64,000 nt of DNA, from contig NZ_JAAORH010000003.1 in assembly GCF_017696085.1 (NCBI RefSeq), positions 186,001 through 250,000 on the forward strand, read 5' to 3'. Shown one piece after another: positions 1 to 64,000 of this stretch (position 1 is the first letter of the stretch; every line of letters starts with the position of its first letter). The notes under the pieces were generated by a model. It had not been told where the DNA came from. It did no database searches and saw nothing but the letters and a program-made list of their open reading frames with translations. The DNA is from Prochlorococcus marinus XMU1410. Its GTDB lineage: Bacteria; Cyanobacteriota; Cyanobacteriia; PCC-6307; Cyanobiaceae. Position numbers and translations under genes: made by a program.

Positions 1-1
1 G

Positions 2-799
2 ATAGAACTTAGTTATGTGCAATCGAGAAATCATTTTTTTGTTGGATTGTTAATTTTTTTTGGGCTTTCAAGTTGTATTGCGACTAAGGGACTTATTTCA
101 AGTGTGAAAGAGATTGCAGGGCTAATAGAACGCAAGGAAATTAATAACCAAAATAAGAAAATAATCAGAGAGAAGGTACAAAGAATAGTAAGTAGGGATG
201 TAAGGTCATCTTCTATAAAACATCTCTTGAGATCAAGTACCGAAAGCCTTACCGAAAATTCTGTTGATGGAATATTTGGACCATTATTTTGGATTTTTAT
301 TGGAATTATTTTTATGAAGTATTCAATTTTTCTTCCAGGACCTTTGTCACTTGGTTTTTCTTATAAAGCCATAAGTACTTTAGATTCAATGATAGGTTAC
401 AAATATGATTATTTTAGATATTTGGGTTTTTTCAGTGCAAAAATCGAAGATATTTTTACATTTGTTCCTTCAAGATTAGTTTTAATCACGTTACCTTTAG
501 TTAGCTCCAAAGTTAATGAGTATGGATCAATCATAAAAAAAAGTTATCTTGATGGTAAAAAATATGATTCGCCTAATGCAGGGATTTCAGAAGCTATATT
601 TGCCTATATTTCCGGTATTAAATTGGGAGGTAAAAGTAAATATAAAAATGAAATTATTGAAAAGCCAATAATTAATGAAACTGGAGATAATTGCACTGAA
701 GAAAAAATCAAATTAATTTGTGAATTAATTACGAGATTACAATTTTTGTGGATAATAATTTTTGCCTTAATTTTTTTTATAATATCTAGTTTAATTTGA
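2..799 (+). CDS. cobD: Adenosylcobinamide-phosphate synthase CobD/CbiB, 5' end outside the window
   Basis: Integral membrane enzyme that attaches the aminopropanol arm to adenosylcobyric acid late in cobalamin synthesis. The frame is open to the left edge (no stop before the GTG at 17), and full-length family members are roughly 310-330 residues, so the N-terminus is missing from the window. Family signatures visible are GPLFW, YKAISTLDSMIGYK, the PSRL stretch after an aromatic DYFRYLGFFSAK block, and SPNAGISEAIFAYISGIKLGG near residue 190. A hydrophobic helix ends the protein. Identification comes from motif recognition and is fairly secure. Cobalamin synthesis is expected in marine picocyanobacteria (pseudocobalamin producers). 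Confidence 0.88.
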   Translation: MELSYVQSRNHFFVGLLIFFGLSSCIATKGLISSVKEIAGLIERKEINNQNKKIIREKVQRIVSRDVRSSSIKHLLRSSTESLTENSVDGIFGPLFWIFIGIIFMKYSIFLPGPLSLGFSYKAISTLDSMIGYKYDYFRYLGFFSAKIEDIFTFVPSRLVLITLPLVSSKVNEYGSIIKKSYLDGKKYDSPNAGISEAIFAYISGIKLGGKSKYKNEIIEKPIINETGDNCTEEKIKLICELITRLQFLWIIIFALIFFIISSLI

Positions 800-841
800 T
801 AATAAATTAGTTTAAAAATTATTAGAATAAATCTAAAAACA

Positions 842-1087
842 ATGCAAGAAAACGGCTCTCAAATAGAAAATCAAAATGATGATCTTACTAATACATCATC
901 AACTGATAATGAATACTCAAAATGGGTCGACAATCAGGGTGATGAAGTTAAGAATGTTTTTGGATTCAATAGCAGTGCTGAGCTTGTAAATGGTAGAGCA
1001 GCAATGATCGGATTCTTAATGCTCATATTAACCGAGTTAGTTTTCAGCGGTAGACCAGTCACTTCTTCAATTTTTGGTATCAATTAA
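842..1087 (+). CDS. hli: High-light-inducible protein (Hli), long N-terminal form
   Basis: Single-helix chlorophyll-binding-family protein of 81 residues that would sit in the thylakoid membrane and protect photosystems or chlorophyll-synthesis complexes. The Hli signature ELVNGRAAMIGF lies near residues 49-60, followed by one membrane helix. The first ~48 residues are polar, acidic and Asn/Asp-rich. Unlike the three Hli genes at 59.5-60.5 kb it lacks the TGQIIPG tail, so it belongs to the single-copy core type. It is 2 nt upstream of the next small membrane gene, which suggests cotranscription. Confidence 0.9.
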   Translation: MQENGSQIENQNDDLTNTSSTDNEYSKWVDNQGDEVKNVFGFNSSAELVNGRAAMIGFLMLILTELVFSGRPVTSSIFGIN

Positions 1088-1089
1088 AA

Positions 1090-1302
1090 ATGGAAGAAAA
1101 AAAATCTAATCCAATAAAAGCAATCCTATACATATCTGTGTGGGTAATAATTTGGGGAACATTAGGCTCTTTCATTGATTATCCTCTTTATAAAAATAAA
1201 ATTTACTTAGAAGGAAGCATATATCAGTATCTTACTTTCGCAATTACAGCAATAATATCAATAATAAGTGCAAAGTCTTTTTATAAGAAAATTGATTTAT
1301 AA
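1090..1302 (+). CDS. Small two-helix membrane protein of unknown function
   Basis: 70 residues with a short charged N-terminus, a hydrophobic helix around residues 10-28 (contains VWVIIWGTLGSFID) and a second around 46-62. I do not recognise a named family. It starts 2 nt after the hli stop, so it probably shares that transcript. Its 3' end overlaps the convergent gene at 1297-1554 by 6 nt. A role linked to Hli or photosystem maintenance is only a neighbour-based guess. Confidence 0.7.
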   Translation: MEEKKSNPIKAILYISVWVIIWGTLGSFIDYPLYKNKIYLEGSIYQYLTFAITAIISIISAKSFYKKIDL

Positions 1303-1554
1303 AAACTTGTACCTAAATTTCTTAATAATTTTTGCTGGTTCTTTACTTTCATTGGACTCATAAAGTATCCACTGATGTGTCTCAGTATCATGATCACAAC
1401 CATAATTTCCAGATGGGTTATCGTAACTTGAAAGATATGAATGACAATTTTGGTCTGCCTCAAAAGCGGAGTCATAAGCTGTTAAAAAATATATCAAAAA
1501 AAGAACAGTTATCAACAAAAAAAATATTTGAGAAACTAAACTAACTACCTTCAT
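1297..1554 (-). CDS. Hypothetical protein with N-terminal membrane anchor
   Basis: 85 residues. A hydrophobic segment at residues 6-26 is followed by a polar region with two Cys (around 37 and 53) and the acidic/His stretch DHDTETHQW. The architecture suggests a signal anchor with a small extracytoplasmic domain. Function is unknown. I prefer this frame over the two overlapping ORFs here (1281-1475 minus, 1332-1544 plus) because it has an ATG start and a membrane segment typical of real small proteins. Confidence 0.6.
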   Translation of the reverse strand: MKVVSLVSQIFFLLITVLFLIYFLTAYDSAFEADQNCHSYLSSYDNPSGNYGCDHDTETHQWILYESNESKEPAKIIKKFRYKFL

Positions 1555-1612
1555 AAGATATTCTAAAATTTCAATATATCATCTAATAAAATCTTTCGAT
1601 CTAAAAATATAG

Positions 1613-1855
1613 CTAACGTCCAACATTAAATACAAAGTCATGGAATTCTTGATTCTTTAAATACAGGATGACTAGCAATACTAAAATGATATTTAAGCCT
1701 ATTACTATTGATCCAAAAATATTTATTTGTTTTTTGCCTGGCAAAGTGTAAGTAAATTTCTTGCCTTTAAGAAAACCAGCTAAGCCTTTTTTTTCTTTTA
1801 TTTGAGTATTTTGAGTATTATTCTTAACTTCATTATCAGAAAAACCTTTTACCAT
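1613..1855 (-). CDS. Small hypothetical membrane protein
   Basis: 80 residues. The N-terminal ~45 residues are polar and Lys/Asn-rich (KKGLAGFLKGKKFTY), followed by one hydrophobic helix around 48-66 and a short tail. No family is recognised. It has an ATG start and stands alone between two other leftward small genes. The layout suggests a cytoplasmic basic domain on a membrane tether. Confidence 0.62.
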   Translation of the reverse strand: MVKGFSDNEVKNNTQNTQIKEKKGLAGFLKGKKFTYTLPGKKQINIFGSIVIGLNIILVLLVILYLKNQEFHDFVFNVGR

Positions 1856-1909
1856 TACAAATTAAATAACAAATTTATAATATTCCAAAAAAATAAATTA
1901 TTTTAATAA

Positions 1910-2221
1910 TTAACAATTTTTAATCACATATGGGATCATTAAGGAAATTCTCTCATTTGAGAAATTATTAAAAAAATAAGCTTCAATAATTTCCGTTTGC
2001 AGCCCCAATAAACTTGATTGACATTTGAATCTATTTTGGTCAAATACTACTAATTGAAGTTTTTCTATTTCAGAAACTAATTCTTTACATATTTGGCTTC
2101 GAGAATCTTTAAAACAATCATTAGATTGTTTTAAAATCTTAGACTTTGTTGGTATTGTTTCAGCCATAACAAAATTAGATAACAACAAAAATTTCAGGAA
2201 TAAAATAGTTAAACATTTCAT
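1910..2221 (-). CDS. Hypothetical secreted protein
   Basis: 103 residues beginning with a clear signal peptide: a basic start, a hydrophobic LFLKFLLLSNFV core, then an AMAE-like cleavage site near residue 20. The mature part has four Cys residues (CFKDS, ICKEL, FKCQSS and a C-terminal Cys), which would suit two disulfides in the periplasm. No family is recognised. It lies just downstream of the HU terminator on the same strand, so it probably has its own promoter. Confidence 0.65.
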   Translation of the reverse strand: MKCLTILFLKFLLLSNFVMAETIPTKSKILKQSNDCFKDSRSQICKELVSEIEKLQLVVFDQNRFKCQSSLLGLQTEIIEAYFFNNFSNERISLMIPYVIKNC

Positions 2222-2298
2222 TACTTCTTAAGATTTTCAAAATTTTGGATGCCTCGTTAAGAGTGATGGGCATTGAGCTAATTGCATGTTTTTGCGAT

Positions 2299-2328
2299 TT
2301 AAAAAAAAAGATGCCCTGAAAGAGCACC
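2299..2328 (-). terminator. Intrinsic terminator of the HU gene
   Basis: On the minus strand a 7-bp stem (GGTGCTC pairing with GGGCATC through two G-T pairs, loop TTTCA) is followed by a run of about nine T. It lies 32 nt past the HU stop, which is where a monocistronic terminator is expected. Confidence 0.85.
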
Positions 2329-2360
2329 TAGTTATTAAAGGAAGAAATAGATTAAAAAAA

Positions 2361-2636
2361 TTACCCTTGAACTCTATCCTTAAAAAGTTTACCTGCAGAA
2401 AATGTTGGAACTCTTTTAGCGGGTATTGCTATTTTTTCGCCTGTCTTAGGGTTTAATCCCTGTCTTGCAGAACGATCTCTTGGTTCAAAAGAACCAAATC
2501 CTAGTAAAGAGACTTTTTTGCCTTCCACTACTGAATCAACAATAGTTTCAATAGCTGCATCAACAACTAAAGAAACATCAGTTTTTGTGAGCTCTGTACG
2601 AGCTGCTACAAGATTTACTAAATCAGCTTTGTTCAT
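2361..2636 (-). CDS. hup: DNA-binding protein HU
   Basis: 91-residue histone-like nucleoid protein that binds and bends DNA as a dimer. It opens with MNKADLVNLVAAR and contains the conserved GFGSFEPRDRSARQG beta-arm start and the NPKTGEKIAIPA arm with its intercalating proline, then VPTFSAGKLFKDRV. Length equals the usual HU size. It is followed by a strong terminator and appears monocistronic. Confidence 0.97.
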   Translation of the reverse strand: MNKADLVNLVAARTELTKTDVSLVVDAAIETIVDSVVEGKKVSLLGFGSFEPRDRSARQGLNPKTGEKIAIPAKRVPTFSAGKLFKDRVQG

Positions 2637-3258
2637 TGAAATTTAAATTAAAGCTAGGGGTTAAAAAAAGATTTAAATCGAGTTTAAACCTCGAACTTTC
2701 ACATCATATGGAGCAAATACAAATACGGCAACCGAAAATGCCGGTGGCGCAAAGCTTTATACTAAATTTAGGGACATTTTTAGCAACATTATTTATTTCT
2801 TATAGCCGCGCTTTTCATTCATAAAAAAAAGCATCTTCATTTAGAGAACAGCAAAAAGCATTGGTAGCACTGTATTTAGCATTAAAAATCTAACTACATT
2901 TAGCAAAGGGGGAAAATGTCAAAGGGATCTGAATTTAAGAATTTGAGCTATTTATTATGTTTTATTAATTTTCAGATATATTTCCTTCTCATCACATGAA
3001 AAAACACAATTTGTATTTTGAAATCAAGAAAAATCTGGTTTGCTCATAATTAAACTTTCTCTATAAATCGTTTTATGCACTGAGCAGATGGATGAAGAAA
3101 TTGTAATTAATTAGAAAATTAATACTCTCCAAGATCTAATAAAGTTGATTAGTGAAGCCTTAAATTTGAGTTTTTTTTTAATTTTTGCATCTATTATTCA
3201 AATATCAGTAATTTAAATAAATTATCTCAATATTTAACTAATCAATGATAAAGAAAAA
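2637..3258. other. 622-nt gap without a supported gene
   Basis: The gap lies between the divergent HU and glgX genes. A 62-codon open frame at 2636-2824 (+) is Lys-rich at its start and not protein-like. Other frames give only peptides under 20 codons. A T-run after a weak AT hairpin near 3155-3180 is the only terminator-like element. The length is unusual for such a compact genome, so a noncoding RNA is possible but not demonstrated. Confidence 0.5.
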
Positions 3259-5292
3259 GTGATTCATCTCAATAAAGGTAAACCATTTCCTTTAGGGAGT
3301 TCTCTAACTTCACAAGGGATTAATTTTTCCTTAGTAGCCACAAATGCAGAATATGTAGAAATCTTATTGTTTGAGAAAGAGGACTCTATTTCCCCAAAAA
3401 GCATATTTAAATTAGATCAGACTCATAATACAGGTCCATACTGGCATGCGGAAATAAAAAATCTAGATAAAGGTTGTATTTATGCTTTTAGAGTGAAACA
3501 AAAAAATAATGAAATTAATAATAACTATGAAAAAAAAGTATTACTTGATCCATGTTCAAGGGGTATTACCGGATGGGGAAGTTATAAAAGAGAAAATGCC
3601 TTAAAAAATCAAGAAAATACTAATTCTTGTCTTAAAAGTGTTGTTTGCGATAGAAAATTATTTAATTTTAAGGATTATCCAAGACCGAAACATTCTTGGG
3701 AAGAAACAATTATTTATGAACTCCATATCAAAGCTTTCACTGAATCAACTGATAAAGATAAAAGTTGTTTTAAGAAATTCTTAAAAAAAATTCCTTATCT
3801 CAAAGAACTGGGTATTACAACAATTGAATTACTTCCAATTTTTTGTTTTGATCCTACTGATGCACCAAATGGTCTAAAAAATTTTTGGGGATATAGTCCA
3901 ATTAATTGGTTTACTCCGCATTTTGAATATCTTTCGAATGAATCCGCCGAAAAGAATAGAGAGGAATTTAGAAGATTTGTAGAGGAATGTCATAAAGCAG
4001 ACATTGAAGTCATATTAGATGTTGTATACAATCACACTTGCGAAGGTGATTCAAAAGGGCCAGCAATATCTTGGAAAGGTATAGATGAAAATCTTTATTA
4101 CTTTATTGGGAAAGATAAAAATTTTCAGGACGTCTCCGGATGTGGTAATACTATTGCAGCAAACAGAGGATTAGTTAGAAAACTAATAATTGAATCTTTA
4201 AAATGTTGGGCGAGTGAATTAGGAGTTGATGGTTTTAGATTTGATTTAGGAATTGCCCTATCAAGAGGAGAAAATCTTTCACCGCTTGATAATCCTCCAA
4301 TTTTTGAAGATATAGAATGTGAACCAGAACTTATCGATATCAAGTTCATAAGTGAGCCATGGGATTGTGGCGGTTTATATAAATTAGGTGATTTCCCATC
4401 TAAGAATACTTTCACTTGGAATGGTCATTTTAGAGATGACTTGAGGAGATTTTGGAAGGGGGATAAAGATACAGCTTGGAATATGAGCGATAAAATCAAA
4501 GGTACTCCATCAATTTATAAAGGAGATACTATTTTGCCAAAATCAATAAACTTTATAACTTCACATGATGGATTCACTCTAAAAGATTTAGTAACTTTCA
4601 ATAGAAAACATAATTTTGCCAACAGAGAGCAAAACAGAGATGGTGATAACCATAACAATTCTTGGAATCATAGTACTGAGGGACCAACTACGAACTTATT
4701 AATCAATGATTTAAGAAAAAGACAACAAAAAAATCTTGTTCTTAGTTTACTTATCTCTAAAGGTGTTCCAATGATACTTATGGGTGATGAAATAGGAAGA
4801 TCACAAGGCGGGAACAACAATTCTTGGTGCCAAGATAATTTATTGGGCTGGATGAATTGGGAACAAGGTCAACAAGATTTGGAATTATTAGAATATTTTA
4901 AATATGTTATAAAAATCCGAAAAAAACTAATAAACATTTTCAATCCATCATTCTTCCCTAATAATCAAACCAATAAAAACATTCCAACATATCATTGGCA
5001 TGGAACAAAGTTAGATAGCCCCGATTGGAGTAGTTGGTCTCACACAGTTGCCTTTAGCATTAACCAAGACAATACTAATCCGCTGGTTTGGATAGGTTTA
5101 AATGCATATTCAAAAAGTATCGATTTCCCCTTGCCGAAATGTAAATATAATTGGTTAAAAGTTATCGACACTAGCATATCTGAGATTTTTGAACCCTTAA
5201 CCATTAATGAAAAATCTGTTTCAATAAAGAGTAGAAGCTCTTTACTAATCATTTCAGAAGAAGTATTTGGGGCAAAAAATAATTTATTCTAA
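3259..5292 (+). CDS. glgX: Glycogen debranching enzyme / isoamylase GlgX
   Basis: Glycoside hydrolase family 13 enzyme that cleaves alpha-1,6 branches when stored glycogen is mobilised. Of its 677 residues, the first ~130 form the carbohydrate-binding module typical of GlgX/isoamylase (PFPLGSSLTSQGINFSL). The catalytic barrel shows DVVYNHT, the nucleophile in GFRFDLG (Asp329), the acid/base in SEPWDCGG (Glu366) and the stabiliser in SHDGFTL (Asp437), plus the GlgX stretch NRDGDNHNNSWN. The start is GTG at 3259. The gene is followed on the opposite strand by tRNA-Gly and then a sugar symporter. Confidence 0.95.
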   Translation: MIHLNKGKPFPLGSSLTSQGINFSLVATNAEYVEILLFEKEDSISPKSIFKLDQTHNTGPYWHAEIKNLDKGCIYAFRVKQKNNEINNNYEKKVLLDPCSRGITGWGSYKRENALKNQENTNSCLKSVVCDRKLFNFKDYPRPKHSWEETIIYELHIKAFTESTDKDKSCFKKFLKKIPYLKELGITTIELLPIFCFDPTDAPNGLKNFWGYSPINWFTPHFEYLSNESAEKNREEFRRFVEECHKADIEVILDVVYNHTCEGDSKGPAISWKGIDENLYYFIGKDKNFQDVSGCGNTIAANRGLVRKLIIESLKCWASELGVDGFRFDLGIALSRGENLSPLDNPPIFEDIECEPELIDIKFISEPWDCGGLYKLGDFPSKNTFTWNGHFRDDLRRFWKGDKDTAWNMSDKIKGTPSIYKGDTILPKSINFITSHDGFTLKDLVTFNRKHNFANREQNRDGDNHNNSWNHSTEGPTTNLLINDLRKRQQKNLVLSLLISKGVPMILMGDEIGRSQGGNNNSWCQDNLLGWMNWEQGQQDLELLEYFKYVIKIRKKLINIFNPSFFPNNQTNKNIPTYHWHGTKLDSPDWSSWSHTVAFSINQDNTNPLVWIGLNAYSKSIDFPLPKCKYNWLKVIDTSISEIFEPLTINEKSVSIKSRSSLLIISEEVFGAKNNLF

Positions 5293-5293
5293 A

Positions 5294-5364
5294 AGCGGGC
5301 GGCGGGAATCGAACCCGCATCTTCAGCTTGGAAGGCTGAGGTTTTACCACTAAACCACGCCCGC
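5294..5364 (-). tRNA. trnG-TCC: tRNA-Gly (anticodon TCC)
   Basis: The minus strand folds into a cloverleaf. The acceptor GCGGGCG pairs with CGCCCGC, the anticodon stem TCAGC/GCTGA encloses the loop CTTCCAA (anticodon TCC), and the T arm contains GGTTCGATTCC. It is 71 nt including the discriminator, with no encoded CCA. It lies between the convergent end of glgX and the upstream region of the symporter. Confidence 0.96.
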
Positions 5365-5425
5365 ATTAAGTAATAGAATTACCATTGCAATAATACATTA
5401 TCAAACAATAAACAAAGTAAAAAGA

Positions 5426-6823
5426 TTGGAAAATTCACACTCGAAAAAAAATATTTCTAGATCAACAACAAGATTAATGTTCTCTTATGGGCTAGGAGAT
5501 GCAGGCACAGGTTTAGTCGCGACACAATTTGGTTTTTTTCTTTTCAAATTCTTTATTTCTGCTGGTTTACCTGTAATAGTTGCAGGATCATTATTAATGT
5601 TAATAAAGATATGGGATGCAGTAAATGATCCGTTAATTGGATGGTTAAGTGATCGTACTAAATCAAGATGGGGGCCTAGAATCCCTTGGATGGTAGCAGC
5701 ATCTGTTCCCCTTGGTTTCTCTTTAGCTGCGATATGGTGGACACCCACTGGTTCAGTGCTAACCAAGACTATTTACTATGCCATAATTTCTATAATCGTA
5801 ATGACTGCTTATACAAGTATTAATCTTCCTTTCGCAGCTCTTTCTACTGAAATTTCTGAAAAAACAGCAATAAGAACAAGACTAAACGCATCTAGATTTA
5901 CTGGCTCAATAATCGCAGGACTAACTGGTTTAATAATTGCTGGAGTTGTATTAGGTTCCGAAGGATCAGCAAATAATGAATATTTTTTAATGGGTAAAAT
6001 AAGCGGATGTATTGCAGTTGCTGCAACATTAATTTCTTGTTGGGGATTAGCTCCATTCGCAAAAAAAGCAAGAAGGCCTTCAGGAAAAGTTGAAGCTATA
6101 ACACTTCAATTCAAAAGGATCTTCAGAAATAAAAAATTTCTAAAAGTTATTACGCTCTATATTCTTCTCTGGTGCGCCTTACAATTAATGCAAACAGTAG
6201 CGTTAATCTATGTCGAGGATGTACTGAACGTACCAACTAATATTGCGAAGTGGATCCCGATACCTTTCCAAATTAGCGCTTTAGTGGGTTTACAAATATG
6301 GACCAGAGTATCAAATAAATTGAACAGGATTTCAGCGTTAAACTATGGAGCGATTATGTGGATTATTTCATGTACAGCAGCTTTATTTTTACCTTCATTA
6401 TCAAAAATTTCAGGAGCTGGAGATATTTTATTCCTAAATGCCAGCAACATATTTCTGTTCATTCTTTTAATTTTCATAATCTGTCTTATTGGCATTGGAG
6501 CTTCAACCGCTTTTCTTATCCCTTGGTCACTACTTCCTGATGCAATAGACGAAGACCCAGAGAAACCAGCAGGATTATATACTGCTTGGATGGTACTTAT
6601 TCAGAAGATTGGTATCGCGTTTAGTGTTCAATTATTAGGATTTTTATTGTATTTATCAGGTTATCAATCATGCTTTGTTGATAAAGATGGTCTTAATATT
6701 ATTGAACAATGCTACTCAGCACAATTAACTATTAGATTATGTATTGGATTTATACCCTCAATATTGGTAATCATTGGTCTTTTAATCATGAGAAAATGGG
6801 ATCGAAAATTAATTACAAACTAA
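5426..6823 (+). CDS. glcH: GPH-family sugar:cation symporter, probable glucose transporter
   Basis: 465 residues with about twelve membrane helices. The glycoside-pentoside-hexuronide (MelB-type) signature is IKIWDAVNDPLIGWLSDRT, with the following RWGPRIPW loop, and a second-half LLPDAIDEDPEKPAGLY loop. The start is TTG at 5426. Known context: the Prochlorococcus glucose transporter GlcH was first annotated as melB and lies about twenty genes from kaiBC, as here. Assignment to glcH rests on family plus this remembered synteny and is less certain than the family itself. Closeness to glgX fits a sugar-use role. Confidence 0.85.
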   Translation: MENSHSKKNISRSTTRLMFSYGLGDAGTGLVATQFGFFLFKFFISAGLPVIVAGSLLMLIKIWDAVNDPLIGWLSDRTKSRWGPRIPWMVAASVPLGFSLAAIWWTPTGSVLTKTIYYAIISIIVMTAYTSINLPFAALSTEISEKTAIRTRLNASRFTGSIIAGLTGLIIAGVVLGSEGSANNEYFLMGKISGCIAVAATLISCWGLAPFAKKARRPSGKVEAITLQFKRIFRNKKFLKVITLYILLWCALQLMQTVALIYVEDVLNVPTNIAKWIPIPFQISALVGLQIWTRVSNKLNRISALNYGAIMWIISCTAALFLPSLSKISGAGDILFLNASNIFLFILLIFIICLIGIGASTAFLIPWSLLPDAIDEDPEKPAGLYTAWMVLIQKIGIAFSVQLLGFLLYLSGYQSCFVDKDGLNIIEQCYSAQLTIRLCIGFIPSILVIIGLLIMRKWDRKLITN

Positions 6824-6832
6824 TATAAAGAT

Positions 6833-7588
6833 ATGTATTACCTTGATTTTTTCAAAAGACTTCTAAGCAGCCTAGTCATTGGCGGGCAAGCAATTAATTT
6901 TATCTTTAAGGGTAAAATTTCCAAAAATGATCTCTTTGAGCAACTTATGGAGTCAGGTCCTGGCAGTTTGTTAATTGTATTAATTACGGGAATTGCCGCA
7001 GGTACAGTTTTTAATATTCAAGTTGCATCACAACTTACAAGTATGGGGGTTTCAAGTGAAATTGGAGGTTTATTAGCAGTAGGCATGGCAAGAGAAATGG
7101 CTCCTCTTCTAACTGCTACTTTAATGACTGGAAAGGTTGCAACTGCCTATGCTGCTCAACTGGGTACTATGAAAGTCACAGAACAAATTGAGGCAATAAC
7201 CATGTTAAGGACCGAACCAGTCCAATATTTGGTAGTCCCAAGGTTACTATCGATGGTAATAATGTCTCCAATACAGTGTCTTTTGTTTTTATCTGTAGCT
7301 TTATGGAGTGGACAAATTTGGAGCACAATTTTTTATAAAGTTCCTCCAATAGTTTTTTGGACATCTGTAAGATCAGGCAATGTGAGTTTAACCAGTGCAG
7401 ACTTAACTGCAATGTTAATAAAATCTGTAGTGTTCGGATTACTTATTTCAATCATTGCTTGTGGATATGGACTTACAACCAAAGGAGGTCCAAAAGAAGT
7501 TGGAACAAGTACAACAGGTGCAGTTGTAATGACTCTCGTTACTGTATCTTTAATGGATGTATTACTAACGCAAATTTTATTTGGATGA
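6833..7588 (+). CDS. MlaE-family ABC transporter permease
   Basis: 251-residue polytopic permease of the type that moves phospholipid between membranes (MlaE/TGD1-like; also called Ycf63 in algae). It shows the EQLMESGPGSLLIV opening, the AVGMAREMAPLLTATLMTG conserved block, QIEAITMLRTEPVQYLVVPR, and the C-terminal YGLTTKGGPKEVGTSTTGAVV signature. The ATPase and substrate-binding partners are not adjacent, as is common in cyanobacteria. It starts 9 nt after the symporter stop and overlaps the longest form of the next ORF. Confidence 0.9.
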   Translation: MYYLDFFKRLLSSLVIGGQAINFIFKGKISKNDLFEQLMESGPGSLLIVLITGIAAGTVFNIQVASQLTSMGVSSEIGGLLAVGMAREMAPLLTATLMTGKVATAYAAQLGTMKVTEQIEAITMLRTEPVQYLVVPRLLSMVIMSPIQCLLFLSVALWSGQIWSTIFYKVPPIVFWTSVRSGNVSLTSADLTAMLIKSVVFGLLISIIACGYGLTTKGGPKEVGTSTTGAVVMTLVTVSLMDVLLTQILFG

Positions 7589-7592
7589 TCCT

Positions 7593-7997
7593 ATGTTTAA
7601 TACTAAATCAAAAAAAGAGGAGCCAGTAATAATATCTCCTTCATTTCAGTTACCAATCATTCTAATAGTTTTAAGTTTTATGCTTTTGTTTTTGAATATT
7701 GGTTCTTTACCAACAATAGTTTTTGCTTCTTTTAGCTTTTTTTTATTACTTCAGTCATTCACCTTAAGAATAAAAATAACAAATGATGATTTTATCGTTT
7801 TACAATTAGGGAAAGAGATTAGAACTTTTCCATTCAAGAACTGGATATCATGGAAATTCTTTTTCCCTATAATCCCAGGTATTTTTTATTTTAGAGAAAA
7901 GTCCAGTCCTCATTTATTACCAATTTTATTTAATCCAAAGCAATTAAAAGATGAGCTCATAAAAAAAGTTGACTCCCTGGAAATTAAAAATTCTTAA
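7593..7997 (+). CDS. DUF3119 family membrane protein
   Basis: Cyanobacterial/plastid protein of unknown function. Two hydrophobic stretches near the N-terminus (LPIILIVLSFMLLFL and a second around residue 45) are followed by a PH-like soluble part, with FPFKNWISWKFFF and a conserved FNPKQL motif near the C-terminus. An in-frame TTG at 7581 would overlap the permease by 8 nt. I prefer the ATG at 7593, four codons later. Tight spacing suggests one transcript with the permease. Confidence 0.82.
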   Translation: MFNTKSKKEEPVIISPSFQLPIILIVLSFMLLFLNIGSLPTIVFASFSFFLLLQSFTLRIKITNDDFIVLQLGKEIRTFPFKNWISWKFFFPIIPGIFYFREKSSPHLLPILFNPKQLKDELIKKVDSLEIKNS

Positions 7998-8032
7998 AAT
8001 TCAGACTTTGCCTAATCATCAAAATTATTTAA

Positions 8033-9043
8033 ATGACCAATACAGAAATTTCCGACAATAATCCTGAAAAGGAATTAAAAATAGATAAGTCAATTTCAGT
8101 TGATAAAACAAAACAAATTAGTAAGAAAAATACAACTCAAAATAAAAAAATTACACCGAAAAACGATAAATCAATTAAATCTTTTGATGAAATTTCTAAT
8201 GAAATTTTTACAGATCTCTTTTCAAAAAAAGATTCTTTAGTTAAAGAAATAAAAGAGTTAGAAGCAAAAAAAAATGAAATAGAAAAAGATATTGAGTCTA
8301 ATTTTAAAGGGCAGTCAGATAATATTGCTAAAAGAGTTAAAGGCTTTCAAGAGTACTTAACTGGAGCTTTGCAGAATCTTTCACAAAACGTAGAGAAACT
8401 TGAATTAGTTTCTCAACCAATAATCGTAAAGCCTTCTCCCCTTGATGAGAAAAAGCAAGACAATAGCACAAATAATGTAGTTAATGTTCCTGCTCTTTCC
8501 GAGACATTTAAGCCAGATGAAGAGATTATAAAAAGTTGCTTTTCAAGTTTCACAGAACAACCCGACTTTTATGCAGAACCTTGGAAATTAAGAAGGAGTC
8601 TTGATTCCTCAGATATAGAAATTATGGATGATTGGTTCTTTAACATGGGAGGAAGGGGTTCTCTTGAAAGTAGAGGATCTCGACAAAAAAATGCCTTGTT
8701 ATCAGCTGGCTTAATATCTATTCTTGGCGAATTATATGGAGATCAATTTCAGACTCTTATTTTAGCTTCGCAGCCTGAACGATTAGGTGAATGGAGAAGA
8801 ATTCTTCAAGATTCACTTGGTCTAACAAGGGATGACTTTGGACCTAATAGTGGGATTGTTCTTTTTGAAAGGCCTGAAGGTGTCATCGAGAGAGCTGATA
8901 GATTAGAAGCGAATGAAGAATTGCCATTTATTATCATTGATGCAGCAGAAACCTCTGTTGAAATTCCAATACTTCAATTCCCATTATGGGTTGCATTTGC
9001 TGGTTCAGATAATGAAATTTACGATGATCTTGAACTAAACTAA
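8033..9043 (+). CDS. DUF3086 family protein with coiled coil
   Basis: 336 residues. A low-complexity Lys/Asn/Thr-rich N-terminus (1-50) leads to a coiled coil around 60-120 ([20 protein letters not shown]), then a conserved C-terminal domain from about 165 with [20 protein letters not shown] and [17 protein letters not shown] recognise the C-terminal part as DUF3086, specific to cyanobacteria and of unknown function. It sits 5 nt before plsY, suggesting cotranscription. Confidence 0.8.
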
Positions 9044-9048
9044 GCTTT

Positions 9049-9642
9049 ATGAATATCTTAATAATTTTTGCAAGTTATCTTTTAGGATCACTTCCGACAG
9101 GTTTTTTAATTGGGAAATATCTCAAAAATATAGATCTGAGAACTATAGGTTCTGGATCTACAGGTGCCACAAATGTCTTAAGAAATGTTGGGAAATGGCC
9201 AGCACTTTTTGTATTTATCATTGACGTTGGGAAAGGCCTTATTGCAGTAAAAATTGCTCAATATTACACAGATCAAGGATTAATAGAAGTTATAGCAGGG
9301 ATATCCGCTATCTCAGGACATATTTGGCCAATATGGCTTAGAGGTAAAGGAGGGAAAGCTGTTGCAACTGGATTAGGTATGTTTTTAGCTCTTTCTTGGA
9401 AAGTTGGACTCGCATCTCTAGGCATTTTTTTAATAGTACTAACAAAAACTAAATTTGTTTCTTTATCAAGTATTTCAGCTGCAATCTTACTTCCTATTTT
9501 TATGTTTTTTTACCTAGGTAAATTTATGCACTCATACTTTTATATAAGTTTAATTGTTGCATTATTAGTAATCTGGAAACATAGAACAAACATAACAAGA
9601 TTGCTTAAGGGAGAAGAATCCAAAATTAATCAGAATCAATAG
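9049..9642 (+). CDS. plsY: Acyl-phosphate:glycerol-3-phosphate acyltransferase PlsY
   Basis: Membrane enzyme that makes lysophosphatidic acid, the first step of phospholipid synthesis. At 197 residues it has the usual PlsY length, with several helices and the conserved motifs [35 protein letters not shown], and [19 protein letters not shown]. Its 3' end overlaps convergent pyrF by 17 nt. Confidence 0.96.
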
Positions 9643-10357
9643 ATTTAAATATTTCTATTAGAGCTTTATTAGGATCTATAGCTTTTGAAATTGATCTGCC
9701 AATGACTAACTTAGAAGCACCATTATCTATAGCTTCATAGGGAGTCATAATTCTATTTTGATCATCTTTATTGTCAATATTTAATCTGATACCTGGTGTA
9801 ATAAGTTCAAAATTATCCTTATAAATAGATCTCAACATTTTTACCTCCCAAGGGGAACAAACACATCCATCTAATCCGGCATCAAAAGACAACTTTGCAA
9901 GTCTCAATACATTTTCTTCAATTGAATTATTTCTATCAAGATCAGTTTGAAAATCTTTAAGAGAAAAGCTTGTTAAAACAGTTATTCCTACAACCAATGG
10001 AGGTTTTATACTGACTGAGGTAGCTCCTTCTAAAGATGCTTTTTTCGAATCCTTAAGAGCTTTTAAACCTGCTGAAGCATGAATAGAAATTATATCAACC
10101 CCTAATTTTGAAACTTGGAAACATGCTGCACGCATGGTATTTGGAATATCATGAAATTTTAAGTCTAAAAAAATTTTTTTATTTAAACCTTTTAATATTT
10201 CAATAACCCTTGGACCTTCCCTAACAAAAAGTTCTAAACCAACTTTAACCCATTTAATATTAGGACATTTTTCCAAAAGTAATTTTGCTTGACTTACATC
10301 TAATCCATCAATTGCCAATATTATTTTATCTTCTGAATTAAATCTATTATTCATCAA
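9626..10357 (-). CDS. pyrF: Orotidine 5'-phosphate decarboxylase
   Basis: Catalyses the last step of UMP synthesis. The 243 residues form a TIM barrel with the catalytic signature [12 protein letters not shown], an N-terminal ILAIDGLD strand, VVGITVLTS and a phosphate-binding [10 protein letters not shown] near the end. It lies 3 nt downstream of tyrS on the same strand, and its 3' end runs into plsY on the other strand. Confidence 0.96.
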
Positions 10358-10360
10358 TTT

Positions 10361-11599
10361 TCAGTTTTCAAACCTCTTAATTATTTTTTTTCCAATTTGC
10401 AAAATTTTTCCTTCCAAATCATTTTTTGAATTAAAAACTAAATCAGGATTTATTAATTTTTGACTATCAATTTTTACACCCCCACCTTTAATAGATCTTT
10501 TTGATTCGCTGCTAGATTTGAAAAGTTTTAGAGCACTCAATAAGTAGAAAAACTTTACTGGGAAAACTACTTCTTTTAAAGAAATCTCTGGAATTTCTCC
10601 AACTTTTTCTTTGTGTCCAAGGAATAATTTTTCGCAGTTTGATTGCGCCTTTAATGCTTCTTCGGCTCCATGGAATAAAGTAGTAACTTCTAAAGCCATT
10701 CTTCTCTGTAATTCACGAGGATTTGAGTTTTCCAGAAAACTTAAATCTAATTCAGTAAGTAATTCAAAATAGGTGGGTATTATATTATCGGGTACTTTTT
10801 CTAATTTTGAATACATTGAAAGAGGATCTTCAGTTAAACCGACGGTGTTAAATTCAGATTTACTCATCTTTTTAATTCCATCTAAACCTGTCAAAATTGG
10901 CAGCAGAACACCAAATTGAGGGTCTTGTTTAAAATGCCTTTGAAGGTCTCTTCCTATCGCAATATTAAATTTCTGATCTGTGCCTCCAAGCTCAATATCT
11001 GATTGAACAACTACCGAATCGTAACCTTGTAATAGTGGATATAAGAATTCATGCAAAGCAATTGGGACTTGCGAAGTGTACCTTTTATTAAACTCCTCCT
11101 TAGCTAACATTTGACTAACTGTTGCACTCCCCATTAATTCAATTATCGAATTAAGATTTAATCCTTTTAACCATTCGCTGTTATATCTAATTTCTATTCT
11201 ATCTTTTGAATCAAAATCTAAAATAGATTCATTTGCTGGCTTTCCCATCCCTAGTTGGGTTAAGTATGTTTTTGCATTATCCTTAACTTGTTTTTCCGAT
11301 AACTGAACTCTTGTTTTGTTTTTTCCGGTTGGATCTCCAATTTGAGCAGTAAAATCCCCAATAATTAAAACTGCAATATGTCCATTATCTTGGAATGCCC
11401 TAAGTTTTTTAAACAATATGCTGTGCCCAAGATGAATATCGGTTCCAGTTGGATCGATGCCGAGTTTAACTCTTAATTTTTTATTATTTTTTTTCGCATG
11501 ATCTATTATCTCCCAAAAGGTCTGATCTGTTCCCTTAATTGGAAAATATTCTTCTATTCCTCTTGACAGCCATGATGGCAATTTTAAATTATCTGTCAT
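10361..11599 (-). CDS. tyrS: Tyrosyl-tRNA synthetase
   Basis: Class I aminoacyl-tRNA synthetase, 412 residues. The HIGH motif appears as HLGH at residues 56-59 and the second signature as KMSKS at 244-248. [20 protein letters not shown] is the tyrosine-site block. The C-terminus carries an S4-like RNA-binding region ([11 protein letters not shown]). It appears to be cotranscribed with pyrF, with DUF1825 just upstream. Confidence 0.97.
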
Positions 11600-11618
11600 G
11601 AAGCTTTAACCGTTAACT

Positions 11619-11942
11619 TTAAGAAGTTTTATCAAGTTCATCCTTCATTCTTATTAAGGTTTTATTCATTTGATCGAACATTTGTTCAGGAGTAATCCCA
11701 AATTGACTTAACTGTGTCTTTAATTGTTCTACTGTCATTTTTGCTTGAAAATCTTCAGACAATTCAAATCTCTTCATGAAAACCTTATAACGATCCATAA
11801 GAGATTCCATTTTTTTTATAAACATTTTTTTCCCTTCTCTATCAAATTTTCCATAATCAGAGCCAAGTTTCATAAGTTCTTGGTAATCTGTAAAAAGCTT
11901 TTTAGCTTCTTCTTGAACGATGTCTGACTCAAAGAATCCCAT
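11619..11942 (-). CDS. DUF1825 family protein
   Basis: Small, mostly helical cyanobacterial protein of unknown function (107 residues). It opens MGFFESDIVQEEAKKLF, the usual DUF1825 start, and contains EGKKMFIKKMESLMDRYKVF and ITPEQMFDQM. An upstream in-frame start at 11975 would add 11 residues; the ATG at 11942 matches the family better. It lies 19 nt upstream of tyrS on the same strand. Confidence 0.88.
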   Translation of the reverse strand: MGFFESDIVQEEAKKLFTDYQELMKLGSDYGKFDREGKKMFIKKMESLMDRYKVFMKRFELSEDFQAKMTVEQLKTQLSQFGITPEQMFDQMNKTLIRMKDELDKTS

Positions 11943-12092
11943 TTCTATTTTTTTACTTCGCAGATTAAGGCTCAACTACAAGATAACAAGAATCTTTTAA
12001 ATTGATTAGAAGATTAATAAATTTTAGTTTATAAATAATTCTTTGATTTATATTTTTTCAGAATTAAATTTAGTAGACATGTTTCATAAATA

Positions 12093-12704
12093 TTGGAAAA
12101 ATTTAACGTAAATAATATTTCAAACCAAAATAGACAATTTGAATTATTTGGTTCAAATGTAAATACATCAATTAACTTTCAACACTCAAATAATCTTAAA
12201 ATCAAAGGCGAAATCCTAACTGAATGGAGGGAAAGAATATATAATCATCAATTCAAAATTTCAAAAGATACTCAAAATAAAACTTTGCACCAAACAAGTC
12301 TTCCTATTAATACAATTTCCGATGAAAGAAAAATTGATCCGTTTTCCTTGCAGCCATTATCATTGAACTTTTGGAGAACCAATCAATATATACACAATGG
12401 GCCAGCAATGTATTTTGTAATTGACTCGATGGAGAGTTCTAAAATAATCCTTTATATAGGAGAAACAAATTCAGCAAATAAAAGATGGAAGGGAGAACAT
12501 GACTGTAAAAATTACCTCATGAACTATAAAGAAGCCCTAGCTCATAACAAACTCTCAAGTCACCAAGATATTCGTTTCTTCTTAGATGTACCTAAAGAAG
12601 TAAAATTAAGACGTAAATTAGAACAGCAACTGATATATTTATGGTTACCACCTTTTAATAAAGAAACTCGAGATAGGTGGGCAACTACATTCACAAACAA
12701 TTAA
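12093..12704 (+). CDS. GIY-YIG-like nuclease-fold protein
   Basis: 203 residues. The first ~90 are polar and divergent. From about 103 the order is AMYFVID, IILYIGET, NKRWKGEH and later KLEQQLIYLWLPPFN. This matches a GIY-YIG-type fold: two paired strands ending in YIGET, an Arg in the following helix, and a Glu that could bind metal. The first motif half is YFV rather than GIY. The start is a TTG at 12093. Function is unknown; it is a stand-alone domain next to pepA with no restriction-modification genes nearby. Confidence 0.65.
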   Translation: MEKFNVNNISNQNRQFELFGSNVNTSINFQHSNNLKIKGEILTEWRERIYNHQFKISKDTQNKTLHQTSLPINTISDERKIDPFSLQPLSLNFWRTNQYIHNGPAMYFVIDSMESSKIILYIGETNSANKRWKGEHDCKNYLMNYKEALAHNKLSSHQDIRFFLDVPKEVKLRRKLEQQLIYLWLPPFNKETRDRWATTFTNN

Positions 12705-12728
12705 AAGTTAATTAAATCCATTTTACAA

Positions 12729-14201
12729 ATGCAATTTTCCTCATTCCAAAAAAATCTAGATAACTGGCAAGGTGCTTCATTAATTTTTGGAGTTTTAGAG
12801 GAAGATATTGCAGGCCAACTTGAAAACATAAAATTTGTTATTGACCCAAAATTATTACTAAAAAAAGTTACTCAAAAAAAATTTAAAGGAGAGAAAGGAA
12901 AAACTTTAAGCTTTGAATTTTTAGATCAAAAATTAGAAACTTTATTCATAGTTGGTCTTGGCAAATCAAAAGACCTAAATAAAAGTGATATAGAAAACTC
13001 TATAGGAAATCTAGTTAGGAAAACTGTTGATAAAAATGAAAAAATGAGCATCTTACTACCTTGGGAACTTATAAATTCACAACTAGAAATAAATCAACTA
13101 GCAGAGTCAGTCAGATTATCTGCCTATAAGGACAATAGATTCAATAAGAAAAAAGATGAAAAGACAGTTCTTAAAGAAATAGAGTTTTTGAATCTGAAAA
13201 AATTTGAGAATATTAGCTTTGAAGAGACAGCACAAATATGTGAAGGTGTAGAACTAGCAAGAAGACTTGTAGCCGCCCCTCCAAATAGCCTTACTCCTCA
13301 GGAAATGTCTATGCAAGCTTCTCAAATAGCTAAAGATCATGGTTTGGGAGTAAAAATTTTAGAGGCAAAAGATTGTCAAGATTTAGGGATGGGCGCATAT
13401 TTAGCTGTAGCAAAAGGGTCTGATCTAGATCCTAAATTTATACATCTTACTTTAAAGTCAGAGGGACCTATAAAAGAAAAGATTGCGCTTGTTGGGAAGG
13501 GTTTAACCTTTGATTCTGGAGGATACAATCTAAAAGTGGGAGCCTCTCAAATTGAAATGATGAAATATGATATGGGCGGAAGCGCTGCAGTTTTAGGAGC
13601 AGCAAAAGCACTAGGGGCAATAAAACCAAAGGGATTAGAAATTCATTTTATTGTGGCATCTTGCGAAAACATGATAAATGGATCTGCAGTACATCCTGGG
13701 GATGTAGTTAAAGCATCTAATGGTAAGACAATTGAAATAAATAATACTGATGCAGAGGGTAGACTCACATTAGCGGATGCTTTAACTTACGCATCAAATT
13801 TAAAACCGGATTCAATAATAGATCTCGCCACTTTAACAGGAGCTATTGTTGTTGCATTAGGGAATGATGTAGCTGGATTCTGGAGCAATAATGATGATCT
13901 AGCAAATGACCTAAAAGCTGCATCAGCTCAGTCTGGAGAAGAATTATGGCAAATGCCTTTACAAAAATCTTATAAAGAAGGTTTAAAGTCTCATATAGCT
14001 GATATGAAAAATACAGGTCCTAGAGCAGGTGGGTCAATAACCGCTGCTTTATTTTTAGAGGAATTCTTTGATAAAGAGATTAAATGGGCTCATATTGATA
14101 TTGCTGGGACTTGTTGGACAGATAAGAATAAGGGAATAAACCCATCAGGTGCAACCGGTTTTGGAGTTAAAACTCTCGTGCAATGGATTAAAAATAAATA
14201 A
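12729..14201 (+). CDS. pepA: Leucyl aminopeptidase (M17 family)
   Basis: Two-metal cytosolic aminopeptidase that removes N-terminal residues from peptides. In 490 residues, the M17 N-terminal domain is followed by a catalytic domain with [17 protein letters not shown], the [13 protein letters not shown] block, and the family signature NTDAEGRL at residues 339-346. [14 protein letters not shown] follows near the end. It is convergent with msrA with 12 nt between them. Confidence 0.97.
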
Positions 14202-14213
14202 TTATATTTAAAA

Positions 14214-14816
14214 TCATTCAGTCCAAAGATTTATTGATCTAGCATTATCCCCCCATAATTTATCCAACCTCTGATCTCTCCCACATGAGAATCTATAGAA
14301 CTTATATTTTAATTCATTTCTCTCAGCAAAATCCTGATGATATTCTTCAGCCAACCAAAATTTACCTTTTGATTTTAGCTCTACAGATATTTTTTCTAAT
14401 GGCACTCGCAATTCATTAGAGGCCGAAAGAATTGCATTTTTTGCTTCACTTGCCTCAATTGCATCTTTGAAAAATATCACTGGCCTATAAGAATCTCCAC
14501 GATCACAAAATTGACCCTTGCCGTCTAGGGGATCAATATTTCTGAAATAAAGCCTAAATATCTCGCTTAAAGTTACCAATTTGGAATCATAGTTTACCAA
14601 AACCACTTCCTGATGTCCTTCATGATTTGCGTAAGTAGGATTTTGCAAATCTCCACCTGAATAGCCACTTTCTACAAAATTTATCCCCTTTAATGACTCT
14701 AAATCATGTTCTAAACACCAAAAACAACCTCCTGCAAGAATCAATTCCTCTGCAAAAGCGTTTACAGGGTTAACAAATATTGAAAGAGCTACTATTAGAG
14801 ATAAAATGTATTTCAT
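14214..14816 (-). CDS. msrA: Peptide-methionine (S)-S-oxide reductase MsrA, exported form
   Basis: Repairs oxidised methionine. The motif GGCFWC at residues 29-34 holds the catalytic Cys31, followed by GYSGGDLQNPTY, NHEGHQEVVLVNYD and EEYHQDF, all standard MsrA blocks. Residues 1-22 look like a signal peptide (ILSLIVALSIFVNPVNAFA), so this copy probably works in the periplasm or thylakoid lumen. It lies 16 nt downstream of lpxB on the same strand. Confidence 0.93.
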   Translation of the reverse strand: MKYILSLIVALSIFVNPVNAFAEELILAGGCFWCLEHDLESLKGINFVESGYSGGDLQNPTYANHEGHQEVVLVNYDSKLVTLSEIFRLYFRNIDPLDGKGQFCDRGDSYRPVIFFKDAIEASEAKNAILSASNELRVPLEKISVELKSKGKFWLAEEYHQDFAERNELKYKFYRFSCGRDQRLDKLWGDNARSINLWTE

Positions 14817-14832
14817 TTTTTAATTATAAAGT

Positions 14833-16011
14833 TCAAATAATAGAATTAATAATCTCTTTAGCAGCTCTTTGGACTACGCCCTCTTCTCCTAATTCTTTTT
14901 TTAAAAAAGCATAACCTTTTTTAATTTTTATTTTTTCTAACTTTCCCTCAAGAATCCTACAAGATTTGTAAAAAATTTTCTTTTCGTCAAACTCTCTTTG
15001 CACAAACTCAGGGATTATTAATTTATTAACTAACAAATTTACAGGAGAAATATATTTTACTTTAAAATTAAGAATTTTTTTAGCAATAAAAGCAGTTACC
15101 CTACTTACTCTATAACCAACAATCTGTGGGATTCCATATAAAGCTAATTCCATATTAACTGTCCCAGATTTGCAAAAAGAAATTTTAGTAAGCGAATAAA
15201 TATAAGGCTTTAATTTTGCACAATCTTTTTGAGAAATCACAAATCCTTCAACTTGATATTTTCTTAAGGCTTTTTTGAATATTTCATCAAAAGCAATCCG
15301 ACAGGAGGGGATATAGACAACTAAACTCGGATATTTTTGTTGTAATTTTTTAGCCGCTTTCATAAAAGTAGGTAATACATATCGTAATTCTTGAGGTCTT
15401 GATGCTGGCATTAAGAGCAGGATATTTTGATTAGGGCGAAGGTTAAGAATAGTTCTGGCATCCTTCTTTAAAGGAAGTTTTTTTGTCAAATCAACCATTG
15501 GATGTCCCACCCACAAAACATTTCCGCCCCTCTTTTTATAAAATGCTGCTTCTTTCTTGAAAATCGCGAAAATTTTATCAGAAAATTTTATTAGATTTGT
15601 TGTAGTGTTATTGCCAACCCTCCAAGCCCACTCTTGAGGAGCAATATAGTAAAAAATTGGAATTTTAGTTTTCGATCTTTTTAATTTTGTTCCAATTTTT
15701 ATATTGGGGCCCATATAGTCAATAAGAATTAAGCAATCTGGAGGATATTTTTTTAGTAATTTATAAAATCTTTTTTGAATTCTTATTGTTGGAAGAATAA
15801 GAGGTAAAGCCTCCCAAATTCCTATTGCACTAATTGATGTAGTATCTTGAAGAATTTTTACACCTTCTTTCCTCATCCTTTCCCCACCTAATCCGCAAAT
15901 TTCTAAATCTATCGATTTTTTTTTAGCTTCCTCTAATAATGCTTTTGATAACAAACTTCCGTGCAAATCTCCAGAGACTTCTCCAGTACTTATAAATATC
16001 TTTTTATTCAT
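14833..16011 (-). CDS. lpxB: Lipid-A-disaccharide synthase LpxB
   Basis: Glycosyltransferase that joins two acylated glucosamine units in lipid A synthesis. In 392 residues it shows ISTGEVSGDLHGSLLSKAL at the start, GIWEALP, the LIDYMGPNIK segment, FYYIAPQEWAW and a C-terminal CKSGTVNMELALYGIPQIVGYR donor-site block. It overlaps lpxA by 4 nt (start-stop overlap), so the two are translationally coupled. It is the last gene of the bamA-lpxC-fabZ-lpxA-lpxB operon. Confidence 0.95.
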   Translation of the reverse strand: MNKKIFISTGEVSGDLHGSLLSKALLEEAKKKSIDLEICGLGGERMRKEGVKILQDTTSISAIGIWEALPLILPTIRIQKRFYKLLKKYPPDCLILIDYMGPNIKIGTKLKRSKTKIPIFYYIAPQEWAWRVGNNTTTNLIKFSDKIFAIFKKEAAFYKKRGGNVLWVGHPMVDLTKKLPLKKDARTILNLRPNQNILLLMPASRPQELRYVLPTFMKAAKKLQQKYPSLVVYIPSCRIAFDEIFKKALRKYQVEGFVISQKDCAKLKPYIYSLTKISFCKSGTVNMELALYGIPQIVGYRVSRVTAFIAKKILNFKVKYISPVNLLVNKLIIPEFVQREFDEKKIFYKSCRILEGKLEKIKIKKGYAFLKKELGEEGVVQRAAKEIINSII

Positions 16012-16850
16012 AAATTCACTATAGGCATTGGTCCTCGTCTTTCTTTAGATATTGACTCTTTTAAGAAATTACATAATTTTGAAGATGAAATATCTAATTC
16101 TCCTTTCATTACTTTTTCTAATGAATTTGAAATCGCATCATTAGATTTAAAAAGGGAATTCCAAGTAGTTTGCAAAAGTTTTAAATCAAACTCTTTATTT
16201 TCCATTAAACCACTTCTCTTAATTCCAATCCTATTTAAACCTCTCAATCTTCCTGGATGCCCTTCGGCCAAGCAGAAAGGAGGCACATCTCTATCTACTC
16301 TAGTCATCCCTCCAATCATTGCTAAATATCCAATATGTACAAACTGATGAATACCTAAACAACCGCCAATAATAGCTTTATCTTCAATCTTTACATGGCC
16401 TGCAACTTGAACACTATTTGATAAAACTATCTCATTACCAAGTTCACAATTATGGCCGATATGAGTGTAAGCCATCAACAAATTATTATTTCCAATAATT
16501 GTTTTTTCGCCTTCATCAGTTGCCTTATTAATAGTTACACATTCTCTGAAAGTATTATTATCTCCAATAATTACTTCAGTATGGGCGCCTTTATATTTAA
16601 GGTCCTGGGGATCAAGACCTATAAAAACACTTGGGAAAACTTTATTATTAATACCAATTTGAGTTTTTCCTGAAATAACAGAATTCGGGCCTATTTCGGT
16701 TCCTTTCCCGATAGTAACATCAGGACCGATAATAGCTCCTTGAGAGACAATAACCTCATCATGTAATTCGGCACTTGGATCAACAAAAGCATTTGGGTGA
16801 ACTTTTACGCCACTAAATCTTGAGTTAAATTCATTATTTTTATGATCCAT
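16008..16850 (-). CDS. lpxA: UDP-N-acetylglucosamine acyltransferase LpxA
   Basis: Catalyses the first acylation of lipid A synthesis. It is a left-handed beta-helix of hexapeptide repeats, visible as repeated IG-x4 patterns (VIVSQGAIIGPDVTIG and following), with catalytic-type YTHIGHNCELG and a helical C-terminal part. I start it at the ATG at 16850 (280 residues), which leaves a 4-nt gap to fabZ. A TTG at 16862 would overlap fabZ by 8 nt and add four residues. Confidence 0.95.
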   Translation of the reverse strand: MDHKNNEFNSRFSGVKVHPNAFVDPSAELHDEVIVSQGAIIGPDVTIGKGTEIGPNSVISGKTQIGINNKVFPSVFIGLDPQDLKYKGAHTEVIIGDNNTFRECVTINKATDEGEKTIIGNNNLLMAYTHIGHNCELGNEIVLSNSVQVAGHVKIEDKAIIGGCLGIHQFVHIGYLAMIGGMTRVDRDVPPFCLAEGHPGRLRGLNRIGIKRSGLMENKEFDLKLLQTTWNSLFKSNDAISNSLEKVMKGELDISSSKLCNFLKESISKERRGPMPIVNL

Positions 16851-16854
16851 ATCC

Positions 16855-17313
16855 CTAATCAACTAATGAAAACATTAATTCTCCAGCACAGACCAACTTC
16901 CCATCAACGTGCGCCTCACCTTTAACCTTACCAAATCTTTGTCTTTTAATAGACAATAGCTCACAAGAAATTATCAATTGATCTCCTGGCACTACTGGTT
17001 TTCTGAATTTAACATTATTGATTCCAGCAAAGACGAAAAGTCCTTTAGGAAGATCAGGCATTTGCGTTACAATTATTCCGCCAACTTGAGCCATTGATTC
17101 AACAATAAGAACCCCAGGCATCAAGGGTCTTTCAGGAAAATGTCCCTGAAATTGAGGCTCATTTATAGTTACATTTTTTACTGCAACTGCTTTCTCCCCA
17201 GGAATGTGCTCTATGACTTTGTCCACAAGTGCGAAAGGATATCTGTGAGGTAACAACCCTAGTATGTGCTCAGAGGAAAGTTGATTATTTTCACTGGATA
17301 ATTTCTTTTCCAA
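16855..17313 (-). CDS. fabZ: 3-hydroxyacyl-ACP dehydratase FabZ
   Basis: Dehydratase of the fatty-acid elongation cycle, 152 residues with a hot-dog fold. It has [13 protein letters not shown], the catalytic His58 in [13 protein letters not shown] and Glu72 in VESMAQ. The 14-residue spacing between these residues is typical. It lies between lpxC and lpxA, the usual place where fatty acid and lipid A synthesis share 3-hydroxyacyl-ACP. Confidence 0.97.
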
Positions 17314-17330
17314 AACAATTAAAGATAAAG

Positions 17331-18167
17331 TTAATTTTTTAGCGATGAGGCCAATAAAGCATTTAAAGAATGTGATCCTTTATAAACTAAAATTTGAGCC
17401 TTAGGTAACCCTACCAAAGCCAAGTCCCCAATTAGGTCTAAAATTTTATGTCTTATTGGTTCATTATCAAATCTTAATGGTGGATTAACCCAATTATCAC
17501 CGTCACAAACAAGGGCATTTTCCAAACTTCCACCTTTTATTAATCCAAGTTCACTTAACTCTTGAAATTGATCTTTAAAACCAAATGTTCTTGCTGGAGC
17601 AATCATTTCAACAAAGTTTTTTGGATTTAAATCAATCACAAAAGTTTGATTTCCAATTGCTTTATAGTCAAAATTTATTGTGGATATAATTGTAGTTTTT
17701 TTAGAAGGGGTTGCTGCTATTACTGAGCCTTCTTTATTTAAAATTATTGATTTATTAATCTCTTGAAAGAAATTTTCTGGTCTAGGTGCCTTTTTTATTC
17801 CTACCTCTTCAAAATCTTTAACCCACTGGATTGCTGATCCATCCAGAAGAGGAATCTCTTTCCCTTCAACCTCAATATGAATATAACTTAACCCACACCC
17901 AGCCATTGATGATAGTAAATGCTCAATAGTATATAAATTTTGCCCTCCCAATTTAACTGCCGTACAAAGCATGGTACTTCCGATTAAATCCTGAGTTAAC
18001 TTAAAAACCTCGTCAGGTTTATCCTTGAAAGATACATAATATCCTTCTTTTTCGTAAGGAGAAATTGTAACTCTTGTTTTTTCTCCACTATGAAGGCCTA
18101 TACCTTCTCTGGAGATAACACCAGCCAAGGTATAGCAGAAATCATAATTAGTCGGCCAAGAAAACAC
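17331..18167 (-). CDS. lpxC: UDP-3-O-acyl-N-acetylglucosamine deacetylase LpxC
   Basis: Zinc deacetylase, the committed step of lipid A synthesis. In 278 residues the first zinc ligand lies in [10 protein letters not shown] (His83), and the second-domain [14 protein letters not shown] supplies the other His and Asp ligands. EGIGLHSGE and AARTFGF-like PARTFGF are also conserved. It begins directly after the bamA stop with no gap and precedes fabZ by 17 nt. Confidence 0.96.
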
Positions 18168-20300
18168 TTAAAACTTCCATCCCACTCCAAGTGTATATCT
18201 CCAATCTCCACTTAGGTCCTTGCTAGCAACATCTAATCTTAATGGACCTATTGGAGTTTTAACCCCAACTCCCCCTCCAAGAGAAAAACCAGAACCTGAT
18301 TTCTGCAATAATTTACCTGGTTTTCCAGGAACTTCCTTTTGAGAGCCTAGATCACTTCCTGCATCGACGAATAAAGCTCCTGATATCATTCTCCATACAG
18401 GGAATCTATATTCAGCTGTGCCTTCAACAAAACTTTTACTCACAGCCAAATCACAAGAACCCCAACCTCTAACAGATGATGTTCCTCCCATACAAAATGC
18501 TTCGTAAGGAGGTAATTCCCCAAGAATTGTTCCTGCCTTAATTTGAAACCCAATAGCTTGAGGACAGTCTTCACTCGTAGCATCGCTAGACTTACATTCC
18601 TTTGTTAAATTTATTAATTTTGTGGGAACAAAAAATGCATATGAGGCTTTCATTCTATTAAAAGTTGGAGAGTTTTTACCCACTGAAACAAATTGTTCGG
18701 TACCAAAGCTAAATTTATTTCCCGAAGTTGGGTTGATGGAATTATTCAAATTATTTCTAGAAGTACTTGCGATAACGCTAACTAATGTATTTTCTTCAGG
18801 GCATGAACCATCATTTGGAGTAAATCCAATACAGATAATATCATTAATATTTCCTGTTGTTGGAGTCATGTCACCATAAGGTTTTTTGTTTCCATCACCA
18901 TCAATCATCTTTACTTTCTTAAAATTCATTCCTGCAAGAACTCTCCACTTAGCCACCTTAAATGGATCTCCCCCATTTAATGGCCTTGAGAAAGAAAATC
19001 CACCTCCTGTTTTTTCTAAAACTATTGAAGAGAATGAATCGGTACTTTCAGTTGTTGTATCATCAACCGCATAGATCCTTCCATTCTCACTACTTTTAAA
19101 TTCTTGTGGATAATCTCTACTTAAAAAAATATTTGTTCTAAAAGATGTTTTATGTTTGTCTCCTTTAATCCATGGATCAGATAATGAGAAATTATAGGTA
19201 GTTGAATATTCTCCAAAATTTAGGTTTAAATTTGTAGACCATGCTCTTCCAAGTGCATTTGTTTCCTGCAAACCAATTGTCGCGAATATGCCTGAACTGT
19301 TGCTATAACCAATTCCACCCGTTAATGATCCTGTTCTTTGCTCGCTCAAGTCTAAAAAAATTATGATTTGACCAGGATTTAAATTGTCAGGGCCAAGAGA
19401 AACCTTTACATCATCAAATAATGATGTCGCATATAATCTACCGATATCAGCTTCTAAAATTTTTCTGTTAAATATTGAACCAGGTTGTGTTTTTAATTCT
19501 CTTTTTATGACCCAGTCTTTTGTTTTCCCTTTTCTAAGTTTGCCATCAACAAGAAATTCACCTTCAGAATCTGGGAATCTTATTTTTACATCAGATATAA
19601 TCCCCTCATAAACTTTTAATGTTACTACTCCGTTCTCTGAAATTCTATCGGGGCCGTTAATTCTAGCTAAAGAATAACCCTCTTTTTCATAACGTTTTTT
19701 TATTATTTCTATCTTATTTTGAAGTTCATTTAAGTTAAGAGTTGTCCCATAATAATTATTAAAAATATCATCTACATATTCATTGGAGATTACAGAGTTT
19801 ATTGGTTTAAGTTCAACTTTTTTCAAAATTGGATTAGGCACTATATTTACTATTAACCTCACACCTAAGGGTCCTTCTTGAGACTTTATTTTAACTCCTG
19901 AAAACCAACCACTAGCATATATTGCGTTAAGGTCTTGATTTAAAATTCGATTATCAACAATACTTCCAGGCTTTATGCTCATAGAATCGTATGCAGCCAA
20001 TTCAAGTTTTCTACCCTCAGGATGATTTTCCCAACCTTCGATAATTATTTCTGAGATAAGAACACTTTCTTCATTAATTACATTATTTTTTTCCGCAAGA
20101 AGAAATTTCTTCTCTTTGTTAAGATCGATCTCTCGAAATAAATCACTATTAATATTTGATATTTCTAAAGGTTTTACTGATTTATTAACTTCATTTGGCA
20201 AATACTTTGAAGCTAGTGCTGAATTATTTGATATCAAAATCAAGGGGGAGCAGGCAATATTAGTGAAAACCTTTCCAAACTTTAAAAAATGTTTTTGCAT
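18168..20300 (-). CDS. bamA: Outer-membrane assembly protein BamA / Omp85
   Basis: Inserts beta-barrel proteins into the outer membrane; relative of plastid Toc75. In 710 residues there is a signal peptide (1-30), about three POTRA domains to ~residue 340 (repeated GSIVDNR-, SLARING-, GSIFNRK-type edges), and a C-terminal 16-strand barrel with the lid-lock region SSVRGWGSCDLA and final GVGVKTPIGPLRLD and WRYTLGVGWKF. It is the promoter-proximal gene of the lipid A operon, so outer-membrane protein assembly and lipid A synthesis share regulation. Confidence 0.95.
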   Translation of the reverse strand: MQKHFLKFGKVFTNIACSPLILISNNSALASKYLPNEVNKSVKPLEISNINSDLFREIDLNKEKKFLLAEKNNVINEESVLISEIIIEGWENHPEGRKLELAAYDSMSIKPGSIVDNRILNQDLNAIYASGWFSGVKIKSQEGPLGVRLIVNIVPNPILKKVELKPINSVISNEYVDDIFNNYYGTTLNLNELQNKIEIIKKRYEKEGYSLARINGPDRISENGVVTLKVYEGIISDVKIRFPDSEGEFLVDGKLRKGKTKDWVIKRELKTQPGSIFNRKILEADIGRLYATSLFDDVKVSLGPDNLNPGQIIIFLDLSEQRTGSLTGGIGYSNSSGIFATIGLQETNALGRAWSTNLNLNFGEYSTTYNFSLSDPWIKGDKHKTSFRTNIFLSRDYPQEFKSSENGRIYAVDDTTTESTDSFSSIVLEKTGGGFSFSRPLNGGDPFKVAKWRVLAGMNFKKVKMIDGDGNKKPYGDMTPTTGNINDIICIGFTPNDGSCPEENTLVSVIASTSRNNLNNSINPTSGNKFSFGTEQFVSVGKNSPTFNRMKASYAFFVPTKLINLTKECKSSDATSEDCPQAIGFQIKAGTILGELPPYEAFCMGGTSSVRGWGSCDLAVSKSFVEGTAEYRFPVWRMISGALFVDAGSDLGSQKEVPGKPGKLLQKSGSGFSLGGGVGVKTPIGPLRLDVASKDLSGDWRYTLGVGWKF

Positions 20301-20336
20301 AGTACTTTTGATTAAGATAAAAAAGTCATTTTTTAT

Positions 20337-21074
20337 TCAATTAGGTTCTAGAAAATCGTTTATTCTTCGGTGAATTTCACTATAAGCTTCAATTAAACCA
20401 CCTAAATCATTTCTAAATCTATCTTTATCTAGGCTTACAATTGTATCATTTTTTTGGTTTAGATCCCACAATCTACAATTATCAGGACTTATTTCATCCC
20501 CTAAAAGAATGTTATTTCTGAAATCATAACCAAACTCCAACTTGAAATCCACAAGTTGAAGTTGGATATTTTTAAAAAAACTTTTCAGAATTAAATTAAT
20601 TTTTAAAGTTAAATTAATGATTAGTTCTAAATCATCAGAACTTAATATGTTCATTAATTCAATTCTGTCTTTTGTTATAAGGGGATCATTGAGTTCATCA
20701 TTTTTAAGATAGATATCAATTAATGGTTTTGAGAGGAAAGTTCCAGGTTTAATAGTCGTTTGTTTACATAAAGAACCATAAGCAGTATTTCTTAGGACAA
20801 TTTCTAATGGAATTACTTTTATTTTTTTTGCAATCATCGTATTCTCATTTTCAAGTTCAATAAAATGAGTTGGAATATTCTTCTTAAGAAGAATTTCAAA
20901 AATTCTTGCACTTATTAGGCAATTAAGTCTGCCTTTACCTTCAAATTTTTCTTTTTTCAACGCATTAAAAGCTGTAGCATCATCTTTAAATACAATTTTT
21001 ACTTTATCCACATCATCATTAGTAAAAACTTTTTTTGCTTTACCTTCATAGATCAACTCATATTTTTTGTTCAT
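20337..21074 (-). CDS. purC: SAICAR synthetase
   Basis: Purine biosynthesis enzyme that ligates aspartate to CAIR, 245 residues. It shows LIYEGKAKKVF at the start, FKDDATAFN, the LVDFKLEFG block, and DEISPDNCRLWD with the nearby DKDRFR stretch. It lies 37 nt upstream of bamA on the same strand and is divergent from purD across a 134-nt spacer, so two purine genes may share a control region. Confidence 0.96.
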   Translation of the reverse strand: MNKKYELIYEGKAKKVFTNDDVDKVKIVFKDDATAFNALKKEKFEGKGRLNCLISARIFEILLKKNIPTHFIELENENTMIAKKIKVIPLEIVLRNTAYGSLCKQTTIKPGTFLSKPLIDIYLKNDELNDPLITKDRIELMNILSSDDLELIINLTLKINLILKSFFKNIQLQLVDFKLEFGYDFRNNILLGDEISPDNCRLWDLNQKNDTIVSLDKDRFRNDLGGLIEAYSEIHRRINDFLEPN

Positions 21075-21208
21075 TAATTTAAAACCTCATTATGATTACT
21101 AGAGAACTTTTTATAATTAACATAATTATTAGAGATCGACTTCAAATGATTTTTATTTCATTTTAACTGATTATTCATCGAAACCTTATAACCTTACAAA
21201 ACAAATAT

Positions 21209-22540
21209 ATGGAAATTCATTCACCAAGTTCTAGGCGCTTTAATAGATTAGAAAATATCTTAATTATTGGAAATGGCGGGAGAGAAAACTCCTTGGCTTG
21301 GGCTATTCAAAAAAATGAATTAGTTAAAAAAGTTTATTTAATACCTGGCAACGCTGGTTCAGAAAGAATAAATAAATGTGAAAGAATAAAAATTGATATA
21401 AATAATAAAAATGAACTTTTAGAAAAGCTTGATTTTCTCAAGGTAGATTTAATTGTAATCGGACCAGAAATACCTCTGGCAAATGGATTATCTGATTTTC
21501 TTCGCAAAAAAAATTTTAAAGTATTTGGTCCTAATAAAGATGGAGCGAAATTAGAATTTAGCAAATCTTGGGCGAAGGAATTTATGCAAGACGCAAATAT
21601 TCCAACTTCAAACTTTTGGAAAGTAAATTCTCTTGATGAAGCTAAAAAGATCATCAATTCATCATCAATTCCACTAGTAGTAAAAGCTGATGGTCTAGCT
21701 TCAGGTAAAGGTGTTTTCATTCCTAATACAAAAGATGAATGCTTCAAAGCAGCAGAATCAATCTTTAATGGTAAATTTGGCAACTCTGGGAATGTTGTTG
21801 TTTTAGAAGAAAAAATTCAAGGGCCAGAAGTTTCAGTTTTTGCTCTATGCGATGGAGAGAAATATACATTACTTCCAACCGCCCAAGATCACAAACGACT
21901 TAAAGAGAAAGACAAAGGGCCAAATACAGGAGGTATGGGTGCTTATTCTCCAGCCCCATTATTAACAGAAGATTATCTTAATAAAATCATCAAAGAAATA
22001 ATTGAACCTACAATAAATGAATTAAATAAAAGAAATATTGACTATAGAGGCGTAATTTATTTTGGGTTAATGATCACAAAATCTGGTCCCAAAGTTATAG
22101 AATATAACTGCAGATTCGGTGATCCAGAATGCCAAACAATAATGCCCTTGATGGATCAAAATTTTGTATTTCTTTTAGAAAAATGCTCAATGGGAAATTT
22201 AACTGGTGATGAAAAAATTAATACTTCTAATAGAGTTAGTGGTTGCGTCATAGCGGCCTCTAATGGTTATCCTCACGAATATAAAACTGGCTTTCAAATA
22301 AATATTGGTAAAATTGATTCAAATGATTGTCAAATTTTCGATTCAGGCACTTCTTTAAGTGAAAATGGGAAATTATTAACTGATGGAGGAAGAGTCTTAA
22401 GTATTGTCTGTCAAGATAAAGATTTTGATATGGTTTTTGAAAAAGCATACAAGAATTTAAAAGAAATTCATTTTGAGGGTATTTACTTCAGAAATGACAT
22501 AGGTCATCAAGTCAGAAAAAACTTTTCAAAGGAGAATTAG
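21209..22540 (+). CDS. purD: Phosphoribosylamine-glycine ligase
   Basis: ATP-grasp enzyme that makes GAR in purine synthesis, 443 residues. It shows ILIIGNGGRENSLAWA, IGPEIPLANGLSDFLR, the ATP-grasp PLVVKADGLASGKGVF, AQDHKRLKEKDKGPNTGGMG and EYNCRFGDPECQTIMP. The N-terminus carries about ten extra polar residues before the Rossmann strand. It is 4 nt upstream of nblS. Confidence 0.97.
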   Translation: MEIHSPSSRRFNRLENILIIGNGGRENSLAWAIQKNELVKKVYLIPGNAGSERINKCERIKIDINNKNELLEKLDFLKVDLIVIGPEIPLANGLSDFLRKKNFKVFGPNKDGAKLEFSKSWAKEFMQDANIPTSNFWKVNSLDEAKKIINSSSIPLVVKADGLASGKGVFIPNTKDECFKAAESIFNGKFGNSGNVVVLEEKIQGPEVSVFALCDGEKYTLLPTAQDHKRLKEKDKGPNTGGMGAYSPAPLLTEDYLNKIIKEIIEPTINELNKRNIDYRGVIYFGLMITKSGPKVIEYNCRFGDPECQTIMPLMDQNFVFLLEKCSMGNLTGDEKINTSNRVSGCVIAASNGYPHEYKTGFQINIGKIDSNDCQIFDSGTSLSENGKLLTDGGRVLSIVCQDKDFDMVFEKAYKNLKEIHFEGIYFRNDIGHQVRKNFSKEN

Positions 22541-22544
22541 GTTT

Positions 22545-24611
22545 ATGGTGGATACCAATAATCGAGAAAGTAGAAAATATAATTTCACTGATAGTGAAGA
22601 TGTTAATAATAACTATTGGATTAATGGAATCCTCGCTTGGTGGAGTGGGTTCAGTTTAAGAACAAAGTTGTTAGCCATAGCAACTCTTGTCGTAAGCCTC
22701 CTAATGACAGGAATAACTTTTTTTGCATTAAATAGTATTCAAAGAGATGCAGGTATGAATGATACTAGATATGCTAGAGATCTTGGCTTATTGTTATCTG
22801 GGAATGTTACAGAACTAGTCGCTAATAACCAAAAAAAAGAAATTTCAAATGTTGCTGAAAAGTTTTGGAGATCTAGTAGAAATCTGCGTTATATATTTTT
22901 TACTGATGCCGAAGATATTGTTCAACTTGGAATACCAATCAGTGCAACACCCACAAGCTCAGACAGTCAGTTTCAGCTCACCCGAAGATTAAAACTACCC
23001 TCAGAATTAAAGAAGAGACCACAATTCCCATTGGTTAGGCAGCATGCAACACCTCAAGGTCAAGTAACAGATGTATTTGTCCCAATGTTATGGAAAGGCA
23101 AATATCTTGGAACTTTAGCTTTGGGAGTCACCCCTAATAAAAAAGCACTAGCAAGTGCAGCTTTAACAAGAGAAGTAACCATTGCAGTTTTTATCTCTAT
23201 TTGGGTCCTAGTAATACTTGGAGCTGTATTTAACGCACTAACTATAACAAGGCCAGTTAGAGAATTAGTAAGAGGTGTTAGAGAAATTTCAAGAGGAAAT
23301 TTTAAATCAAGAATTTCTTTACCTATGACAGGTGATCTAGGAGAACTCCTAAATGGATTTAACCGTATGGCCACCCAGTTAGAAAATTATGATGAAGCTA
23401 ATATAGAGGAACTAAAAGCGGCACAAATCAAGCAGCAATCTCTAATAGCTACAATGGCTGATGGTGCAATATTATTGGACTCAAAAGGCAAGATTGTACT
23501 AACTAATCCAACAGCCAAGAGACTATTTCGTTGGGAAGGAAGATTTTTAGAGGGTAAACATTTTTTAAACGAAATACCAGAAATTTTATCTAACGACTTA
23601 CATACGAATATAGAATCCATATTAAACAGGGAAAAGGAGAAGGACGATTTAAGGTTCAGTTTAGGAGAACCAGCAAGAACCTTAAGAATTGTCTTGCAAT
23701 CAGTTTTAGATACAAATAAAGTTGAATTAAAAGGAATTGCTGTAACAATCCAAGACTTAACTAGAGAAGTTGAACTGAACGCTGCACAAAATAGATTTAT
23801 AAGCAATGTATCACATGAATTAAGGACACCACTTTTTAATATCAAAAGTTATGTAGAGACCTTACACGATTTAAAAGATCAGCTTTCTGATGAAGAACAA
23901 ATAGAATTTTTAGGAATCGCAAATTCAGAGACTGATAGATTAACAAGACTTGTAAATGATGTATTAGATTTATCAAGATTGGAGTCTGGGAAAATAGTTC
24001 AACTCGAGCAAATGGACATTAAACCAGCAATAGAACAGACTCTTAGAAATTATAGACTTAATGCTACAGAAAAAAATGTTTCATTAGCTCATGATATCGA
24101 GGAGACTATTCCTCCAATTCTTGGAAATTTTGATTTACTTTTGCAGGTTTTTGATAATTTACTAGGCAACGGATTGAAATTTAGTCCAAAAAACAGCTCC
24201 CTTATTATAAGAGCTTATACTTGGCCAGATTCTTGTCCAGCTTTCCCTCCAAGTATTACAAATGATGCAGCCCCTCGATGCGAACTAGTTTCGCCACTAC
24301 CAAAAGTAAGGATTGAGATCGCTGATACTGGCTCAGGAATATCGCAGGCTGATCAAGAAAAGATATTTGATCGTTTTTATAGAGTAGAGAATTCTGTTCA
24401 TACTGAGCAAGGGACCGGTTTAGGTTTATCTATAGTTCGGGGGATAATAGAAAAACACGGTGGGGAAATTCGTATGGCTAGTGAATTAGGAGTAGGAACA
24501 ACTTTCTGGTTTGATTTGGCCTTAGCTCAATCTGATAAAGATGAATTATTAACAAAAGCCATTAATAAATCAGACTCTTTTTCAGGATCTGAACTTAAAG
24601 AAATTATCTAA
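22545..24611 (+). CDS. nblS: Sensor histidine kinase NblS (Hik33/DspA type)
   Basis: Membrane sensor that controls high-light and stress genes, including hli genes, in cyanobacteria. In 688 residues the order is: membrane helix ~40-60, an extracytoplasmic sensor part, second helix ~210-232, HAMP ~235-285, PAS ~295-400, HisKA with phospho-His424 in SNVSHELRTPLFNIKSY, and HATPase with N box, ADTGSGIS and GTGLGLSIV. Identity rests on architecture and size. Its 3' end overlaps convergent kaiC by 4 nt. Confidence 0.94.
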   Translation: MVDTNNRESRKYNFTDSEDVNNNYWINGILAWWSGFSLRTKLLAIATLVVSLLMTGITFFALNSIQRDAGMNDTRYARDLGLLLSGNVTELVANNQKKEISNVAEKFWRSSRNLRYIFFTDAEDIVQLGIPISATPTSSDSQFQLTRRLKLPSELKKRPQFPLVRQHATPQGQVTDVFVPMLWKGKYLGTLALGVTPNKKALASAALTREVTIAVFISIWVLVILGAVFNALTITRPVRELVRGVREISRGNFKSRISLPMTGDLGELLNGFNRMATQLENYDEANIEELKAAQIKQQSLIATMADGAILLDSKGKIVLTNPTAKRLFRWEGRFLEGKHFLNEIPEILSNDLHTNIESILNREKEKDDLRFSLGEPARTLRIVLQSVLDTNKVELKGIAVTIQDLTREVELNAAQNRFISNVSHELRTPLFNIKSYVETLHDLKDQLSDEEQIEFLGIANSETDRLTRLVNDVLDLSRLESGKIVQLEQMDIKPAIEQTLRNYRLNATEKNVSLAHDIEETIPPILGNFDLLLQVFDNLLGNGLKFSPKNSSLIIRAYTWPDSCPAFPPSITNDAAPRCELVSPLPKVRIEIADTGSGISQADQEKIFDRFYRVENSVHTEQGTGLGLSIVRGIIEKHGGEIRMASELGVGTTFWFDLALAQSDKDELLTKAINKSDSFSGSELKEII

Positions 24612-26137
24612 TTATTATCTACTCCTTTAAAAACATTTTGAACATTTTGATCAGGTACAACTCTGTGAGGGGCACCACTAAATATTTGTTCAAAATTAGA
24701 AAAAGAATCTTTTATTTCTGGGCCACTATTTGTAATGATAAATTCTCTTATTCGTTTATCATGCCATGATCCCCGCATTTTAAAAACATTTAAAGCTCGT
24801 GCCATCTCACCTTTTATTTCTACATATTGAAGTAATAAAATCGTATCTGTAATAGTTGAGATATGAGAATCAGTTATAGAATGACTACCCATAAATTCTT
24901 CTGCAGTATTAGTAAAGAAACCTGCTATCTCCTCTTGTTTTGTATAACCGGTAACAGCAATTACAAACTGCCTAAATGCATTCAAACTTACACCTCTAGC
25001 TAATGCAGAGAGAGAATCGATTGCCATTCTTTTTGGTTTAAATTGATTAATTTGCGTTTTTATGATTTGCAAGTGATCTTCTAAACCAGTTGACTCAGGA
25101 TATGCGCAAATAATTTTCAATAACCCATCACTTTCCATTTTTTCAAAATCTATTCCCCAGCTAGTCGCATTCCTAAGTAATTGAGCCCTAGATTCTTCAT
25201 ATGCAAAAAGAATTGCTCTCTCATTATTGTTATAAGCATCTTCAACAAATTTTGATACAAGCATTGTTTTGCCCGTACCAGTAGCTCCAGTGGCGAGGAT
25301 GATGGAATCTTGAAAATATCCTCCACCACACATATCATCAAGATCTTTAACTCCAGAGCTAATCCTAATATTTGAAGATAGCTGCGTTAGTCTCATTGCT
25401 CCTAGGGCAAACACACTTATTCCATCCATTCCCATAGTAAATGGATATTCACCTTTCATATGTACAGTACCTCTTAACTTCAAAACTTCTAAAGTTCTTC
25501 TTCTCTTTTCTGATTCAAGGACATTTCTCAATAAGACAACATTATCAGATACAAATTCCTCTACTCCATATCTAGCAATTGGTCCATAATCATCAACCCT
25601 TTCTGTAGTCATAACTGTCGTCACACCTATTTCTTTTAATCTTGCTATAAGTCTAAATATTTCTCGTCTAACAACATAAATAGCATCATACTGTTGAAAA
25701 ACGGCAGTTATTGAATCTATTGCAACCCTTTTAGCTTTATATTTTCTAATTGCATAACTAATTCTCTCAATAAGACCAGACAAGTCAAAGTTCCCCGCAA
25801 CATCCTGACCATCAGGGTCAGGAGAAGCGTCCAAAATAAAAAGTTTATTTTGATCAATTAATTCTTGTAAATCCCAACCAAAACTTGCGGCATTTCTAAT
25901 AATATCTAGAGGTGATTCCTCAAATGTTACAAAGATTCCAGGCTCATCAAAATTACAAATTCCATGGTGTAAATATTGCAGTGAAAAAACAGTTTTACCT
26001 GTTCCTGAAGTACCACTAACGAGTGTGCTTCTTGATACAGGCAAGCCACCCCTACAAACATCATCAAATCCTTCGATTCCCGTTGGTAATTTTTGTACTT
26101 GCATTTTATTTGATTTGCCAAATTTCTTATCATTCAT
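24608..26137 (-). CDS. kaiC: Circadian clock ATPase/kinase KaiC
   Basis: Hexameric RecA-type clock protein with two domains, 509 residues. CI has Walker A GTSGTGKT at 42-49 and CII has GATGTGKT at 284-291. The autophosphorylation region is intact: Thr422, Ser427 and Thr428 correspond to Thr426, Ser431 and Thr432 of the Synechococcus protein. The tail after HRVVPD is short and ends in GVDNN. It lies 71 nt downstream of kaiB on the same strand. No kaiA is present, which is the known Prochlorococcus state. Confidence 0.98.
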   Translation of the reverse strand: MNDKKFGKSNKMQVQKLPTGIEGFDDVCRGGLPVSRSTLVSGTSGTGKTVFSLQYLHHGICNFDEPGIFVTFEESPLDIIRNAASFGWDLQELIDQNKLFILDASPDPDGQDVAGNFDLSGLIERISYAIRKYKAKRVAIDSITAVFQQYDAIYVVRREIFRLIARLKEIGVTTVMTTERVDDYGPIARYGVEEFVSDNVVLLRNVLESEKRRRTLEVLKLRGTVHMKGEYPFTMGMDGISVFALGAMRLTQLSSNIRISSGVKDLDDMCGGGYFQDSIILATGATGTGKTMLVSKFVEDAYNNNERAILFAYEESRAQLLRNATSWGIDFEKMESDGLLKIICAYPESTGLEDHLQIIKTQINQFKPKRMAIDSLSALARGVSLNAFRQFVIAVTGYTKQEEIAGFFTNTAEEFMGSHSITDSHISTITDTILLLQYVEIKGEMARALNVFKMRGSWHDKRIREFIITNSGPEIKDSFSNFEQIFSGAPHRVVPDQNVQNVFKGVDNN

Positions 26138-26208
26138 AGTTTTGTGCTAATTAAATAAAAGTAAAATAAATTTTGAATTTATCTTTAATTATAAAAGTTT
26201 TAGATTTA

Positions 26209-26526
26209 TTACTTATCTCCACTATATTCAGTTTCAGTTAATTCATCAAAAAGTAAATCTAAACCAATTAAAACTTTCTCTCGATCTGAAAGATCACCTA
26301 TTATTTTTCTAACTGGTGGCGGTAAAATTTTAGCTAACGTTGGAGTGGCTAAAATTTTATCTTCTTCCGCAAGTTGTGGTTGCTTAAGGACATCGATAAC
26401 CTTTAAAGCATAAACTCCTTTGAATTCATTATCTAAAATTTCTCTTAAAGTATTTAAAGCTCTCATCGAATTAGGAGTATTTCCAGCAACATAGAGTTTT
26501 AAAATATATGTTTTCCTTGCTGCCAT
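26209..26526 (-). CDS. kaiB: Circadian clock protein KaiB
   Basis: Thioredoxin-like fold-switching clock protein of 105 residues that binds KaiC. It shows [38 protein letters not shown] and [20 protein letters not shown], all typical. It is the first gene of kaiBC. In other cyanobacteria kaiA lies upstream, but here the next gene is divergent rplU, only 143 nt away. Confidence 0.98.
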
Positions 26527-26669
26527 CGTTATAGTTCCTTAATTGATAAAAAAGATTTAAAACAACCCTTGACTTATTACACTACAAAATAAGAAAATAG
26601 ACAAACTATTATGATTGCTTTTTAGGCTTAATCAAATCATTAATTTGAGCCTAGTAGCGTCTTTAAAAT
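26527..26669. promoter_or_regulatory. Divergent kaiB / rplU control region where kaiA would be
   Basis: 143 nt separate the kaiB and rplU starts, so both promoters must lie here. A TTGACT box (near 26570) could serve as a -35 for rplU. The space is far too short for any kaiA coding remnant, and I saw no kaiA-like peptide in it. Confidence 0.5.
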
Positions 26670-27110
26670 ATGACAAATTCTAAAAACTCCTCAAACAATT
26701 CTTCTGAAAGTAATGAATTGTATGCAATAGCAGAAACTTCAGGTCAACAATTTTGGTTCGAAGTTGATAGATACTATGACATAGACAGGTTAAATGCAAA
26801 AGAGAAAGACAAGATAACACTGGAAAAAGTTTTACTTTTAAAGGATAAGGACTCAATAAGTATTGGTAAACCTTACGTTAAAGAAGCCAAAATTGAATTA
26901 GAAGTAGTCTCTCATAAAAGAGACAAGAAAATTCTTGTATACAAGATGCGTCCAAAGAAAAAGACAAGAAGAAAGATGGGTCACCGACAAGAACTTACAA
27001 GAGTTATGGTAAAATCTATAACAATTGGTAAAAGCACTCCCAAGTCTTCTGTAAAAAAGGAAACTGTCAAAAAAGAGACTAAACCAAAATCAGAAAAATC
27101 TACAAATTAA
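26670..27110 (+). CDS. rplU: 50S ribosomal protein L21 with C-terminal extension
   Basis: The L21 core (about residues 18-115) shows YAIAETSGQQFWFEVDRYYD and the signature KMRPKKKTRRKMGHRQ. The remaining ~30 residues are a Lys/Thr/Ser-rich basic tail, longer than the ~103-residue bacterial standard; such tails are common in picocyanobacteria. It is 9 nt upstream of rpmA, the usual pairing. Confidence 0.97.
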   Translation: MTNSKNSSNNSSESNELYAIAETSGQQFWFEVDRYYDIDRLNAKEKDKITLEKVLLLKDKDSISIGKPYVKEAKIELEVVSHKRDKKILVYKMRPKKKTRRKMGHRQELTRVMVKSITIGKSTPKSSVKKETVKKETKPKSEKSTN

Positions 27111-27119
27111 ACACTTCTA

Positions 27120-27380
27120 ATGGCACATAAAAAAGGAACAGGTTCTACTAGAAACGGAAGAGATTCAAATTCCAAAAGATTGGGTGTTAAAGCTTATGGA
27201 GGAGAAAAAGTAACTGCTGGATCAATTTTAATTCGTCAAAGAGGTACCTCTTTCCTTCCTGGAAATAATGTTGGGAAAGGTAAAGATGACACTCTTTTTG
27301 CGCTCAAAGAAGGAACAGTAAGTTTCGAAAGCATTAAAAGAAATTTAAGAAATAGAAAAAGAGTTAATATAGTTATCTAA
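27120..27380 (+). CDS. rpmA: 50S ribosomal protein L27
   Basis: 86 residues starting [16 protein letters not shown], with the conserved [20 protein letters not shown] block. L27 lies near the peptidyl transferase centre. Its 3' end overlaps the convergent methyltransferase gene by 8 nt. Confidence 0.98.
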
Positions 27381-28113
27381 TTTTCTTATAAGCTCTTGTA
27401 GTTATAAGAATAGGATGAAATACTTCTAAAAAATTTGATTGAAGAGTCTCAAAAAATTTTTCAACAATTTGAATGTCGTCGATATGAAACGGATATTCAT
27501 TTTTTTCTCCTTTGAAAAAATACCAATTAAATAAAGCAATAGATTTAGGATCCATAAACTCATTAAAAATCTCAATTTGTGAAGATGGATCAGCAAGATG
27601 TTCCAAAACATCAAGGCAAACTATCGTATCAAATTTAGATATTTGTGTATCTTGAATTGTCTTGCAAAAAGTAAGTTTTTTTTCGACTCCTAATTTCTTT
27701 GCCCTGTATTCAACAAAGTTTCTATTTGTCTCATTAATATCTACAAAAAAAACATGCTCAACTTTTGAAGACATAGCGTTAGCTAAGGCATGCGTTCCAA
27801 TTCCTCCTCCAAAATCTAAAACCAAATCTCTAGAAAATCTCTGCTGAAGTTTTAAAGTATCCGCGATGTAGTCCTTGCTTGTGATATGCCAAGCAGCTAA
27901 ATCAGCTACATGCCGATCTCCAACTATTTCAGTATAAAAATCCGAAACATCATTCAAAGCATCTCCAGGATGTGAATTTGCCAAATTCATCTTTGCATTT
28001 GCAAGGAATCCATCTAAATCACATTTTCTAATAGATAAGTATTCCATTAAATGTGATTTCAAATTAAAAGCATTGTCTAAAAACTCTTTTAAAATAAAAT
28101 TATTGTTTTTCAA
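27373..28113 (-). CDS. Class I SAM-dependent methyltransferase of unknown substrate
   Basis: 246 residues with the SAM-binding motif [14 protein letters not shown] near 100, VDINETNR (acidic ribose-binding loop), [13 protein letters not shown] (motif IV region) and a following Asp-Pro. The first ~90 residues are helical and specific to this group. The start is TTG at 28113; no better ATG exists before residue 18. The substrate cannot be told from the sequence. It is convergent with rpmA. Confidence 0.8.
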
Positions 28114-28189
28114 TTTCTTTCTCTAAATTTCCAATATCAAAATCATAGGATGGTTATAAATCTTTCTCAAAGTATTCTTAATATTAAAA

Positions 28190-29107
28190 ATGGAAACTAA
28201 AGATGGATTCTTAGTCATTAATAAAGATAAAGGATGTACTTCACATGATTGTGTTAAACAAATAAGGAAGTTACTTAATACGAAAAAGGTCGGTCACACA
28301 GGAACTCTTGACCCAGAAGTTATAGGAATATTACCAATCGCGATAGGCAGTGCAACAAGATTTATTCAATATCTCCCTCAGGGTAAAACTTACATAGGAC
28401 AAATTAAATTAGGGATAAGAACTAACACTGATGATATTCACGGAGAAATAATTAATCAAAAAAGTTGGCCTAAAATCAGTGATGAAAAATTAGATCAATA
28501 CTTAAATAGATTTAGAGGAATTATTAAACAAATTCCGCCGAAAGTATCTAGTGTGCACGTTAATGGTGAGAGAGCTTATAAGAAATCTTTCAGGAATGAA
28601 GTTTTTGAATTAGCGCCAAGAGAAATAAAAATAGACGAACTTACTTTAATGAAATGGGACCAAATAAACGGAATCATAGAAATAAAAATCAAATGTTCAG
28701 CTGGCACATACATAAGAGCAATTGCAAGAGATTTAGGAGAAATTCTTAATTCCGAGGGTTGCCTTCTACAACTAAAAAGAATTTCAGCTTGTGGCTTTGA
28801 TGAACAAAACTCGATAAAAATATCTGATATCGAAAAAGATAAAAAAAACTCGAAAAATTTCATTATTCCAACAATTTCTGCTCTTAATCACATTTCATCA
28901 TTTGTCTTAAGTACAGAAGAACAAATCAATTTTTGGCAAACAGGAAGAGCAATTAGAGTTGATATTAATTACTTCCAGGGAAACAAATCTTTTGACTACA
29001 AAAAACCCATAAAAGTGTTAAATAAAAAACAAATACTACTTGGGATAGGTTTCTTAAATGAAGAGCAATCTAATATAAATCCAAAATTAGTCCTTAATGC
29101 TAAATAA
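28190..29107 (+). CDS. truB: tRNA pseudouridine(55) synthase TruB
   Basis: Makes pseudouridine 55 in the T loop of tRNAs, 305 residues. It shows [14 protein letters not shown], the catalytic [17 protein letters not shown] with the nucleophilic Asp, [12 protein letters not shown]-like [13 protein letters not shown], and a PUA-like C-terminus. The usual motif is LDPxAxG; here the position after Pro is Glu-Val. It is convergent with the SpoIID-like gene. Confidence 0.96.
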
Positions 29108-29110
29108 CTT

Positions 29111-30301
29111 CTATAGGTAATCTTTTCTAAAAGGTTTAATCTGCACACCCTTATAAAAATGCTTTAATATTCTTTCAGCTTTTTGGCCTCTAGACGCCAG
29201 ATATTTAGCCCCCCACTGACTCATTCCGACTCCATGACCTGATCCTTGTCCAAAAACTATCAACCCTTTCTTTTGAGGAGTATTGTTGTTTAATTCTTCC
29301 TCAAAAAATTTAAATCTGATAAAATTACTGTTCAGGCTTAATCTTTTTCTAAAATCTACCCCAGATATTTGATCAGAACCATAAGCCCCAATAAGTTTTA
29401 AATTTTTTACCCTCCCTGTACTAGTAATATCTAGAATCTCTATATTTTTTAAACCTCCAATCTTTGGAAATAAATTTATTAATTCATTACTCGAAATTCT
29501 TTTTTGCCATCTAAATTTTGGATTATTTTTATCAAAATCTTTCACACTTGATAAATATGGATATTTATTTTTCCATACATCTTGACTATTTTCTGTCATT
29601 CCACCTGAGCTGCTATGAAACAAAGCATTAATTAATTTATTTTTATACGTTAAGACCAAAGATCTTGTACTTTTAACGGCTCTGATAGTTTTATAAGTTC
29701 TTGATTCTAAGCCATTATAGACTTGATTTTTCTGGGTTGAATCTATATCAAATAAATTATTTCCCTTTTGCTTTAAAGCATAAGTTCTTGAGGCAATTGC
29801 TTGTGCCTTTAATGCTTCAATAGGCCATTTTGTTGGCATTTCTGAACCCACTACGCTGTTAAGGTATTTTTCTATTCCTAAAACATTTACTACCAATATT
29901 TCGGAGTCGAGTACGAAGAGATTAAGCTTACCAGCAAATCTCTTCTGACCTACCCAAATACCTCTTCCATCGGAAGAACTCACTTGAAATTTTTGATTAC
30001 TTTTTAAGTCATATTTTTTTTGTTTATTCTTATCAAAATATAAAAATTTTCTATTTTTCTCATTTTTCAAAGTTATACCTTTTATTCTTTTGCGTGAAAA
30101 AAATTTACCCTCTATTGTTAAAGGAATTGATCTATCTGATCTGATCCTTAAATTGTTATTTTTTGATATCAAAACTCTAATGATTGGTTCTCTCGATGCA
30201 AAAACACTTTCACTCTGAAAAACACAAATAAATAAAATACTTATCAGCCAGCATTTACTATAGTTATTTTTAAATTTAAGTATCACTTTGTTTAAAAACA
30301 A
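29111..30301 (-). CDS. SpoIID/LytB domain protein, exported
   Basis: 396 residues. An N-terminal hydrophobic segment (around 16-35) is probably a signal peptide or anchor. The SpoIID core has VVGSEMPTKWPIEALKAQAI, ASRTYALKQ, and later LIVFGQGSGHGVGMSQWGAK. In Bacillus the family cleaves peptidoglycan glycan strands after peptide removal, so this is a candidate cell-wall lytic enzyme in the periplasm. The TTG start at 30301 is chosen because the signal peptide follows it. Confidence 0.85.
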   Translation of the reverse strand: MFLNKVILKFKNNYSKCWLISILFICVFQSESVFASREPIIRVLISKNNNLRIRSDRSIPLTIEGKFFSRKRIKGITLKNEKNRKFLYFDKNKQKKYDLKSNQKFQVSSSDGRGIWVGQKRFAGKLNLFVLDSEILVVNVLGIEKYLNSVVGSEMPTKWPIEALKAQAIASRTYALKQKGNNLFDIDSTQKNQVYNGLESRTYKTIRAVKSTRSLVLTYKNKLINALFHSSSGGMTENSQDVWKNKYPYLSSVKDFDKNNPKFRWQKRISSNELINLFPKIGGLKNIEILDITSTGRVKNLKLIGAYGSDQISGVDFRKRLSLNSNFIRFKFFEEELNNNTPQKKGLIVFGQGSGHGVGMSQWGAKYLASRGQKAERILKHFYKGVQIKPFRKDYL

Positions 30302-30374
30302 ATGCTTAATTTGCCTAAGTTTGACTAAAAGTCTAAATTTAATCCAGATATAACAATAAAAATATCATAAATAA

Positions 30375-31313
30375 GTGAATATCACCTTCTTAGGAACAAG
30401 CTCAGGAGTCCCATCCTTAACGAGAAATGTTTCTTCTCTAGCACTTAAATTATCACAGTCATCAGAAGTCTGGCTTTTTGATTGTGGAGAGGGAACGCAA
30501 CATCAAATAATGAAAAGCAATATTAAATCTTCACAAATAAAAAAAATATTTATTACACATATGCATGGTGATCATATTTATGGTTTACCAGGGCTTTTGG
30601 CTACCTTAGGTTTATCAGGCAATAGTGAGGGTATTGAAATTTACGGTCCTTCAGAGTTGCGAAGTTTTATAAATTCAGCACTTAAAAGTAGTTTTTGCAA
30701 ATTATCGTTTCCATTGCATTTTGTGGAAGTTGAAAATTTTGCATCAAAAAATAAAATTCTATTTGAAAATAATAAAATAAAAGTAAATTGTGCCTGCCTT
30801 AAACATAAAATACCTGCTTATGGTTATAGGGTAAGTGAAAAAGATAAGCCAGGTATATTTGATATTAAAAAAGCAGAGTCTCTAAAAATAGCACCTGGAC
30901 CAATTTATTCAGAACTGCAACAAGGTAAAAAAGTCGTATTAGCGGATGGGAGGGCATTTGATGGGAAAGAATTCTGTGGACCTCCTAGAGAGGGAGAAAG
31001 TTTTGTTTATTGCACAGATACAGTCTTTAGCGAATCAGCTGTTTCACTATCGAAAAATGCCGATTTACTCGTACATGAATCAACATTTTCTCAGGAGGAT
31101 GAGACCATGGCCTATGAAAAATTACATTCCACGACAATCATGGCTGCCAAAACGGCATTATTATCCAATACAAAAAAATTAATTATTACTCATTTAAGTC
31201 CAAGATACACTAATAAAAATTCAATTACACCAAGCGATTTGCTTAAAGAGGCGCAAAAAGTTTTCCCAAATACTCTCCTTGCCAAAGATTTTCTAACTGC
31301 AGAAATAAAATAA
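30375..31313 (+). CDS. rnz: Ribonuclease Z
   Basis: Metallo-beta-lactamase-fold endonuclease that trims tRNA 3' ends, needed here because the tRNAs seen do not encode CCA. In 312 residues, FLGTSSGVPSLTRNVSSLAL is followed by the metal motif THMHGDHIYG (His62, His64, Asp66, His67), HKIPAYGYR and the C-terminal ITHLSPRY. The start is GTG at 30375. Confidence 0.96.
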   Translation: MNITFLGTSSGVPSLTRNVSSLALKLSQSSEVWLFDCGEGTQHQIMKSNIKSSQIKKIFITHMHGDHIYGLPGLLATLGLSGNSEGIEIYGPSELRSFINSALKSSFCKLSFPLHFVEVENFASKNKILFENNKIKVNCACLKHKIPAYGYRVSEKDKPGIFDIKKAESLKIAPGPIYSELQQGKKVVLADGRAFDGKEFCGPPREGESFVYCTDTVFSESAVSLSKNADLLVHESTFSQEDETMAYEKLHSTTIMAAKTALLSNTKKLIITHLSPRYTNKNSITPSDLLKEAQKVFPNTLLAKDFLTAEIK

Positions 31314-31387
31314 ACTGCAACAGTTCGTTAGCAGGAGCGTTGCAAATGACCAACCCATGAAATAATAGTCTTAGGTTTTTCTATTTG

Positions 31388-31948
31388 ATGTCGATCGAAA
31401 TGGTCTCTATTTTTTCATCACTACATAAGTCTTGTAAAAGACTATTTATTTTTCTTCCATTAATTATTGGTTTACTTATTAGTCCAATCTCTGCAAACGC
31501 ACTTTATCCCAGTGATCCTTCATCAGTTGACGTTCTAAAAGATGATCTTCACGGTGCCGACCTTCATAATACTGAATATGTTAAATATGATTTATCTAAT
31601 CAAGATTTAGGAGAAGCTAATCTTCAAGGCGCATATATGAGTGTAACTACAGCAAAAAACTCTAGTTTTAAAGGAGCCAACATGACAGACCTTATTGCAT
31701 ATGCAACACGCTTTGATAATGCTGACTTTACAGATGCAAATCTTACCAATGGTGAGCTAATGAAAAGTGTTTTTGATGGAGCAATTATTGACGGAGCAGA
31801 CTTTACTGATGCAAATCTTGATCTTTCTCAGAGAAAATCACTATGTGAAAGAGCAAGTGGAACTAACTCACAAACTGGAGTTAATACAATTGATAGTCTT
31901 GAATGCACCGGCTTAAAAGGTTACATGCCTCCAAAGCCAAAAGCATAA
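31388..31948 (+). CDS. Exported pentapeptide-repeat protein
   Basis: 186 residues starting at the ATG at 31388. A signal peptide with a hydrophobic core (LFIFLPLIIGLLISPISANA) ends near residue 38, followed by pentapeptide repeats of the A(D/N)Lxx type (LQGAYMS, FKGANMTD, FDNADFTD, FDGAIIDGADFTD). Two Cys and a Pro/Lys tail end the protein. It is likely lumenal or periplasmic. The function of such proteins in cyanobacteria is not established. An intrinsic terminator follows at 31986. Confidence 0.85.
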   Translation: MSIEMVSIFSSLHKSCKRLFIFLPLIIGLLISPISANALYPSDPSSVDVLKDDLHGADLHNTEYVKYDLSNQDLGEANLQGAYMSVTTAKNSSFKGANMTDLIAYATRFDNADFTDANLTNGELMKSVFDGAIIDGADFTDANLDLSQRKSLCERASGTNSQTGVNTIDSLECTGLKGYMPPKPKA

Positions 31949-31957
31949 TATTTAAAG

Positions 31958-32326
31958 TTAACTAATTTCAGTAGGAAAAATATTACCAGGCTCTTTTGAG
32001 CCTGGTTTTTTGCTATACCACCATTCTTGTATATCAGAAGAAAATTTCTTTGAAAAAAGAGTTATAACTGTCTCAACAGGTTTTGCCCCAGGCTCCAAAA
32101 TCTGAACTGAGTATGATGGGCATTTTCTTGAAGCCATATCAGCAACGAACCTAGACCCTATTCTTCTCCAACTAGGCTCTTTACTTCTCCAAGCAAGCCT
32201 TGAGCAGGGCCAAGGTAACTCTTCCCTATCATAAAGTCTGCAACATGGCCCAATTACCTTATAACTGTACTGACCGCCATAACTTGATTGAACACTGCCA
32301 GTTTTGAAAAATTCAAATTTATCCAT
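31958..32326 (-). CDS. Conserved-looking hypothetical protein
   Basis: 122 residues, soluble, rich in Trp, Arg, Cys and Pro. Features include IGPCCRLYDREELPWPCSR, WRSKEPSWRRIGSRFVADMA and KCPSYSVQILEPG. Composition and the strong ATG start make it a real gene, but I do not recognise the family. Its last codons coincide with a hairpin that is a terminator on the other strand. petF lies upstream on the same strand beyond its own terminator. Confidence 0.7.
   Translation of the reverse strand: MDKFEFFKTGSVQSSYGGQYSYKVIGPCCRLYDREELPWPCSRLAWRSKEPSWRRIGSRFVADMASRKCPSYSVQILEPGAKPVETVITLFSKKFSSDIQEWWYSKKPGSKEPGNIFPTEIS
31986..32011 (+). terminator. Intrinsic terminator of the pentapeptide gene
   Basis: CCAGGCTC-TTTT-GAGCCTGG forms a perfect 8-bp stem with a 4-nt loop, followed by six T. 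It lies 37 nt after the stop at 31948 and inside the 3' coding end of the opposing gene. Confidence 0.9.
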
Positions 32327-32330
32327 TTAC

Positions 32331-32359
32331 AAAAAAAAGCCACCTTCATAGAGGGTGGC
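32331..32359 (-). terminator. Intrinsic terminator of petF
   Basis: On the minus strand GCCACC and GGTGGC pair around a nine-base loop and are followed by eight T. It lies 46 nt beyond the ferredoxin stop. Confidence 0.9.
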
Positions 32360-32404
32360 AGAGAAATAATCAATAATCAACTTTGAAAAGTTAAATTTTT
32401 ATAA

Positions 32405-32704
32405 TTAGTACAATTCTTCCTCAGCATGAGTTGTAATTGTTACGTCAGATGTTGGATAAGCAACACAAGTAAGAACAAAACCAGCTTCTAGTTGGTCGTC
32501 ATCCAAGAAACTTTGATCAGACTGATCAACACTACCTGAAGTAACTTTTCCAGCACATGTTGAACATGCACCAGCTCTGCAGGAATAAGGAAGGTCGATA
32601 CCTTGTTCTTCAGCCGCATCGAGGATGTATTGGTCATCAGGTACTTCAATAGTTGAATTGAGACCTTCACCTTCGTTGATGAGAGTAACTTTGTAAGAAG
32701 CCAT
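32405..32704 (-). CDS. petF: [2Fe-2S] ferredoxin, plant type
   Basis: Carries electrons from photosystem I to FNR and other acceptors. The 99 residues contain the ligand pattern CX4CX2CX29C at Cys42, Cys47, Cys50 and Cys80 ([15 protein letters not shown]). The length and acidic character fit the main photosynthetic ferredoxin. It is monocistronic, with a strong terminator. Confidence 0.97.
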
Positions 32705-32838
32705 TTAAATAAAAAATTGTTGGTAATTAATACCTATCAAATACATTTTTAACATCGATTAGGTCGATATGTGAGATTTTGAAGTAAAAAATGACACAAT
32801 AAAATGTATGAAAGAGTATCTATAAGAAAAACTTATAC

Positions 32839-33750
32839 TTAGGTTTGATTGCTGGCTTTTTGCGCAGAAATGCATGCCCAATCTTTTCTAGTTGATACAT
32901 CCAGTAATTTCAAGTCATTTTGAATTAATATTTTAATAATTTCATCCTTTTGTGAATTCAGAATTCCACTGAAAATGACTTTCCCATTGTTTCTCAAGCA
33001 CTTATAGATATTTGGAATCATTCCTTTTATTACTTCAGCAAGAATATTGCATAAAACAAAATCAAATTTTTCGAGTTGATTTTTTAAAATTACCTCATTA
33101 AAAGATCCCAAATATGTATTTAATTTGTTTAAATTACCGAAATTTAGTTGGAAATTAGATTTTGTTGAATTTATAGCTAAATAATCATTATCCACTGCAT
33201 AAACCTCTTTAGCGCCAAGCAATCTTGCGGCGACACTCAAAATCCCGCTACCGCTCCCAATATCTAATACCTTTTTATCAGAAAATAAAATATTTTCCAT
33301 TTTTTCCAAGCAAAGATAAGTTGAAGGATGACTTCCTGTACCAAAGGCTGCTCCAGGATCAATTTTTATAATTTGTTTATCTTTAAATTTTTCATTTAGA
33401 TTTATCCAACAAGGCAATATTAAAAAATGATTTCCTACTAATTCAGGAGCCCAATATTTCTTCCAGCTAGTTAACCAATCCTCCTCTTTAATAATAATCC
33501 AGTCAAAAAATTGATTATCAGGGGAATTAATGTTTAGAAGTTTGCTAATTATTTTTTCAAAACCACTTCTAGAACTTGCGCTCCAATCATCGACTGGAAG
33601 CCATATGTTCACCTCTTTTTTATTTTCATTTTTAATTAAATATTCAAATGAAAAACTAAATATTCCCAGCTCATTTAATTTCCAAAAAATAATTTCTTCT
33701 AAATCACTATCTATCAGAAAAGTTAATTTATACCAATCTTTAGTTTCCAT
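32839..33750 (-). CDS. prmA: Ribosomal protein L11 methyltransferase
   Basis: Methylates ribosomal protein L11. It shows [20 protein letters not shown], the SAM site [20 protein letters not shown] and the NILAEVI catalytic block. The ATG at 33750 gives 303 residues; an upstream TTG at 33762 would add four. It lies 18 nt downstream of serA, so the two are probably cotranscribed. Confidence 0.93.
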
Positions 33751-33768
33751 TAACGAGGACAAGTCTCT

Positions 33769-35355
33769 TCATAAAGTAACTGGATTAGCGTTGGTAATTC
33801 CCTCTACTTCAATAATGGTATCAAGCAACTTATTAGGAATTGGATCATCAATACTTAGAACCATAACAGCTTCTCCTCTAACAATTTTGCGCCCAACTTG
33901 CATTGAGGCAATATTTACATTATTGCTACCCAATAAAGAACCAAGCTTACCAATAATACCAGGCATGTCCCTGTGCCTTGTAACCAGCATGTATCTACTT
34001 GGCGATACATTAACAGGATATTGATCAATACTAATAATTCGTAATTCTCCATCAGCAAAAATGCTTCCTGCTACGCTATGGTCTCCGTTATCTCCATAAG
34101 TGGTTAACTGAAGCGATCCACTTGCAAATTCAGGTCTTGCCTCATCTTTACTCTCGACTACTGAAATGCCTCTTGAATCTGCTTCTAGAGAAGCATTAAC
34201 ATAATTGATCCTATCTCCCAAAGCTTTACTTAGAAGACCTTTTAGACTAGCTATTATTAAGGGCTGGGATGGATGTTGAACAAATTCGCCTTGCAGCTTA
34301 ACCTCTAGTTTCTGTATCTGTCCACCTGAAAGCTGGCTTATAAGCAGACCCATTGTTTCAGCCAACTGCAAATGAGGTTTTAGACTATCCATAATATCAG
34401 GGCTCAAACCTGGTATGTTTACTGCAGTTCTCGCAGATAAGCCAAGCAAGACATCTCTGATTTGCTCTGCAACGTCAACAGCTACATTTTCTTGCGCTTC
34501 CCTAGTAGATGCTCCTAAGTGAGGGGTGAGAATAAGATTCTTCTCAACCTTTAAAAGTGGTGAATTAGATTCCAAAGGTTCTTTTGAAAAGACATCTATT
34601 GCGGCCCCTCCAATCAATGATTTATTTAAAGCTTCTGCTAATGCTTCTTCATCAATCAAGCCTCCTCGAGCACAATTAATTAATTTTGCGCTACTTTTCA
34701 TACTTTTAAGCACCTCCATATTTACTAAATTCTCTGTCTCTGGTGTGCGCGGTAAATGCAAAGTTACATAATCGGATTTTTGGAATAAATCTTCTAGATC
34801 AGAAAGTTTAACTTGGATTTGTTGTGCTCTTTCAGTTGAAACAAAGGGATCATATCCGCAAACTTCCATTCCTAATGCATTAGCAACTTTCGCTACATGA
34901 GCACCAATTTTCCCTAAACCTACTACACCTAATTTTTTCTTATAAAGCTCATTCCCAACGAATTTCTTTCTCTCCCATTTACCTAACAGAGTACTACTAT
35001 TAGCAATTGGAATATGTCTAGATAAGGCCAACATCATAGCTATAGTATGTTCAGCCGCAGCTATTGTGTTACCCCCTGGAGAATTAACAACAAGGACTCC
35101 TTTTTGCGTAGCAGCCTTAACATCTACATTATCGACTCCAACTCCTGCTCTCCCAATGATTCTCAGTTTACTTGAAGAGTTAATAATCTCTTCAGTCACT
35201 TGAGTACCAGAGCGAATCATTAAAGCATCATAATCTTTGATAATGGAAGCTAACTCAGAGTCTGAGATGCCGATCTTCTGATCAACCTGAGCAACATGTG
35301 AAAGAATATCGATTCCTTTTTGATCAATTGGATCTGTAATGAGAACTTTTGTCAT
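33769..35355 (-). CDS. serA: D-3-phosphoglycerate dehydrogenase
   Basis: First enzyme of serine synthesis, 528 residues (long type 1 form). It has an NAD-binding VVGLGKIGAHVAKVANALG, INCARGGLIDEEAL, LTPHLGASTREAQ, an intervening ASB domain, and a C-terminal ACT domain (TRHRDMPGIIGKLGSLLG) that usually mediates serine feedback. It is divergent from the gene at 35455 across ~100 nt. Confidence 0.97.
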   Translation of the reverse strand: MTKVLITDPIDQKGIDILSHVAQVDQKIGISDSELASIIKDYDALMIRSGTQVTEEIINSSSKLRIIGRAGVGVDNVDVKAATQKGVLVVNSPGGNTIAAAEHTIAMMLALSRHIPIANSSTLLGKWERKKFVGNELYKKKLGVVGLGKIGAHVAKVANALGMEVCGYDPFVSTERAQQIQVKLSDLEDLFQKSDYVTLHLPRTPETENLVNMEVLKSMKSSAKLINCARGGLIDEEALAEALNKSLIGGAAIDVFSKEPLESNSPLLKVEKNLILTPHLGASTREAQENVAVDVAEQIRDVLLGLSARTAVNIPGLSPDIMDSLKPHLQLAETMGLLISQLSGGQIQKLEVKLQGEFVQHPSQPLIIASLKGLLSKALGDRINYVNASLEADSRGISVVESKDEARPEFASGSLQLTTYGDNGDHSVAGSIFADGELRIISIDQYPVNVSPSRYMLVTRHRDMPGIIGKLGSLLGSNNVNIASMQVGRKIVRGEAVMVLSIDDPIPNKLLDTIIEVEGITNANPVTL

Positions 35356-35454
35356 TTAAGATTGGTTCTTTAATCTTTTACTTTAACTTAATCTATAGTG
35401 TATGTATCTTATTTTATTAATTTGAATAAAACACAAACATTTGAGGATTGAAAT

Positions 35455-36021
35455 TTGACTAAAAGTATTGTGATATTTGAAGACATTGATAAATGTATCC
35501 AACTATTTGAAGTTTTCAAAGAAAAATCAGTAATGCTCTCTGAAGCTATTTTGATCCCACCAATAAGTGAGAAAATATCATCAGATGAAATAGAATTGCT
35601 AAATGCGAAAGCAAATATCTTATTCAAATCTCAGAATTTTGAAGATATAAGAATCTTAAATCCTAAACTTGATAGAAAGATCAGACAGCAAGATATGAGT
35701 AGATGGCTAATGCCATTTGGTTTTATGGCTGGAATAGCTTTTTCAAATATGACAAATTTATCTACTTTCAGCTTTCTTGGTTTAAATAACATCGGGGAAT
35801 CATTAATTGGAGGTCTTTTAGGAATGGGTTCAGGATATTTAGGAAGCATTGTTTCTTCAGCAAGTATCAACATTAATAGAAATAAAGAGTTAAGATCGGT
35901 CATTAATTTTAATAAAGAGGGTAAATGGCTTGTTCTACTTGAAAATCAAATTGGAGCTGAATTACCATGGGCTTTGATAAAACAATCAGAAGCAAAAGAT
36001 ATAATTTTTTTAGAAGGCTAA
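35455..36021 (+). CDS. Hypothetical protein with glycine-rich central segment
   Basis: 188 residues. An N-terminal alpha/beta part (about 1-75, with IVIFEDIDKCIQLFEVFKEK) is followed by a hydrophobic Gly-rich stretch (GGLLGMGSGYLGSIVSS, about 120-140) that could be membrane-associated, then a short C-terminal alpha/beta part with LPWALIKQ. The start is TTG. Its stop directly abuts the next ATG, indicating one operon with the S4 protein. I do not recognise the family. Confidence 0.72.
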   Translation: MTKSIVIFEDIDKCIQLFEVFKEKSVMLSEAILIPPISEKISSDEIELLNAKANILFKSQNFEDIRILNPKLDRKIRQQDMSRWLMPFGFMAGIAFSNMTNLSTFSFLGLNNIGESLIGGLLGMGSGYLGSIVSSASININRNKELRSVINFNKEGKWLVLLENQIGAELPWALIKQSEAKDIIFLEG

Positions 36022-36813
36022 ATGATTGACTTAAAAGAGATCTTAATAAATTCAAATTACAAAAAAGAAACTGAGGAATTAATAAATATTGCTAACTTAG
36101 CCTACAAACACTGGGAAACTTATTGGACTGGGTTTAATTCAACTTATGTTTGCGAAGAGATTTTAAAAGATTTTGAAAATTTAAATGATTTCAAATTTTT
36201 TATTTATGGAGGATTTTCCTCTTCCCAAAGATCTAGGATAGCTTGCTTTAGAGGTGATAATATTCCTGAAGAGGATGCGCTAAAAAGTAATTTTCCAGCT
36301 CAAGGAATAAAAATTAATGGAAATTTTTTATTTGATAATGCTACACAAGACGACTTTAGATCACTCCTAATTGAAAATGGGGTTAATCAAATAAAAGTTG
36401 GAGATATATGGACTATTGGCGATAGGGGAGCACAAGGGATAATTGATAATTCAAATATTAAGCATCTAGATGAAAAGATTTTTTATTTAAGAGACGTAAA
36501 AGTAAAAGTTAATGTAGTAGGTATAGATGAATTACAAATACCTTCTGGAAGATCAAAAAAACTTGTCAATACAGTAGAAGCTTCAACAAGATTAGATGCT
36601 ATAGCTTCAGCTGGCTTTAGGGTATCACGAACCAAAATTATTGAAAGGATAGAAAATGGAATGCTCAGATTAAATGGAAGCAAAGTTAATAAGCCAACAA
36701 TTAATTTAAAAATTGGCGACAAACTTGAACTTGAAAATAAAGGATTTATTGAAATTCTAAATTTAGAAATAACCAAAAGAGAACGATGGAAAGTTAAATT
36801 ACTTAGAAAATGA
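36022..36813 (+). CDS. Photosystem II S4-domain protein (YlmH-like)
   Basis: RNA-binding protein family conserved in oxygenic phototrophs, related to YlmH. In 263 residues it has an N-terminal helical part, a middle domain (NGVNQIKVGDIWTIGDRGAQ), and a C-terminal S4 domain from about 185 (STRLDAIASAGFRVSRTKI) ending in KRERWKVKLLRK. The link to photosystem II comes from the family name; a direct role is not shown by the sequence. It abuts the upstream gene. Confidence 0.88.
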   Translation: MIDLKEILINSNYKKETEELINIANLAYKHWETYWTGFNSTYVCEEILKDFENLNDFKFFIYGGFSSSQRSRIACFRGDNIPEEDALKSNFPAQGIKINGNFLFDNATQDDFRSLLIENGVNQIKVGDIWTIGDRGAQGIIDNSNIKHLDEKIFYLRDVKVKVNVVGIDELQIPSGRSKKLVNTVEASTRLDAIASAGFRVSRTKIIERIENGMLRLNGSKVNKPTINLKIGDKLELENKGFIEILNLEITKRERWKVKLLRK

Positions 36814-36863
36814 AACTCAACCTGCTATTTTCTTAATAAGGGGGATTAAAAATTCCTCAATTG

Positions 36864-36935
36864 GGGCGATTAGCTCAGTGGTAGAGCACTACCTCGACAC
36901 GGTAGTGGCCACTGGTTCGAATCCAGTATCGCCCA
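36864..36935 (+). tRNA. trnV-GAC: tRNA-Val (anticodon GAC)
   Basis: 72-nt cloverleaf. The acceptor GGGCGAT pairs with ATCGCCC, the D arm is TAGCTCAGTGGTAGAGCA, the anticodon stem CTACC/GGTAG encloses TCGACAC (anticodon GAC), and the T arm contains GGTTCGAATCC. Discriminator A, no encoded CCA. Confidence 0.96.
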
Positions 36936-37002
36936 TTAAAACTTTTGAAGAATTAGGTTATATCCACAGAAAATAATTTCATTTTTTAGATTATTAAAAA
37001 AG

Positions 37003-37620
37003 ATGAAACTTAATCAAATAATTAATCTACATAAGGGGCTCACAGCATTTGTAGTGATAGGACTTATGATTTTTTTTGATAATTTTACGATTGCTCCCTA
37101 CGTTTATTTAGCCCTGCATGGTACTTATGGATTACTTTGGCTTCTAAAAGAAAAGATATTCCCAGATCCTTATTTTAAAGAAAAAATCAATTTTTTAACT
37201 TCAGTTACTGGTTTTATTTTCCTTGGAAGTTACTGGGTAGCGCCCTACATTCTTATCTCATCTCAGAAATCTGTTCCAAATATCCTAATAGCTGCATCTG
37301 TATCTATAAATATAATTGGTGTGTTTCTACACTTTGCTAGTGATGCCCAAAAATATTTTTCTCTTAAATTAAAAAAAGATCTAATTAAAGAAGGATTTTT
37401 CAAAAATATAAGGAATACAAATTATCTAGGAGAAATACTAATTTATCTATCATTCGCCATACTTTCAATGAGTTTCATACCATTAGTAATTCTTGCAATA
37501 TTTTTCTCTATAGTTTTTCTACCAAGAATGATAAAAAAAGATAAATCGCTTTCAAAATATGATTCATTCGAAGAATACAAAAAGAAAAGTGGTCTTATAT
37601 TGCCTAAATTAAATGCCTGA
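37003..37620 (+). CDS. Polytopic membrane protein, isoprenylcysteine methyltransferase/DUF1295-like
   Basis: 205 residues with about five membrane helices. The C-terminal region NYLGEILIYLSFAILSMS and the ending KYDSFEEYKKKSGLILPKL resemble membrane methyltransferases and steroid-reductase-like proteins, where this region binds SAM or NADPH and the last ExxYxxK-type motif is typical. The substrate is unknown. Its stop overlaps the next gene by 8 nt, so they are coupled. Confidence 0.75.
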   Translation: MKLNQIINLHKGLTAFVVIGLMIFFDNFTIAPYVYLALHGTYGLLWLLKEKIFPDPYFKEKINFLTSVTGFIFLGSYWVAPYILISSQKSVPNILIAASVSINIIGVFLHFASDAQKYFSLKLKKDLIKEGFFKNIRNTNYLGEILIYLSFAILSMSFIPLVILAIFFSIVFLPRMIKKDKSLSKYDSFEEYKKKSGLILPKLNA

Positions 37621-38164
37621 TAACAACTTACCCAGTTGGCGGCAAGATTTAAAATCTTCTAGAAAAAAAGAGGGCAAATCGCCCTCTAATAAATGGATAC
37701 AGCTTGCAACAGTCAGCAAAGAAAATGAGCCAAGATTAAGAACAGTTGTTTTCAGAGGATGGCACAAAGATAGTTCAATGATTATTTTTACAGATAGAAG
37801 AAGTGAAAAAATTGGGCATTTAAAATCCAACCCTAATGCAGAAATATTATGGTTCTTTTTGAAAACCAAATCACAATATAGATTCAAAGGAAAAATACAT
37901 GAATTAAGTGATAACAAAAATTATTGGGATTTATTATCAGAAAAATCAAAATCTTCTTGGTTTTGGGGATCTCCTGGAGAGAAAATAAACCCAAAAGTCC
38001 AATCTGCTTATGAAATATTATCCAATCTTCCCAAGTCAGAAAATTTTGCAGTTCTAAATTTTGAAATCGATTCAGTAGATCTTCTTAAATTAGAACAGCC
38101 TGTTCATAAAAGATATCTTTGGGAAAAAAGTAAGAAATGGGAAAAAGTTGAAATTAATCCTTAA
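37613..38164 (+). CDS. FMN-binding pyridoxamine 5'-phosphate oxidase-like protein (Alr4036 type)
   Basis: 183 residues with a split-barrel flavin fold. SNKWIQLATVSKENEPRLRT and VVFRGWHKDSSMIIFTDRRS match the N-terminal PNPOx-like block of the cyanobacterial Alr4036 family; FAVLNFEIDSVDLLKLEQP is the end strand. PdxH-specific catalytic residues were not confirmed, so call it a flavin-dependent oxidoreductase of unknown substrate. It overlaps the upstream membrane gene by 8 nt. Confidence 0.82.
   Translation: MPDNNLPSWRQDLKSSRKKEGKSPSNKWIQLATVSKENEPRLRTVVFRGWHKDSSMIIFTDRRSEKIGHLKSNPNAEILWFFLKTKSQYRFKGKIHELSDNKNYWDLLSEKSKSSWFWGSPGEKINPKVQSAYEILSNLPKSENFAVLNFEIDSVDLLKLEQPVHKRYLWEKSKKWEKVEINP
37663..37686 (-). 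terminator. Antisense intrinsic terminator inside the flavoprotein gene
   Basis: On the minus strand GAGGGC-GATTT-GCCCTC (6-bp GC-rich stem, 5-nt loop) is followed by seven T. It lies near codon 20 of the plus-strand gene, where no minus-strand gene ends. It may stop antisense transcription coming from the DoxX gene. Confidence 0.6.
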
Positions 38165-38238
38165 ATATTTCTAAATTGTATATTTAGGTTGAAAAACATA
38201 TAGTGATCAGTCAGTTTTAAAAAAGAAATATTATTCAT

Positions 38239-38412
38239 ATGAATTTCTCAGAAATTCCAGAAAATCCTTTTATTTTTTTATCTTGGGTGACTGCTATAGG
38301 GCTATTTATAAGTCTTTCTGAAGCAACAATTAAGATAAAACTTGAGAAGAGAAATAGTTATAGAAAAAGGTTAGAACTAATCAATAACCTTTATCCTAAA
38401 AAGTTAGCTTGA
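38239..38412 (+). CDS. Small membrane protein of unknown function
   Basis: 57 residues from an ATG at 38239: a short polar start, one hydrophobic helix (FIFLSWVTAIGLFISLSE) and a strongly basic tail (KLEKRNSYRKRLELI). The 3' end overlaps the convergent DoxX gene by 9 nt. No family is recognised. The ORF has a clear membrane-then-basic pattern that random frames here do not show. Confidence 0.6.
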   Translation: MNFSEIPENPFIFLSWVTAIGLFISLSEATIKIKLEKRNSYRKRLELINNLYPKKLA

Positions 38413-38955
38413 AGTATCTGAGAGTATGTTCGCTTGCAGAAATTGAAATAAGCCACCTTTACTTGTTTCTTCTTTAACTTCGACTTCCCTAGAATTTTTT
38501 GATTTTGTTGAAAATATAATTTCCTCTTCATCTTCTGATTTCAATATTCTTATAATCACTTCGTCTAAGGAAAAATTACCAGGCCCTGTTAATGCAATTG
38601 AAGTAGCTGAAGCAAAATACAAAAGTAAAAGCTCTAGTAAGAAAATATTAAAACCAGAAGTAACAAGTGCATGGTATATAGCTACAGAAATTGTTCCAAC
38701 AATTGCCAAAGCTCCGAATCTTGTAGCTAAGCCGATAATTAGTAACCAACTACCACCTATTTCTGAGAATGCCGCTATGTATGACAAAAATATTGGAAAT
38801 GGAAGATGTAATGGTCTGACAAAAGCATCAGCGAAATTTTCTATATTTGCTAATTTCTCATAACCGTGATGGATAAGAACAGTTCCAGTTATAACTCTAA
38901 GAATTAATAAAGCAGTATCTTTGCTAAACGACTTTGTAAGAATTGTTGAAAGCAC
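38404..38955 (-). CDS. DoxX-family membrane protein
   Basis: 183 residues with four membrane helices. ALLILRVITGTVLIHHGYEK is the DoxX opening, followed by the LPFPIFLSYIAAFSEIGGS block and LATRFGALAIV. The last ~45 residues are an acidic/Lys-rich soluble tail longer than usual (KSEDEEEIIF). DoxX relatives are linked to redox or quinone functions, but the role is unknown. GTG start at 38955. Confidence 0.85.
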   Translation of the reverse strand: MLSTILTKSFSKDTALLILRVITGTVLIHHGYEKLANIENFADAFVRPLHLPFPIFLSYIAAFSEIGGSWLLIIGLATRFGALAIVGTISVAIYHALVTSGFNIFLLELLLLYFASATSIALTGPGNFSLDEVIIRILKSEDEEEIIFSTKSKNSREVEVKEETSKGGLFQFLQANILSDTSS

Positions 38956-39090
38956 TATAAAAAAATTATCCTTAAGTAAAAATAACTAGTCACAGTATCC
39001 ATCGTGGATTAAACCGCAAAAGTCGCGCTTAAATAAGTATTTATACTTACTAGCTAAAAGGGTTATTTTCTGATTAGGGATTCAACTAAA

Positions 39091-40245
39091 TTAAAGATTA
39101 TTTTTTGAAAAATTTTCTAATATTCTTTGATTTATTTTTGGAATATTTTCTTTAAATTTAAAAAAACCTCTTTTAGCAAATTTCCAAGCAAATAAATCTT
39201 CATCCCTCACAAGATTAAAAATTTTTTTATGGTGTAAATTTTTAAACTCAGTTATGAAATCATAATTTTCTCCCACTCCAGGATAAATAATATCTATTTC
39301 GTAGATATTTTTAAAAGTATTTTCCAGTGAATAAGGATCAATCTGCTCAACATTATCAAATTGCTCTACAAATTCAGAGACCAAATCTTGTTTAAATTTC
39401 AAAACAGATTCAGACAATTTAATTTGTCTTTGTTCATTTGTTAAAAGGATAATAAATACTTTTTTGTAGCTTGGAAGTAAATTTTTAAGGGTTGCAAGGT
39501 GCAGATCATTTTCAAACATAATCAGATTATCTGATTTAGGATCCATATCATTTTTATAAATCTCATCTTCAAATGGTATTTGATTAGATTCTTCAAGAAA
39601 AATTTGTTGATTAATTATTTTTTCTACATTAAATCTATTATTTGAAAACTTTCTGAGGTTTGATGATGAAAAAAGATATTGTTTTCCATTCGTTTGCAAT
39701 CCTCCGACCCATCTCCAGCTAAGGAGATTAGATGAAGCATCTCCATCAAAAAGATACTTAAAGAAAAACTTTGCTCCCAATTGCCATGGGAGACCTAAAT
39801 TAAATATCCAAGTACTCGCAAACCACATTCTTGTATGGTTATGCAAATAGTTGTACTGCTTTAATTCATGTACCCAAGAATTAAAAAAATCTAATTCTGT
39901 ATTGCCATTAATTGCACTTTCATATAACTCATAATCAAAATCGAGATTGTTTTCTGAAATAAAATTTCTCCAAACTTTAGGTCTATTTTCCATCCACCCT
40001 TTCCAGTAAACTCTCCAAAATATTTCTTCAACAAATTTAGTTGAATTTTTGATTTTATACTTACTTTTAATATCATGGATCAGATCATATTCCGATAATA
40101 CTCTATGAGTAATGAAAGGCGATAATTTTGAAACTGAACTTTCGTTATTTGGCCCAAAATCAAAATTTCTTAATTTTGCATAATCATGGATTTTGTATTT
40201 TGCAAAATTTTCCCAGGTATCTTGAGCTTTTAATAAAAATGACAT
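39091..40245 (-). CDS. Photolyase/cryptochrome-family FAD protein with apparently permuted domain order
   Basis: 384 residues. Residues ~1-235 are the FAD-binding domain of photolyases: LSPFITHRVLSEYDLI, EEIFWRVYWKGWMENRP, HNHTRMWFASTWIFNLG and LLSWRWVGGLQTNGKQY. The alpha/beta domain that normally precedes it is absent from the N-terminus. Instead ~145 residues follow that look like that domain: LIMFENDLHLATLKNLLP, VFIILL, a helix-strand series, and an ending DEDLFAWKFAKRGFFKF. This suggests a circular permutation. It is probably a light-dependent repair or sensory flavoprotein. It is divergent from the ligase-like gene. Confidence 0.78.
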   Translation of the reverse strand: MSFLLKAQDTWENFAKYKIHDYAKLRNFDFGPNNESSVSKLSPFITHRVLSEYDLIHDIKSKYKIKNSTKFVEEIFWRVYWKGWMENRPKVWRNFISENNLDFDYELYESAINGNTELDFFNSWVHELKQYNYLHNHTRMWFASTWIFNLGLPWQLGAKFFFKYLFDGDASSNLLSWRWVGGLQTNGKQYLFSSSNLRKFSNNRFNVEKIINQQIFLEESNQIPFEDEIYKNDMDPKSDNLIMFENDLHLATLKNLLPSYKKVFIILLTNEQRQIKLSESVLKFKQDLVSEFVEQFDNVEQIDPYSLENTFKNIYEIDIIYPGVGENYDFITEFKNLHHKKIFNLVRDEDLFAWKFAKRGFFKFKENIPKINQRILENFSKNNL

Positions 40246-40416
40246 TTTCTCATAACTTTAAAAAACTTTTTTTTGTATTGATAGAAATTTCAAAAATTTG
40301 CCTTTAAATTTATCCTTAAAATTTTCTATATCACTTTTAAGTAAATATGTTTGATTGAAGTATTTAATTTAAACCTCTCATCAGTACATTTTATACTCTT
40401 AAATCGCTCTCTGCGT

Positions 40417-40477
40417 AGGAGGATATTTAGTGGTCAATTACTTTTTAGATCTTATTTTCAAATCTTTATTTAAATGA
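40417..40477 (+). promoter_or_regulatory. Perfect Shine-Dalgarno and 15-codon leader ORF before the ligase-like gene
   Basis: AGGAGG at 40417-40422 lies 7 nt before a GTG at 40430 that opens a 15-codon frame ending TGA at 40477, 39 nt ahead of the ligase-like ATG. Strong Shine-Dalgarno sequences are rare in this window. It could be a leader peptide, a short-lived remnant of a longer gene, or chance. Confidence 0.35.
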
Positions 40478-40516
40478 TTTTTTCTAAAAGATTTTTAAAT
40501 ATTTATCAAAATTATT

Positions 40517-41266
40517 ATGAATAATTTATTAGTTAGAGATGTTAAGTATCTAGATGAACAATACAGAATAGGTGAATGCATAATTTCGGATGATGCATTT
40601 AAGCAACTTGAAAAGCTCTTTATTCCTGTTGATCTAGTGCCTGACTACTTTAATCAAAAAAATAATAAACTTTTGCCAAAATTAGCCAAAGAAAACTATA
40701 AAAAATTTTTGGAAAGTTTATTAACAAAAACAAGATTAAGCATTCAACCAAAAATTGATGGCTGTGCTATTGCAATTAGATATCTAGATGGCAAGTTTAA
40801 TAAAGCTATTACACAAAAAGGATTTGATGTCTCAAGCAAAATTAAACAAATTAAAAATGTCCCCGATTGTATTCCTATCAAACGAGATTTTCAAATTAGA
40901 GGTGAACTATACGCTACAAACCAAGTTGCCGGCATTTCCCAAAGAATTACAAGAAAATACCTCAATGATAAGAAAGGGATTGGAGAAAGTCTCCGCTTTT
41001 GCTGTTTCCAAATACTTAATGGAAGACTTAATCAATACGAAACCCTTAACTATCTTAAAAAATGTGGCTTCAGCACCCCTGACAGTTACTTCACAAATCA
41101 TACAAGCGAAATCCAAATATATAAAAAAAATTGGTTAGAGAAAAAAATATTTGCGAAATATCCAACTAATGGGATAGTTGTAAAAATAAATAGTAGGAAA
41201 TTACAGTTACTTAGAGAGAAAAGTTTATCTCAAAATAACGAATGGCAATATGCAATTGAAAAATAA
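40517..41266 (+). CDS. Stand-alone NAD-dependent DNA ligase adenylation domain
   Basis: 249 residues that align by eye with domains Ia and 1 of LigA. ISDDAFKQLEKL matches the NMN-binding Ia helix. Motif I is PKIDG with Lys79, motif III is QIRGELY (Glu130), motif IIIa is LRFCCFQ, motif IV is TNGIVVKIN (Asn218 where LigA has Asp), and motif V is EWQYAIEK, whose Lys is the last residue. The OB fold, zinc finger, helix-hairpin-helix and BRCT domains are all missing. It could self-adenylate but should not seal nicks alone. Function unknown. A full LigA would have to be elsewhere in the genome. Confidence 0.82.
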   Translation: MNNLLVRDVKYLDEQYRIGECIISDDAFKQLEKLFIPVDLVPDYFNQKNNKLLPKLAKENYKKFLESLLTKTRLSIQPKIDGCAIAIRYLDGKFNKAITQKGFDVSSKIKQIKNVPDCIPIKRDFQIRGELYATNQVAGISQRITRKYLNDKKGIGESLRFCCFQILNGRLNQYETLNYLKKCGFSTPDSYFTNHTSEIQIYKKNWLEKKIFAKYPTNGIVVKINSRKLQLLREKSLSQNNEWQYAIEK

Positions 41267-41374
41267 TATTAAATAGTACCTTTAATAAGAGCTCACGATA
41301 CTGACTTCCAGTATTTACAGTGGAAAAGTAATTAAATTTTGGTTAAATTCCAAAGCAATTTGCAGGATCCCTTA

Positions 41375-42304
41375 ATGACTGCCACTATATCAAGACCTAA
41401 AATCTCTAACTGGGAAACATCTAATATTCCAAACCTTACAGGCAAAACAGCGCTAATTACTGGTGCGAATAGTGGTCTTGGATACTACACTGCAAAGGCC
41501 TTAGCAGAAAAAAATGCTCATGTTGTTATAGCTTGTAGATCACTTGAAAAAGCTAATCAAACTATCAAAAAACTTAAAGGTCTTAATCCTGAAGGATTAT
41601 TTACACCTTTAGAATTAGATTTGTCAGATTTAAAAAATATTGTTGAAGTTCAGTCCAAAATTTTTGATAATTTTGAAAATTTGGATTTACTAATCAATAA
41701 TGCAGGCATTATGCATCCTCCTAAAACTCTTAGTGCCCAAGGATATGAGATACAATTTGCAGTTAATCATTTAGCTCATATGCTTTTGACTCTAAAGCTA
41801 CTTCCAATTATTGAAAAAAAAGAAGAATCTAGAATAGTGACGGTGACTTCCGGAGCACAATTTTTTGGCAAAGTTGGTTGGAAAAATCTGAAAGCCGAGA
41901 ACTATTACAACAAATGGGAATCTTACTCCAATAGCAAATTGGCAAATGTAATGTTTGCTTTGGAACTAAATGACAACTTAAAACACAAAAATATACTTTC
42001 TTTAGCTGCTCACCCAGGAATTGCAAAAACAAACCTCTTTACTGCTCAAAAACCTAACCCTGGTCCATTAGAAACATTCTCATTGGAATTATTTAGTCCT
42101 ATTTTTCAAACTGCTGAGATGGGTGCTTTACCTCAACTTTTTGCAGCTACTTCACCAGACGCAAGAGGCGGTGATCATTATGGGCCTAGATTTAATTTCA
42201 GAGGTCATCCAAAACTATCCCCTACTTCTCCTTTCGCCATGAATAAAAAAGAAAGAAAAAATTTATGGGGGAAAAGCCTTGAAATACTTAATAACTTCTT
42301 ATAA
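41375..42304 (+). CDS. Short-chain dehydrogenase/reductase
   Basis: NAD(P)-dependent oxidoreductase, 309 residues from the ATG at 41375 (a TTG at 41339 would add twelve). The Rossmann motif is TGANSGLGYYTAKALA, then NNAGIM, the catalytic Ser in VTVTSGA and YSNSK. The Arg in IACRSLEKA suggests NADPH preference. It resembles retinol dehydrogenase/protochlorophyllide reductase-like SDRs; the substrate is not inferable. Its 3' end overlaps the convergent gene by 6 nt. Confidence 0.88.
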   Translation: MTATISRPKISNWETSNIPNLTGKTALITGANSGLGYYTAKALAEKNAHVVIACRSLEKANQTIKKLKGLNPEGLFTPLELDLSDLKNIVEVQSKIFDNFENLDLLINNAGIMHPPKTLSAQGYEIQFAVNHLAHMLLTLKLLPIIEKKEESRIVTVTSGAQFFGKVGWKNLKAENYYNKWESYSNSKLANVMFALELNDNLKHKNILSLAAHPGIAKTNLFTAQKPNPGPLETFSLELFSPIFQTAEMGALPQLFAATSPDARGGDHYGPRFNFRGHPKLSPTSPFAMNKKERKNLWGKSLEILNNFL

Positions 42305-42565
42305 ATTTTTCATTTTTACTAATTTTAGAAAATACTTCAAGATATGTAATTCACTCTCTGAGAGTTTCATAAATTCTGTTAAGGCATCATAATTTTTTTC
42401 ATCAATTTTTTTTGACAATTGAATAAAACTATCATGGTTTTCATTAACAAAGAGCTCAGCAATCTGAGACGGAGTTAAACCCTGTTCAATTAATTCACCT
42501 GGAGCATTTTTCTCCCACTTTTCATAAAACCAAGAGAACCAATATTTTGCAGTATTATCTTCCAT
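42299..42565 (-). CDS. Small helical hypothetical protein (paralogue of 53023-53349)
   Basis: 88 residues with WFSWFYEKWE near the start, PSQIAELFVNENHDSF in the middle, and ALTEFMKLSESELHILKYF. The same order (a WF-aromatic start, an A-x2-F helix, then L-x2-F-x-KL-x-E-x-E-x-H) appears in the protein at 53023-53349. Predicted all-alpha and soluble. Function unknown. Confidence 0.7.
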   Translation of the reverse strand: MEDNTAKYWFSWFYEKWEKNAPGELIEQGLTPSQIAELFVNENHDSFIQLSKKIDEKNYDALTEFMKLSESELHILKYFLKLVKMKNL

Positions 42566-42662
42566 TAATTAACTTTTCTTGGGCGAATACTATAAATACT
42601 GAAGAATCTCATGATTGAATTACCCTTTAAACACAATTAATATAAATGCAATTATAAATTTA

Positions 42663-44093
42663 ATGATAGATAATTATTCAAGTAAAAGAAATATTAATCT
42701 TGTAATTGGATTAGGTAAATCTGGATTTTGGGCTGCCAAGTATTTGAGAAGCATCAATAAGAGAGTAATTGTTTGGGAAAGTAAAGATGGGATAGAATTC
42801 TTAGAAAGAAAAACAGCATTAGAAGAGCTAAATACCATAGTTTCTCTAAATAAAGAATTTGTATTTGAAGAAATTCAACCTTTTTTGAAAGAGATCGAAT
42901 CTGTTGTTGTAAGTCCATCAATACCTTATGACCATATAACTATTATTGAATTAAAAAAAAAGGGAATTAAAGTAATTGGAGAAATTAATGTTGCATGGGA
43001 AATTTTAAAAGGCACAAATTGGATAGGTATTACTGGCACTAATGGCAAGACTACTGTTACTCATCTACTAAGCCATATACTCTGTGATACTGGGTTATAT
43101 GCTCCTTTTGCTGGAAATATTGGTACACCTTTATGTAAGTATGCTCACTCCAAAAAACATGAAAAAATTGATTGGGTTGTAGCTGAATTAAGCAGTTATC
43201 AAATAGAAATATCTCCAGAAATAAAACCTAATATTGGAATATGGACAACCTTCACAGAAGATCATCTAGAAAGACATAAAACACTTGAAAACTATTTCAA
43301 CATAAAAAAAAGCTTGTTAGAAAAATCTGATTTTAGAATTTATAATTATGACGATAAAAACCTAAGAAATCACTACAGTTCGCTATCAAGAGGAGTTTGG
43401 ATAACAACTAGTTTCGATAAATCAATTTTTATTCATTGCGATTATTGGATAGATGAACAAGCGTACATTGTTGAGAGAGGGAAGAAATTATTCAAACTTG
43501 AACATTTTTCTTTAAAAGGAATGCATAATCTTCAAAATCTTTTATTGGTGATTGCAGCAGCAAGAAAAGTTGGATTATCTGGCAAGAAGATTAAAGATTC
43601 TTTATCTAATTACAAACAATTACCCCATAGGATGGAAACAATTTATAAAAATAATAATCTGGAAATCATTAATGATAGTAAATCTACAAATTTTGACTCA
43701 TCTATTGCGGGAATAAGTTCAATTGAAGGTCAAATAATAATTATTGCTGGGGGTAGATTAAAAGGTAATGAATATAGTGAGTGGATAAAAGTTTTAAAGA
43801 AAAAAGTTAAATGTGTTTTCCTTTTTGGAGAAAGCTCAAAAGTTCTAAAAATGGCGCTTATTAATGAAGGATTTAAAAAAAATATTTTTGAATTTTCAGA
43901 ACTAAAAGAGCTTTTAAATTTTGTTTTTCATTATTTACAAAATAATAGGGTCGGAACATTATTATTCTCACCTTCATGCTCTAGTTTTGATCAATTTAAA
44001 AATTATGAAGAGCGTGGAGATTATTTCAAGAAACTAATAAGTGAAAAATTAAAGGTTAATAAATCCATTTTTTGTTCAAGTATCATTTCGTAA
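42663..44093 (+). CDS. murD: UDP-N-acetylmuramoylalanine-D-glutamate ligase
   Basis: Mur ligase that adds D-glutamate to the peptidoglycan precursor in the cytoplasm. The ATG at 42663 (476 residues) is preferred over a TTG at 42615, because the Rossmann strand [16 protein letters not shown] then lies at the usual distance. The ATP site is [17 protein letters not shown], followed by HLERH and the later [14 protein letters not shown]. The C-terminal domain ends with [16 protein letters not shown]. Confidence 0.95.
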
Positions 44094-44179
44094 TTTTCAG
44101 GTCGGTCATCACAACCGTTTACCCTCTAGCAAATATTCACTTAATTAGTTAGATTTTGACTATAAATTAATCACTAGCG

Positions 44180-44494
44180 ATGAGTGAATCTAACAATTTA
44201 CCTCAAGCAATAAGTCATAAAAAATTAAGTTACTTGATGCTTAAGGCACAAAAGGATTCTCATTTTTCTGATGAATTAGCAGAAATAGAAAGCCCTGAAA
44301 AAAGAGAATTTGAAGAGTTAATCAACAATTGGGAAGCTTCAACTAAGAAGGTAGTTAATGAGTTATCAAAAAGAAAAGAGAATTTACTAAAAGATAAATC
44401 ACCAAATTCTTTAATTGCACTTGGTGCTATGGAAGTTCACCTTAATATGGCTTTGCAAGCCTTAAATGCATTTAATAAAGGAGTTGATGGATAA
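44180..44494 (+). CDS. Small helical hypothetical protein
   Basis: 104 residues, soluble and helical, with charged heptad-like stretches (FEELINNWEASTKKVVNELS) and a C-terminal hydrophobic helix ALGAMEVHLNMALQALNAF. ATG start. No family is recognised. It stands alone between murD and the convergent pirin gene. Confidence 0.68.
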   Translation: MSESNNLPQAISHKKLSYLMLKAQKDSHFSDELAEIESPEKREFEELINNWEASTKKVVNELSKRKENLLKDKSPNSLIALGAMEVHLNMALQALNAFNKGVDG

Positions 44495-44508
44495 AAAAAA
44501 CAGTTAAA

Positions 44509-45240
44509 TCATAAGGAAGGCATCGAAAATAAGAGAAAATCTAAGTTTTTTTCAGTATCTATAGAAACATCATCATCATAATTAACTTCAAAACCCAAGC
44601 CATCTCCAGATTCGAGACATATATTTGAATTGGAGTCTTTACTTTTTAATAAAAGATTACCTTCTATTATTTGTATCCAATTATATTTATCGATTTTTAA
44701 TGGCAATTTTTTTTCTTTAATTGGTTTATATTTACAACGCCATAAAGAGATACTTTGATTTAGAGAAAGCTTATTATTTTTAACGTCTTTGTAATTAAAA
44801 ATAAGATTATCCCACAACTTTTCATTTAATGAAATTTGATCATATCGTGGTTTGATATTTTCTTTTTGAGGGTATATCCAAATCTGGAACAACTTACAGG
44901 TCTCATTTTCTTCATTCTTCTCGCTATGAGAGATTCCAGTACCTGCAGACATAACTTGTACTTCATCTTTGTGAATTTTTCCAAGATTATTTAACGAGTC
45001 TCTATGAGTTATTGCTCCTTTTGTTACGACAGTAATAATTTCCATATTTGCATGAGAATGTGTATTAAATCCTGCATTAGGAGAAATAATATCTTCGTTT
45101 ATAACTCTAATTTTCCCAAAATTATCCCATTTTGGATCTCTATGCTCTGCGAAAGAAAATGAATGCATTGAATGCAGCCAATCTCTTCTTGATAAAAATC
45201 TATCATTGGATTTTCTAAATTTAATAATATTAAAAACCAT
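44509..45240 (-). CDS. Pirin-family bicupin protein
   Basis: About 243 residues. The N-terminal cupin has the metal ligands of pirins: GFNTHSHANMEIITVV and ITHRDSLNN, then VQVMSAGTGISHSEKNE and FQIWIYPQ. The C-terminal cupin is degenerate. Bacterial pirins act as quercetin dioxygenases or redox-linked regulators; the role here is unknown. The ATG at 45240 is preferred over the TTG immediately before it. Confidence 0.92.
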   Translation of the reverse strand: MVFNIIKFRKSNDRFLSRRDWLHSMHSFSFAEHRDPKWDNFGKIRVINEDIISPNAGFNTHSHANMEIITVVTKGAITHRDSLNNLGKIHKDEVQVMSAGTGISHSEKNEENETCKLFQIWIYPQKENIKPRYDQISLNEKLWDNLIFNYKDVKNNKLSLNQSISLWRCKYKPIKEKKLPLKIDKYNWIQIIEGNLLLKSKDSNSNICLESGDGLGFEVNYDDDVSIDTEKNLDFLLFSMPSL

Positions 45241-45333
45241 CAAAATTAAGTAGAATAAAAAAATTCTAAATAATTAGAAAAATATTTGTAAAATTTTTTT
45301 TATAAATTATTCCTAAAAAAACAAATATCAAAT

Positions 45334-45462
45334 TTAAAAATTTATTTTACTCTGAGCCTTATTAGCCTTTATCAATATTTTTTGTGCTTCATCTCTTGTA
45401 AGGCATTTTTCTGCTTTTACATTTAAGTTTTTAAGTTTTTGCAGTTGCTTTGTGTTACTCAT
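45334..45462 (-). CDS. Basic microprotein
   Basis: 42 residues from an ATG at 45462. It is strongly basic and helical (KQLQKLKNLNVKAEK, then LTRDEAQKILIKANKA). The LTRDEAQ-K pattern resembles a single helix-turn-helix or tetratricopeptide-like hairpin but is too short to assign. Between pirin and DUF1643 on the same strand. Confidence 0.55.
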   Translation of the reverse strand: MSNTKQLQKLKNLNVKAEKCLTRDEAQKILIKANKAQSKINF

Positions 45463-45527
45463 AACTTAACCCGTTCTTAAAGTAACTTTAACATAAGTTT
45501 AAATTAATTGCCTCTTAAACCTTTGCA

Positions 45528-46070
45528 TCAAATCGTTTTTACAGCTTTGAGAATGGAATTATCAGAACAGTATAGAGGATGCATTGGATTATCTTTGATT
45601 GTTTTCTTAATTAAAAGCGGTCCAAGAGGATTATCAAAATTATTTTTTCTGATTGAGTTATATTGCATTATTTTTTTTAATATTCTTTTATTTCTATTTA
45701 GAAATTTCCCTTTGTTACCCCAACCTAACCATAAATCACAATTTTTATTTTCAGACCAGTGTTTTAAGTTTTTATAAATATGATTATTGTTTAAATACCC
45801 AACAGGGTTTTTGTGTTTAAAGAGTCTTCCTGGATTAGTTGAAATAAGAGCAAATAAATTGATTAATTTAACTTTGCCATAATTATTATTTTTCGAGATT
45901 TTAATTATCTTTTTTGTTGTATTATCCAAGAAAACTGCATCTGATAATGAAGGATTTAGACCAATAAAAATAATCTCTTTTTTGGATTTAGAAATCTTAT
46001 AACTTAAACTCCATCTATATATTTTGTTAGCACTTATTAAACAATTTCTTTCTAAAAATAAATTTTTCAA
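45528..46070 (-). CDS. DUF1643 family protein
   Basis: 180 residues matching DUF1643: IIFIGLNPSLSDAVFLDNTT followed by VKLINLFALISTNPGRL and LWLGWGNKGKF, then HPLYCSDNSILKAV near the end. Family function is unknown; members are often found near DNA or RNA modification genes. TTG start. The first codon overlaps the DUF2214 stop, so translation is probably coupled. Confidence 0.85.
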   Translation of the reverse strand: MKNLFLERNCLISANKIYRWSLSYKISKSKKEIIFIGLNPSLSDAVFLDNTTKKIIKISKNNNYGKVKLINLFALISTNPGRLFKHKNPVGYLNNNHIYKNLKHWSENKNCDLWLGWGNKGKFLNRNKRILKKIMQYNSIRKNNFDNPLGPLLIKKTIKDNPMHPLYCSDNSILKAVKTI

Positions 46071-46552
46071 CCTAAACCTACACCTCTAGCCATAAGAGTG
46101 GCAAACAAAGGTATTGTTGCAAAGCCAACTAATTCGGTGGTAATGATTAGTCTAAACCTCTGCACTAGGTTTTCTGAAATTTCAGGTAGTTTATTCTTAC
46201 TTAGTGGAATTGCCCAGAGGATATATGTTGTCGTTGGGTATAAAGAAAGTAAGCCAACCAAAATGTAGAGCGAAACCTTTATCCAAAACACAGGATTACC
46301 TGTATAGAAATCACCTCCTTGACCAAAATACTTAACACGCAAAATCCCAGTAACTAATATCGCAACTCCTGCTAAACCATAAACCACATCTGCAATTATC
46401 ATTGAGATCGTCTCATTTCTATTAAGACCTACTTTGAGAGTCAATCTTTCAAACAAAAGAGAACCGAAACACAATATTATTCCTAAATAATGAACATATG
46501 CTACTAATGCACTTTTAGCAATTTCACCTGTCAATAAAGTTCCTAATAACAT
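46067..46552 (-). CDS. DUF2214 family membrane protein
   Basis: 161 residues with four membrane helices. ALVAYVHYLGIILCFGSLLF at the start (a conserved His in helix 1) and GVAILVTGILRVKYFGQGGDFY are typical of this cyanobacterial/proteobacterial family. Function unknown; the helix-borne His suggests possible cofactor binding. It overlaps the downstream DUF1643 gene. Confidence 0.85.
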   Translation of the reverse strand: MLLGTLLTGEIAKSALVAYVHYLGIILCFGSLLFERLTLKVGLNRNETISMIIADVVYGLAGVAILVTGILRVKYFGQGGDFYTGNPVFWIKVSLYILVGLLSLYPTTTYILWAIPLSKNKLPEISENLVQRFRLIITTELVGFATIPLFATLMARGVGLG

Positions 46553-46640
46553 TTTCTAGTCAAAATTTATACAATACTAACCACCAAATTAAGAATTTGT
46601 TTAGAAGATTGATTAAACAATAAAAACGAAAGTATTGCAT

Positions 46641-47390
46641 CTAGGAATCTAAAAACCTTTTTTGACCATCTTCAAAAAAATCCTTTTTATTCCATACTTC
46701 AATAACATCTGGGAAATGTTTTTCCATACAATTATCACAAACCCCATGACTGAATCTAATATCACTAATTTTGGAAAGATATTTTTCTAAATGCATCCAA
46801 TCTCCCTCCTTATTTTTCACTTCTCTGCAATATGAACACACAGATAAAATTCCTTCCTGTTTATGCAAATTAGACAATGCATCTAACAAATTTAATGACT
46901 TTTTTCTAAGCTCTAAAAATGAAACTATTTGCTTGGATAATAATTCCATAATATTAAATTGCTGTGTAGTTAAATTTCCTGGCTTTCTGTCTATTACACA
47001 AAGAGTTCCAAGCTTATTACCATCACTATTTCTAAGGGGAAAACCAGCATAAAAACGAATCTTTGGATCTCCAGTTACCAATGGATTATTTATAAATCTT
47101 TCATCTTGGAAAGCATCATGAATAATTAATGGACTATTTTCTTTTATTGCATGTGTACAAAAAGACCAATCTCTTCTAGTTTCTGAAATTTGAAGTCCTA
47201 TTTTAGATTTAAACCATTGTTTATCTTTATCTACCAATGTCATTAAAGAAATAGGCACATTACAGGTTTTAGCAGCAATTTTTGTAATATCGTCATAACA
47301 TGATTCTGGCTTGGTTCCCAAAATCCTATATTCTGCTAAAGCTTTTAATCTCCTTTCCTCTTCTTCTTTTTTTGATACAAGATTCTGCAT
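46641..47390 (-). CDS. GAF-domain protein with C-terminal four-Cys module
   Basis: 249 residues. A GAF domain (~25-165) shows VPISLMTLVDKDKQWFKS, RRDWSFCTHAI and FYAGFPLRNSDGNKLGTLCV. A helix follows, then a Cys module: SVCSYCREVKNKEGDW, a linker, FSHGVCDNC and a Pro. This CX2C...SHGxCxxC tail recurs on bacterial signalling proteins and may bind zinc. No kinase or cyclase output domain is present. Likely a small-molecule or redox sensor. Confidence 0.82.
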   Translation of the reverse strand: MQNLVSKKEEEERRLKALAEYRILGTKPESCYDDITKIAAKTCNVPISLMTLVDKDKQWFKSKIGLQISETRRDWSFCTHAIKENSPLIIHDAFQDERFINNPLVTGDPKIRFYAGFPLRNSDGNKLGTLCVIDRKPGNLTTQQFNIMELLSKQIVSFLELRKKSLNLLDALSNLHKQEGILSVCSYCREVKNKEGDWMHLEKYLSKISDIRFSHGVCDNCMEKHFPDVIEVWNKKDFFEDGQKRFLDS

Positions 47391-47509
47391 TAATCTTCAC
47401 CAATAATTAAAACTTTAAAATTAAAGTTTCTCCAAAAAACTTTTTCCGTCTAATACTTAATAAAAAAAAGATAAACTTATTGAATTGTTACTTACTGATT
47501 TATTACTTA

Positions 47510-48754
47510 TTAATTTATTATTGATTGATTTAATTTTGAGACTGCCATCCCAGCGATCCATCCGCTTGTCCAACAATGTTGAAAATTAAATCCACCAGTG
47601 ATCCCATCAACATCCAAAACTTCTCCAGAAAAAAATAACCCTGGACAAATTAAGCTCTCCATACTTTTAAAATTAACCTCATTAATTTTTACGCCTCCGG
47701 AAGTGACAAATTCCTCTCCAAATGGACCTTTACCCGAAATTATATATTCATCCCTAATTAGAGTATTTATCATTCTCTCTCTTTCATCCGCCAGTAAATC
47801 AGCCCACTTTTTCTCTTTATCAATACCTAATTTCTTTAATAAAAAAATCCATAATCTTTTTGTTAATAGTGGAACAGGTCTACTATTAATAAGATTCACC
47901 TTGCCTTTATTTAATCTTAAATAATTAATTTTTTCTTTTAACTCCTCATAACTTAAAGAAGACCATTTAATGATTAAATTAAATTTATATTTTTGGCTAT
48001 AAAGTTCCCTTGCTGCAATTGATGAAAGTTTTAATACTGCTGGCCCACTAAACCCCCAATGCGTTATTAGTAAATCGCCTCTATTTTGAAAATTTTTATT
48101 ATTTAAATTAATTTCTATATCTATGCCCCTTATCGATACCCCACTACATTCATCCAAATTTGGTTCTTTTGTAGAAAAAGTAAAAAGCGATGGTACAGGT
48201 TTAACAATGGTGTGTCCAAGATTTTGAGCTAATTTATATCCGCTTGGATTACCTCCAGTTGAAAGAATAATATTTTTTGCAGTTACCTTTGCTTTTTTAA
48301 GACTAAAAATATTGAATATATTATCTGGAGTTTTTGAAATTTCTTTAACAAAAAATTTTGTTAGTATCTCTACGTTTTTTGATAAAGCACTTTTTCTCAA
48401 ACAATCAATAACATCTGAAGAAGAATTAGACACTGGGAATACTCTTAAATCTTCCTCAATTTTTAATTTTAACCCTTTTTTCTCAAACCAATCGTATACA
48501 TCTCCAGCAGCAAAACGATTAAATGATTCCAAGAGCTGAATTCCACCTCTGGGGTAATTCTCAATTAGTTCATTCGGTATCCATGTCGCATTAGTGACGT
48601 TACATCTTCCCCCTCCACTAATCCTTACTTTCTCCATAAGTTTTGAAGTTCCTTCAAGAATTATTATTCTTTTTACTCCATTTTCAGCAGCAGTTATTGC
48701 TGTCATAAAACCGGCTGCACCGCCTCCAACAACTGCTAAATCAAAAGGTTCCAA
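47510..48754 (-). CDS. BaiN/HI0933-family flavoprotein
   Basis: NAD(P)/FAD-dependent oxidoreductase, 414 residues. It has an FAD dinucleotide fold at the start (DLAVVGGGAAGFMTAITAAE), the family hallmark VRISGGGRCNVTNA, a middle insertion domain, and the C-terminal FFSGEVLDVDGITGGFNFQ. TTG start. In the family, BaiN reduces bile acids and others are RdsA-like; the substrate here is unknown. It ends the run of leftward genes before the small-gene region. Confidence 0.9.
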   Translation of the reverse strand: MEPFDLAVVGGGAAGFMTAITAAENGVKRIIILEGTSKLMEKVRISGGGRCNVTNATWIPNELIENYPRGGIQLLESFNRFAAGDVYDWFEKKGLKLKIEEDLRVFPVSNSSSDVIDCLRKSALSKNVEILTKFFVKEISKTPDNIFNIFSLKKAKVTAKNIILSTGGNPSGYKLAQNLGHTIVKPVPSLFTFSTKEPNLDECSGVSIRGIDIEINLNNKNFQNRGDLLITHWGFSGPAVLKLSSIAARELYSQKYKFNLIIKWSSLSYEELKEKINYLRLNKGKVNLINSRPVPLLTKRLWIFLLKKLGIDKEKKWADLLADERERMINTLIRDEYIISGKGPFGEEFVTSGGVKINEVNFKSMESLICPGLFFSGEVLDVDGITGGFNFQHCWTSGWIAGMAVSKLNQSIIN

Positions 48755-48939
48755 AAACTTATTATTTAATATGCTTCAATCTGATAATAGCAAGTAGTTT
48801 TAAAGAAAAATTAGTCCAAAAACCATAAAAAAATAAATATAAAACTTTAAAACTACATAATAAATAGCTACGATTCGCTAATTTTTAAATTTCTAGAAAA
48901 ATCAACACAGTCGTTATTTTTATGCTTTAAGTTAATTAA

Positions 48940-49176
48940 ATGAGTATGTTATTTTCTTACGTTAAATATTCTGAGGCCAGTTTTCCTATGACTGTTCAAT
49001 ATACTGCTCTTCTTTTAATAACTTCTGTTATTTGGGTTCTACTTTGGTTTGGATATAGACAAAATAAGATAAATGATGAGATCAAGAAAAAAGAAAAAGA
49101 AGAAAGAATTAATGCGAAAGTTCAAAGAAGAAAGAAGTTAGAGAGTTTGTACCCTAATAATAAAAAAACTGTTTAA
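48940..49176 (+). CDS. Small membrane protein with basic coiled tail
   Basis: 78 residues. One membrane helix (YTALLLITSVIWVLLWFGY) is followed by a highly charged helix (KINDEIKKKEKEERINAK) that probably lies in the cytoplasm. Starts at 48940, 48946 or 48988 are possible. No family recognised. It opens the accessory small-gene region. Confidence 0.68.
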   Translation: MSMLFSYVKYSEASFPMTVQYTALLLITSVIWVLLWFGYRQNKINDEIKKKEKEERINAKVQRRKKLESLYPNNKKTV

Positions 49177-49196
49177 AATAAAATATTTTAGAAAAT

Positions 49197-49295
49197 ATGA
49201 AGAAAAATAATTTCAAATCACTAATTCAATACTTACCGGGGATTTTGATTCTTATTTATGTATTCTTTTTAGCATTTACTCAATTTATAAAATAA
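49197..49295 (+). CDS. 32-residue single-helix membrane microprotein
   Basis: ATG at 49197: a basic start (MKKNNFKSL) then one hydrophobic helix (PGILILIYVFFLAFTQF) and a stop. It lies 20 nt after the previous small gene and 21 nt before the EamA transporter, so it is likely part of one transcript. Its size resembles small photosystem or cytochrome b6f subunits, but no named subunit matches. Confidence 0.55.
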   Translation: MKKNNFKSLIQYLPGILILIYVFFLAFTQFIK

Positions 49296-49316
49296 AATTT
49301 TTAAAAATTATTCGTT

Positions 49317-50189
49317 TTGATTGGAATCCTTTCTGCTTTTGGAGCTGCTACATCTTGGACATATGCGTGCTTTATTTGGCGCTCGCAAACTCAAAAATAT
49401 AAATCAATAGATATTAATTTAATAAAAAATATAATAGCTTTTTTAATTTTTATACCTGCTTTTATCAATCTAAGTTCTACAACTGAATTAAAAAACATAT
49501 TTATCCTACTAATTAGTGGAATAATAGGTATTGGTTTAGGTGATACTTTCTATTTAAAGTCACTACAAACAATTGGCACAAGAAAAACTTTATCTATAGA
49601 AACTCTTTCTCCGTTAATGGCAGCTTTATCAGGGGAATTTTTTATTAATGAAAATTTAACAACTAAATCATGGGTTGGAATAATTATAGTAACGATTTCG
49701 CTATTCATAATTCTAAGAAAAGGTAACGATTTTAAAGAGGAAAACTCCTCTTTCTCAGAAAAAAATAACTTTAAGATTTTTGCTTTTCCTTTTTTATCAG
49801 TTTTATGTGCTGTTCTTGGAGGTCTTTTATCAAGGATGGTTTTCCTTCAAAGCAATTTATCTCCTTTCCTTACAACTGAAATAAGATTATTAGGTGCAAT
49901 AATTTTTTTGATTAGTCTAAAAGGATTTAAGATTAATTTTTTCTTAAAAAACATAGACAAAAAACAACAAAAAAGATTTTTTATTTCAGTACTTCTTGGA
50001 ACAAATATAGGAATATTTCTACAACAAGTTGTGTTTAAAACACTTCCCATAGGAGTAGGATGGGCTTTATTAAGCATATCTCCAGTAATTTCCTTATTTT
50101 TTGCTAAGACTGAGGAAAGAGAAATTACCAAAAAAATAATATTTTTTACTTGTTTTTTATTTTTTGGCTTGACATTAATAATTCTTTAA
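49317..50189 (+). CDS. EamA/DMT-family transporter
   Basis: 290 residues, about ten membrane helices in two EamA repeats. Each repeat ends with the typical proline/glycine helix (SIETLSPLMAALSGEFFINE and GWALLSISPVISLFFAKTEE). It probably exports small metabolites such as amino acids; the substrate is unknown. TTG start at 49317. Confidence 0.88.
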   Translation: MIGILSAFGAATSWTYACFIWRSQTQKYKSIDINLIKNIIAFLIFIPAFINLSSTTELKNIFILLISGIIGIGLGDTFYLKSLQTIGTRKTLSIETLSPLMAALSGEFFINENLTTKSWVGIIIVTISLFIILRKGNDFKEENSSFSEKNNFKIFAFPFLSVLCAVLGGLLSRMVFLQSNLSPFLTTEIRLLGAIIFLISLKGFKINFFLKNIDKKQQKRFFISVLLGTNIGIFLQQVVFKTLPIGVGWALLSISPVISLFFAKTEEREITKKIIFFTCFLFFGLTLIIL

Positions 50190-50266
50190 TCTCTGAGTTA
50201 ATGTAAAAAATACTCATGTTAACAAAAATCAAATTAAATAAAATTACCCTATAAACACTCAAAACA

Positions 50267-50389
50267 ATGAAAACATTAAAGAAAAAAAGACTCGGCACAT
50301 TGGAAGTTTATGTTATTTTTTTAAGCTGCATTTATGCAGGCTTTATAGGTTATAAATCTCTATTAAATGTTTTATTTACTTGGAATTAA
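50267..50389 (+). CDS. 40-residue membrane microprotein
   Basis: ATG at 50267: a basic start (MKTLKKKRLGTLE), one hydrophobic helix (VYVIFLSCIYAGFIGY) and a short end. The stop overlaps the stop of the convergent acidic-tail microprotein by 4 nt. No family recognised. Confidence 0.55.
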   Translation: MKTLKKKRLGTLEVYVIFLSCIYAGFIGYKSLLNVLFTWN

Positions 50390-50520
50390 TTAATTCTTTC
50401 TAATGATTTAATCAATTTACCTCCATCTTGATCATCATCATCATTTGAAGCGAAAAATAAAAAAAATATTCCTAAAGAAGCTATAGATAGCGAAATTGAT
50501 AATACAGAAAGCTCATCCAT
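50386..50520 (-). CDS. Membrane microprotein with acidic DQDGG tail
   Basis: 44 residues from an ATG at 50520. A hydrophobic helix (VLSISLSIASLGIFFLFF) is followed by SNDDDDQDGGKLIKSLERI. The helix-plus-DQDGG-x-LI layout is shared with the protein at 51656-51838, suggesting a small family. The acidic run could bind cations or a partner; function unknown. Confidence 0.62.
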   Translation of the reverse strand: MDELSVLSISLSIASLGIFFLFFASNDDDDQDGGKLIKSLERIN

Positions 50521-50638
50521 AAATTAGGAATTTTTTTTATGATAAACGAAAAAAAATAAAAGACAGTAAAGAAATACACATTCTCGAAAATAAATATTTC
50601 TTTTATTTGTAAAATAAAAAAAACATCCGAACTATTTC

Positions 50639-50914
50639 GTGAAAGTTCTAATAACTTCCCCCTGTAGTGCAAGCGTAATAATTCAGTATGGAATAAAAAG
50701 TTGGCCTATTTGGGAATGTGAGCCAAGTAAATTTCAATGGAATTACGATGATAAGGAAATTTGCTTAATTATTGAAGGTCAAGCGAAAATAAATACCCAA
50801 AACGGTAATATTTACGTGATTAAAGCTGGAGATCTAGTTGAGTTTCCTGCTGGACTTAACTGCGAATGGGAAGTAACCAAAAGTATTAAAAAACATTATC
50901 GATTGGGTAGCTAA
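50639..50914 (+). CDS. Single-domain cupin protein
   Basis: 91 residues from a GTG start. It is a small cupin of the EutQ/DUF861-like type: PIWECEPSKFQWNYDDKEIC, IIEGQAKINTQNG, VIKAGDLVEFPAGLNCEWEV. The metal-binding His residues of classical cupins are mostly absent, so it is more likely a ligand binder than an oxygenase. Confidence 0.85.
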   Translation: MKVLITSPCSASVIIQYGIKSWPIWECEPSKFQWNYDDKEICLIIEGQAKINTQNGNIYVIKAGDLVEFPAGLNCEWEVTKSIKKHYRLGS

Positions 50915-51005
50915 ATTTAAGAAAAAAGATTTTTTCTTCTTTACTGTTAAGTCAATGTAGATAAAATATGGTTAATAAATAATTTTCAAGAAGGAAACTA
51001 ATATT

Positions 51006-51176
51006 ATGCCTTTTACTGATCAAGAATATTTTGAGGTTATTGAAAAAAACGAAATAGTAAAAAAGGCCTTTGAAAATATTAAGCAAATTTGCATTGATTT
51101 ACAAAAACAAACAAATTGTCCTGAAGAGGATCTAAAAGATTTTCTTGAATTTATTTCTAAACAATGGAATAAGTAA
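51006..51176 (+). CDS. 56-residue acidic hypothetical protein
   Basis: ATG at 51006 with an AGGA-like purine stretch (AAGGAAAC) 9-16 nt upstream. Helical and acidic, with two Cys in AFENIKQICIDLQKQTNCPE and an end EDLKDFLEFISKQWNK. No family recognised. The upstream ribosome site and composition support a real gene. Confidence 0.6.
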   Translation: MPFTDQEYFEVIEKNEIVKKAFENIKQICIDLQKQTNCPEEDLKDFLEFISKQWNK

Positions 51177-51240
51177 TATTTGAAAAGCCTTTTAAATACT
51201 AAATTTAAAATTTCAATTTAGTTTTCTGAGACAATAAGTT

Positions 51241-51372
51241 CTAATCTAATTCCTTTTTTGGTTTTGTATTGATACTGGAAGTTCCCTTTGCAGCAGAAAC
51301 GAAGAAAAAGAAGCCTACAATTCCTGATATACCAAATATCGCAGCCAAAGGATCAAAAGTGAAAGAAAACAT
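51241..51372 (-). CDS. 43-residue membrane microprotein
   Basis: Starting at the ATG at 51372, MFSFTFDPLAAIFGISGI leads into a hydrophobic helix ending FFFFVSAAKG, then a Lys-rich tail. An upstream in-frame start at 51423 gives a less protein-like N-terminus. No family recognised. Confidence 0.6.
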   Translation of the reverse strand: MFSFTFDPLAAIFGISGIVGFFFFVSAAKGTSSINTKPKKELD

Positions 51373-51655
51373 AGAATTTATAAAATCAAGATAAATAATA
51401 GTTTTTGAATCAAAATTGTACAATTATTGTTAAGTATAAAAAATAACAATCGCCTGATTCATTATGTCAGTATTAGTTTCTCAGTAGGTTCAAAAAAATT
51501 ATTATTCAAATTGATTTTAAGAATAAAAATAGCAATACATACCAAAGATCTATTCGTGTAAAAGAATAGTTTATAAAAAAACATTTATAGAAATATTGAA
51601 AAAAACACTCCCCAGAGGATCCACAATTGTTATTTCTTTAGATTAATATCAATTT

Positions 51656-51838
51656 ATGACAGAATTTTACTCAGCTTCTTCCTCAGTAAGTCCTTTTACA
51701 GCGATATTATGGTGTCTTTATCCAGTAGCTGTACTAGTAATTATTGAATTACTTCTGGGGGGTGGGTTTGATGATGACAATAACGACGATCAAGATGGTG
51801 GAATGCTAATACCTGCTTACTCTAGATCAGACGTTTGA
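51656..51838 (+). CDS. Membrane microprotein with acidic DQDGG tail (second copy type)
   Basis: 60 residues: a Ser-rich start, one helix (AILWCLYPVAVLVIIELLL), a Gly run, then FDDDNNDDQDGGMLIPAYSR. It shares the membrane helix followed by an Asp/Asn-rich DQDGG-x-LI segment with the gene at 50386-50520. Function unknown. Confidence 0.68.
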   Translation: MTEFYSASSSVSPFTAILWCLYPVAVLVIIELLLGGGFDDDNNDDQDGGMLIPAYSRSDV

Positions 51839-51884
51839 ATATTTGCATTTTTTAAATTAAAGTCTCATAAAGAATTTAATTAAA

Positions 51885-52025
51885 TTGACCAACAATATTG
51901 ATACAACTCATATTTCTCTAATTACACTTACCATCCTAATGATTTCCTCTCTAACCTGGCTCGTCTTAAGAACCCTTAAGGAAGGTAGAAAAGCTTTAAC
52001 AGAAATAAATAAGGATAGATCTTGA
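51885..52025 (+). CDS. 46-residue membrane microprotein
   Basis: TTG start at 51885, 46 nt after the previous stop. The polar start TNNIDTTHISLIT is followed by a helix (LTILMISSLTWLVLRTL) and a charged tail KEGRKALTEINKDRS. The pattern is typical of small thylakoid or plasma-membrane proteins, but no family is recognised. A start codon other than ATG lowers confidence. Confidence 0.5.
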   Translation: MTNNIDTTHISLITLTILMISSLTWLVLRTLKEGRKALTEINKDRS

Positions 52026-52272
52026 AATACAATAAACATTTAAAAACGTAGAATTTGATTAGCTTTATAAAGCTCTTAGATTTATGATTTTTACTAACTA
52101 AAAAAAATATATTCCTTAAGTTTAAACACTTTTCCTTCTGAAAGTTTGGGTAAAGCATAAAAAACTTAAATAAATAGTAGAATTAATTTGATTGGAAAGC
52201 TGAACAATTACCAATCTATTGATATCCCTTTTTTGTGAGAGGCCCCTTTTGTAATTACTTTAATAAATAAAA

Positions 52273-52368
52273 ATGCATTTAAATTCTTTAATTTATATTT
52301 TTTCTATATCTTTATTCATTTATATAATGGCGTTATTTTGGAGAGACTTGCCAAATCAAAAAAAGTAA
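52273..52368 (+). CDS. 31-residue single-helix membrane microprotein
   Basis: ATG at 52273: MHLNSLIYIFSISLFIYIMA is almost entirely one hydrophobic helix, ending LFWRDLPNQKK. The size and the aromatic-Arg-Asp edge are like small photosynthetic subunits, yet no known subunit matches. Upstream spacing is large, so it needs its own promoter. Confidence 0.5.
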   Translation: MHLNSLIYIFSISLFIYIMALFWRDLPNQKK

Positions 52369-52450
52369 ATAAATAATTAATATTAATTTTGTTGCTTATA
52401 AAAATAAATTGAGTTATTAATTTAATATTGAATTAAATTTTTCTATATAA

Positions 52451-52615
52451 ATGCTGAAAGAATCTTCAAATAACAATAACAAAAATATATTCTCAGAGAC
52501 TTCAAGTATTGCAAAAGAAAAGATGACTTGCAAAGACGGATTCTGTTCATTACCAAATCAAGATGAGATTCCAAAACAAAATTCAAATGATATGAATTTA
52601 TTTGATCCTATTTAG
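52451..52615 (+). CDS. 54-residue polar hypothetical protein with CX4C
   Basis: ATG at 52451. Low-complexity Asn/Ser start, then KMTCKDGFCSLPNQDE, where two Cys flank KDGF, and an acidic end (MNLFDPI). No hydrophobic segment. The CX4C could form a disulfide or bind metal. No family recognised. Confidence 0.55.
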   Translation: MLKESSNNNNKNIFSETSSIAKEKMTCKDGFCSLPNQDEIPKQNSNDMNLFDPI

Positions 52616-52683
52616 TAAATAATTAATCTTTTGATAAGTTGAAGATTAAATTGATAATGTTAAATTCTTTGAATTTTTAATTT

Positions 52684-53019
52684 ATGCTTAATGACTTTTT
52701 CAATGCATATAAAGAGTTTTGGATAAAAGCTACAGACTGCAAAGGATTCACATCTCGATCGGACTGGTGGTTAGTTCAACTGGCCAATCTTATAATTTCT
52801 TTCCTAACTATTCCAATATTTTTAAAAACTTTTGGTTTCAATGCTTATGGAATAGTTTGTATCATTCCTCAAATAGCTATTGATATAAGAAGAATCAGAG
52901 ACTTTGGAAAAGATTGGAAATGGATCTTTATTAATTTAATACCTATCTTCGGATGGATCTTGTGGTTCATTTGGTTAGGCTTTGGTAAGACAGGTAATGG
53001 GAAAAATAAACTTATATAG
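52684..53019 (+). CDS. DUF805 family membrane protein
   Basis: 111 residues with three membrane helices. The family hallmark is GFTSRSDWWLVQLAN, followed by AIDIRRIRDFGKDWKW and GWILWFIWLGFGKTGNGKN at the end. DUF805 proteins are widespread inner-membrane proteins of unknown function. ATG start. It is convergent with the next gene. Confidence 0.9.
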   Translation: MLNDFFNAYKEFWIKATDCKGFTSRSDWWLVQLANLIISFLTIPIFLKTFGFNAYGIVCIIPQIAIDIRRIRDFGKDWKWIFINLIPIFGWILWFIWLGFGKTGNGKNKLI

Positions 53020-53022
53020 AAA

Positions 53023-53349
53023 TTAACTCTTTATTTTTTTTCTTTTTTTAAAATCTACAAATCTTATCTTGTTTCTTAACTCTATTTGTTTTTCAAGAAT
53101 CCTAAACACATGCATCTCGCATTCGGTTAATTTAAGAAACTGATCGAGTGTATCTTTATCTTCTTCATCAAAATCTTCGAAAACTTCTTCAATAGCGATA
53201 CTATTTCTAGAAATAAAGTCCTCTGCAACATCTCTTGGATTCTTTCCTGATTCGAAATCCTGAAAAGCTTCATAAGAATTAAGTTCTCTCGTTAACCATT
53301 TAAACCATGGTTCATTTTTATTATTTTTTTTATTTATGAATTTCTTCAT
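53023..53349 (-). CDS. Small helical hypothetical protein (paralogue of 42299-42565)
   Basis: 108 residues with a basic start and end. PWFKWLTRELNSYEAFQDF, PRDVAEDFISRNSIAIEEVF and TLDQFLKLTECEMHVFRIL keep the same order as in the 88-residue protein at 42299. The C-terminal KKRKKIKS tail suggests nucleic-acid or membrane-surface contact. Function unknown. Confidence 0.7.
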   Translation of the reverse strand: MKKFINKKNNKNEPWFKWLTRELNSYEAFQDFESGKNPRDVAEDFISRNSIAIEEVFEDFDEEDKDTLDQFLKLTECEMHVFRILEKQIELRNKIRFVDFKKRKKIKS

Positions 53350-53558
53350 GAAAAATTTTTTACTAGTTTAATCATTATTAGTTATTCATTCTTTGACAGC
53401 TGTACAATTACTTATTTTTAAAATTTAATTAAAGATTAACCTTATTTATTTTTTACAAAATAACTAGCATAATTACCCATAAAGTTTAATAAAGAATAAG
53501 TATTTATTACTCATTTTTTTGTTCATGTGATAGCTAGAATTAGTTTTTGTGAAGTACA

Positions 53559-53777
53559 TTGTCAATTCCATTTTATGATTTTCCTTCGTCTCCAATTTTA
53601 ATAATTGGTGCTTTTGGCATTGCAGTCGCAATAGCAGTTTTTTTTGTCTCTTACCAAAAATATTTCAATTCTCCTTTGAACAAAGAGCGTGCAGAAAAGA
53701 AAAAATCCCTAATTAAGGAACAAAAAGTGTTAAATGAAAGATTAGAAAAAATAGAACAAGATTTAAAAAATTTATAA
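53559..53777 (+). CDS. 72-residue membrane protein with coiled-coil tail
   Basis: TTG start. One helix (ILIIGAFGIAVAIAVFFVSY) followed by a charged coiled coil (NKERAEKKKSLIKEQKVL, then NERLEKIEQDLKNL). The layout is similar to the protein at 48940-49176, though the sequences do not match closely. Function unknown. Confidence 0.65.
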   Translation: MSIPFYDFPSSPILIIGAFGIAVAIAVFFVSYQKYFNSPLNKERAEKKKSLIKEQKVLNERLEKIEQDLKNL

Positions 53778-53861
53778 AAATTACTCTCAATAAAGATGAG
53801 TTAATGATCTCGAATTCAAGATCTTAATTTTTTAAACAGGAATTTTGGTCTATAAAGAGTT

Positions 53862-54017
53862 ATGGATAAAGACCATCTTGTTGAGTTAATTTCTAATAGT
53901 CTTCTTTACGAGAGCGGAAATTCTGACTCTATAAAGAATCTTAATGACTTTAAAAATTACTTAGAAAGATTAAATCTAGATCAATTGAGAACTATGTCTA
54001 AAGAATTTATTCTTTAG
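53862..54017 (+). CDS. 51-residue acidic hypothetical protein
   Basis: ATG at 53862. Soluble and helical: HLVELISNSLLYESGN, then LNDFKNYLERLNLDQLRTMS. The pattern with repeated Leu is helix-hairpin-like. It lies between two membrane-protein genes on the same strand. No family recognised. Confidence 0.58.
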   Translation: MDKDHLVELISNSLLYESGNSDSIKNLNDFKNYLERLNLDQLRTMSKEFIL

Positions 54018-54098
54018 TATGATTTCTAAAATATTTTATTTTTTATAAAATAATCAATACTTTTTAAAAGTTGTTAGTATCAAAAAAATAAGAGAAAT

Positions 54099-55205
54099 AT
54101 GATTAAAGTAAATAGAGGTGATTATTTAATAAAGCCATTTTTAAAAAGAAATAATATTAGAGCTTCTTATCAAATTATTTCTACCATCTTCCCAATAATT
54201 TCTATTTGGTTAATTGTCCACCAAGTAATAAATCAACCTTTTTCATTATTAATTAAAGGATTTCTATTGATACCTTTTTTAGTTCTTCTAACTCTATTCT
54301 CTTCTCGAACTTTCTCATTAATGCATGATTGCGGTCATAATTCTCTTTTTACAAAACGGAAATTAAACCGCTTTTTTGGATTTTTCCTTGGATTGGTTAA
54401 TGGTATTCCCCAGAAGTCATGGTCAATTGATCATGCATTTCATCATAGAAATAATGGAAATTGGGAAATTTACAAAGGACCTATAGATGTTTTAAGTCTT
54501 GAAGATTATGAATCCCTTACAAAAAGAGAGCAAATATTTTATAAAGTAAGTCGAAACTGGATAATGCTTTTCCCTGGGGGGTTTTTTTACTTAGTTTTAA
54601 AACCTAGATTAGGACTTGTCATTATTATTTTTAATTTCATTAAAGATATATTGGAAGAGACTTTTATCAAAATAAAAAACAGAGAAATTTCTCAACTTTT
54701 AGCTATCAATTCAAGAATCAGGCCACCTTTTTCTGATTATGGAGATAATTTCAGTGAACTATGTGAATTAATAATCAATAACATATTAGTGATAATAGGG
54801 TGGATTTTTATGTGTAAATGGTTGGGGTTAGTCTTTTTCTTATCATTCTATTCCATTTTATTAACCTTATCAGCAGCAATTTTAATATGTGTTTTTTTTG
54901 TACAACATAACTATGAGAATGCATATGCTAAAAATACAAAGAATTGGGATCTCATCGATGGAGCGATTTTAGGTAGTAGCAATTTAGATATCCCTGACTG
55001 GCTAAATTGGTTTTTAGCAGACATATCCTTCCACAGCATTCATCATCTCTCCGAGAGAATACCAAATTACAACTTAAGAGCTTGTCATAAAGCAAACATT
55101 CATTTGCTCCAACAATCAAAGTTTTTAAAATTAAGCGATTTTTCAAACTGTTTCAAATATATTATTTGGGATAATAAAAATGAAAAATTAATTCCAATAA
55201 ATTAA
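54099..55205 (+). CDS. Membrane fatty-acid desaturase (proteobacterial-like type)
   Basis: Di-iron integral membrane desaturase of 368 residues. The three His boxes are HDCGH (76-80), HAFHH (112-116) followed by RNNGNWEIYKGP, and HSIHH (312-316). The block around ...GPIDVLSLEDYESLTKREQ resembles a desaturase group common in other bacteria rather than classical cyanobacterial DesA-DesC. It would use ferredoxin. Position specificity is not inferable. Located in the small-gene region, so possibly acquired. Confidence 0.87.
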   Translation: MIKVNRGDYLIKPFLKRNNIRASYQIISTIFPIISIWLIVHQVINQPFSLLIKGFLLIPFLVLLTLFSSRTFSLMHDCGHNSLFTKRKLNRFFGFFLGLVNGIPQKSWSIDHAFHHRNNGNWEIYKGPIDVLSLEDYESLTKREQIFYKVSRNWIMLFPGGFFYLVLKPRLGLVIIIFNFIKDILEETFIKIKNREISQLLAINSRIRPPFSDYGDNFSELCELIINNILVIIGWIFMCKWLGLVFFLSFYSILLTLSAAILICVFFVQHNYENAYAKNTKNWDLIDGAILGSSNLDIPDWLNWFLADISFHSIHHLSERIPNYNLRACHKANIHLLQQSKFLKLSDFSNCFKYIIWDNKNEKLIPIN

Positions 55206-55208
55206 TAC

Positions 55209-55361
55209 CTAATTCAACCTTCTTCTCAATTTTCTTTTTAGAGGAATACTACTATATGCATGAGTACCAATAGATGGAGGCAAGTCATTCTTTAAAGGAT
55301 GAATAAAAGCATTTGCCATACTCTCTAACATTTTCGAAAGCCAAGTAATTACTGAATTCAT
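55209..55361 (-). CDS. 50-residue hypothetical protein with basic C-terminus
   Basis: ATG at 55361. Amphipathic start (NSVITWLSKMLESMANAFIH), a Pro-rich middle (KNDLPPSIGTHAYSSIP) and a basic end LKRKLRRRLN. Convergent with the desaturase, 3 nt apart. The composition is coherent, but no family is recognised. Confidence 0.58.
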   Translation of the reverse strand: MNSVITWLSKMLESMANAFIHPLKNDLPPSIGTHAYSSIPLKRKLRRRLN

Positions 55362-55413
55362 TTGAAAATCTAAAAGTGTACTTTTTAATCATCTAACTAA
55401 ATTAGTGAAAAGT

Positions 55414-55438
55414 AAATCAGTCTTTATGCTGATTTTTT
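55414..55438 (+). terminator. Intrinsic terminator-like hairpin
   Basis: AAATCAG and CTGATTT form a 7-bp stem with an 8-nt loop, followed by a T run. It lies about 210 nt past the desaturase stop on the same strand, so it could end that transcript. AT-rich and therefore moderately weak. Confidence 0.45.
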
Positions 55439-55650
55439 AGAAGATTGCCTTTAAAATTTAATTTTAAATAATCAAAATTAATGTTTCATTTGCTCTTTTA
55501 AATGAAAAATAATACTACCTTTTTAGCAGGTAAAACAGGTCCAAAATTGATTTAGTAAATAATACTTATTTTTTCTAATTCACTTAATAAATTAAATAAT
55601 TGAACATAAATTCGTGCTATATCTCTATTCCAAATAAATTCAACAATATT

Positions 55651-55809
55651 ATGAATGATTCATTTGTTTCTACCAACCAGAATACAGAAATAGATTCTAT
55701 TAATTCATATTTCGAATGTATTACTGAATGCAGTATTGTGGATGGTCATCAAGAATGTATTACTCGTTGTTTAGAAGTTCATTTAAAGGGAGGTGATCAA
55801 AATGAATAA
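55651..55809 (+). CDS. 52-residue twin-CX3C protein
   Basis: ATG at 55651. The polar first ~25 residues lead to FECITECSIVDGHQECITRC, giving the pattern CX3C-X9-CX3C, then LEVHLKGGDQNE. The spacing suits a disulfide-linked helical hairpin or a metal site. An upstream in-frame start at 55600 is possible but less likely. The 3' end overlaps the next gene by 8 nt, and GGAGG in its own codons (55789-55793) can serve as the Shine-Dalgarno of that gene. No family recognised. Confidence 0.68.
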   Translation: MNDSFVSTNQNTEIDSINSYFECITECSIVDGHQECITRCLEVHLKGGDQNE

Positions 55810-55954
55810 AAAAAATTCACCTCAAAGGAAAACAACTTTAAAATGGAACTCAAATGGAGAGCTTTCCGAAATTGATATGTTAAGAATTTTAGAAAAGATA
55901 ACATCACATGATCTTAATCAATGTGAATTAACATGCGATTCTGATCAATTTTGA
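55802..55954 (+). CDS. 50-residue protein with terminal CX3C, coupled to the twin-CX3C gene
   Basis: ATG at 55802 inside the previous gene's end, with a purine-rich AGGGAGG (55787-55793) 8 nt before the start. A basic start (MNKKNSPQRKTTLKW), a middle helix (ELSEIDMLRILEKIT) and QCELTCDSDQF at the end, again CX3C. Overlap and shared Cys motif suggest the two proteins act together. Function unknown. Confidence 0.65.
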   Translation: MNKKNSPQRKTTLKWNSNGELSEIDMLRILEKITSHDLNQCELTCDSDQF

Positions 55955-56099
55955 ATTTAATTATTTCTATATCTTTTTAAATTATTAATTACGCAAAAAA
56001 TTTGATACCAATATTAAAAAAATATTCTATTAAGCTACATTTTTAATGATCTGAAGTAAGACTATATTTAAAAATTTGTTTTTCAATATTTCTACAGAT

Positions 56100-56119
56100 G
56101 CTGCTTATAAAAAAGCAGC
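56100..56119. repeat. Short perfect inverted repeat
   Basis: GCTGCTT and AAGCAGC form a 7-bp stem with a 6-nt loop, 18 nt downstream of the minus-strand gene end at 56138. There is no T run on either side, so it is a weak terminator candidate for that gene at best. Confidence 0.4.
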
Positions 56120-56137
56120 TTATGAGATTTTAAGATA

Positions 56138-56329
56138 TCAATTTTTAGAACTCCTACCTTTTTTTAAGAATGTTTTACTAATTTCTTTTTTTGTTAATTG
56201 AATAGGTTTTACTAAACCTGAACCACCATGAGTTGGACAATAATAAGTAATAAGCATCCACTTTTTCTCTTCATCCATGTCTAATCTTTCATAAATAACG
56301 TTAAATTCATAGAACGAATTATGAAACAA
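56138..56329 (-). CDS. Hypothetical small protein
   Basis: 63 residues in the longest form (TTG at 56329), or 46 from an ATG at 56278. It has NVIYERLDMDEEKKWMLITY, CPTHGGSGLVKPIQLTKKEI and a basic end. The N-terminal part before the ATG looks protein-like, so the longer form is kept. No family recognised. Confidence 0.52.
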   Translation of the reverse strand: MFHNSFYEFNVIYERLDMDEEKKWMLITYYCPTHGGSGLVKPIQLTKKEISKTFLKKGRSSKN

Positions 56330-56465
56330 TTGATATTTTTTAATCTTTTTTTCTTTTTTACTTAATAATTTATAAATATTCCGGATCTATTCTCACAAAT
56401 TAGATATAAATACGCATGACTTTAAACAAAAATCCTGCTATTAATTAATAAATTCAAAATTATTC

Positions 56466-56597
56466 ATGTCTCTAGAATCTATATTGATGGTAGTTGCTCC
56501 AATTTTTCTTTTTACTGCAGGAGTTATTGTTTTACCTATTTTAGTAAAGCCACGTAAACAATCTGGTTTACCTAAGAGGTATATACGCGGTCTTTAA
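56466..56597 (+). CDS. 43-residue membrane microprotein with basic tail
   Basis: ATG at 56466: MSLESILMVVAPIFLFTAGV continues as one hydrophobic helix ending VLPILVKPRKQ, then LPKRYIRGL. The compact helix followed by an Arg/Lys-rich end fits a small thylakoid-type protein. No named subunit matches. Confidence 0.6.
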   Translation: MSLESILMVVAPIFLFTAGVIVLPILVKPRKQSGLPKRYIRGL

Positions 56598-56845
56598 ATT
56601 AATTTAGCTTTAAAGAAGAACAAAGACAATAAGCACATAAAAGAATTAAATAGATAATTAAAAAGTTTGCGATAAAAAATAAAATAAACAAATTTATCAC
56701 AAATAATTTTATTTGAAAATGAGATTAAAATCGTAAAAACTTTATCGAAAAAAAAATTATTAATTCTTTTCATTATGAGATCCTGTGCTGGATAATAGAA
56801 TATATAAATTCACTTTTATTTAACAAAATTCTTAACAAAAAAAAT

Positions 56846-58012
56846 TTGAGTAATATAAAATTTTCAGGTCTTAAAGGCCAAGCGCTTGCAATAGAGGATA
56901 AAGATATCCCAAGCATAAAAGAATTTCAGGATGTTATTCCAGATCACTACTTTAAGTGCAATACCAAAACTTCTTTGAGGTATCTTTTACAATCAGCTTT
57001 AATTCAATCATTAGTAGTTGCGATAGGATTATCTATTCCATTTACCCCAACAATGATCCCAATTTGGATTATTTACACAATACTATCAGGTACCACCGCA
57101 ATGGGATTCTGGGTAATTGCACATGAATGTGGGCATGGTGCATTCTCTCAAAACAAGACCTTGGAATCTATAACTGGTTATTTACTACATTCATTACTTC
57201 TAGTGCCTTATTTTTCATGGCAGCGTTCTCATGCTGTTCATCATCGATTCACAAATAATATAACAAATGGGGAAACTCACGTACCTTTAGTAATTAAAGG
57301 TGATGGAGTTAAAGAAAAAGTTGGCGGAGAAAAAGAATTACATTTTTCAAATTCCTTAGGTAAGAAAAAATACGGAATTCTTCAACTTGTTTTACATCTA
57401 ATATTTGGCTGGCCTGCTTATTTACTAACGGGAAGTACAGGAGGTGTTAAATATGGAACTTCAAATCATTTTTGGCCAATTAAACCATTTTCTAAAGCAT
57501 TATGGCCATCAATATGGGTCAAGAAAGTTTGGATATCAGATATTGGTGTAGGTTTGACATTATTGAGCATTTTTTATTTAGTTTTCAAGTATGGATTATT
57601 TCCAGTAATTGCTCTGTATTTTGGTCCTTTATTAGTTGTTAATTGTTGGCTAGTAGTTTATACATGGCTTCATCATACAGATTCAGATGTACCACATCTT
57701 TCAAATACGCATTTTTCCTTTATGAGAGGAGCATTTCTTTCTATTGACAGGCCTTATGGTAGAGTCATTAATTTTCTTCACCATAATATAGGTTCTAGTC
57801 ATGTCGTTCATCATGTATGTCCAACGATCCCTCATTATCATGCTAAAAAGGCAACTGTCTTAATTAAAAAAGCCTTTAAAAAAGCATACCTTTTTAATCC
57901 TGATCCAATACACAAAGCTCTTTGGAATATTGCTTGCAATTGCGTTGCTGTTAAGTCAGACATCAAGAGAGGAAGATATATATGGCATTCTTCATACAAA
58001 ATGGTGGATTAA
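56846..58012 (+). CDS. desA: Membrane fatty-acid desaturase, Delta12 (DesA) type
   Basis: 388 residues. His boxes are HECGHGAF (93-97 for the HECGH core), HAVHH (129-133, followed by RFTNN) and HVVHH (319-323, followed by VCPTIPHYHA). The last box and its tail are characteristic of the Delta12/omega-6 group. It acts on membrane glycerolipids using ferredoxin. TTG start. It is a different class from the desaturase at 54099. The desA name is by class only; regiospecificity is inferred. Confidence 0.88.
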   Translation: MSNIKFSGLKGQALAIEDKDIPSIKEFQDVIPDHYFKCNTKTSLRYLLQSALIQSLVVAIGLSIPFTPTMIPIWIIYTILSGTTAMGFWVIAHECGHGAFSQNKTLESITGYLLHSLLLVPYFSWQRSHAVHHRFTNNITNGETHVPLVIKGDGVKEKVGGEKELHFSNSLGKKKYGILQLVLHLIFGWPAYLLTGSTGGVKYGTSNHFWPIKPFSKALWPSIWVKKVWISDIGVGLTLLSIFYLVFKYGLFPVIALYFGPLLVVNCWLVVYTWLHHTDSDVPHLSNTHFSFMRGAFLSIDRPYGRVINFLHHNIGSSHVVHHVCPTIPHYHAKKATVLIKKAFKKAYLFNPDPIHKALWNIACNCVAVKSDIKRGRYIWHSSYKMVD

Positions 58013-58128
58013 AAACACAATAAGCATCGATTCTTTATCACATTAATTTACACAAATCTGAAAAGAATATAAAAGAATTAGTAATAACAAATTTTTCATC
58101 TTAGAAGATACTTAAATAAAGTAATGCT

Positions 58129-58290
58129 ATGAGTGGTGACAATTTGCATGGTAAGCAGCCTATTAAATTTTATTCGGAAAAAATAACACTTACAAAAGTG
58201 GAATTATTAGAAAGACAGTTGGGCTTAGGCGAAAAAATTTCAGATTTAGATCAAAAGCATAAAGAATGGAGCAAAAAATTAACAGGTTAA
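58129..58290 (+). CDS. 53-residue charged hypothetical protein
   Basis: ATG at 58129. PIKFYSEKITLTKVELLERQ then LGLGEKISDLDQKHKEWSKK: soluble, charged and mostly helical. No family recognised. Composition supports coding. Confidence 0.58.
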   Translation: MSGDNLHGKQPIKFYSEKITLTKVELLERQLGLGEKISDLDQKHKEWSKKLTG

Positions 58291-58341
58291 TCATCTAATA
58301 TGGTGAATTTTCATAACTTATCAATATTTGTGTTTGACTTA

Positions 58342-58959
58342 TCAAGAAACTTTTCTGTAAATTATTGAAAAATTATTTGCTGGCATCCTAATAATTTCCT
58401 CTTGAGAAAAACCATTTTTCTCACTCTCATCACAAACTTCTTCAAGGTTTTTAATACCCCAAAGATCATTTTGCATTTTTAATGAATTATCAAACAAATA
58501 ATTACTTTCACTTGTATGCTTATTGCAAATCTTAAATGGCCCATACAAAATCAAAAATTGTCCCTTTTTCAGTAATTTTCCTGACTCTCTAAAGAGTGCT
58601 ACAGTACAAGACCACTGTGCCACATGAATCATATTTATAGAAACTATTCCTTGCAAAGAATCAGCTAATCTCAATGGAATTTTCCAAGGAATTTTTTCTA
58701 CATTAATCTCAAGAGGTTGGGGCATTTTCTTAGTTAAGTTTTCATACTCAATCCAAGAACTTATACTTTTTCTATGCACTAACTCAGGATCACTTGTTTG
58801 CCAAATTATCCCAGGAAAGCGTTTTTGAAAAACCACTCCATGTTCACCGCTGCCACTCCCGATTTCCAATACTGAACCATTTTTTATAATTCTGGATAGT
58901 ACATCACCAATACAGTCTCTATTTCTTTGAGTCGCCGAAAAAAAAAGTCTATTATCCAA
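58342..58959 (-). CDS. DUF938 SAM-dependent methyltransferase-like protein
   Basis: 205 residues. The N-terminal FFSATQRNRDCIGDVLSRII and the SAM motif SVLEIGSGSGEHGVVFQKRF are the DUF938 hallmarks, with SINMIHVAQWSCTVALFRES and LILYGPFKI following. In eukaryotes the relatives are METTL26-like. Substrate unknown. TTG start at 58959. Confidence 0.85.
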   Translation of the reverse strand: MDNRLFFSATQRNRDCIGDVLSRIIKNGSVLEIGSGSGEHGVVFQKRFPGIIWQTSDPELVHRKSISSWIEYENLTKKMPQPLEINVEKIPWKIPLRLADSLQGIVSINMIHVAQWSCTVALFRESGKLLKKGQFLILYGPFKICNKHTSESNYLFDNSLKMQNDLWGIKNLEEVCDESEKNGFSQEEIIRMPANNFSIIYRKVS

Positions 58960-59008
58960 AAAAAAAGATTGGGCGCTTCAGTAAAAAGAATAATTCTAAA
59001 ATACTTGA

Positions 59009-59173
59009 TTATTTAACCTTTCTCAATTTAGGAGTCTTGAAAAACATTATTTTGAGACTTAAGAATAATATTGAAATTGTTAGAGCAGGCAAGATATAAA
59101 GTATTAAATCAGAACTCAATAGAGAAGGAATCTTTCCAAAAATTAAATGCATGTAGTAAGTTTCGAATGACAT
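59009..59173 (-). CDS. 54-residue membrane microprotein
   Basis: ATG at 59173. A short amphipathic start (FETYYMHLIFGKIPSLLS), a helix (LILYILPALTISILFLSL) and a basic tail (KIMFFKTPKLRKVK). No family recognised. It lies downstream of a minus-strand terminator at 59236, so it needs its own promoter within 60 nt. Confidence 0.55.
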   Translation of the reverse strand: MSFETYYMHLIFGKIPSLLSSDLILYILPALTISILFLSLKIMFFKTPKLRKVK

Positions 59174-59235
59174 AAAATCTTATATATCTAATTTATTAAT
59201 AGCAATTATTTGAATTAAAAAAAATACTTTTAGTC

Positions 59236-59272
59236 AAAAAAAGAGTCAGCCTGTATCCCTACTAGCTGACTC
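59236..59272 (-). terminator. Strong minus-strand terminator with no upstream gene (small RNA candidate)
   Basis: On the minus strand an 8-bp perfect stem (GAGTCAGC/GCTGACTC, 14-nt loop) is followed by seven T. No minus-strand gene lies upstream before the Hli pair, which is on the plus strand, so the hairpin probably ends a noncoding RNA starting somewhere in 59280-59500. That 240-nt stretch holds no ORF. Confidence 0.6.
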
Positions 59273-59517
59273 TCACAATATGATAATTTAAATAACCTCT
59301 AAATGAGGATAATACAACTAAACATACAAGGTGAAGAGCTTATATTTTTTGTTAAAATTTAAAAAATCAGAACAAAAATAAAAAAATCGATTAGGTATAT
59401 TTAGACACATATATGTAGCAGTTTTTTAAATTTACAGCTAAAGCGAGGAATAATCCCTGATTTTGTTTACATTATTAAATAATTATGTTATATTTATTTA
59501 CAAATTACATAAACAAA

Positions 59518-59625
59518 ATGACTCCAGAAGCAGAACGTTTTAACGGTTGGGCAGCAATGTTAGGTTTCGTTGCAGCAGTCGGTGCCTATGTCACAACAGG
59601 CCAGATTATTCCAGGTTGGTTCTAA
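59518..59625 (+). CDS. hli: High-light-inducible protein, 35-residue minimal form
   Basis: MTPEAERFNGWAAMLGF is followed by VAAVGAYVTTGQIIPG and a final WF. The ERFNGWAAMLGF chlorophyll-binding half-motif and the TGQIIPG tail place it in the multicopy Hli class shared with cyanophages. Single thylakoid helix. Its stop overlaps the next ATG (TAATG), giving translational coupling. Confidence 0.93.
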   Translation: MTPEAERFNGWAAMLGFVAAVGAYVTTGQIIPGWF

Positions 59626-59765
59626 TGAAAAATAACGAACCAAAAATAGTTGAAAAAGAAAAAATCGTTGCTGAAAAGCTCAATGGTAGATTCGCAATGT
59701 TAGGTTTTGTTGCCCTCATTGGAGCATATTTAACTACAGGTCAAATCATTCCTGGTTTTATTTAA
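59625..59765 (+). CDS. hli: High-light-inducible protein, second of a coupled pair
   Basis: 46 residues from the ATG at 59625 that overlaps the previous stop by one base. A charged start (NNEPKIVEKEKIVA) is followed by EKLNGRFAMLGFVALIGAY and TTGQIIPGFI. The reading frame is open upstream to 59547, but that part is just the out-of-frame first hli gene. A strong terminator follows 25 nt after the stop. Confidence 0.93.
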   Translation: MKNNEPKIVEKEKIVAEKLNGRFAMLGFVALIGAYLTTGQIIPGFI

Positions 59766-59789
59766 TATAAATCTTTATTTTTTTTAAAA

Positions 59790-59815
59790 GCCTAATTTTA
59801 AATTAGGCCTTTTTT
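59790..59815 (+). terminator. Intrinsic terminator of the hli pair
   Basis: GCCTAAT pairs with ATTAGGC around a 5-nt AT loop and is followed by C and about seven T, 25 nt after the second hli stop. From here to 60124 (about 310 nt) I see no gene. Confidence 0.88.
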
Positions 59816-60124
59816 ATAGGATTTTTTTATTGATAGTAAATTCTCTCTATTAATTAAGGTTTGAATAATCCTTTTTTGAACAAAAAATTTTCTATGAATA
59901 AGTATAAAAACACTATCTTATTTCTAAATATTAGATTCAAAATTTTTTAATTTTTAGGGCAAAAATATAGAAAAATACAATTTTTCATACATAGAAAGCT
60001 GAGGTTGGAAAATGATAAATATTTAAAAACTTTTTAAAGAAAAATATTAATTTGATTATTTTTCTTTAACACTTAATTTTATTTGTTAACTAATGCTATC
60101 TTTATCAAGATAATTAAAGTAAAA

Positions 60125-60253
60125 ATGAGAGTCAAACTTGAGCCCGAGACAGCATTTATTGGAAAAAAATTTGCTTATCTATTCCTTAGTATAATATTCG
60201 GTCTAAATATAATAACTTTTGTTTGGTTTTTCTTATTCTCAAATTTAAAATAA
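60125..60253 (+). CDS. 42-residue membrane microprotein
   Basis: ATG at 60125: MRVKLEPETAFIGKKF, then a helix (AYLFLSIIFGLNIITFVWFF) and a short LFSNLK end. It lies between two Hli loci and faces the minus-strand hli at 60328. No family recognised. Confidence 0.58.
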   Translation: MRVKLEPETAFIGKKFAYLFLSIIFGLNIITFVWFFLFSNLK

Positions 60254-60327
60254 AATCTAGAATTTTGTTTAAAAGAATTAAATAAAATTCCTGAAACTAA
60301 AATTTGATAAAAACAGTTATTTAGAAA

Positions 60328-60534
60328 CTAAAAAATGCCTGGAATAATCTGTCCGGTTGTTACATAGGCACCTAATAATGCAACGAAACCAACCATAGCC
60401 CATCTACCATTTACTTTTTCTGCGTTTTGGGGATATCCATCGTAAGACACAGTTTCATCAATATAAGGCCTAGTTTCTGATGGGAACATATTCTGTCTTC
60501 CACCAGATTCTGTAGTAACTCCTGATTTTGTCAT
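60328..60534 (-). CDS. hli: High-light-inducible protein, 68-residue form
   Basis: A polar ~38-residue start (GVTTESGGRQNMFPSETR) followed by EKVNGRWAMVGFVALLGAY and TTGQIIPGIF. It shares the multicopy TGQIIPG tail with the pair at 59518-59765. The tail similarity indicates recent common descent of the three copies. Confidence 0.93.
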   Translation of the reverse strand: MTKSGVTTESGGRQNMFPSETRPYIDETVSYDGYPQNAEKVNGRWAMVGFVALLGAYVTTGQIIPGIF

Positions 60535-60985
60535 TAAGAAAATAATAATTGTTAATTAAAGTAACACAAATATTAACTTATGTAAACCAAAATCTACATT
60601 AATTTCCCTTTGAGTATTTGTTTTATAGCTCAATATGTAACATTTCTGTTTAAATATTAACAAGCCATATTTTTTTTATCAAATCATTTTTTATTGCAAA
60701 ATTCATAATCATTTGAAATAAGCATTTATACTCACATTAAGTAATTTTACTTAGTAGAATGATCATAGCATTTAGGAAGTGCTTAGCTGGTTAAATCAGA
60801 AAATCTGAATTAACTAGGTCGTCATGAGCTTGCCGGTGGGATACTTGCAAGCTCTTTCAATTTTAAAACGCAAGCAAATATATAAGCATTTTGTAATTTT
60901 AGACTTATTTAATAAAATCTTGAAGACAAGACACTAATGTCATAGTTTTATTTATTTGCTAAATAGAAAATAGTTTGAAAAATGT
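60535..60985. other. 451-nt region without a coding gene, containing a hairpin RNA candidate
   Basis: It holds the promoter side of the minus-strand hli and, on the plus strand, a possible transcript ending at the hairpin at 60826-60864. A TAGAAT element near 60750 could be its -10 box. No ORF longer than about 15 codons with sensible composition was seen. Confidence 0.45.
60826..60864 (+). ncRNA. Candidate small RNA 3' hairpin/terminator
   Basis: GAGCTTGC and GCAAGCTC form a perfect 8-bp stem with a 13-nt GC-richer loop (CGGTGGGATACTT), followed by TTTCAATTTT. It stands out in base composition from the surrounding AT-rich DNA and follows no plus-strand gene. Likely the end of a ~100-nt noncoding transcript; the exact start is unknown. 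Confidence 0.5.
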
Positions 60986-61087
60986 ATGTCTTTAGATTTT
61001 ATTCTCATACCATCTTGTATTTTGATTATCCTTTTTCTTTTAAATAGAGAAAATATGATCTACAAAAAAAATCAAAAGGTTAAATAG
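60986..61087 (+). CDS. 33-residue membrane microprotein
   Basis: ATG at 60986: one hydrophobic helix (LDFILIPSCILIILFLL) then NRENMIYKKNQKVK. A second ATG at 60983 is in another frame and gives a shorter peptide. Short length keeps confidence modest. Confidence 0.45.
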   Translation: MSLDFILIPSCILIILFLLNRENMIYKKNQKVK

Positions 61088-61131
61088 TATCATTAGCCTA
61101 AAAGATTCTTAATACTAAAGGTCAAAAAACT

Positions 61132-61245
61132 TTATTTTTTTTTTAAAATTAATTTGTCCCAATATAGTTTTGAATTATTAATTTGATTTAGTTTTTGTTG
61201 GCAATGTATACAATTGCAATCAGACATTATAGTTTTATTTTTCAT
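61132..61245 (-). CDS. 37-residue Cys-rich microprotein
   Basis: ATG at 61245. SDCNCIHCQQKLNQINNSKL includes CXCX2C, followed by YWDKLILKKK. The compact Cys cluster suggests metal binding. No family recognised. The short length and the A-run at the 3' end limit confidence. Confidence 0.45.
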   Translation of the reverse strand: MKNKTIMSDCNCIHCQQKLNQINNSKLYWDKLILKKK

Positions 61246-61420
61246 GCTTTAACTCTTTTTTTTAAAGAAACCAGATTTCTTGTTTTTCTGCAAGTATTGA
61301 TAAAATAATGAGAAGATTTGATAAAATAAATATTAGTTTTTTCAAATCCTATATTGTTTTATAAATCGTTGATAATTTATAATAATCTGAGAATTTTTAA
61401 TTAATATAATCAAAAACTTT

Positions 61421-62644
61421 TTGTTAGTAAGTAGACCGAAGCCTAAAAATGTAGAGGAATGTCTTGTATTTATTTTTTCTTTAGTAATAATAATTGGTGG
61501 ATTATTGAATACCCTTTCGAATAAAACATACCTCAATGATAGCTGGACTATTGGAGAGTGGCTAATAAATTATCAAGGTGGATTTATTAGAAGAGGGCTT
61601 TTAGGAGAAGGCATATACATTTTATGTAATGTAATAAAGATTTCACCAATTTTTGTAATTTGGTTGATCAGTATTGCATCCTATTATCTTTTATTAAAAT
61701 TGACTATTTTAGAGTCTAGGAATAAAGTTTCAAGTGCGTTTTTACTATCGCCAGGGATATTTTTGGCACCCATAATTGGTGATTTTTTAATCAGGAAAGA
61801 TTTACTGCTTTTGCTCATATTCCTTATATCTCTAAAACTTATGAAATTTAAAAGACCGAATCTTATATTTTTAAATATATTAAATATTACTGGAATGTTG
61901 ATTCATGAATCTTTTGCTATTTATGCCTTACCAATACAGTTTTTTATTTTAAAAAGGAAATATGATTGCTTGAAAAAGAACTCTTATACATTTTTATATT
62001 TACTTCCAACATTTTGCATATTTATTTTTTGCCTAATTTTTAAAGGTGATCAAAATCAAGCAATTTCAATTCACCAATCTTGGTTAAATAAATCATTTTT
62101 ATTCCCTTTTGAAACCTTTAATTATGAAATTCCTTTGGGGGCTATTGATGCAATGAGTTGGGATTTTATAAAAGTGTTAAAAATCCTTTTAGAAGCTTTA
62201 ACTGATTTTAAAGGTATTTTATGGGTTCCTTTAGCTTGGATAACAACTACTATTCTTTTAGCTAGTTTTTTCTTAGGAGATAATTCAGGAAAAGATATAA
62301 AAATAAAGAGTTTTATTATGTATTTTCAATTCTTTCCTTTTGCTATCTTGTGCTTTTCTGGTTGGGATTATGGAAGATGGATATTTATTTGGGTGTTAAG
62401 TTCAATATTAATATATTGCACTTTTGGTGAAGAATTAAAATCATATAAACCTATCCAACAAAATTTAAGCAGATATGATTTTATTGAAGAATATTTTTTG
62501 AAAATCGAAATTCATAAAAGACCAAAAATTTTACTTGCGATTTTTGCATATCCCCATTGTTGTTGGAGCCTTTTTTACCTTCCTAGTTTGTTAATCGTTC
62601 CTGGTTATTCAGTATTAAAATTTTTCAAATCTATTTTTAAATAA
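61421..62644 (+). CDS. Large polytopic membrane protein, glycan-cluster-like
   Basis: 407 residues with about nine to ten membrane helices. NYQGGFIRRGLLGEGIYIL after a DSWTIGEWLIN lead is a motif I associate with membrane proteins of surface-polysaccharide loci, and LIRKDLLLLLIF, HESFAIYALPIQFF and GWDYGRWIFIW are further polar in-membrane motifs that may form an active site. No enzyme family can be named. TTG start. It is 5 nt upstream of the LptF/G-like gene. Confidence 0.72.
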   Translation: MLVSRPKPKNVEECLVFIFSLVIIIGGLLNTLSNKTYLNDSWTIGEWLINYQGGFIRRGLLGEGIYILCNVIKISPIFVIWLISIASYYLLLKLTILESRNKVSSAFLLSPGIFLAPIIGDFLIRKDLLLLLIFLISLKLMKFKRPNLIFLNILNITGMLIHESFAIYALPIQFFILKRKYDCLKKNSYTFLYLLPTFCIFIFCLIFKGDQNQAISIHQSWLNKSFLFPFETFNYEIPLGAIDAMSWDFIKVLKILLEALTDFKGILWVPLAWITTTILLASFFLGDNSGKDIKIKSFIMYFQFFPFAILCFSGWDYGRWIFIWVLSSILIYCTFGEELKSYKPIQQNLSRYDFIEEYFLKIEIHKRPKILLAIFAYPHCCWSLFYLPSLLIVPGYSVLKFFKSIFK

Positions 62645-62649
62645 ATTTT

Positions 62650-63831
62650 ATGTTTGGTTATATTTTTAAAAATTTTAATTCTGTAAAAAGAGTTATTCCT
62701 CTTATAGATAAGTGGTTAATAGCTCAATTAGTACCCCCTTTAATCTTCTCTATTTCAGCTTTCACAGTAGTTTCCTTATCTGTTGGAGTCATGTTTGATT
62801 TGATAAGAAAAATTGTTGAATTTGGATTGCCATTTGGATTAGCTTTAAAGATTTTATTTTTAAAATTACCAGGATTTTTGGTTCTATCGTTCCCTATGTC
62901 AGTTTTGTTATCGACTCTTCTAACTTATGGTAAATTGTCATCCAATTCTGAGCTATTAGCTTTACGGAGTATAGGAATTAAAACATCACGATTTATTGTT
63001 CCTGCATTAATTGTTTCAATATTTATGACTGGTATAACTTTCTTTTTTAATAATAGTCTAGTTCCTTATTCCAATAAGCTTGCCGAAATTTCAATGCGAG
63101 ATGGTTTAGGAAAATCAACAATAATTGAAAGTGGTAATGATATTTTTTTCCCTGGTTATGGCTCACTTATTGATCCTAAAACAAATAAGCCAAGCGAGAG
63201 AAATACTTACTTAACACAAATTTTCTTCTCAAGAGTTGTTGAAAATAAAATTATGAAGAATGTAACTTTATTAGATTTTTCCAGAATTGGCAATAAGCAA
63301 GTTCTCTCTGCAAAAAGTGCCTCTTTTGATAAAGAAAATTTAAGATGGATTTTTAAAAATGGTAAGATTATCTATTTTTCCTCTGATGCCCAAACAAGTA
63401 TAGTAAATTTCGATACCTATTTTTATCCATTAGGAGACGGACCTCTTAAGGTTTCAGAAATTCAAAAAGATGCAAATGATATGACTGTTTCAGAGGCAAT
63501 AGCTGCTAAAAATATATATGAGAGTGCGGGTAATATTAAAGAAGCCAGAAAAATGAAAGTTAGAATCCAAGAAAAATTTACTTTGCCCTTCGCCTGCTTA
63601 GTATTTGGATTGATAGGAAGCAGTTTAGGATCCAAATCTAATTTAAGATCTTCGAGAAGCCAAGGATTTGGATTGAGTGTAATTCTTATTTTAATTTATT
63701 ATGTAATATCGTTTTTATTCAGTTCGCTTGGGGTAAAAGGTGTGTTATCTCCAATTATCGCTGCTTGGCTACCAGTAATGATATCTCTGGGAGCTGGAAT
63801 TTATTTATTAAGAAAATCAAGCTCTTTTTGA
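62650..63831 (+). CDS. LptF/LptG-family permease (YjgP/YjgQ)
   Basis: 393 residues. Three membrane helices at each end flank a periplasmic jellyroll-type domain (~170-290). Family marks are LIDKWLIAQLVPPLIFSISA, FPMSVLLSTLLTYGKLSSNS, ELLALRSIGI and KFTLPFACLVFGLIGSSLGS. It forms the membrane part of the lipopolysaccharide transporter with LptB. Cyanobacteria usually carry a single such gene serving both positions. Cotranscribed with the polytopic protein before it. Confidence 0.93.
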   Translation: MFGYIFKNFNSVKRVIPLIDKWLIAQLVPPLIFSISAFTVVSLSVGVMFDLIRKIVEFGLPFGLALKILFLKLPGFLVLSFPMSVLLSTLLTYGKLSSNSELLALRSIGIKTSRFIVPALIVSIFMTGITFFFNNSLVPYSNKLAEISMRDGLGKSTIIESGNDIFFPGYGSLIDPKTNKPSERNTYLTQIFFSRVVENKIMKNVTLLDFSRIGNKQVLSAKSASFDKENLRWIFKNGKIIYFSSDAQTSIVNFDTYFYPLGDGPLKVSEIQKDANDMTVSEAIAAKNIYESAGNIKEARKMKVRIQEKFTLPFACLVFGLIGSSLGSKSNLRSSRSQGFGLSVILILIYYVISFLFSSLGVKGVLSPIIAAWLPVMISLGAGIYLLRKSSSF

Positions 63832-63907
63832 TCATTATTTTGAGAAAATCCTATAACTATTTAATTAAAAAAAATTATTGTGATAGATATTTAACTTAAA
63901 ACATTTT

Positions 63908-64000
63908 TTAATGCACATCTATTCTTTTATAACCATACCAATCTGGTGAATTTGTTTCTTCATCACAATTATTCCCTATTGTTAACTCTATTTCCCAGTT
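63908..64000 (-). CDS. C-terminal end of a gene cut by the window edge
   Basis: The minus-strand frame is open from the right edge to a TAA at 63908 and codes for 30 residues, including WEIELTIGNNCDEE and SPDWYGYKRIDVH. Amino-acid composition is coding-like. Too little is visible to name a family. Confidence 0.5.
   Translation of the reverse strand, partial: NWEIELTIGNNCDEETNSPDWYGYKRIDVH

Follow-up and report, generated by a model that had tools for sequence, protein, structure and literature searches.

The question raised by this locus, at 39091-40245 of the window (the whole 64,000-nucleotide stretch that was analysed), is whether a photolyase of Prochlorococcus marinus carries its two domains in the reverse of the usual order and, if so, what the displaced domain is and by which route the order came about. 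The features on which the answer draws are the following.

39091..40245, minus strand: whole gene of the FAD-first photolyase P0001, 384 aa (open reading frame, homologues and the available part of PMC9426592)
39631..40194, minus strand: FAD-binding helical domain, about residues 18-205 (Pfam; alignment to 1dnp and 1owl)
39535..39630, minus strand: linker, about residues 206-237, joining the FAD domain to the opening strand of the C-terminal domain
39094..39534, minus strand: C-terminal alpha/beta domain ("Z-domain"), residues 238-384 (AlphaFold2 model; VIA-align 2)

The interval given in an earlier note, 39091-40245, is exactly one open reading frame of 384 codons, with its ATG start at 40245 and its stop at 39091-39093, and the strand, minus, can now be added. 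The claim of that note that the FAD domain comes first in P0001 is borne out by Pfam, by matches to solved structures and by the peptides it quoted, which lie in the order stated. Pfam FAD_binding_7 matches residues 71-196 (E 3.2e-14, above the curated cut-off), the last ~150 residues give no Pfam match above the cut-off, and four NCBIfam photolyase/cryptochrome models, all under their cut-offs, match within residues 7-191. A search of solved structures aligns residues 14-189 with residues 237-415 of the 4u63 chain (E 2e-10), and the N-terminal half of P0001 corresponds to the FAD domain that is C-terminal in ordinary photolyases. The domain order of P0001 is thus reversed relative to theirs. 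The reading developed below, to which we give a probability of about 0.88, is that P0001 is the Prochlorococcus Phr7 of the FAD-first photolyases (NewPHL/SPL kind), which would repair DNA by the mechanism proposed here and would carry a displaced antenna domain at its C-terminal end.

A photolyase with swapped domains is not new, and P0001 belongs to an already described class of reversed photolyases. The premise from which the earlier note started, that photolyases always have the antenna domain first, is out of date, as the excerpts available of PMC9426592 and PMC13274461 describe the reverse order for the NewPHL/SPL proteins and for Phr4 to Phr7. In the former, Haney et al. (2022) list eight photolyase-family members in picocyanobacteria (PMC9426592). 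Among these, the Prochlorococcus Phr7 consists of an FAD domain followed by a "Z-domain", lacks the Fe-S cysteines and is identified by the authors with the CPD photolyases for ssDNA that Emmerich et al. (2020) described, and the Phr4/Phr5 and Phr6 proteins of Synechococcus and Cyanobium likewise have the reverse domain order (PMC9426592). NewPHLs/SPLs are described in the part seen of PMC13274461 as short photolyase-like proteins with inverted domain topology that repair CPDs in ssDNA, and an SPL gene is named in Synechococcus elongatus in an excerpt of PMC9178010; Phr4+Phr5 and Phr6 are probably the SPL of these other authors, as far as the available text of PMC9649867 and PMC9178010 indicates.

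Compared with Phr7 as the accessible portion of PMC9426592 presents it, P0001 comes from the same organism group and has the same N-terminal FAD domain, the same short C-terminal domain and no Fe-S cysteines. No difference from that description was found, and P0001 is the version of this gene from a different species or strain. The example strain for Phr7 in Fig. 1 of that source, MIT 9302 (PMC9426592), carries a copy (L071) that is 85% identical to P0001. Three FAD_binding_7 matches are present in the MIT 9302 genome, namely this copy and two others, whose open frames (479 and 501 aa) have the usual length of canonical-order photolyases. The genome to which the window belongs holds three further FAD_binding_7 matches besides P0001, in open frames of 484, 524 and 501 aa. 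For annotation, the gain is that the gene in the window is to be named Phr7/NewPHL and not a canonical photolyase.

The NewPHLs of Emmerich et al. 2020 reportedly come from Dinoroseobacter shibae and Methylobacterium mesophilicum and act on CPDs in ssDNA. These two proteins, known here by description only, share the inverted topology with P0001. Further features of the NewPHL/Phr7 kind that P0001 displays are the N-terminal FAD domain, the separate C-terminal domain, the lack of any cysteine and its grouping with alphaproteobacterial FAD-first proteins, both by full-length match and in the FAD-domain tree (support 100/100). With Phr4+Phr5 and Phr6, P0001 shares the FAD-first order and the relative place of the partner domain, the FAD domains being 29-37% identical to its own. 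It differs from them in that they are usually encoded by two genes (Phr4+Phr5; Phr6 is the fused form) and P0001 by one, and in that they carry cysteines for an Fe-S cluster in the FAD domain (as described in the excerpt of PMC9426592 and as seen in their sequences), whereas P0001 has none. In addition, Phr5 can be recognised by sequence as a photolyase N-terminal domain, whereas the C-terminal domain of the Prochlorococcus Phr7 cannot.

Fold and sequence of the C-terminal domain

An AlphaFold2 model of residues 229-384, built from 30 Prochlorococcus rows, reached a mean pLDDT of 74.5 and a pTM of 0.69; it predicts an alpha/beta fold of five strands alternating with helices, and its tail past model residue 120 is of low confidence (pLDDT 49-60). 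A full-length model of P0001 from 23 Prochlorococcus rows had a mean pLDDT of 46.9, its FAD domain being unusable. VIA-align 2 was run with the C-terminal model on the 1000 top-ranked Foldseek chains, of which the 50 best rows are considered here. Photolyases and cryptochromes occupy all of ranks 1-15 (Z 8.7 to 7.1) and 34 of the best 50 rows, the first other protein being Can2 (Z 7.1). The best row, 8a1h, has Z 8.7 and rmsd 2.9 over 109 aligned residues, within chain residues 24-149, and model residues 10-121 superpose on residues 2-131 of the 6dd6 chain. In 14 of the 15 top rows the alignment begins at chain residue 1-6 (at 24 in 8a1h), which places first strand on first strand. The match lies wholly inside the N-terminal domain at ranks 1, 3, 5, 13 and 14 (8a1h, 7ykn, 6dd6, 9hnk and 9q8f); in the other 10 of the 15 the last aligned residue falls at 302-398, beyond that domain, where the last helices of the model are aligned. 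Rows within 1 Z of each other count as tied, and the best Z in searches without a clear match is typically 7 to 8, so that 8.7 is moderate and its weight comes from the agreement among rows. In this model residues 238-347 have an alpha/beta fold superposable on photolyase N-terminal domains, and the likeness that the earlier note saw between the C-terminal segment and that domain extends in the model from the first strand onward.

By sequence, the photolyase N-terminal domain family PF00875 finds no Pfam match in P0001, and the Prochlorococcus C-terminal domains alone give hhalign probabilities below 1% to Phr5 or to canonical N-terminal domains; a mixed 15-row C-terminal set gives 6 to Phr5 and 0.3 to the canonical domains. 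Seven alphaproteobacterial C-terminal domains, which match the Prochlorococcus ones in hhalign (probability 93, E 3e-7), align with Phr5 over 44 columns at a score of 33.7 (E 1.2e-4) and with canonical N-terminal domains over 83 columns at 26.3 (E 1.9e-3); the corresponding hhalign probabilities are weak, at 55-61 and 14-20, respectively. The maxima of 100 column shuffles were 19.4 for Phr5 and 17.2 for the canonical domains, and no control family devoid of FAD-first and class I photolyases scored above 16.9. It has to be noted that the 20 control families are automatically grouped open frames from the fetched loci, several of them non-coding frames, and that a truncated row (L200) was left out of this test; controls that do hold photolyases scored 30.1 (ctl0, the Phr4/Phr6 group), 20.2 (ctl1, class I photolyases) and 14.0 (ctl10, Phr2-like). 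Searched against the PDB, the alphaproteobacterial C-terminal profile found no photolyase, its single match up to E 10 being a ribosomal protein at E 0.11. As for Phr5, it matches 27 canonical N-terminal domains with an hhalign probability of 97.5 (E 5e-12, 129 columns), and its matches to Pfam DNA_photolyase, E 1e-4 in L138 and 0.014 in L139, stay below the cut-off; judged by its sequence, Phr5 is a true photolyase N-terminal domain.

These results have to be set against a different reading, in which the C-terminal domain is an unrelated Rossmann/HUP-like domain that was recruited to cap the FAD site and resembles the photolyase domain through a common fold only. This is unlikely, albeit the strongest of the alternatives. 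It draws on the negative Pfam and PDB profile searches, on the closeness of the best Z to values typical of searches without a clear match, and on Foldseek, which with the C-terminal model found no match at E <= 0.001 and ranked a phosphopantetheine adenylyltransferase first and the photolyase PhrB second (E 0.007, probability 1.00). The unrelated origin is opposed by the run of photolyases and cryptochromes at the head of the VIA-align 2 rows, with no other protein above Z 7.1, by alphaproteobacterial hhalign scores in excess of both the shuffle maxima and the best control that holds neither FAD-first nor class I photolyases, and by Phr5, which stands in the same place and is clearly homologous to the canonical domain. 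On balance, the evidence leans towards descent from the antenna domain, by fold more than by sequence, for which the support is weak, and the C-terminal domain of P0001 is most likely an ordinary antenna domain moved to the other end of the protein. Haney et al. (2022) call the Z-domain "an atypical, short photolyase domain" in the portion of their paper available here (PMC9426592); among the titles and abstract openings surveyed on photolyase circular permutation or domain order, none announces it as a displaced antenna domain.

Relatives and the route to the reversed order

Full-length FAD-first relatives were found on alphaproteobacterial plasmids in six records (Ruegeria, Niveispirillum, two of Asticcacaulis, Peteryoungia and Novosphingobium), which cover at least 80% of the query at 28-34% identity; the best, from Ruegeria, aligns from residue 12 to 371 at 34% identity (E 5e-66). 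Across all full-length alphaproteobacterial relatives compared, identity to P0001 ranges over 27-34%. Of the first 14 cyanobacterial loci examined (L137-L150), 12 encode the partner domain in a separate open reading frame and 2 have it fused behind the FAD domain; further loci (L213-L232) hold a Phr5-like frame within the fetched stretch in 12 of 20, and a Deinococcus plasmid also carries a split pair. One of the further loci, L231 (G272), from a distant relative of the same phylum, has a 451-aa FAD-first frame with a long C-terminal part that the Phr5 query left unmatched. Outside the Cyanobacteria and Alphaproteobacteria, a plasmid of Persicobacter sp. JZB09 (L168) bears three photolyase-family frames in one stretch, one of them apparently fused and FAD-first, its C-terminal part having been judged by eye.

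A tree of the FAD domain was computed from 65 rows, after 17 of 82 thinned rows (truncated or near-duplicate) had been removed by hand; ten rows were relabelled as canonical in order after inspection, six of them among those removed. The nine Prochlorococcus rows group with the six alphaproteobacterial ones (100/100), and a second group (94/95) unites 20 of the 21 Phr4/Phr6 rows and leaves out L229. A branch with 100/100 support has the FAD-first rows together with a canonical-order Phr2-like group on one side and the class I and DASH-like rows on the other. The Phr2-like group, of four rows, sits next to the Deinococcus row at the end of a very long branch, and treekit warns of long branches meeting in this tree. 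The AU test does not reject a single clade holding all 39 FAD-first rows apart from the remaining 26 (p-AU 0.315), or one of NewPHL and Phr4/Phr6 (36 rows, p-AU 0.342); a single origin is thus no more than compatible with the tree.

The earlier note had explained the reversed order by a circular permutation. Reversal and its conservation hold, whereas circular permutation is only one of the routes that lead there, and fission of the gene followed by fusion explains the order as well or better, given that the inner strand order is unchanged and that relatives consist of two adjacent genes (Phr4+Phr5). In the VIA-align 2 superposition the model of the C-terminal domain has the same inner strand order as the photolyase N-terminal domain, and this intact order makes a permutation inside the domain less likely than a move of the whole domain by gene fission and fusion. 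A true circular permutation, in which an ordinary photolyase gene underwent tandem duplication and truncation with no split-gene stage, would equally leave the inner order of each domain as it was while reversing the order of the two, as expected of a cut between domains; it is nonetheless doubtful, and slightly more so than an unrelated C-terminal domain, as the relatives are so often encoded by two genes, in the first 14 cyanobacterial loci as well as in Deinococcus.

A displaced antenna domain also allows a broader proposal, which we hold to have an even chance of being right as a whole, namely that the Z-domain is a displaced and diverged antenna domain and that all FAD-first forms (Phr4/Phr5, Phr6, Phr7/NewPHL, the Deinococcus pair and the Persicobacter form) share one rearrangement or else keep an older order. 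Were this so, the split pairs would be living intermediates and the direction of photolyase evolution would become testable. The case shows that the two halves of a photolyase work as modules that can change places or be divided between two genes, and this in a phototroph that ranks among the most abundant in sunlit surface waters.

Active-site residues and the proposed reaction

For the residues of the FAD domain, an alignment of 12 cyanobacterial and alphaproteobacterial homologues (A2) was used, the profile of which was aligned to 1dnp and 1owl; its row L107 is 42 bases short at the C-terminal end, and L107 and L131 include in-frame codons before the start. E74, W77, R78, N136, R139 and M140 of P0001 align with E. 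coli E274, W277, R278, N341, R344 and M345, and W154, D167, D169, N173, W177 and W179 align with W359, D372, D374, N378, W382 and W384. The E. coli positions in 1dnp are taken by us to follow the literature numbering, and presumably these residues contact FAD and the CPD in class I enzymes. All 12 are invariant across the 12 rows, and no invariant column is found between F205 and D247, a stretch that takes in the linker. The classical chain has its outer tryptophan at E. coli W306, and P0001 carries a residue other than tryptophan at the aligned position. There is no cysteine in P0001, and hence no Fe-S cluster.

Relative to the class I CPD photolyases of E. coli (1dnp) and A. nidulans (1owl), P0001 has a homologous FAD domain and shares the active-site residues, whereas the class I enzymes start with the antenna domain and have, at the aligned place, the third member of the classical tryptophan chain, which P0001 lacks there. 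In the mechanism that we propose, the N-terminal helical domain would bind fully reduced FAD together with a flipped-out cyclobutane pyrimidine dimer, and blue or near-UV light would excite the FADH-, from which an electron would pass to the dimer, split it and return. Photoreduction of the flavin may proceed via W177 and W154, the third classical tryptophan missing at its usual place, and the C-terminal alpha/beta domain probably packs on the FAD domain, where it would shield the flavin; an antenna pigment such as MTHF, 8-HDF, DMRL or FAD may have been retained by it or lost. Light-driven CPD repair by P0001 is inferred from the conserved residues, and the putative substrate, ssDNA, is assumed by analogy with the alphaproteobacterial NewPHLs that have been characterised. 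Of the related Synechococcus genes, phr4/phr5 expressed in E. coli gave protection against UV-C, with no significant difference between light and dark according to the excerpt of PMC9426592, which also places the Phr7 gene in high-light and LLI strains and describes LLII-LLV strains as having no photolyase-family gene. That P0001 is a cryptochrome-like light sensor or a redox flavoprotein that has lost DNA repair is very unlikely, and a cryptochrome-only role is set aside on account of the conserved active-site residues: the portion of the literature covered reports no activity for any Prochlorococcus copy, and the tryptophan equivalent to W306 is missing, but the residues presumed to contact FAD and the CPD are conserved, N173 (E. 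coli N378) and M140 (M345) among them, the gene is recorded in high-light and LLI strains where LLII-LLV strains lack the whole family, and CPD repair is reported for related proteins (excerpt of PMC9426592, citing Emmerich et al.).

Distribution, selection and neighbouring genes

A scan of GTDB genome contigs returned at least 598 candidate stretches, at least 579 of them encoding a relative, and the best 80 were retained. In 79 of these best 80 loci residues 1-378 or more of P0001 are covered, at 70-97% identity; the remaining one (L075) ends at a contig end and covers residues 1-272. Among genomes of the same genus, 32 of 37, counting the source genome, cover residues 9-378 or more; the five that lack such a match are G003, G020, G031, G032 and G035, and G003 alone among these exceeds 90% completeness. 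In a family-wide draw, 140 of 200 genomes match at E <= 1e-12. Among the matches listed in this draw, 25 same-genus genomes cover at least residues 6-379 and 11 of 13 genomes of a second Prochlorococcus genus (g55) cover most of P0001, and the other 102 matching genomes show only the FAD part, within residues 13-232. Some g55 copies are broken, one by a single internal stop (L132 in G212, one of the 11) and one by several stops (L158 in G227), and one is partial, with the C-terminal part alone (L157 in G232); they may reflect gene loss under way or assembly error.

Nei-Gojobori estimates of dN/dS against eight relatives lie at 0.09-0.24 for codons 1-205 and at 0.07-0.26 from codon 229 onward, both well below 1, which places both halves under purifying selection. 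Chance or an assembly artefact as the source of the gene is ruled out by its recurrence across loci and by these ratios. Viral contigs gave one 41-residue match at a contig end and, searched with a wider alignment, no relative, and ten phage records match, all inside query residues 7-252 and none reaching 80% coverage.

As to the surroundings of the gene, a stand-alone NAD-dependent DNA ligase adenylation domain of 249 aa (PF01653, E 1.8e-18) is encoded beside it at 40517-41266 on the plus strand. Two short open frames, of 253 and 255 aa, account for every PF01653 match in the source genome, no full-length LigA being seen among them, and two ATP-type ligase matches lie in open frames of 547 and 456 aa. 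A DoxX-family gene (38404-38955, minus) follows the photolyase gene on the same strand. In the 57 of the best 80 loci that have full flanks, and counting homologues anywhere in the locus, the DoxX-family gene recurs in all 57 and the ligase-like neighbour in 54, with none in L071, L072 and L073. In g55, at L152 and L155, a canonical-order Phr2-like frame (499 and 514 aa) precedes the FAD-first gene by less than 1 kb. Among the alphaproteobacterial FAD-first genes, those of L163, L165 and L166 have an AarF/ABC1/UbiB kinase gene adjacent or at most 2 kb away, and those of L165, L167, L201 and L202 adjoin DUF3429 genes; a functional link of the FAD-first photolyase with either kind of neighbour is possible.
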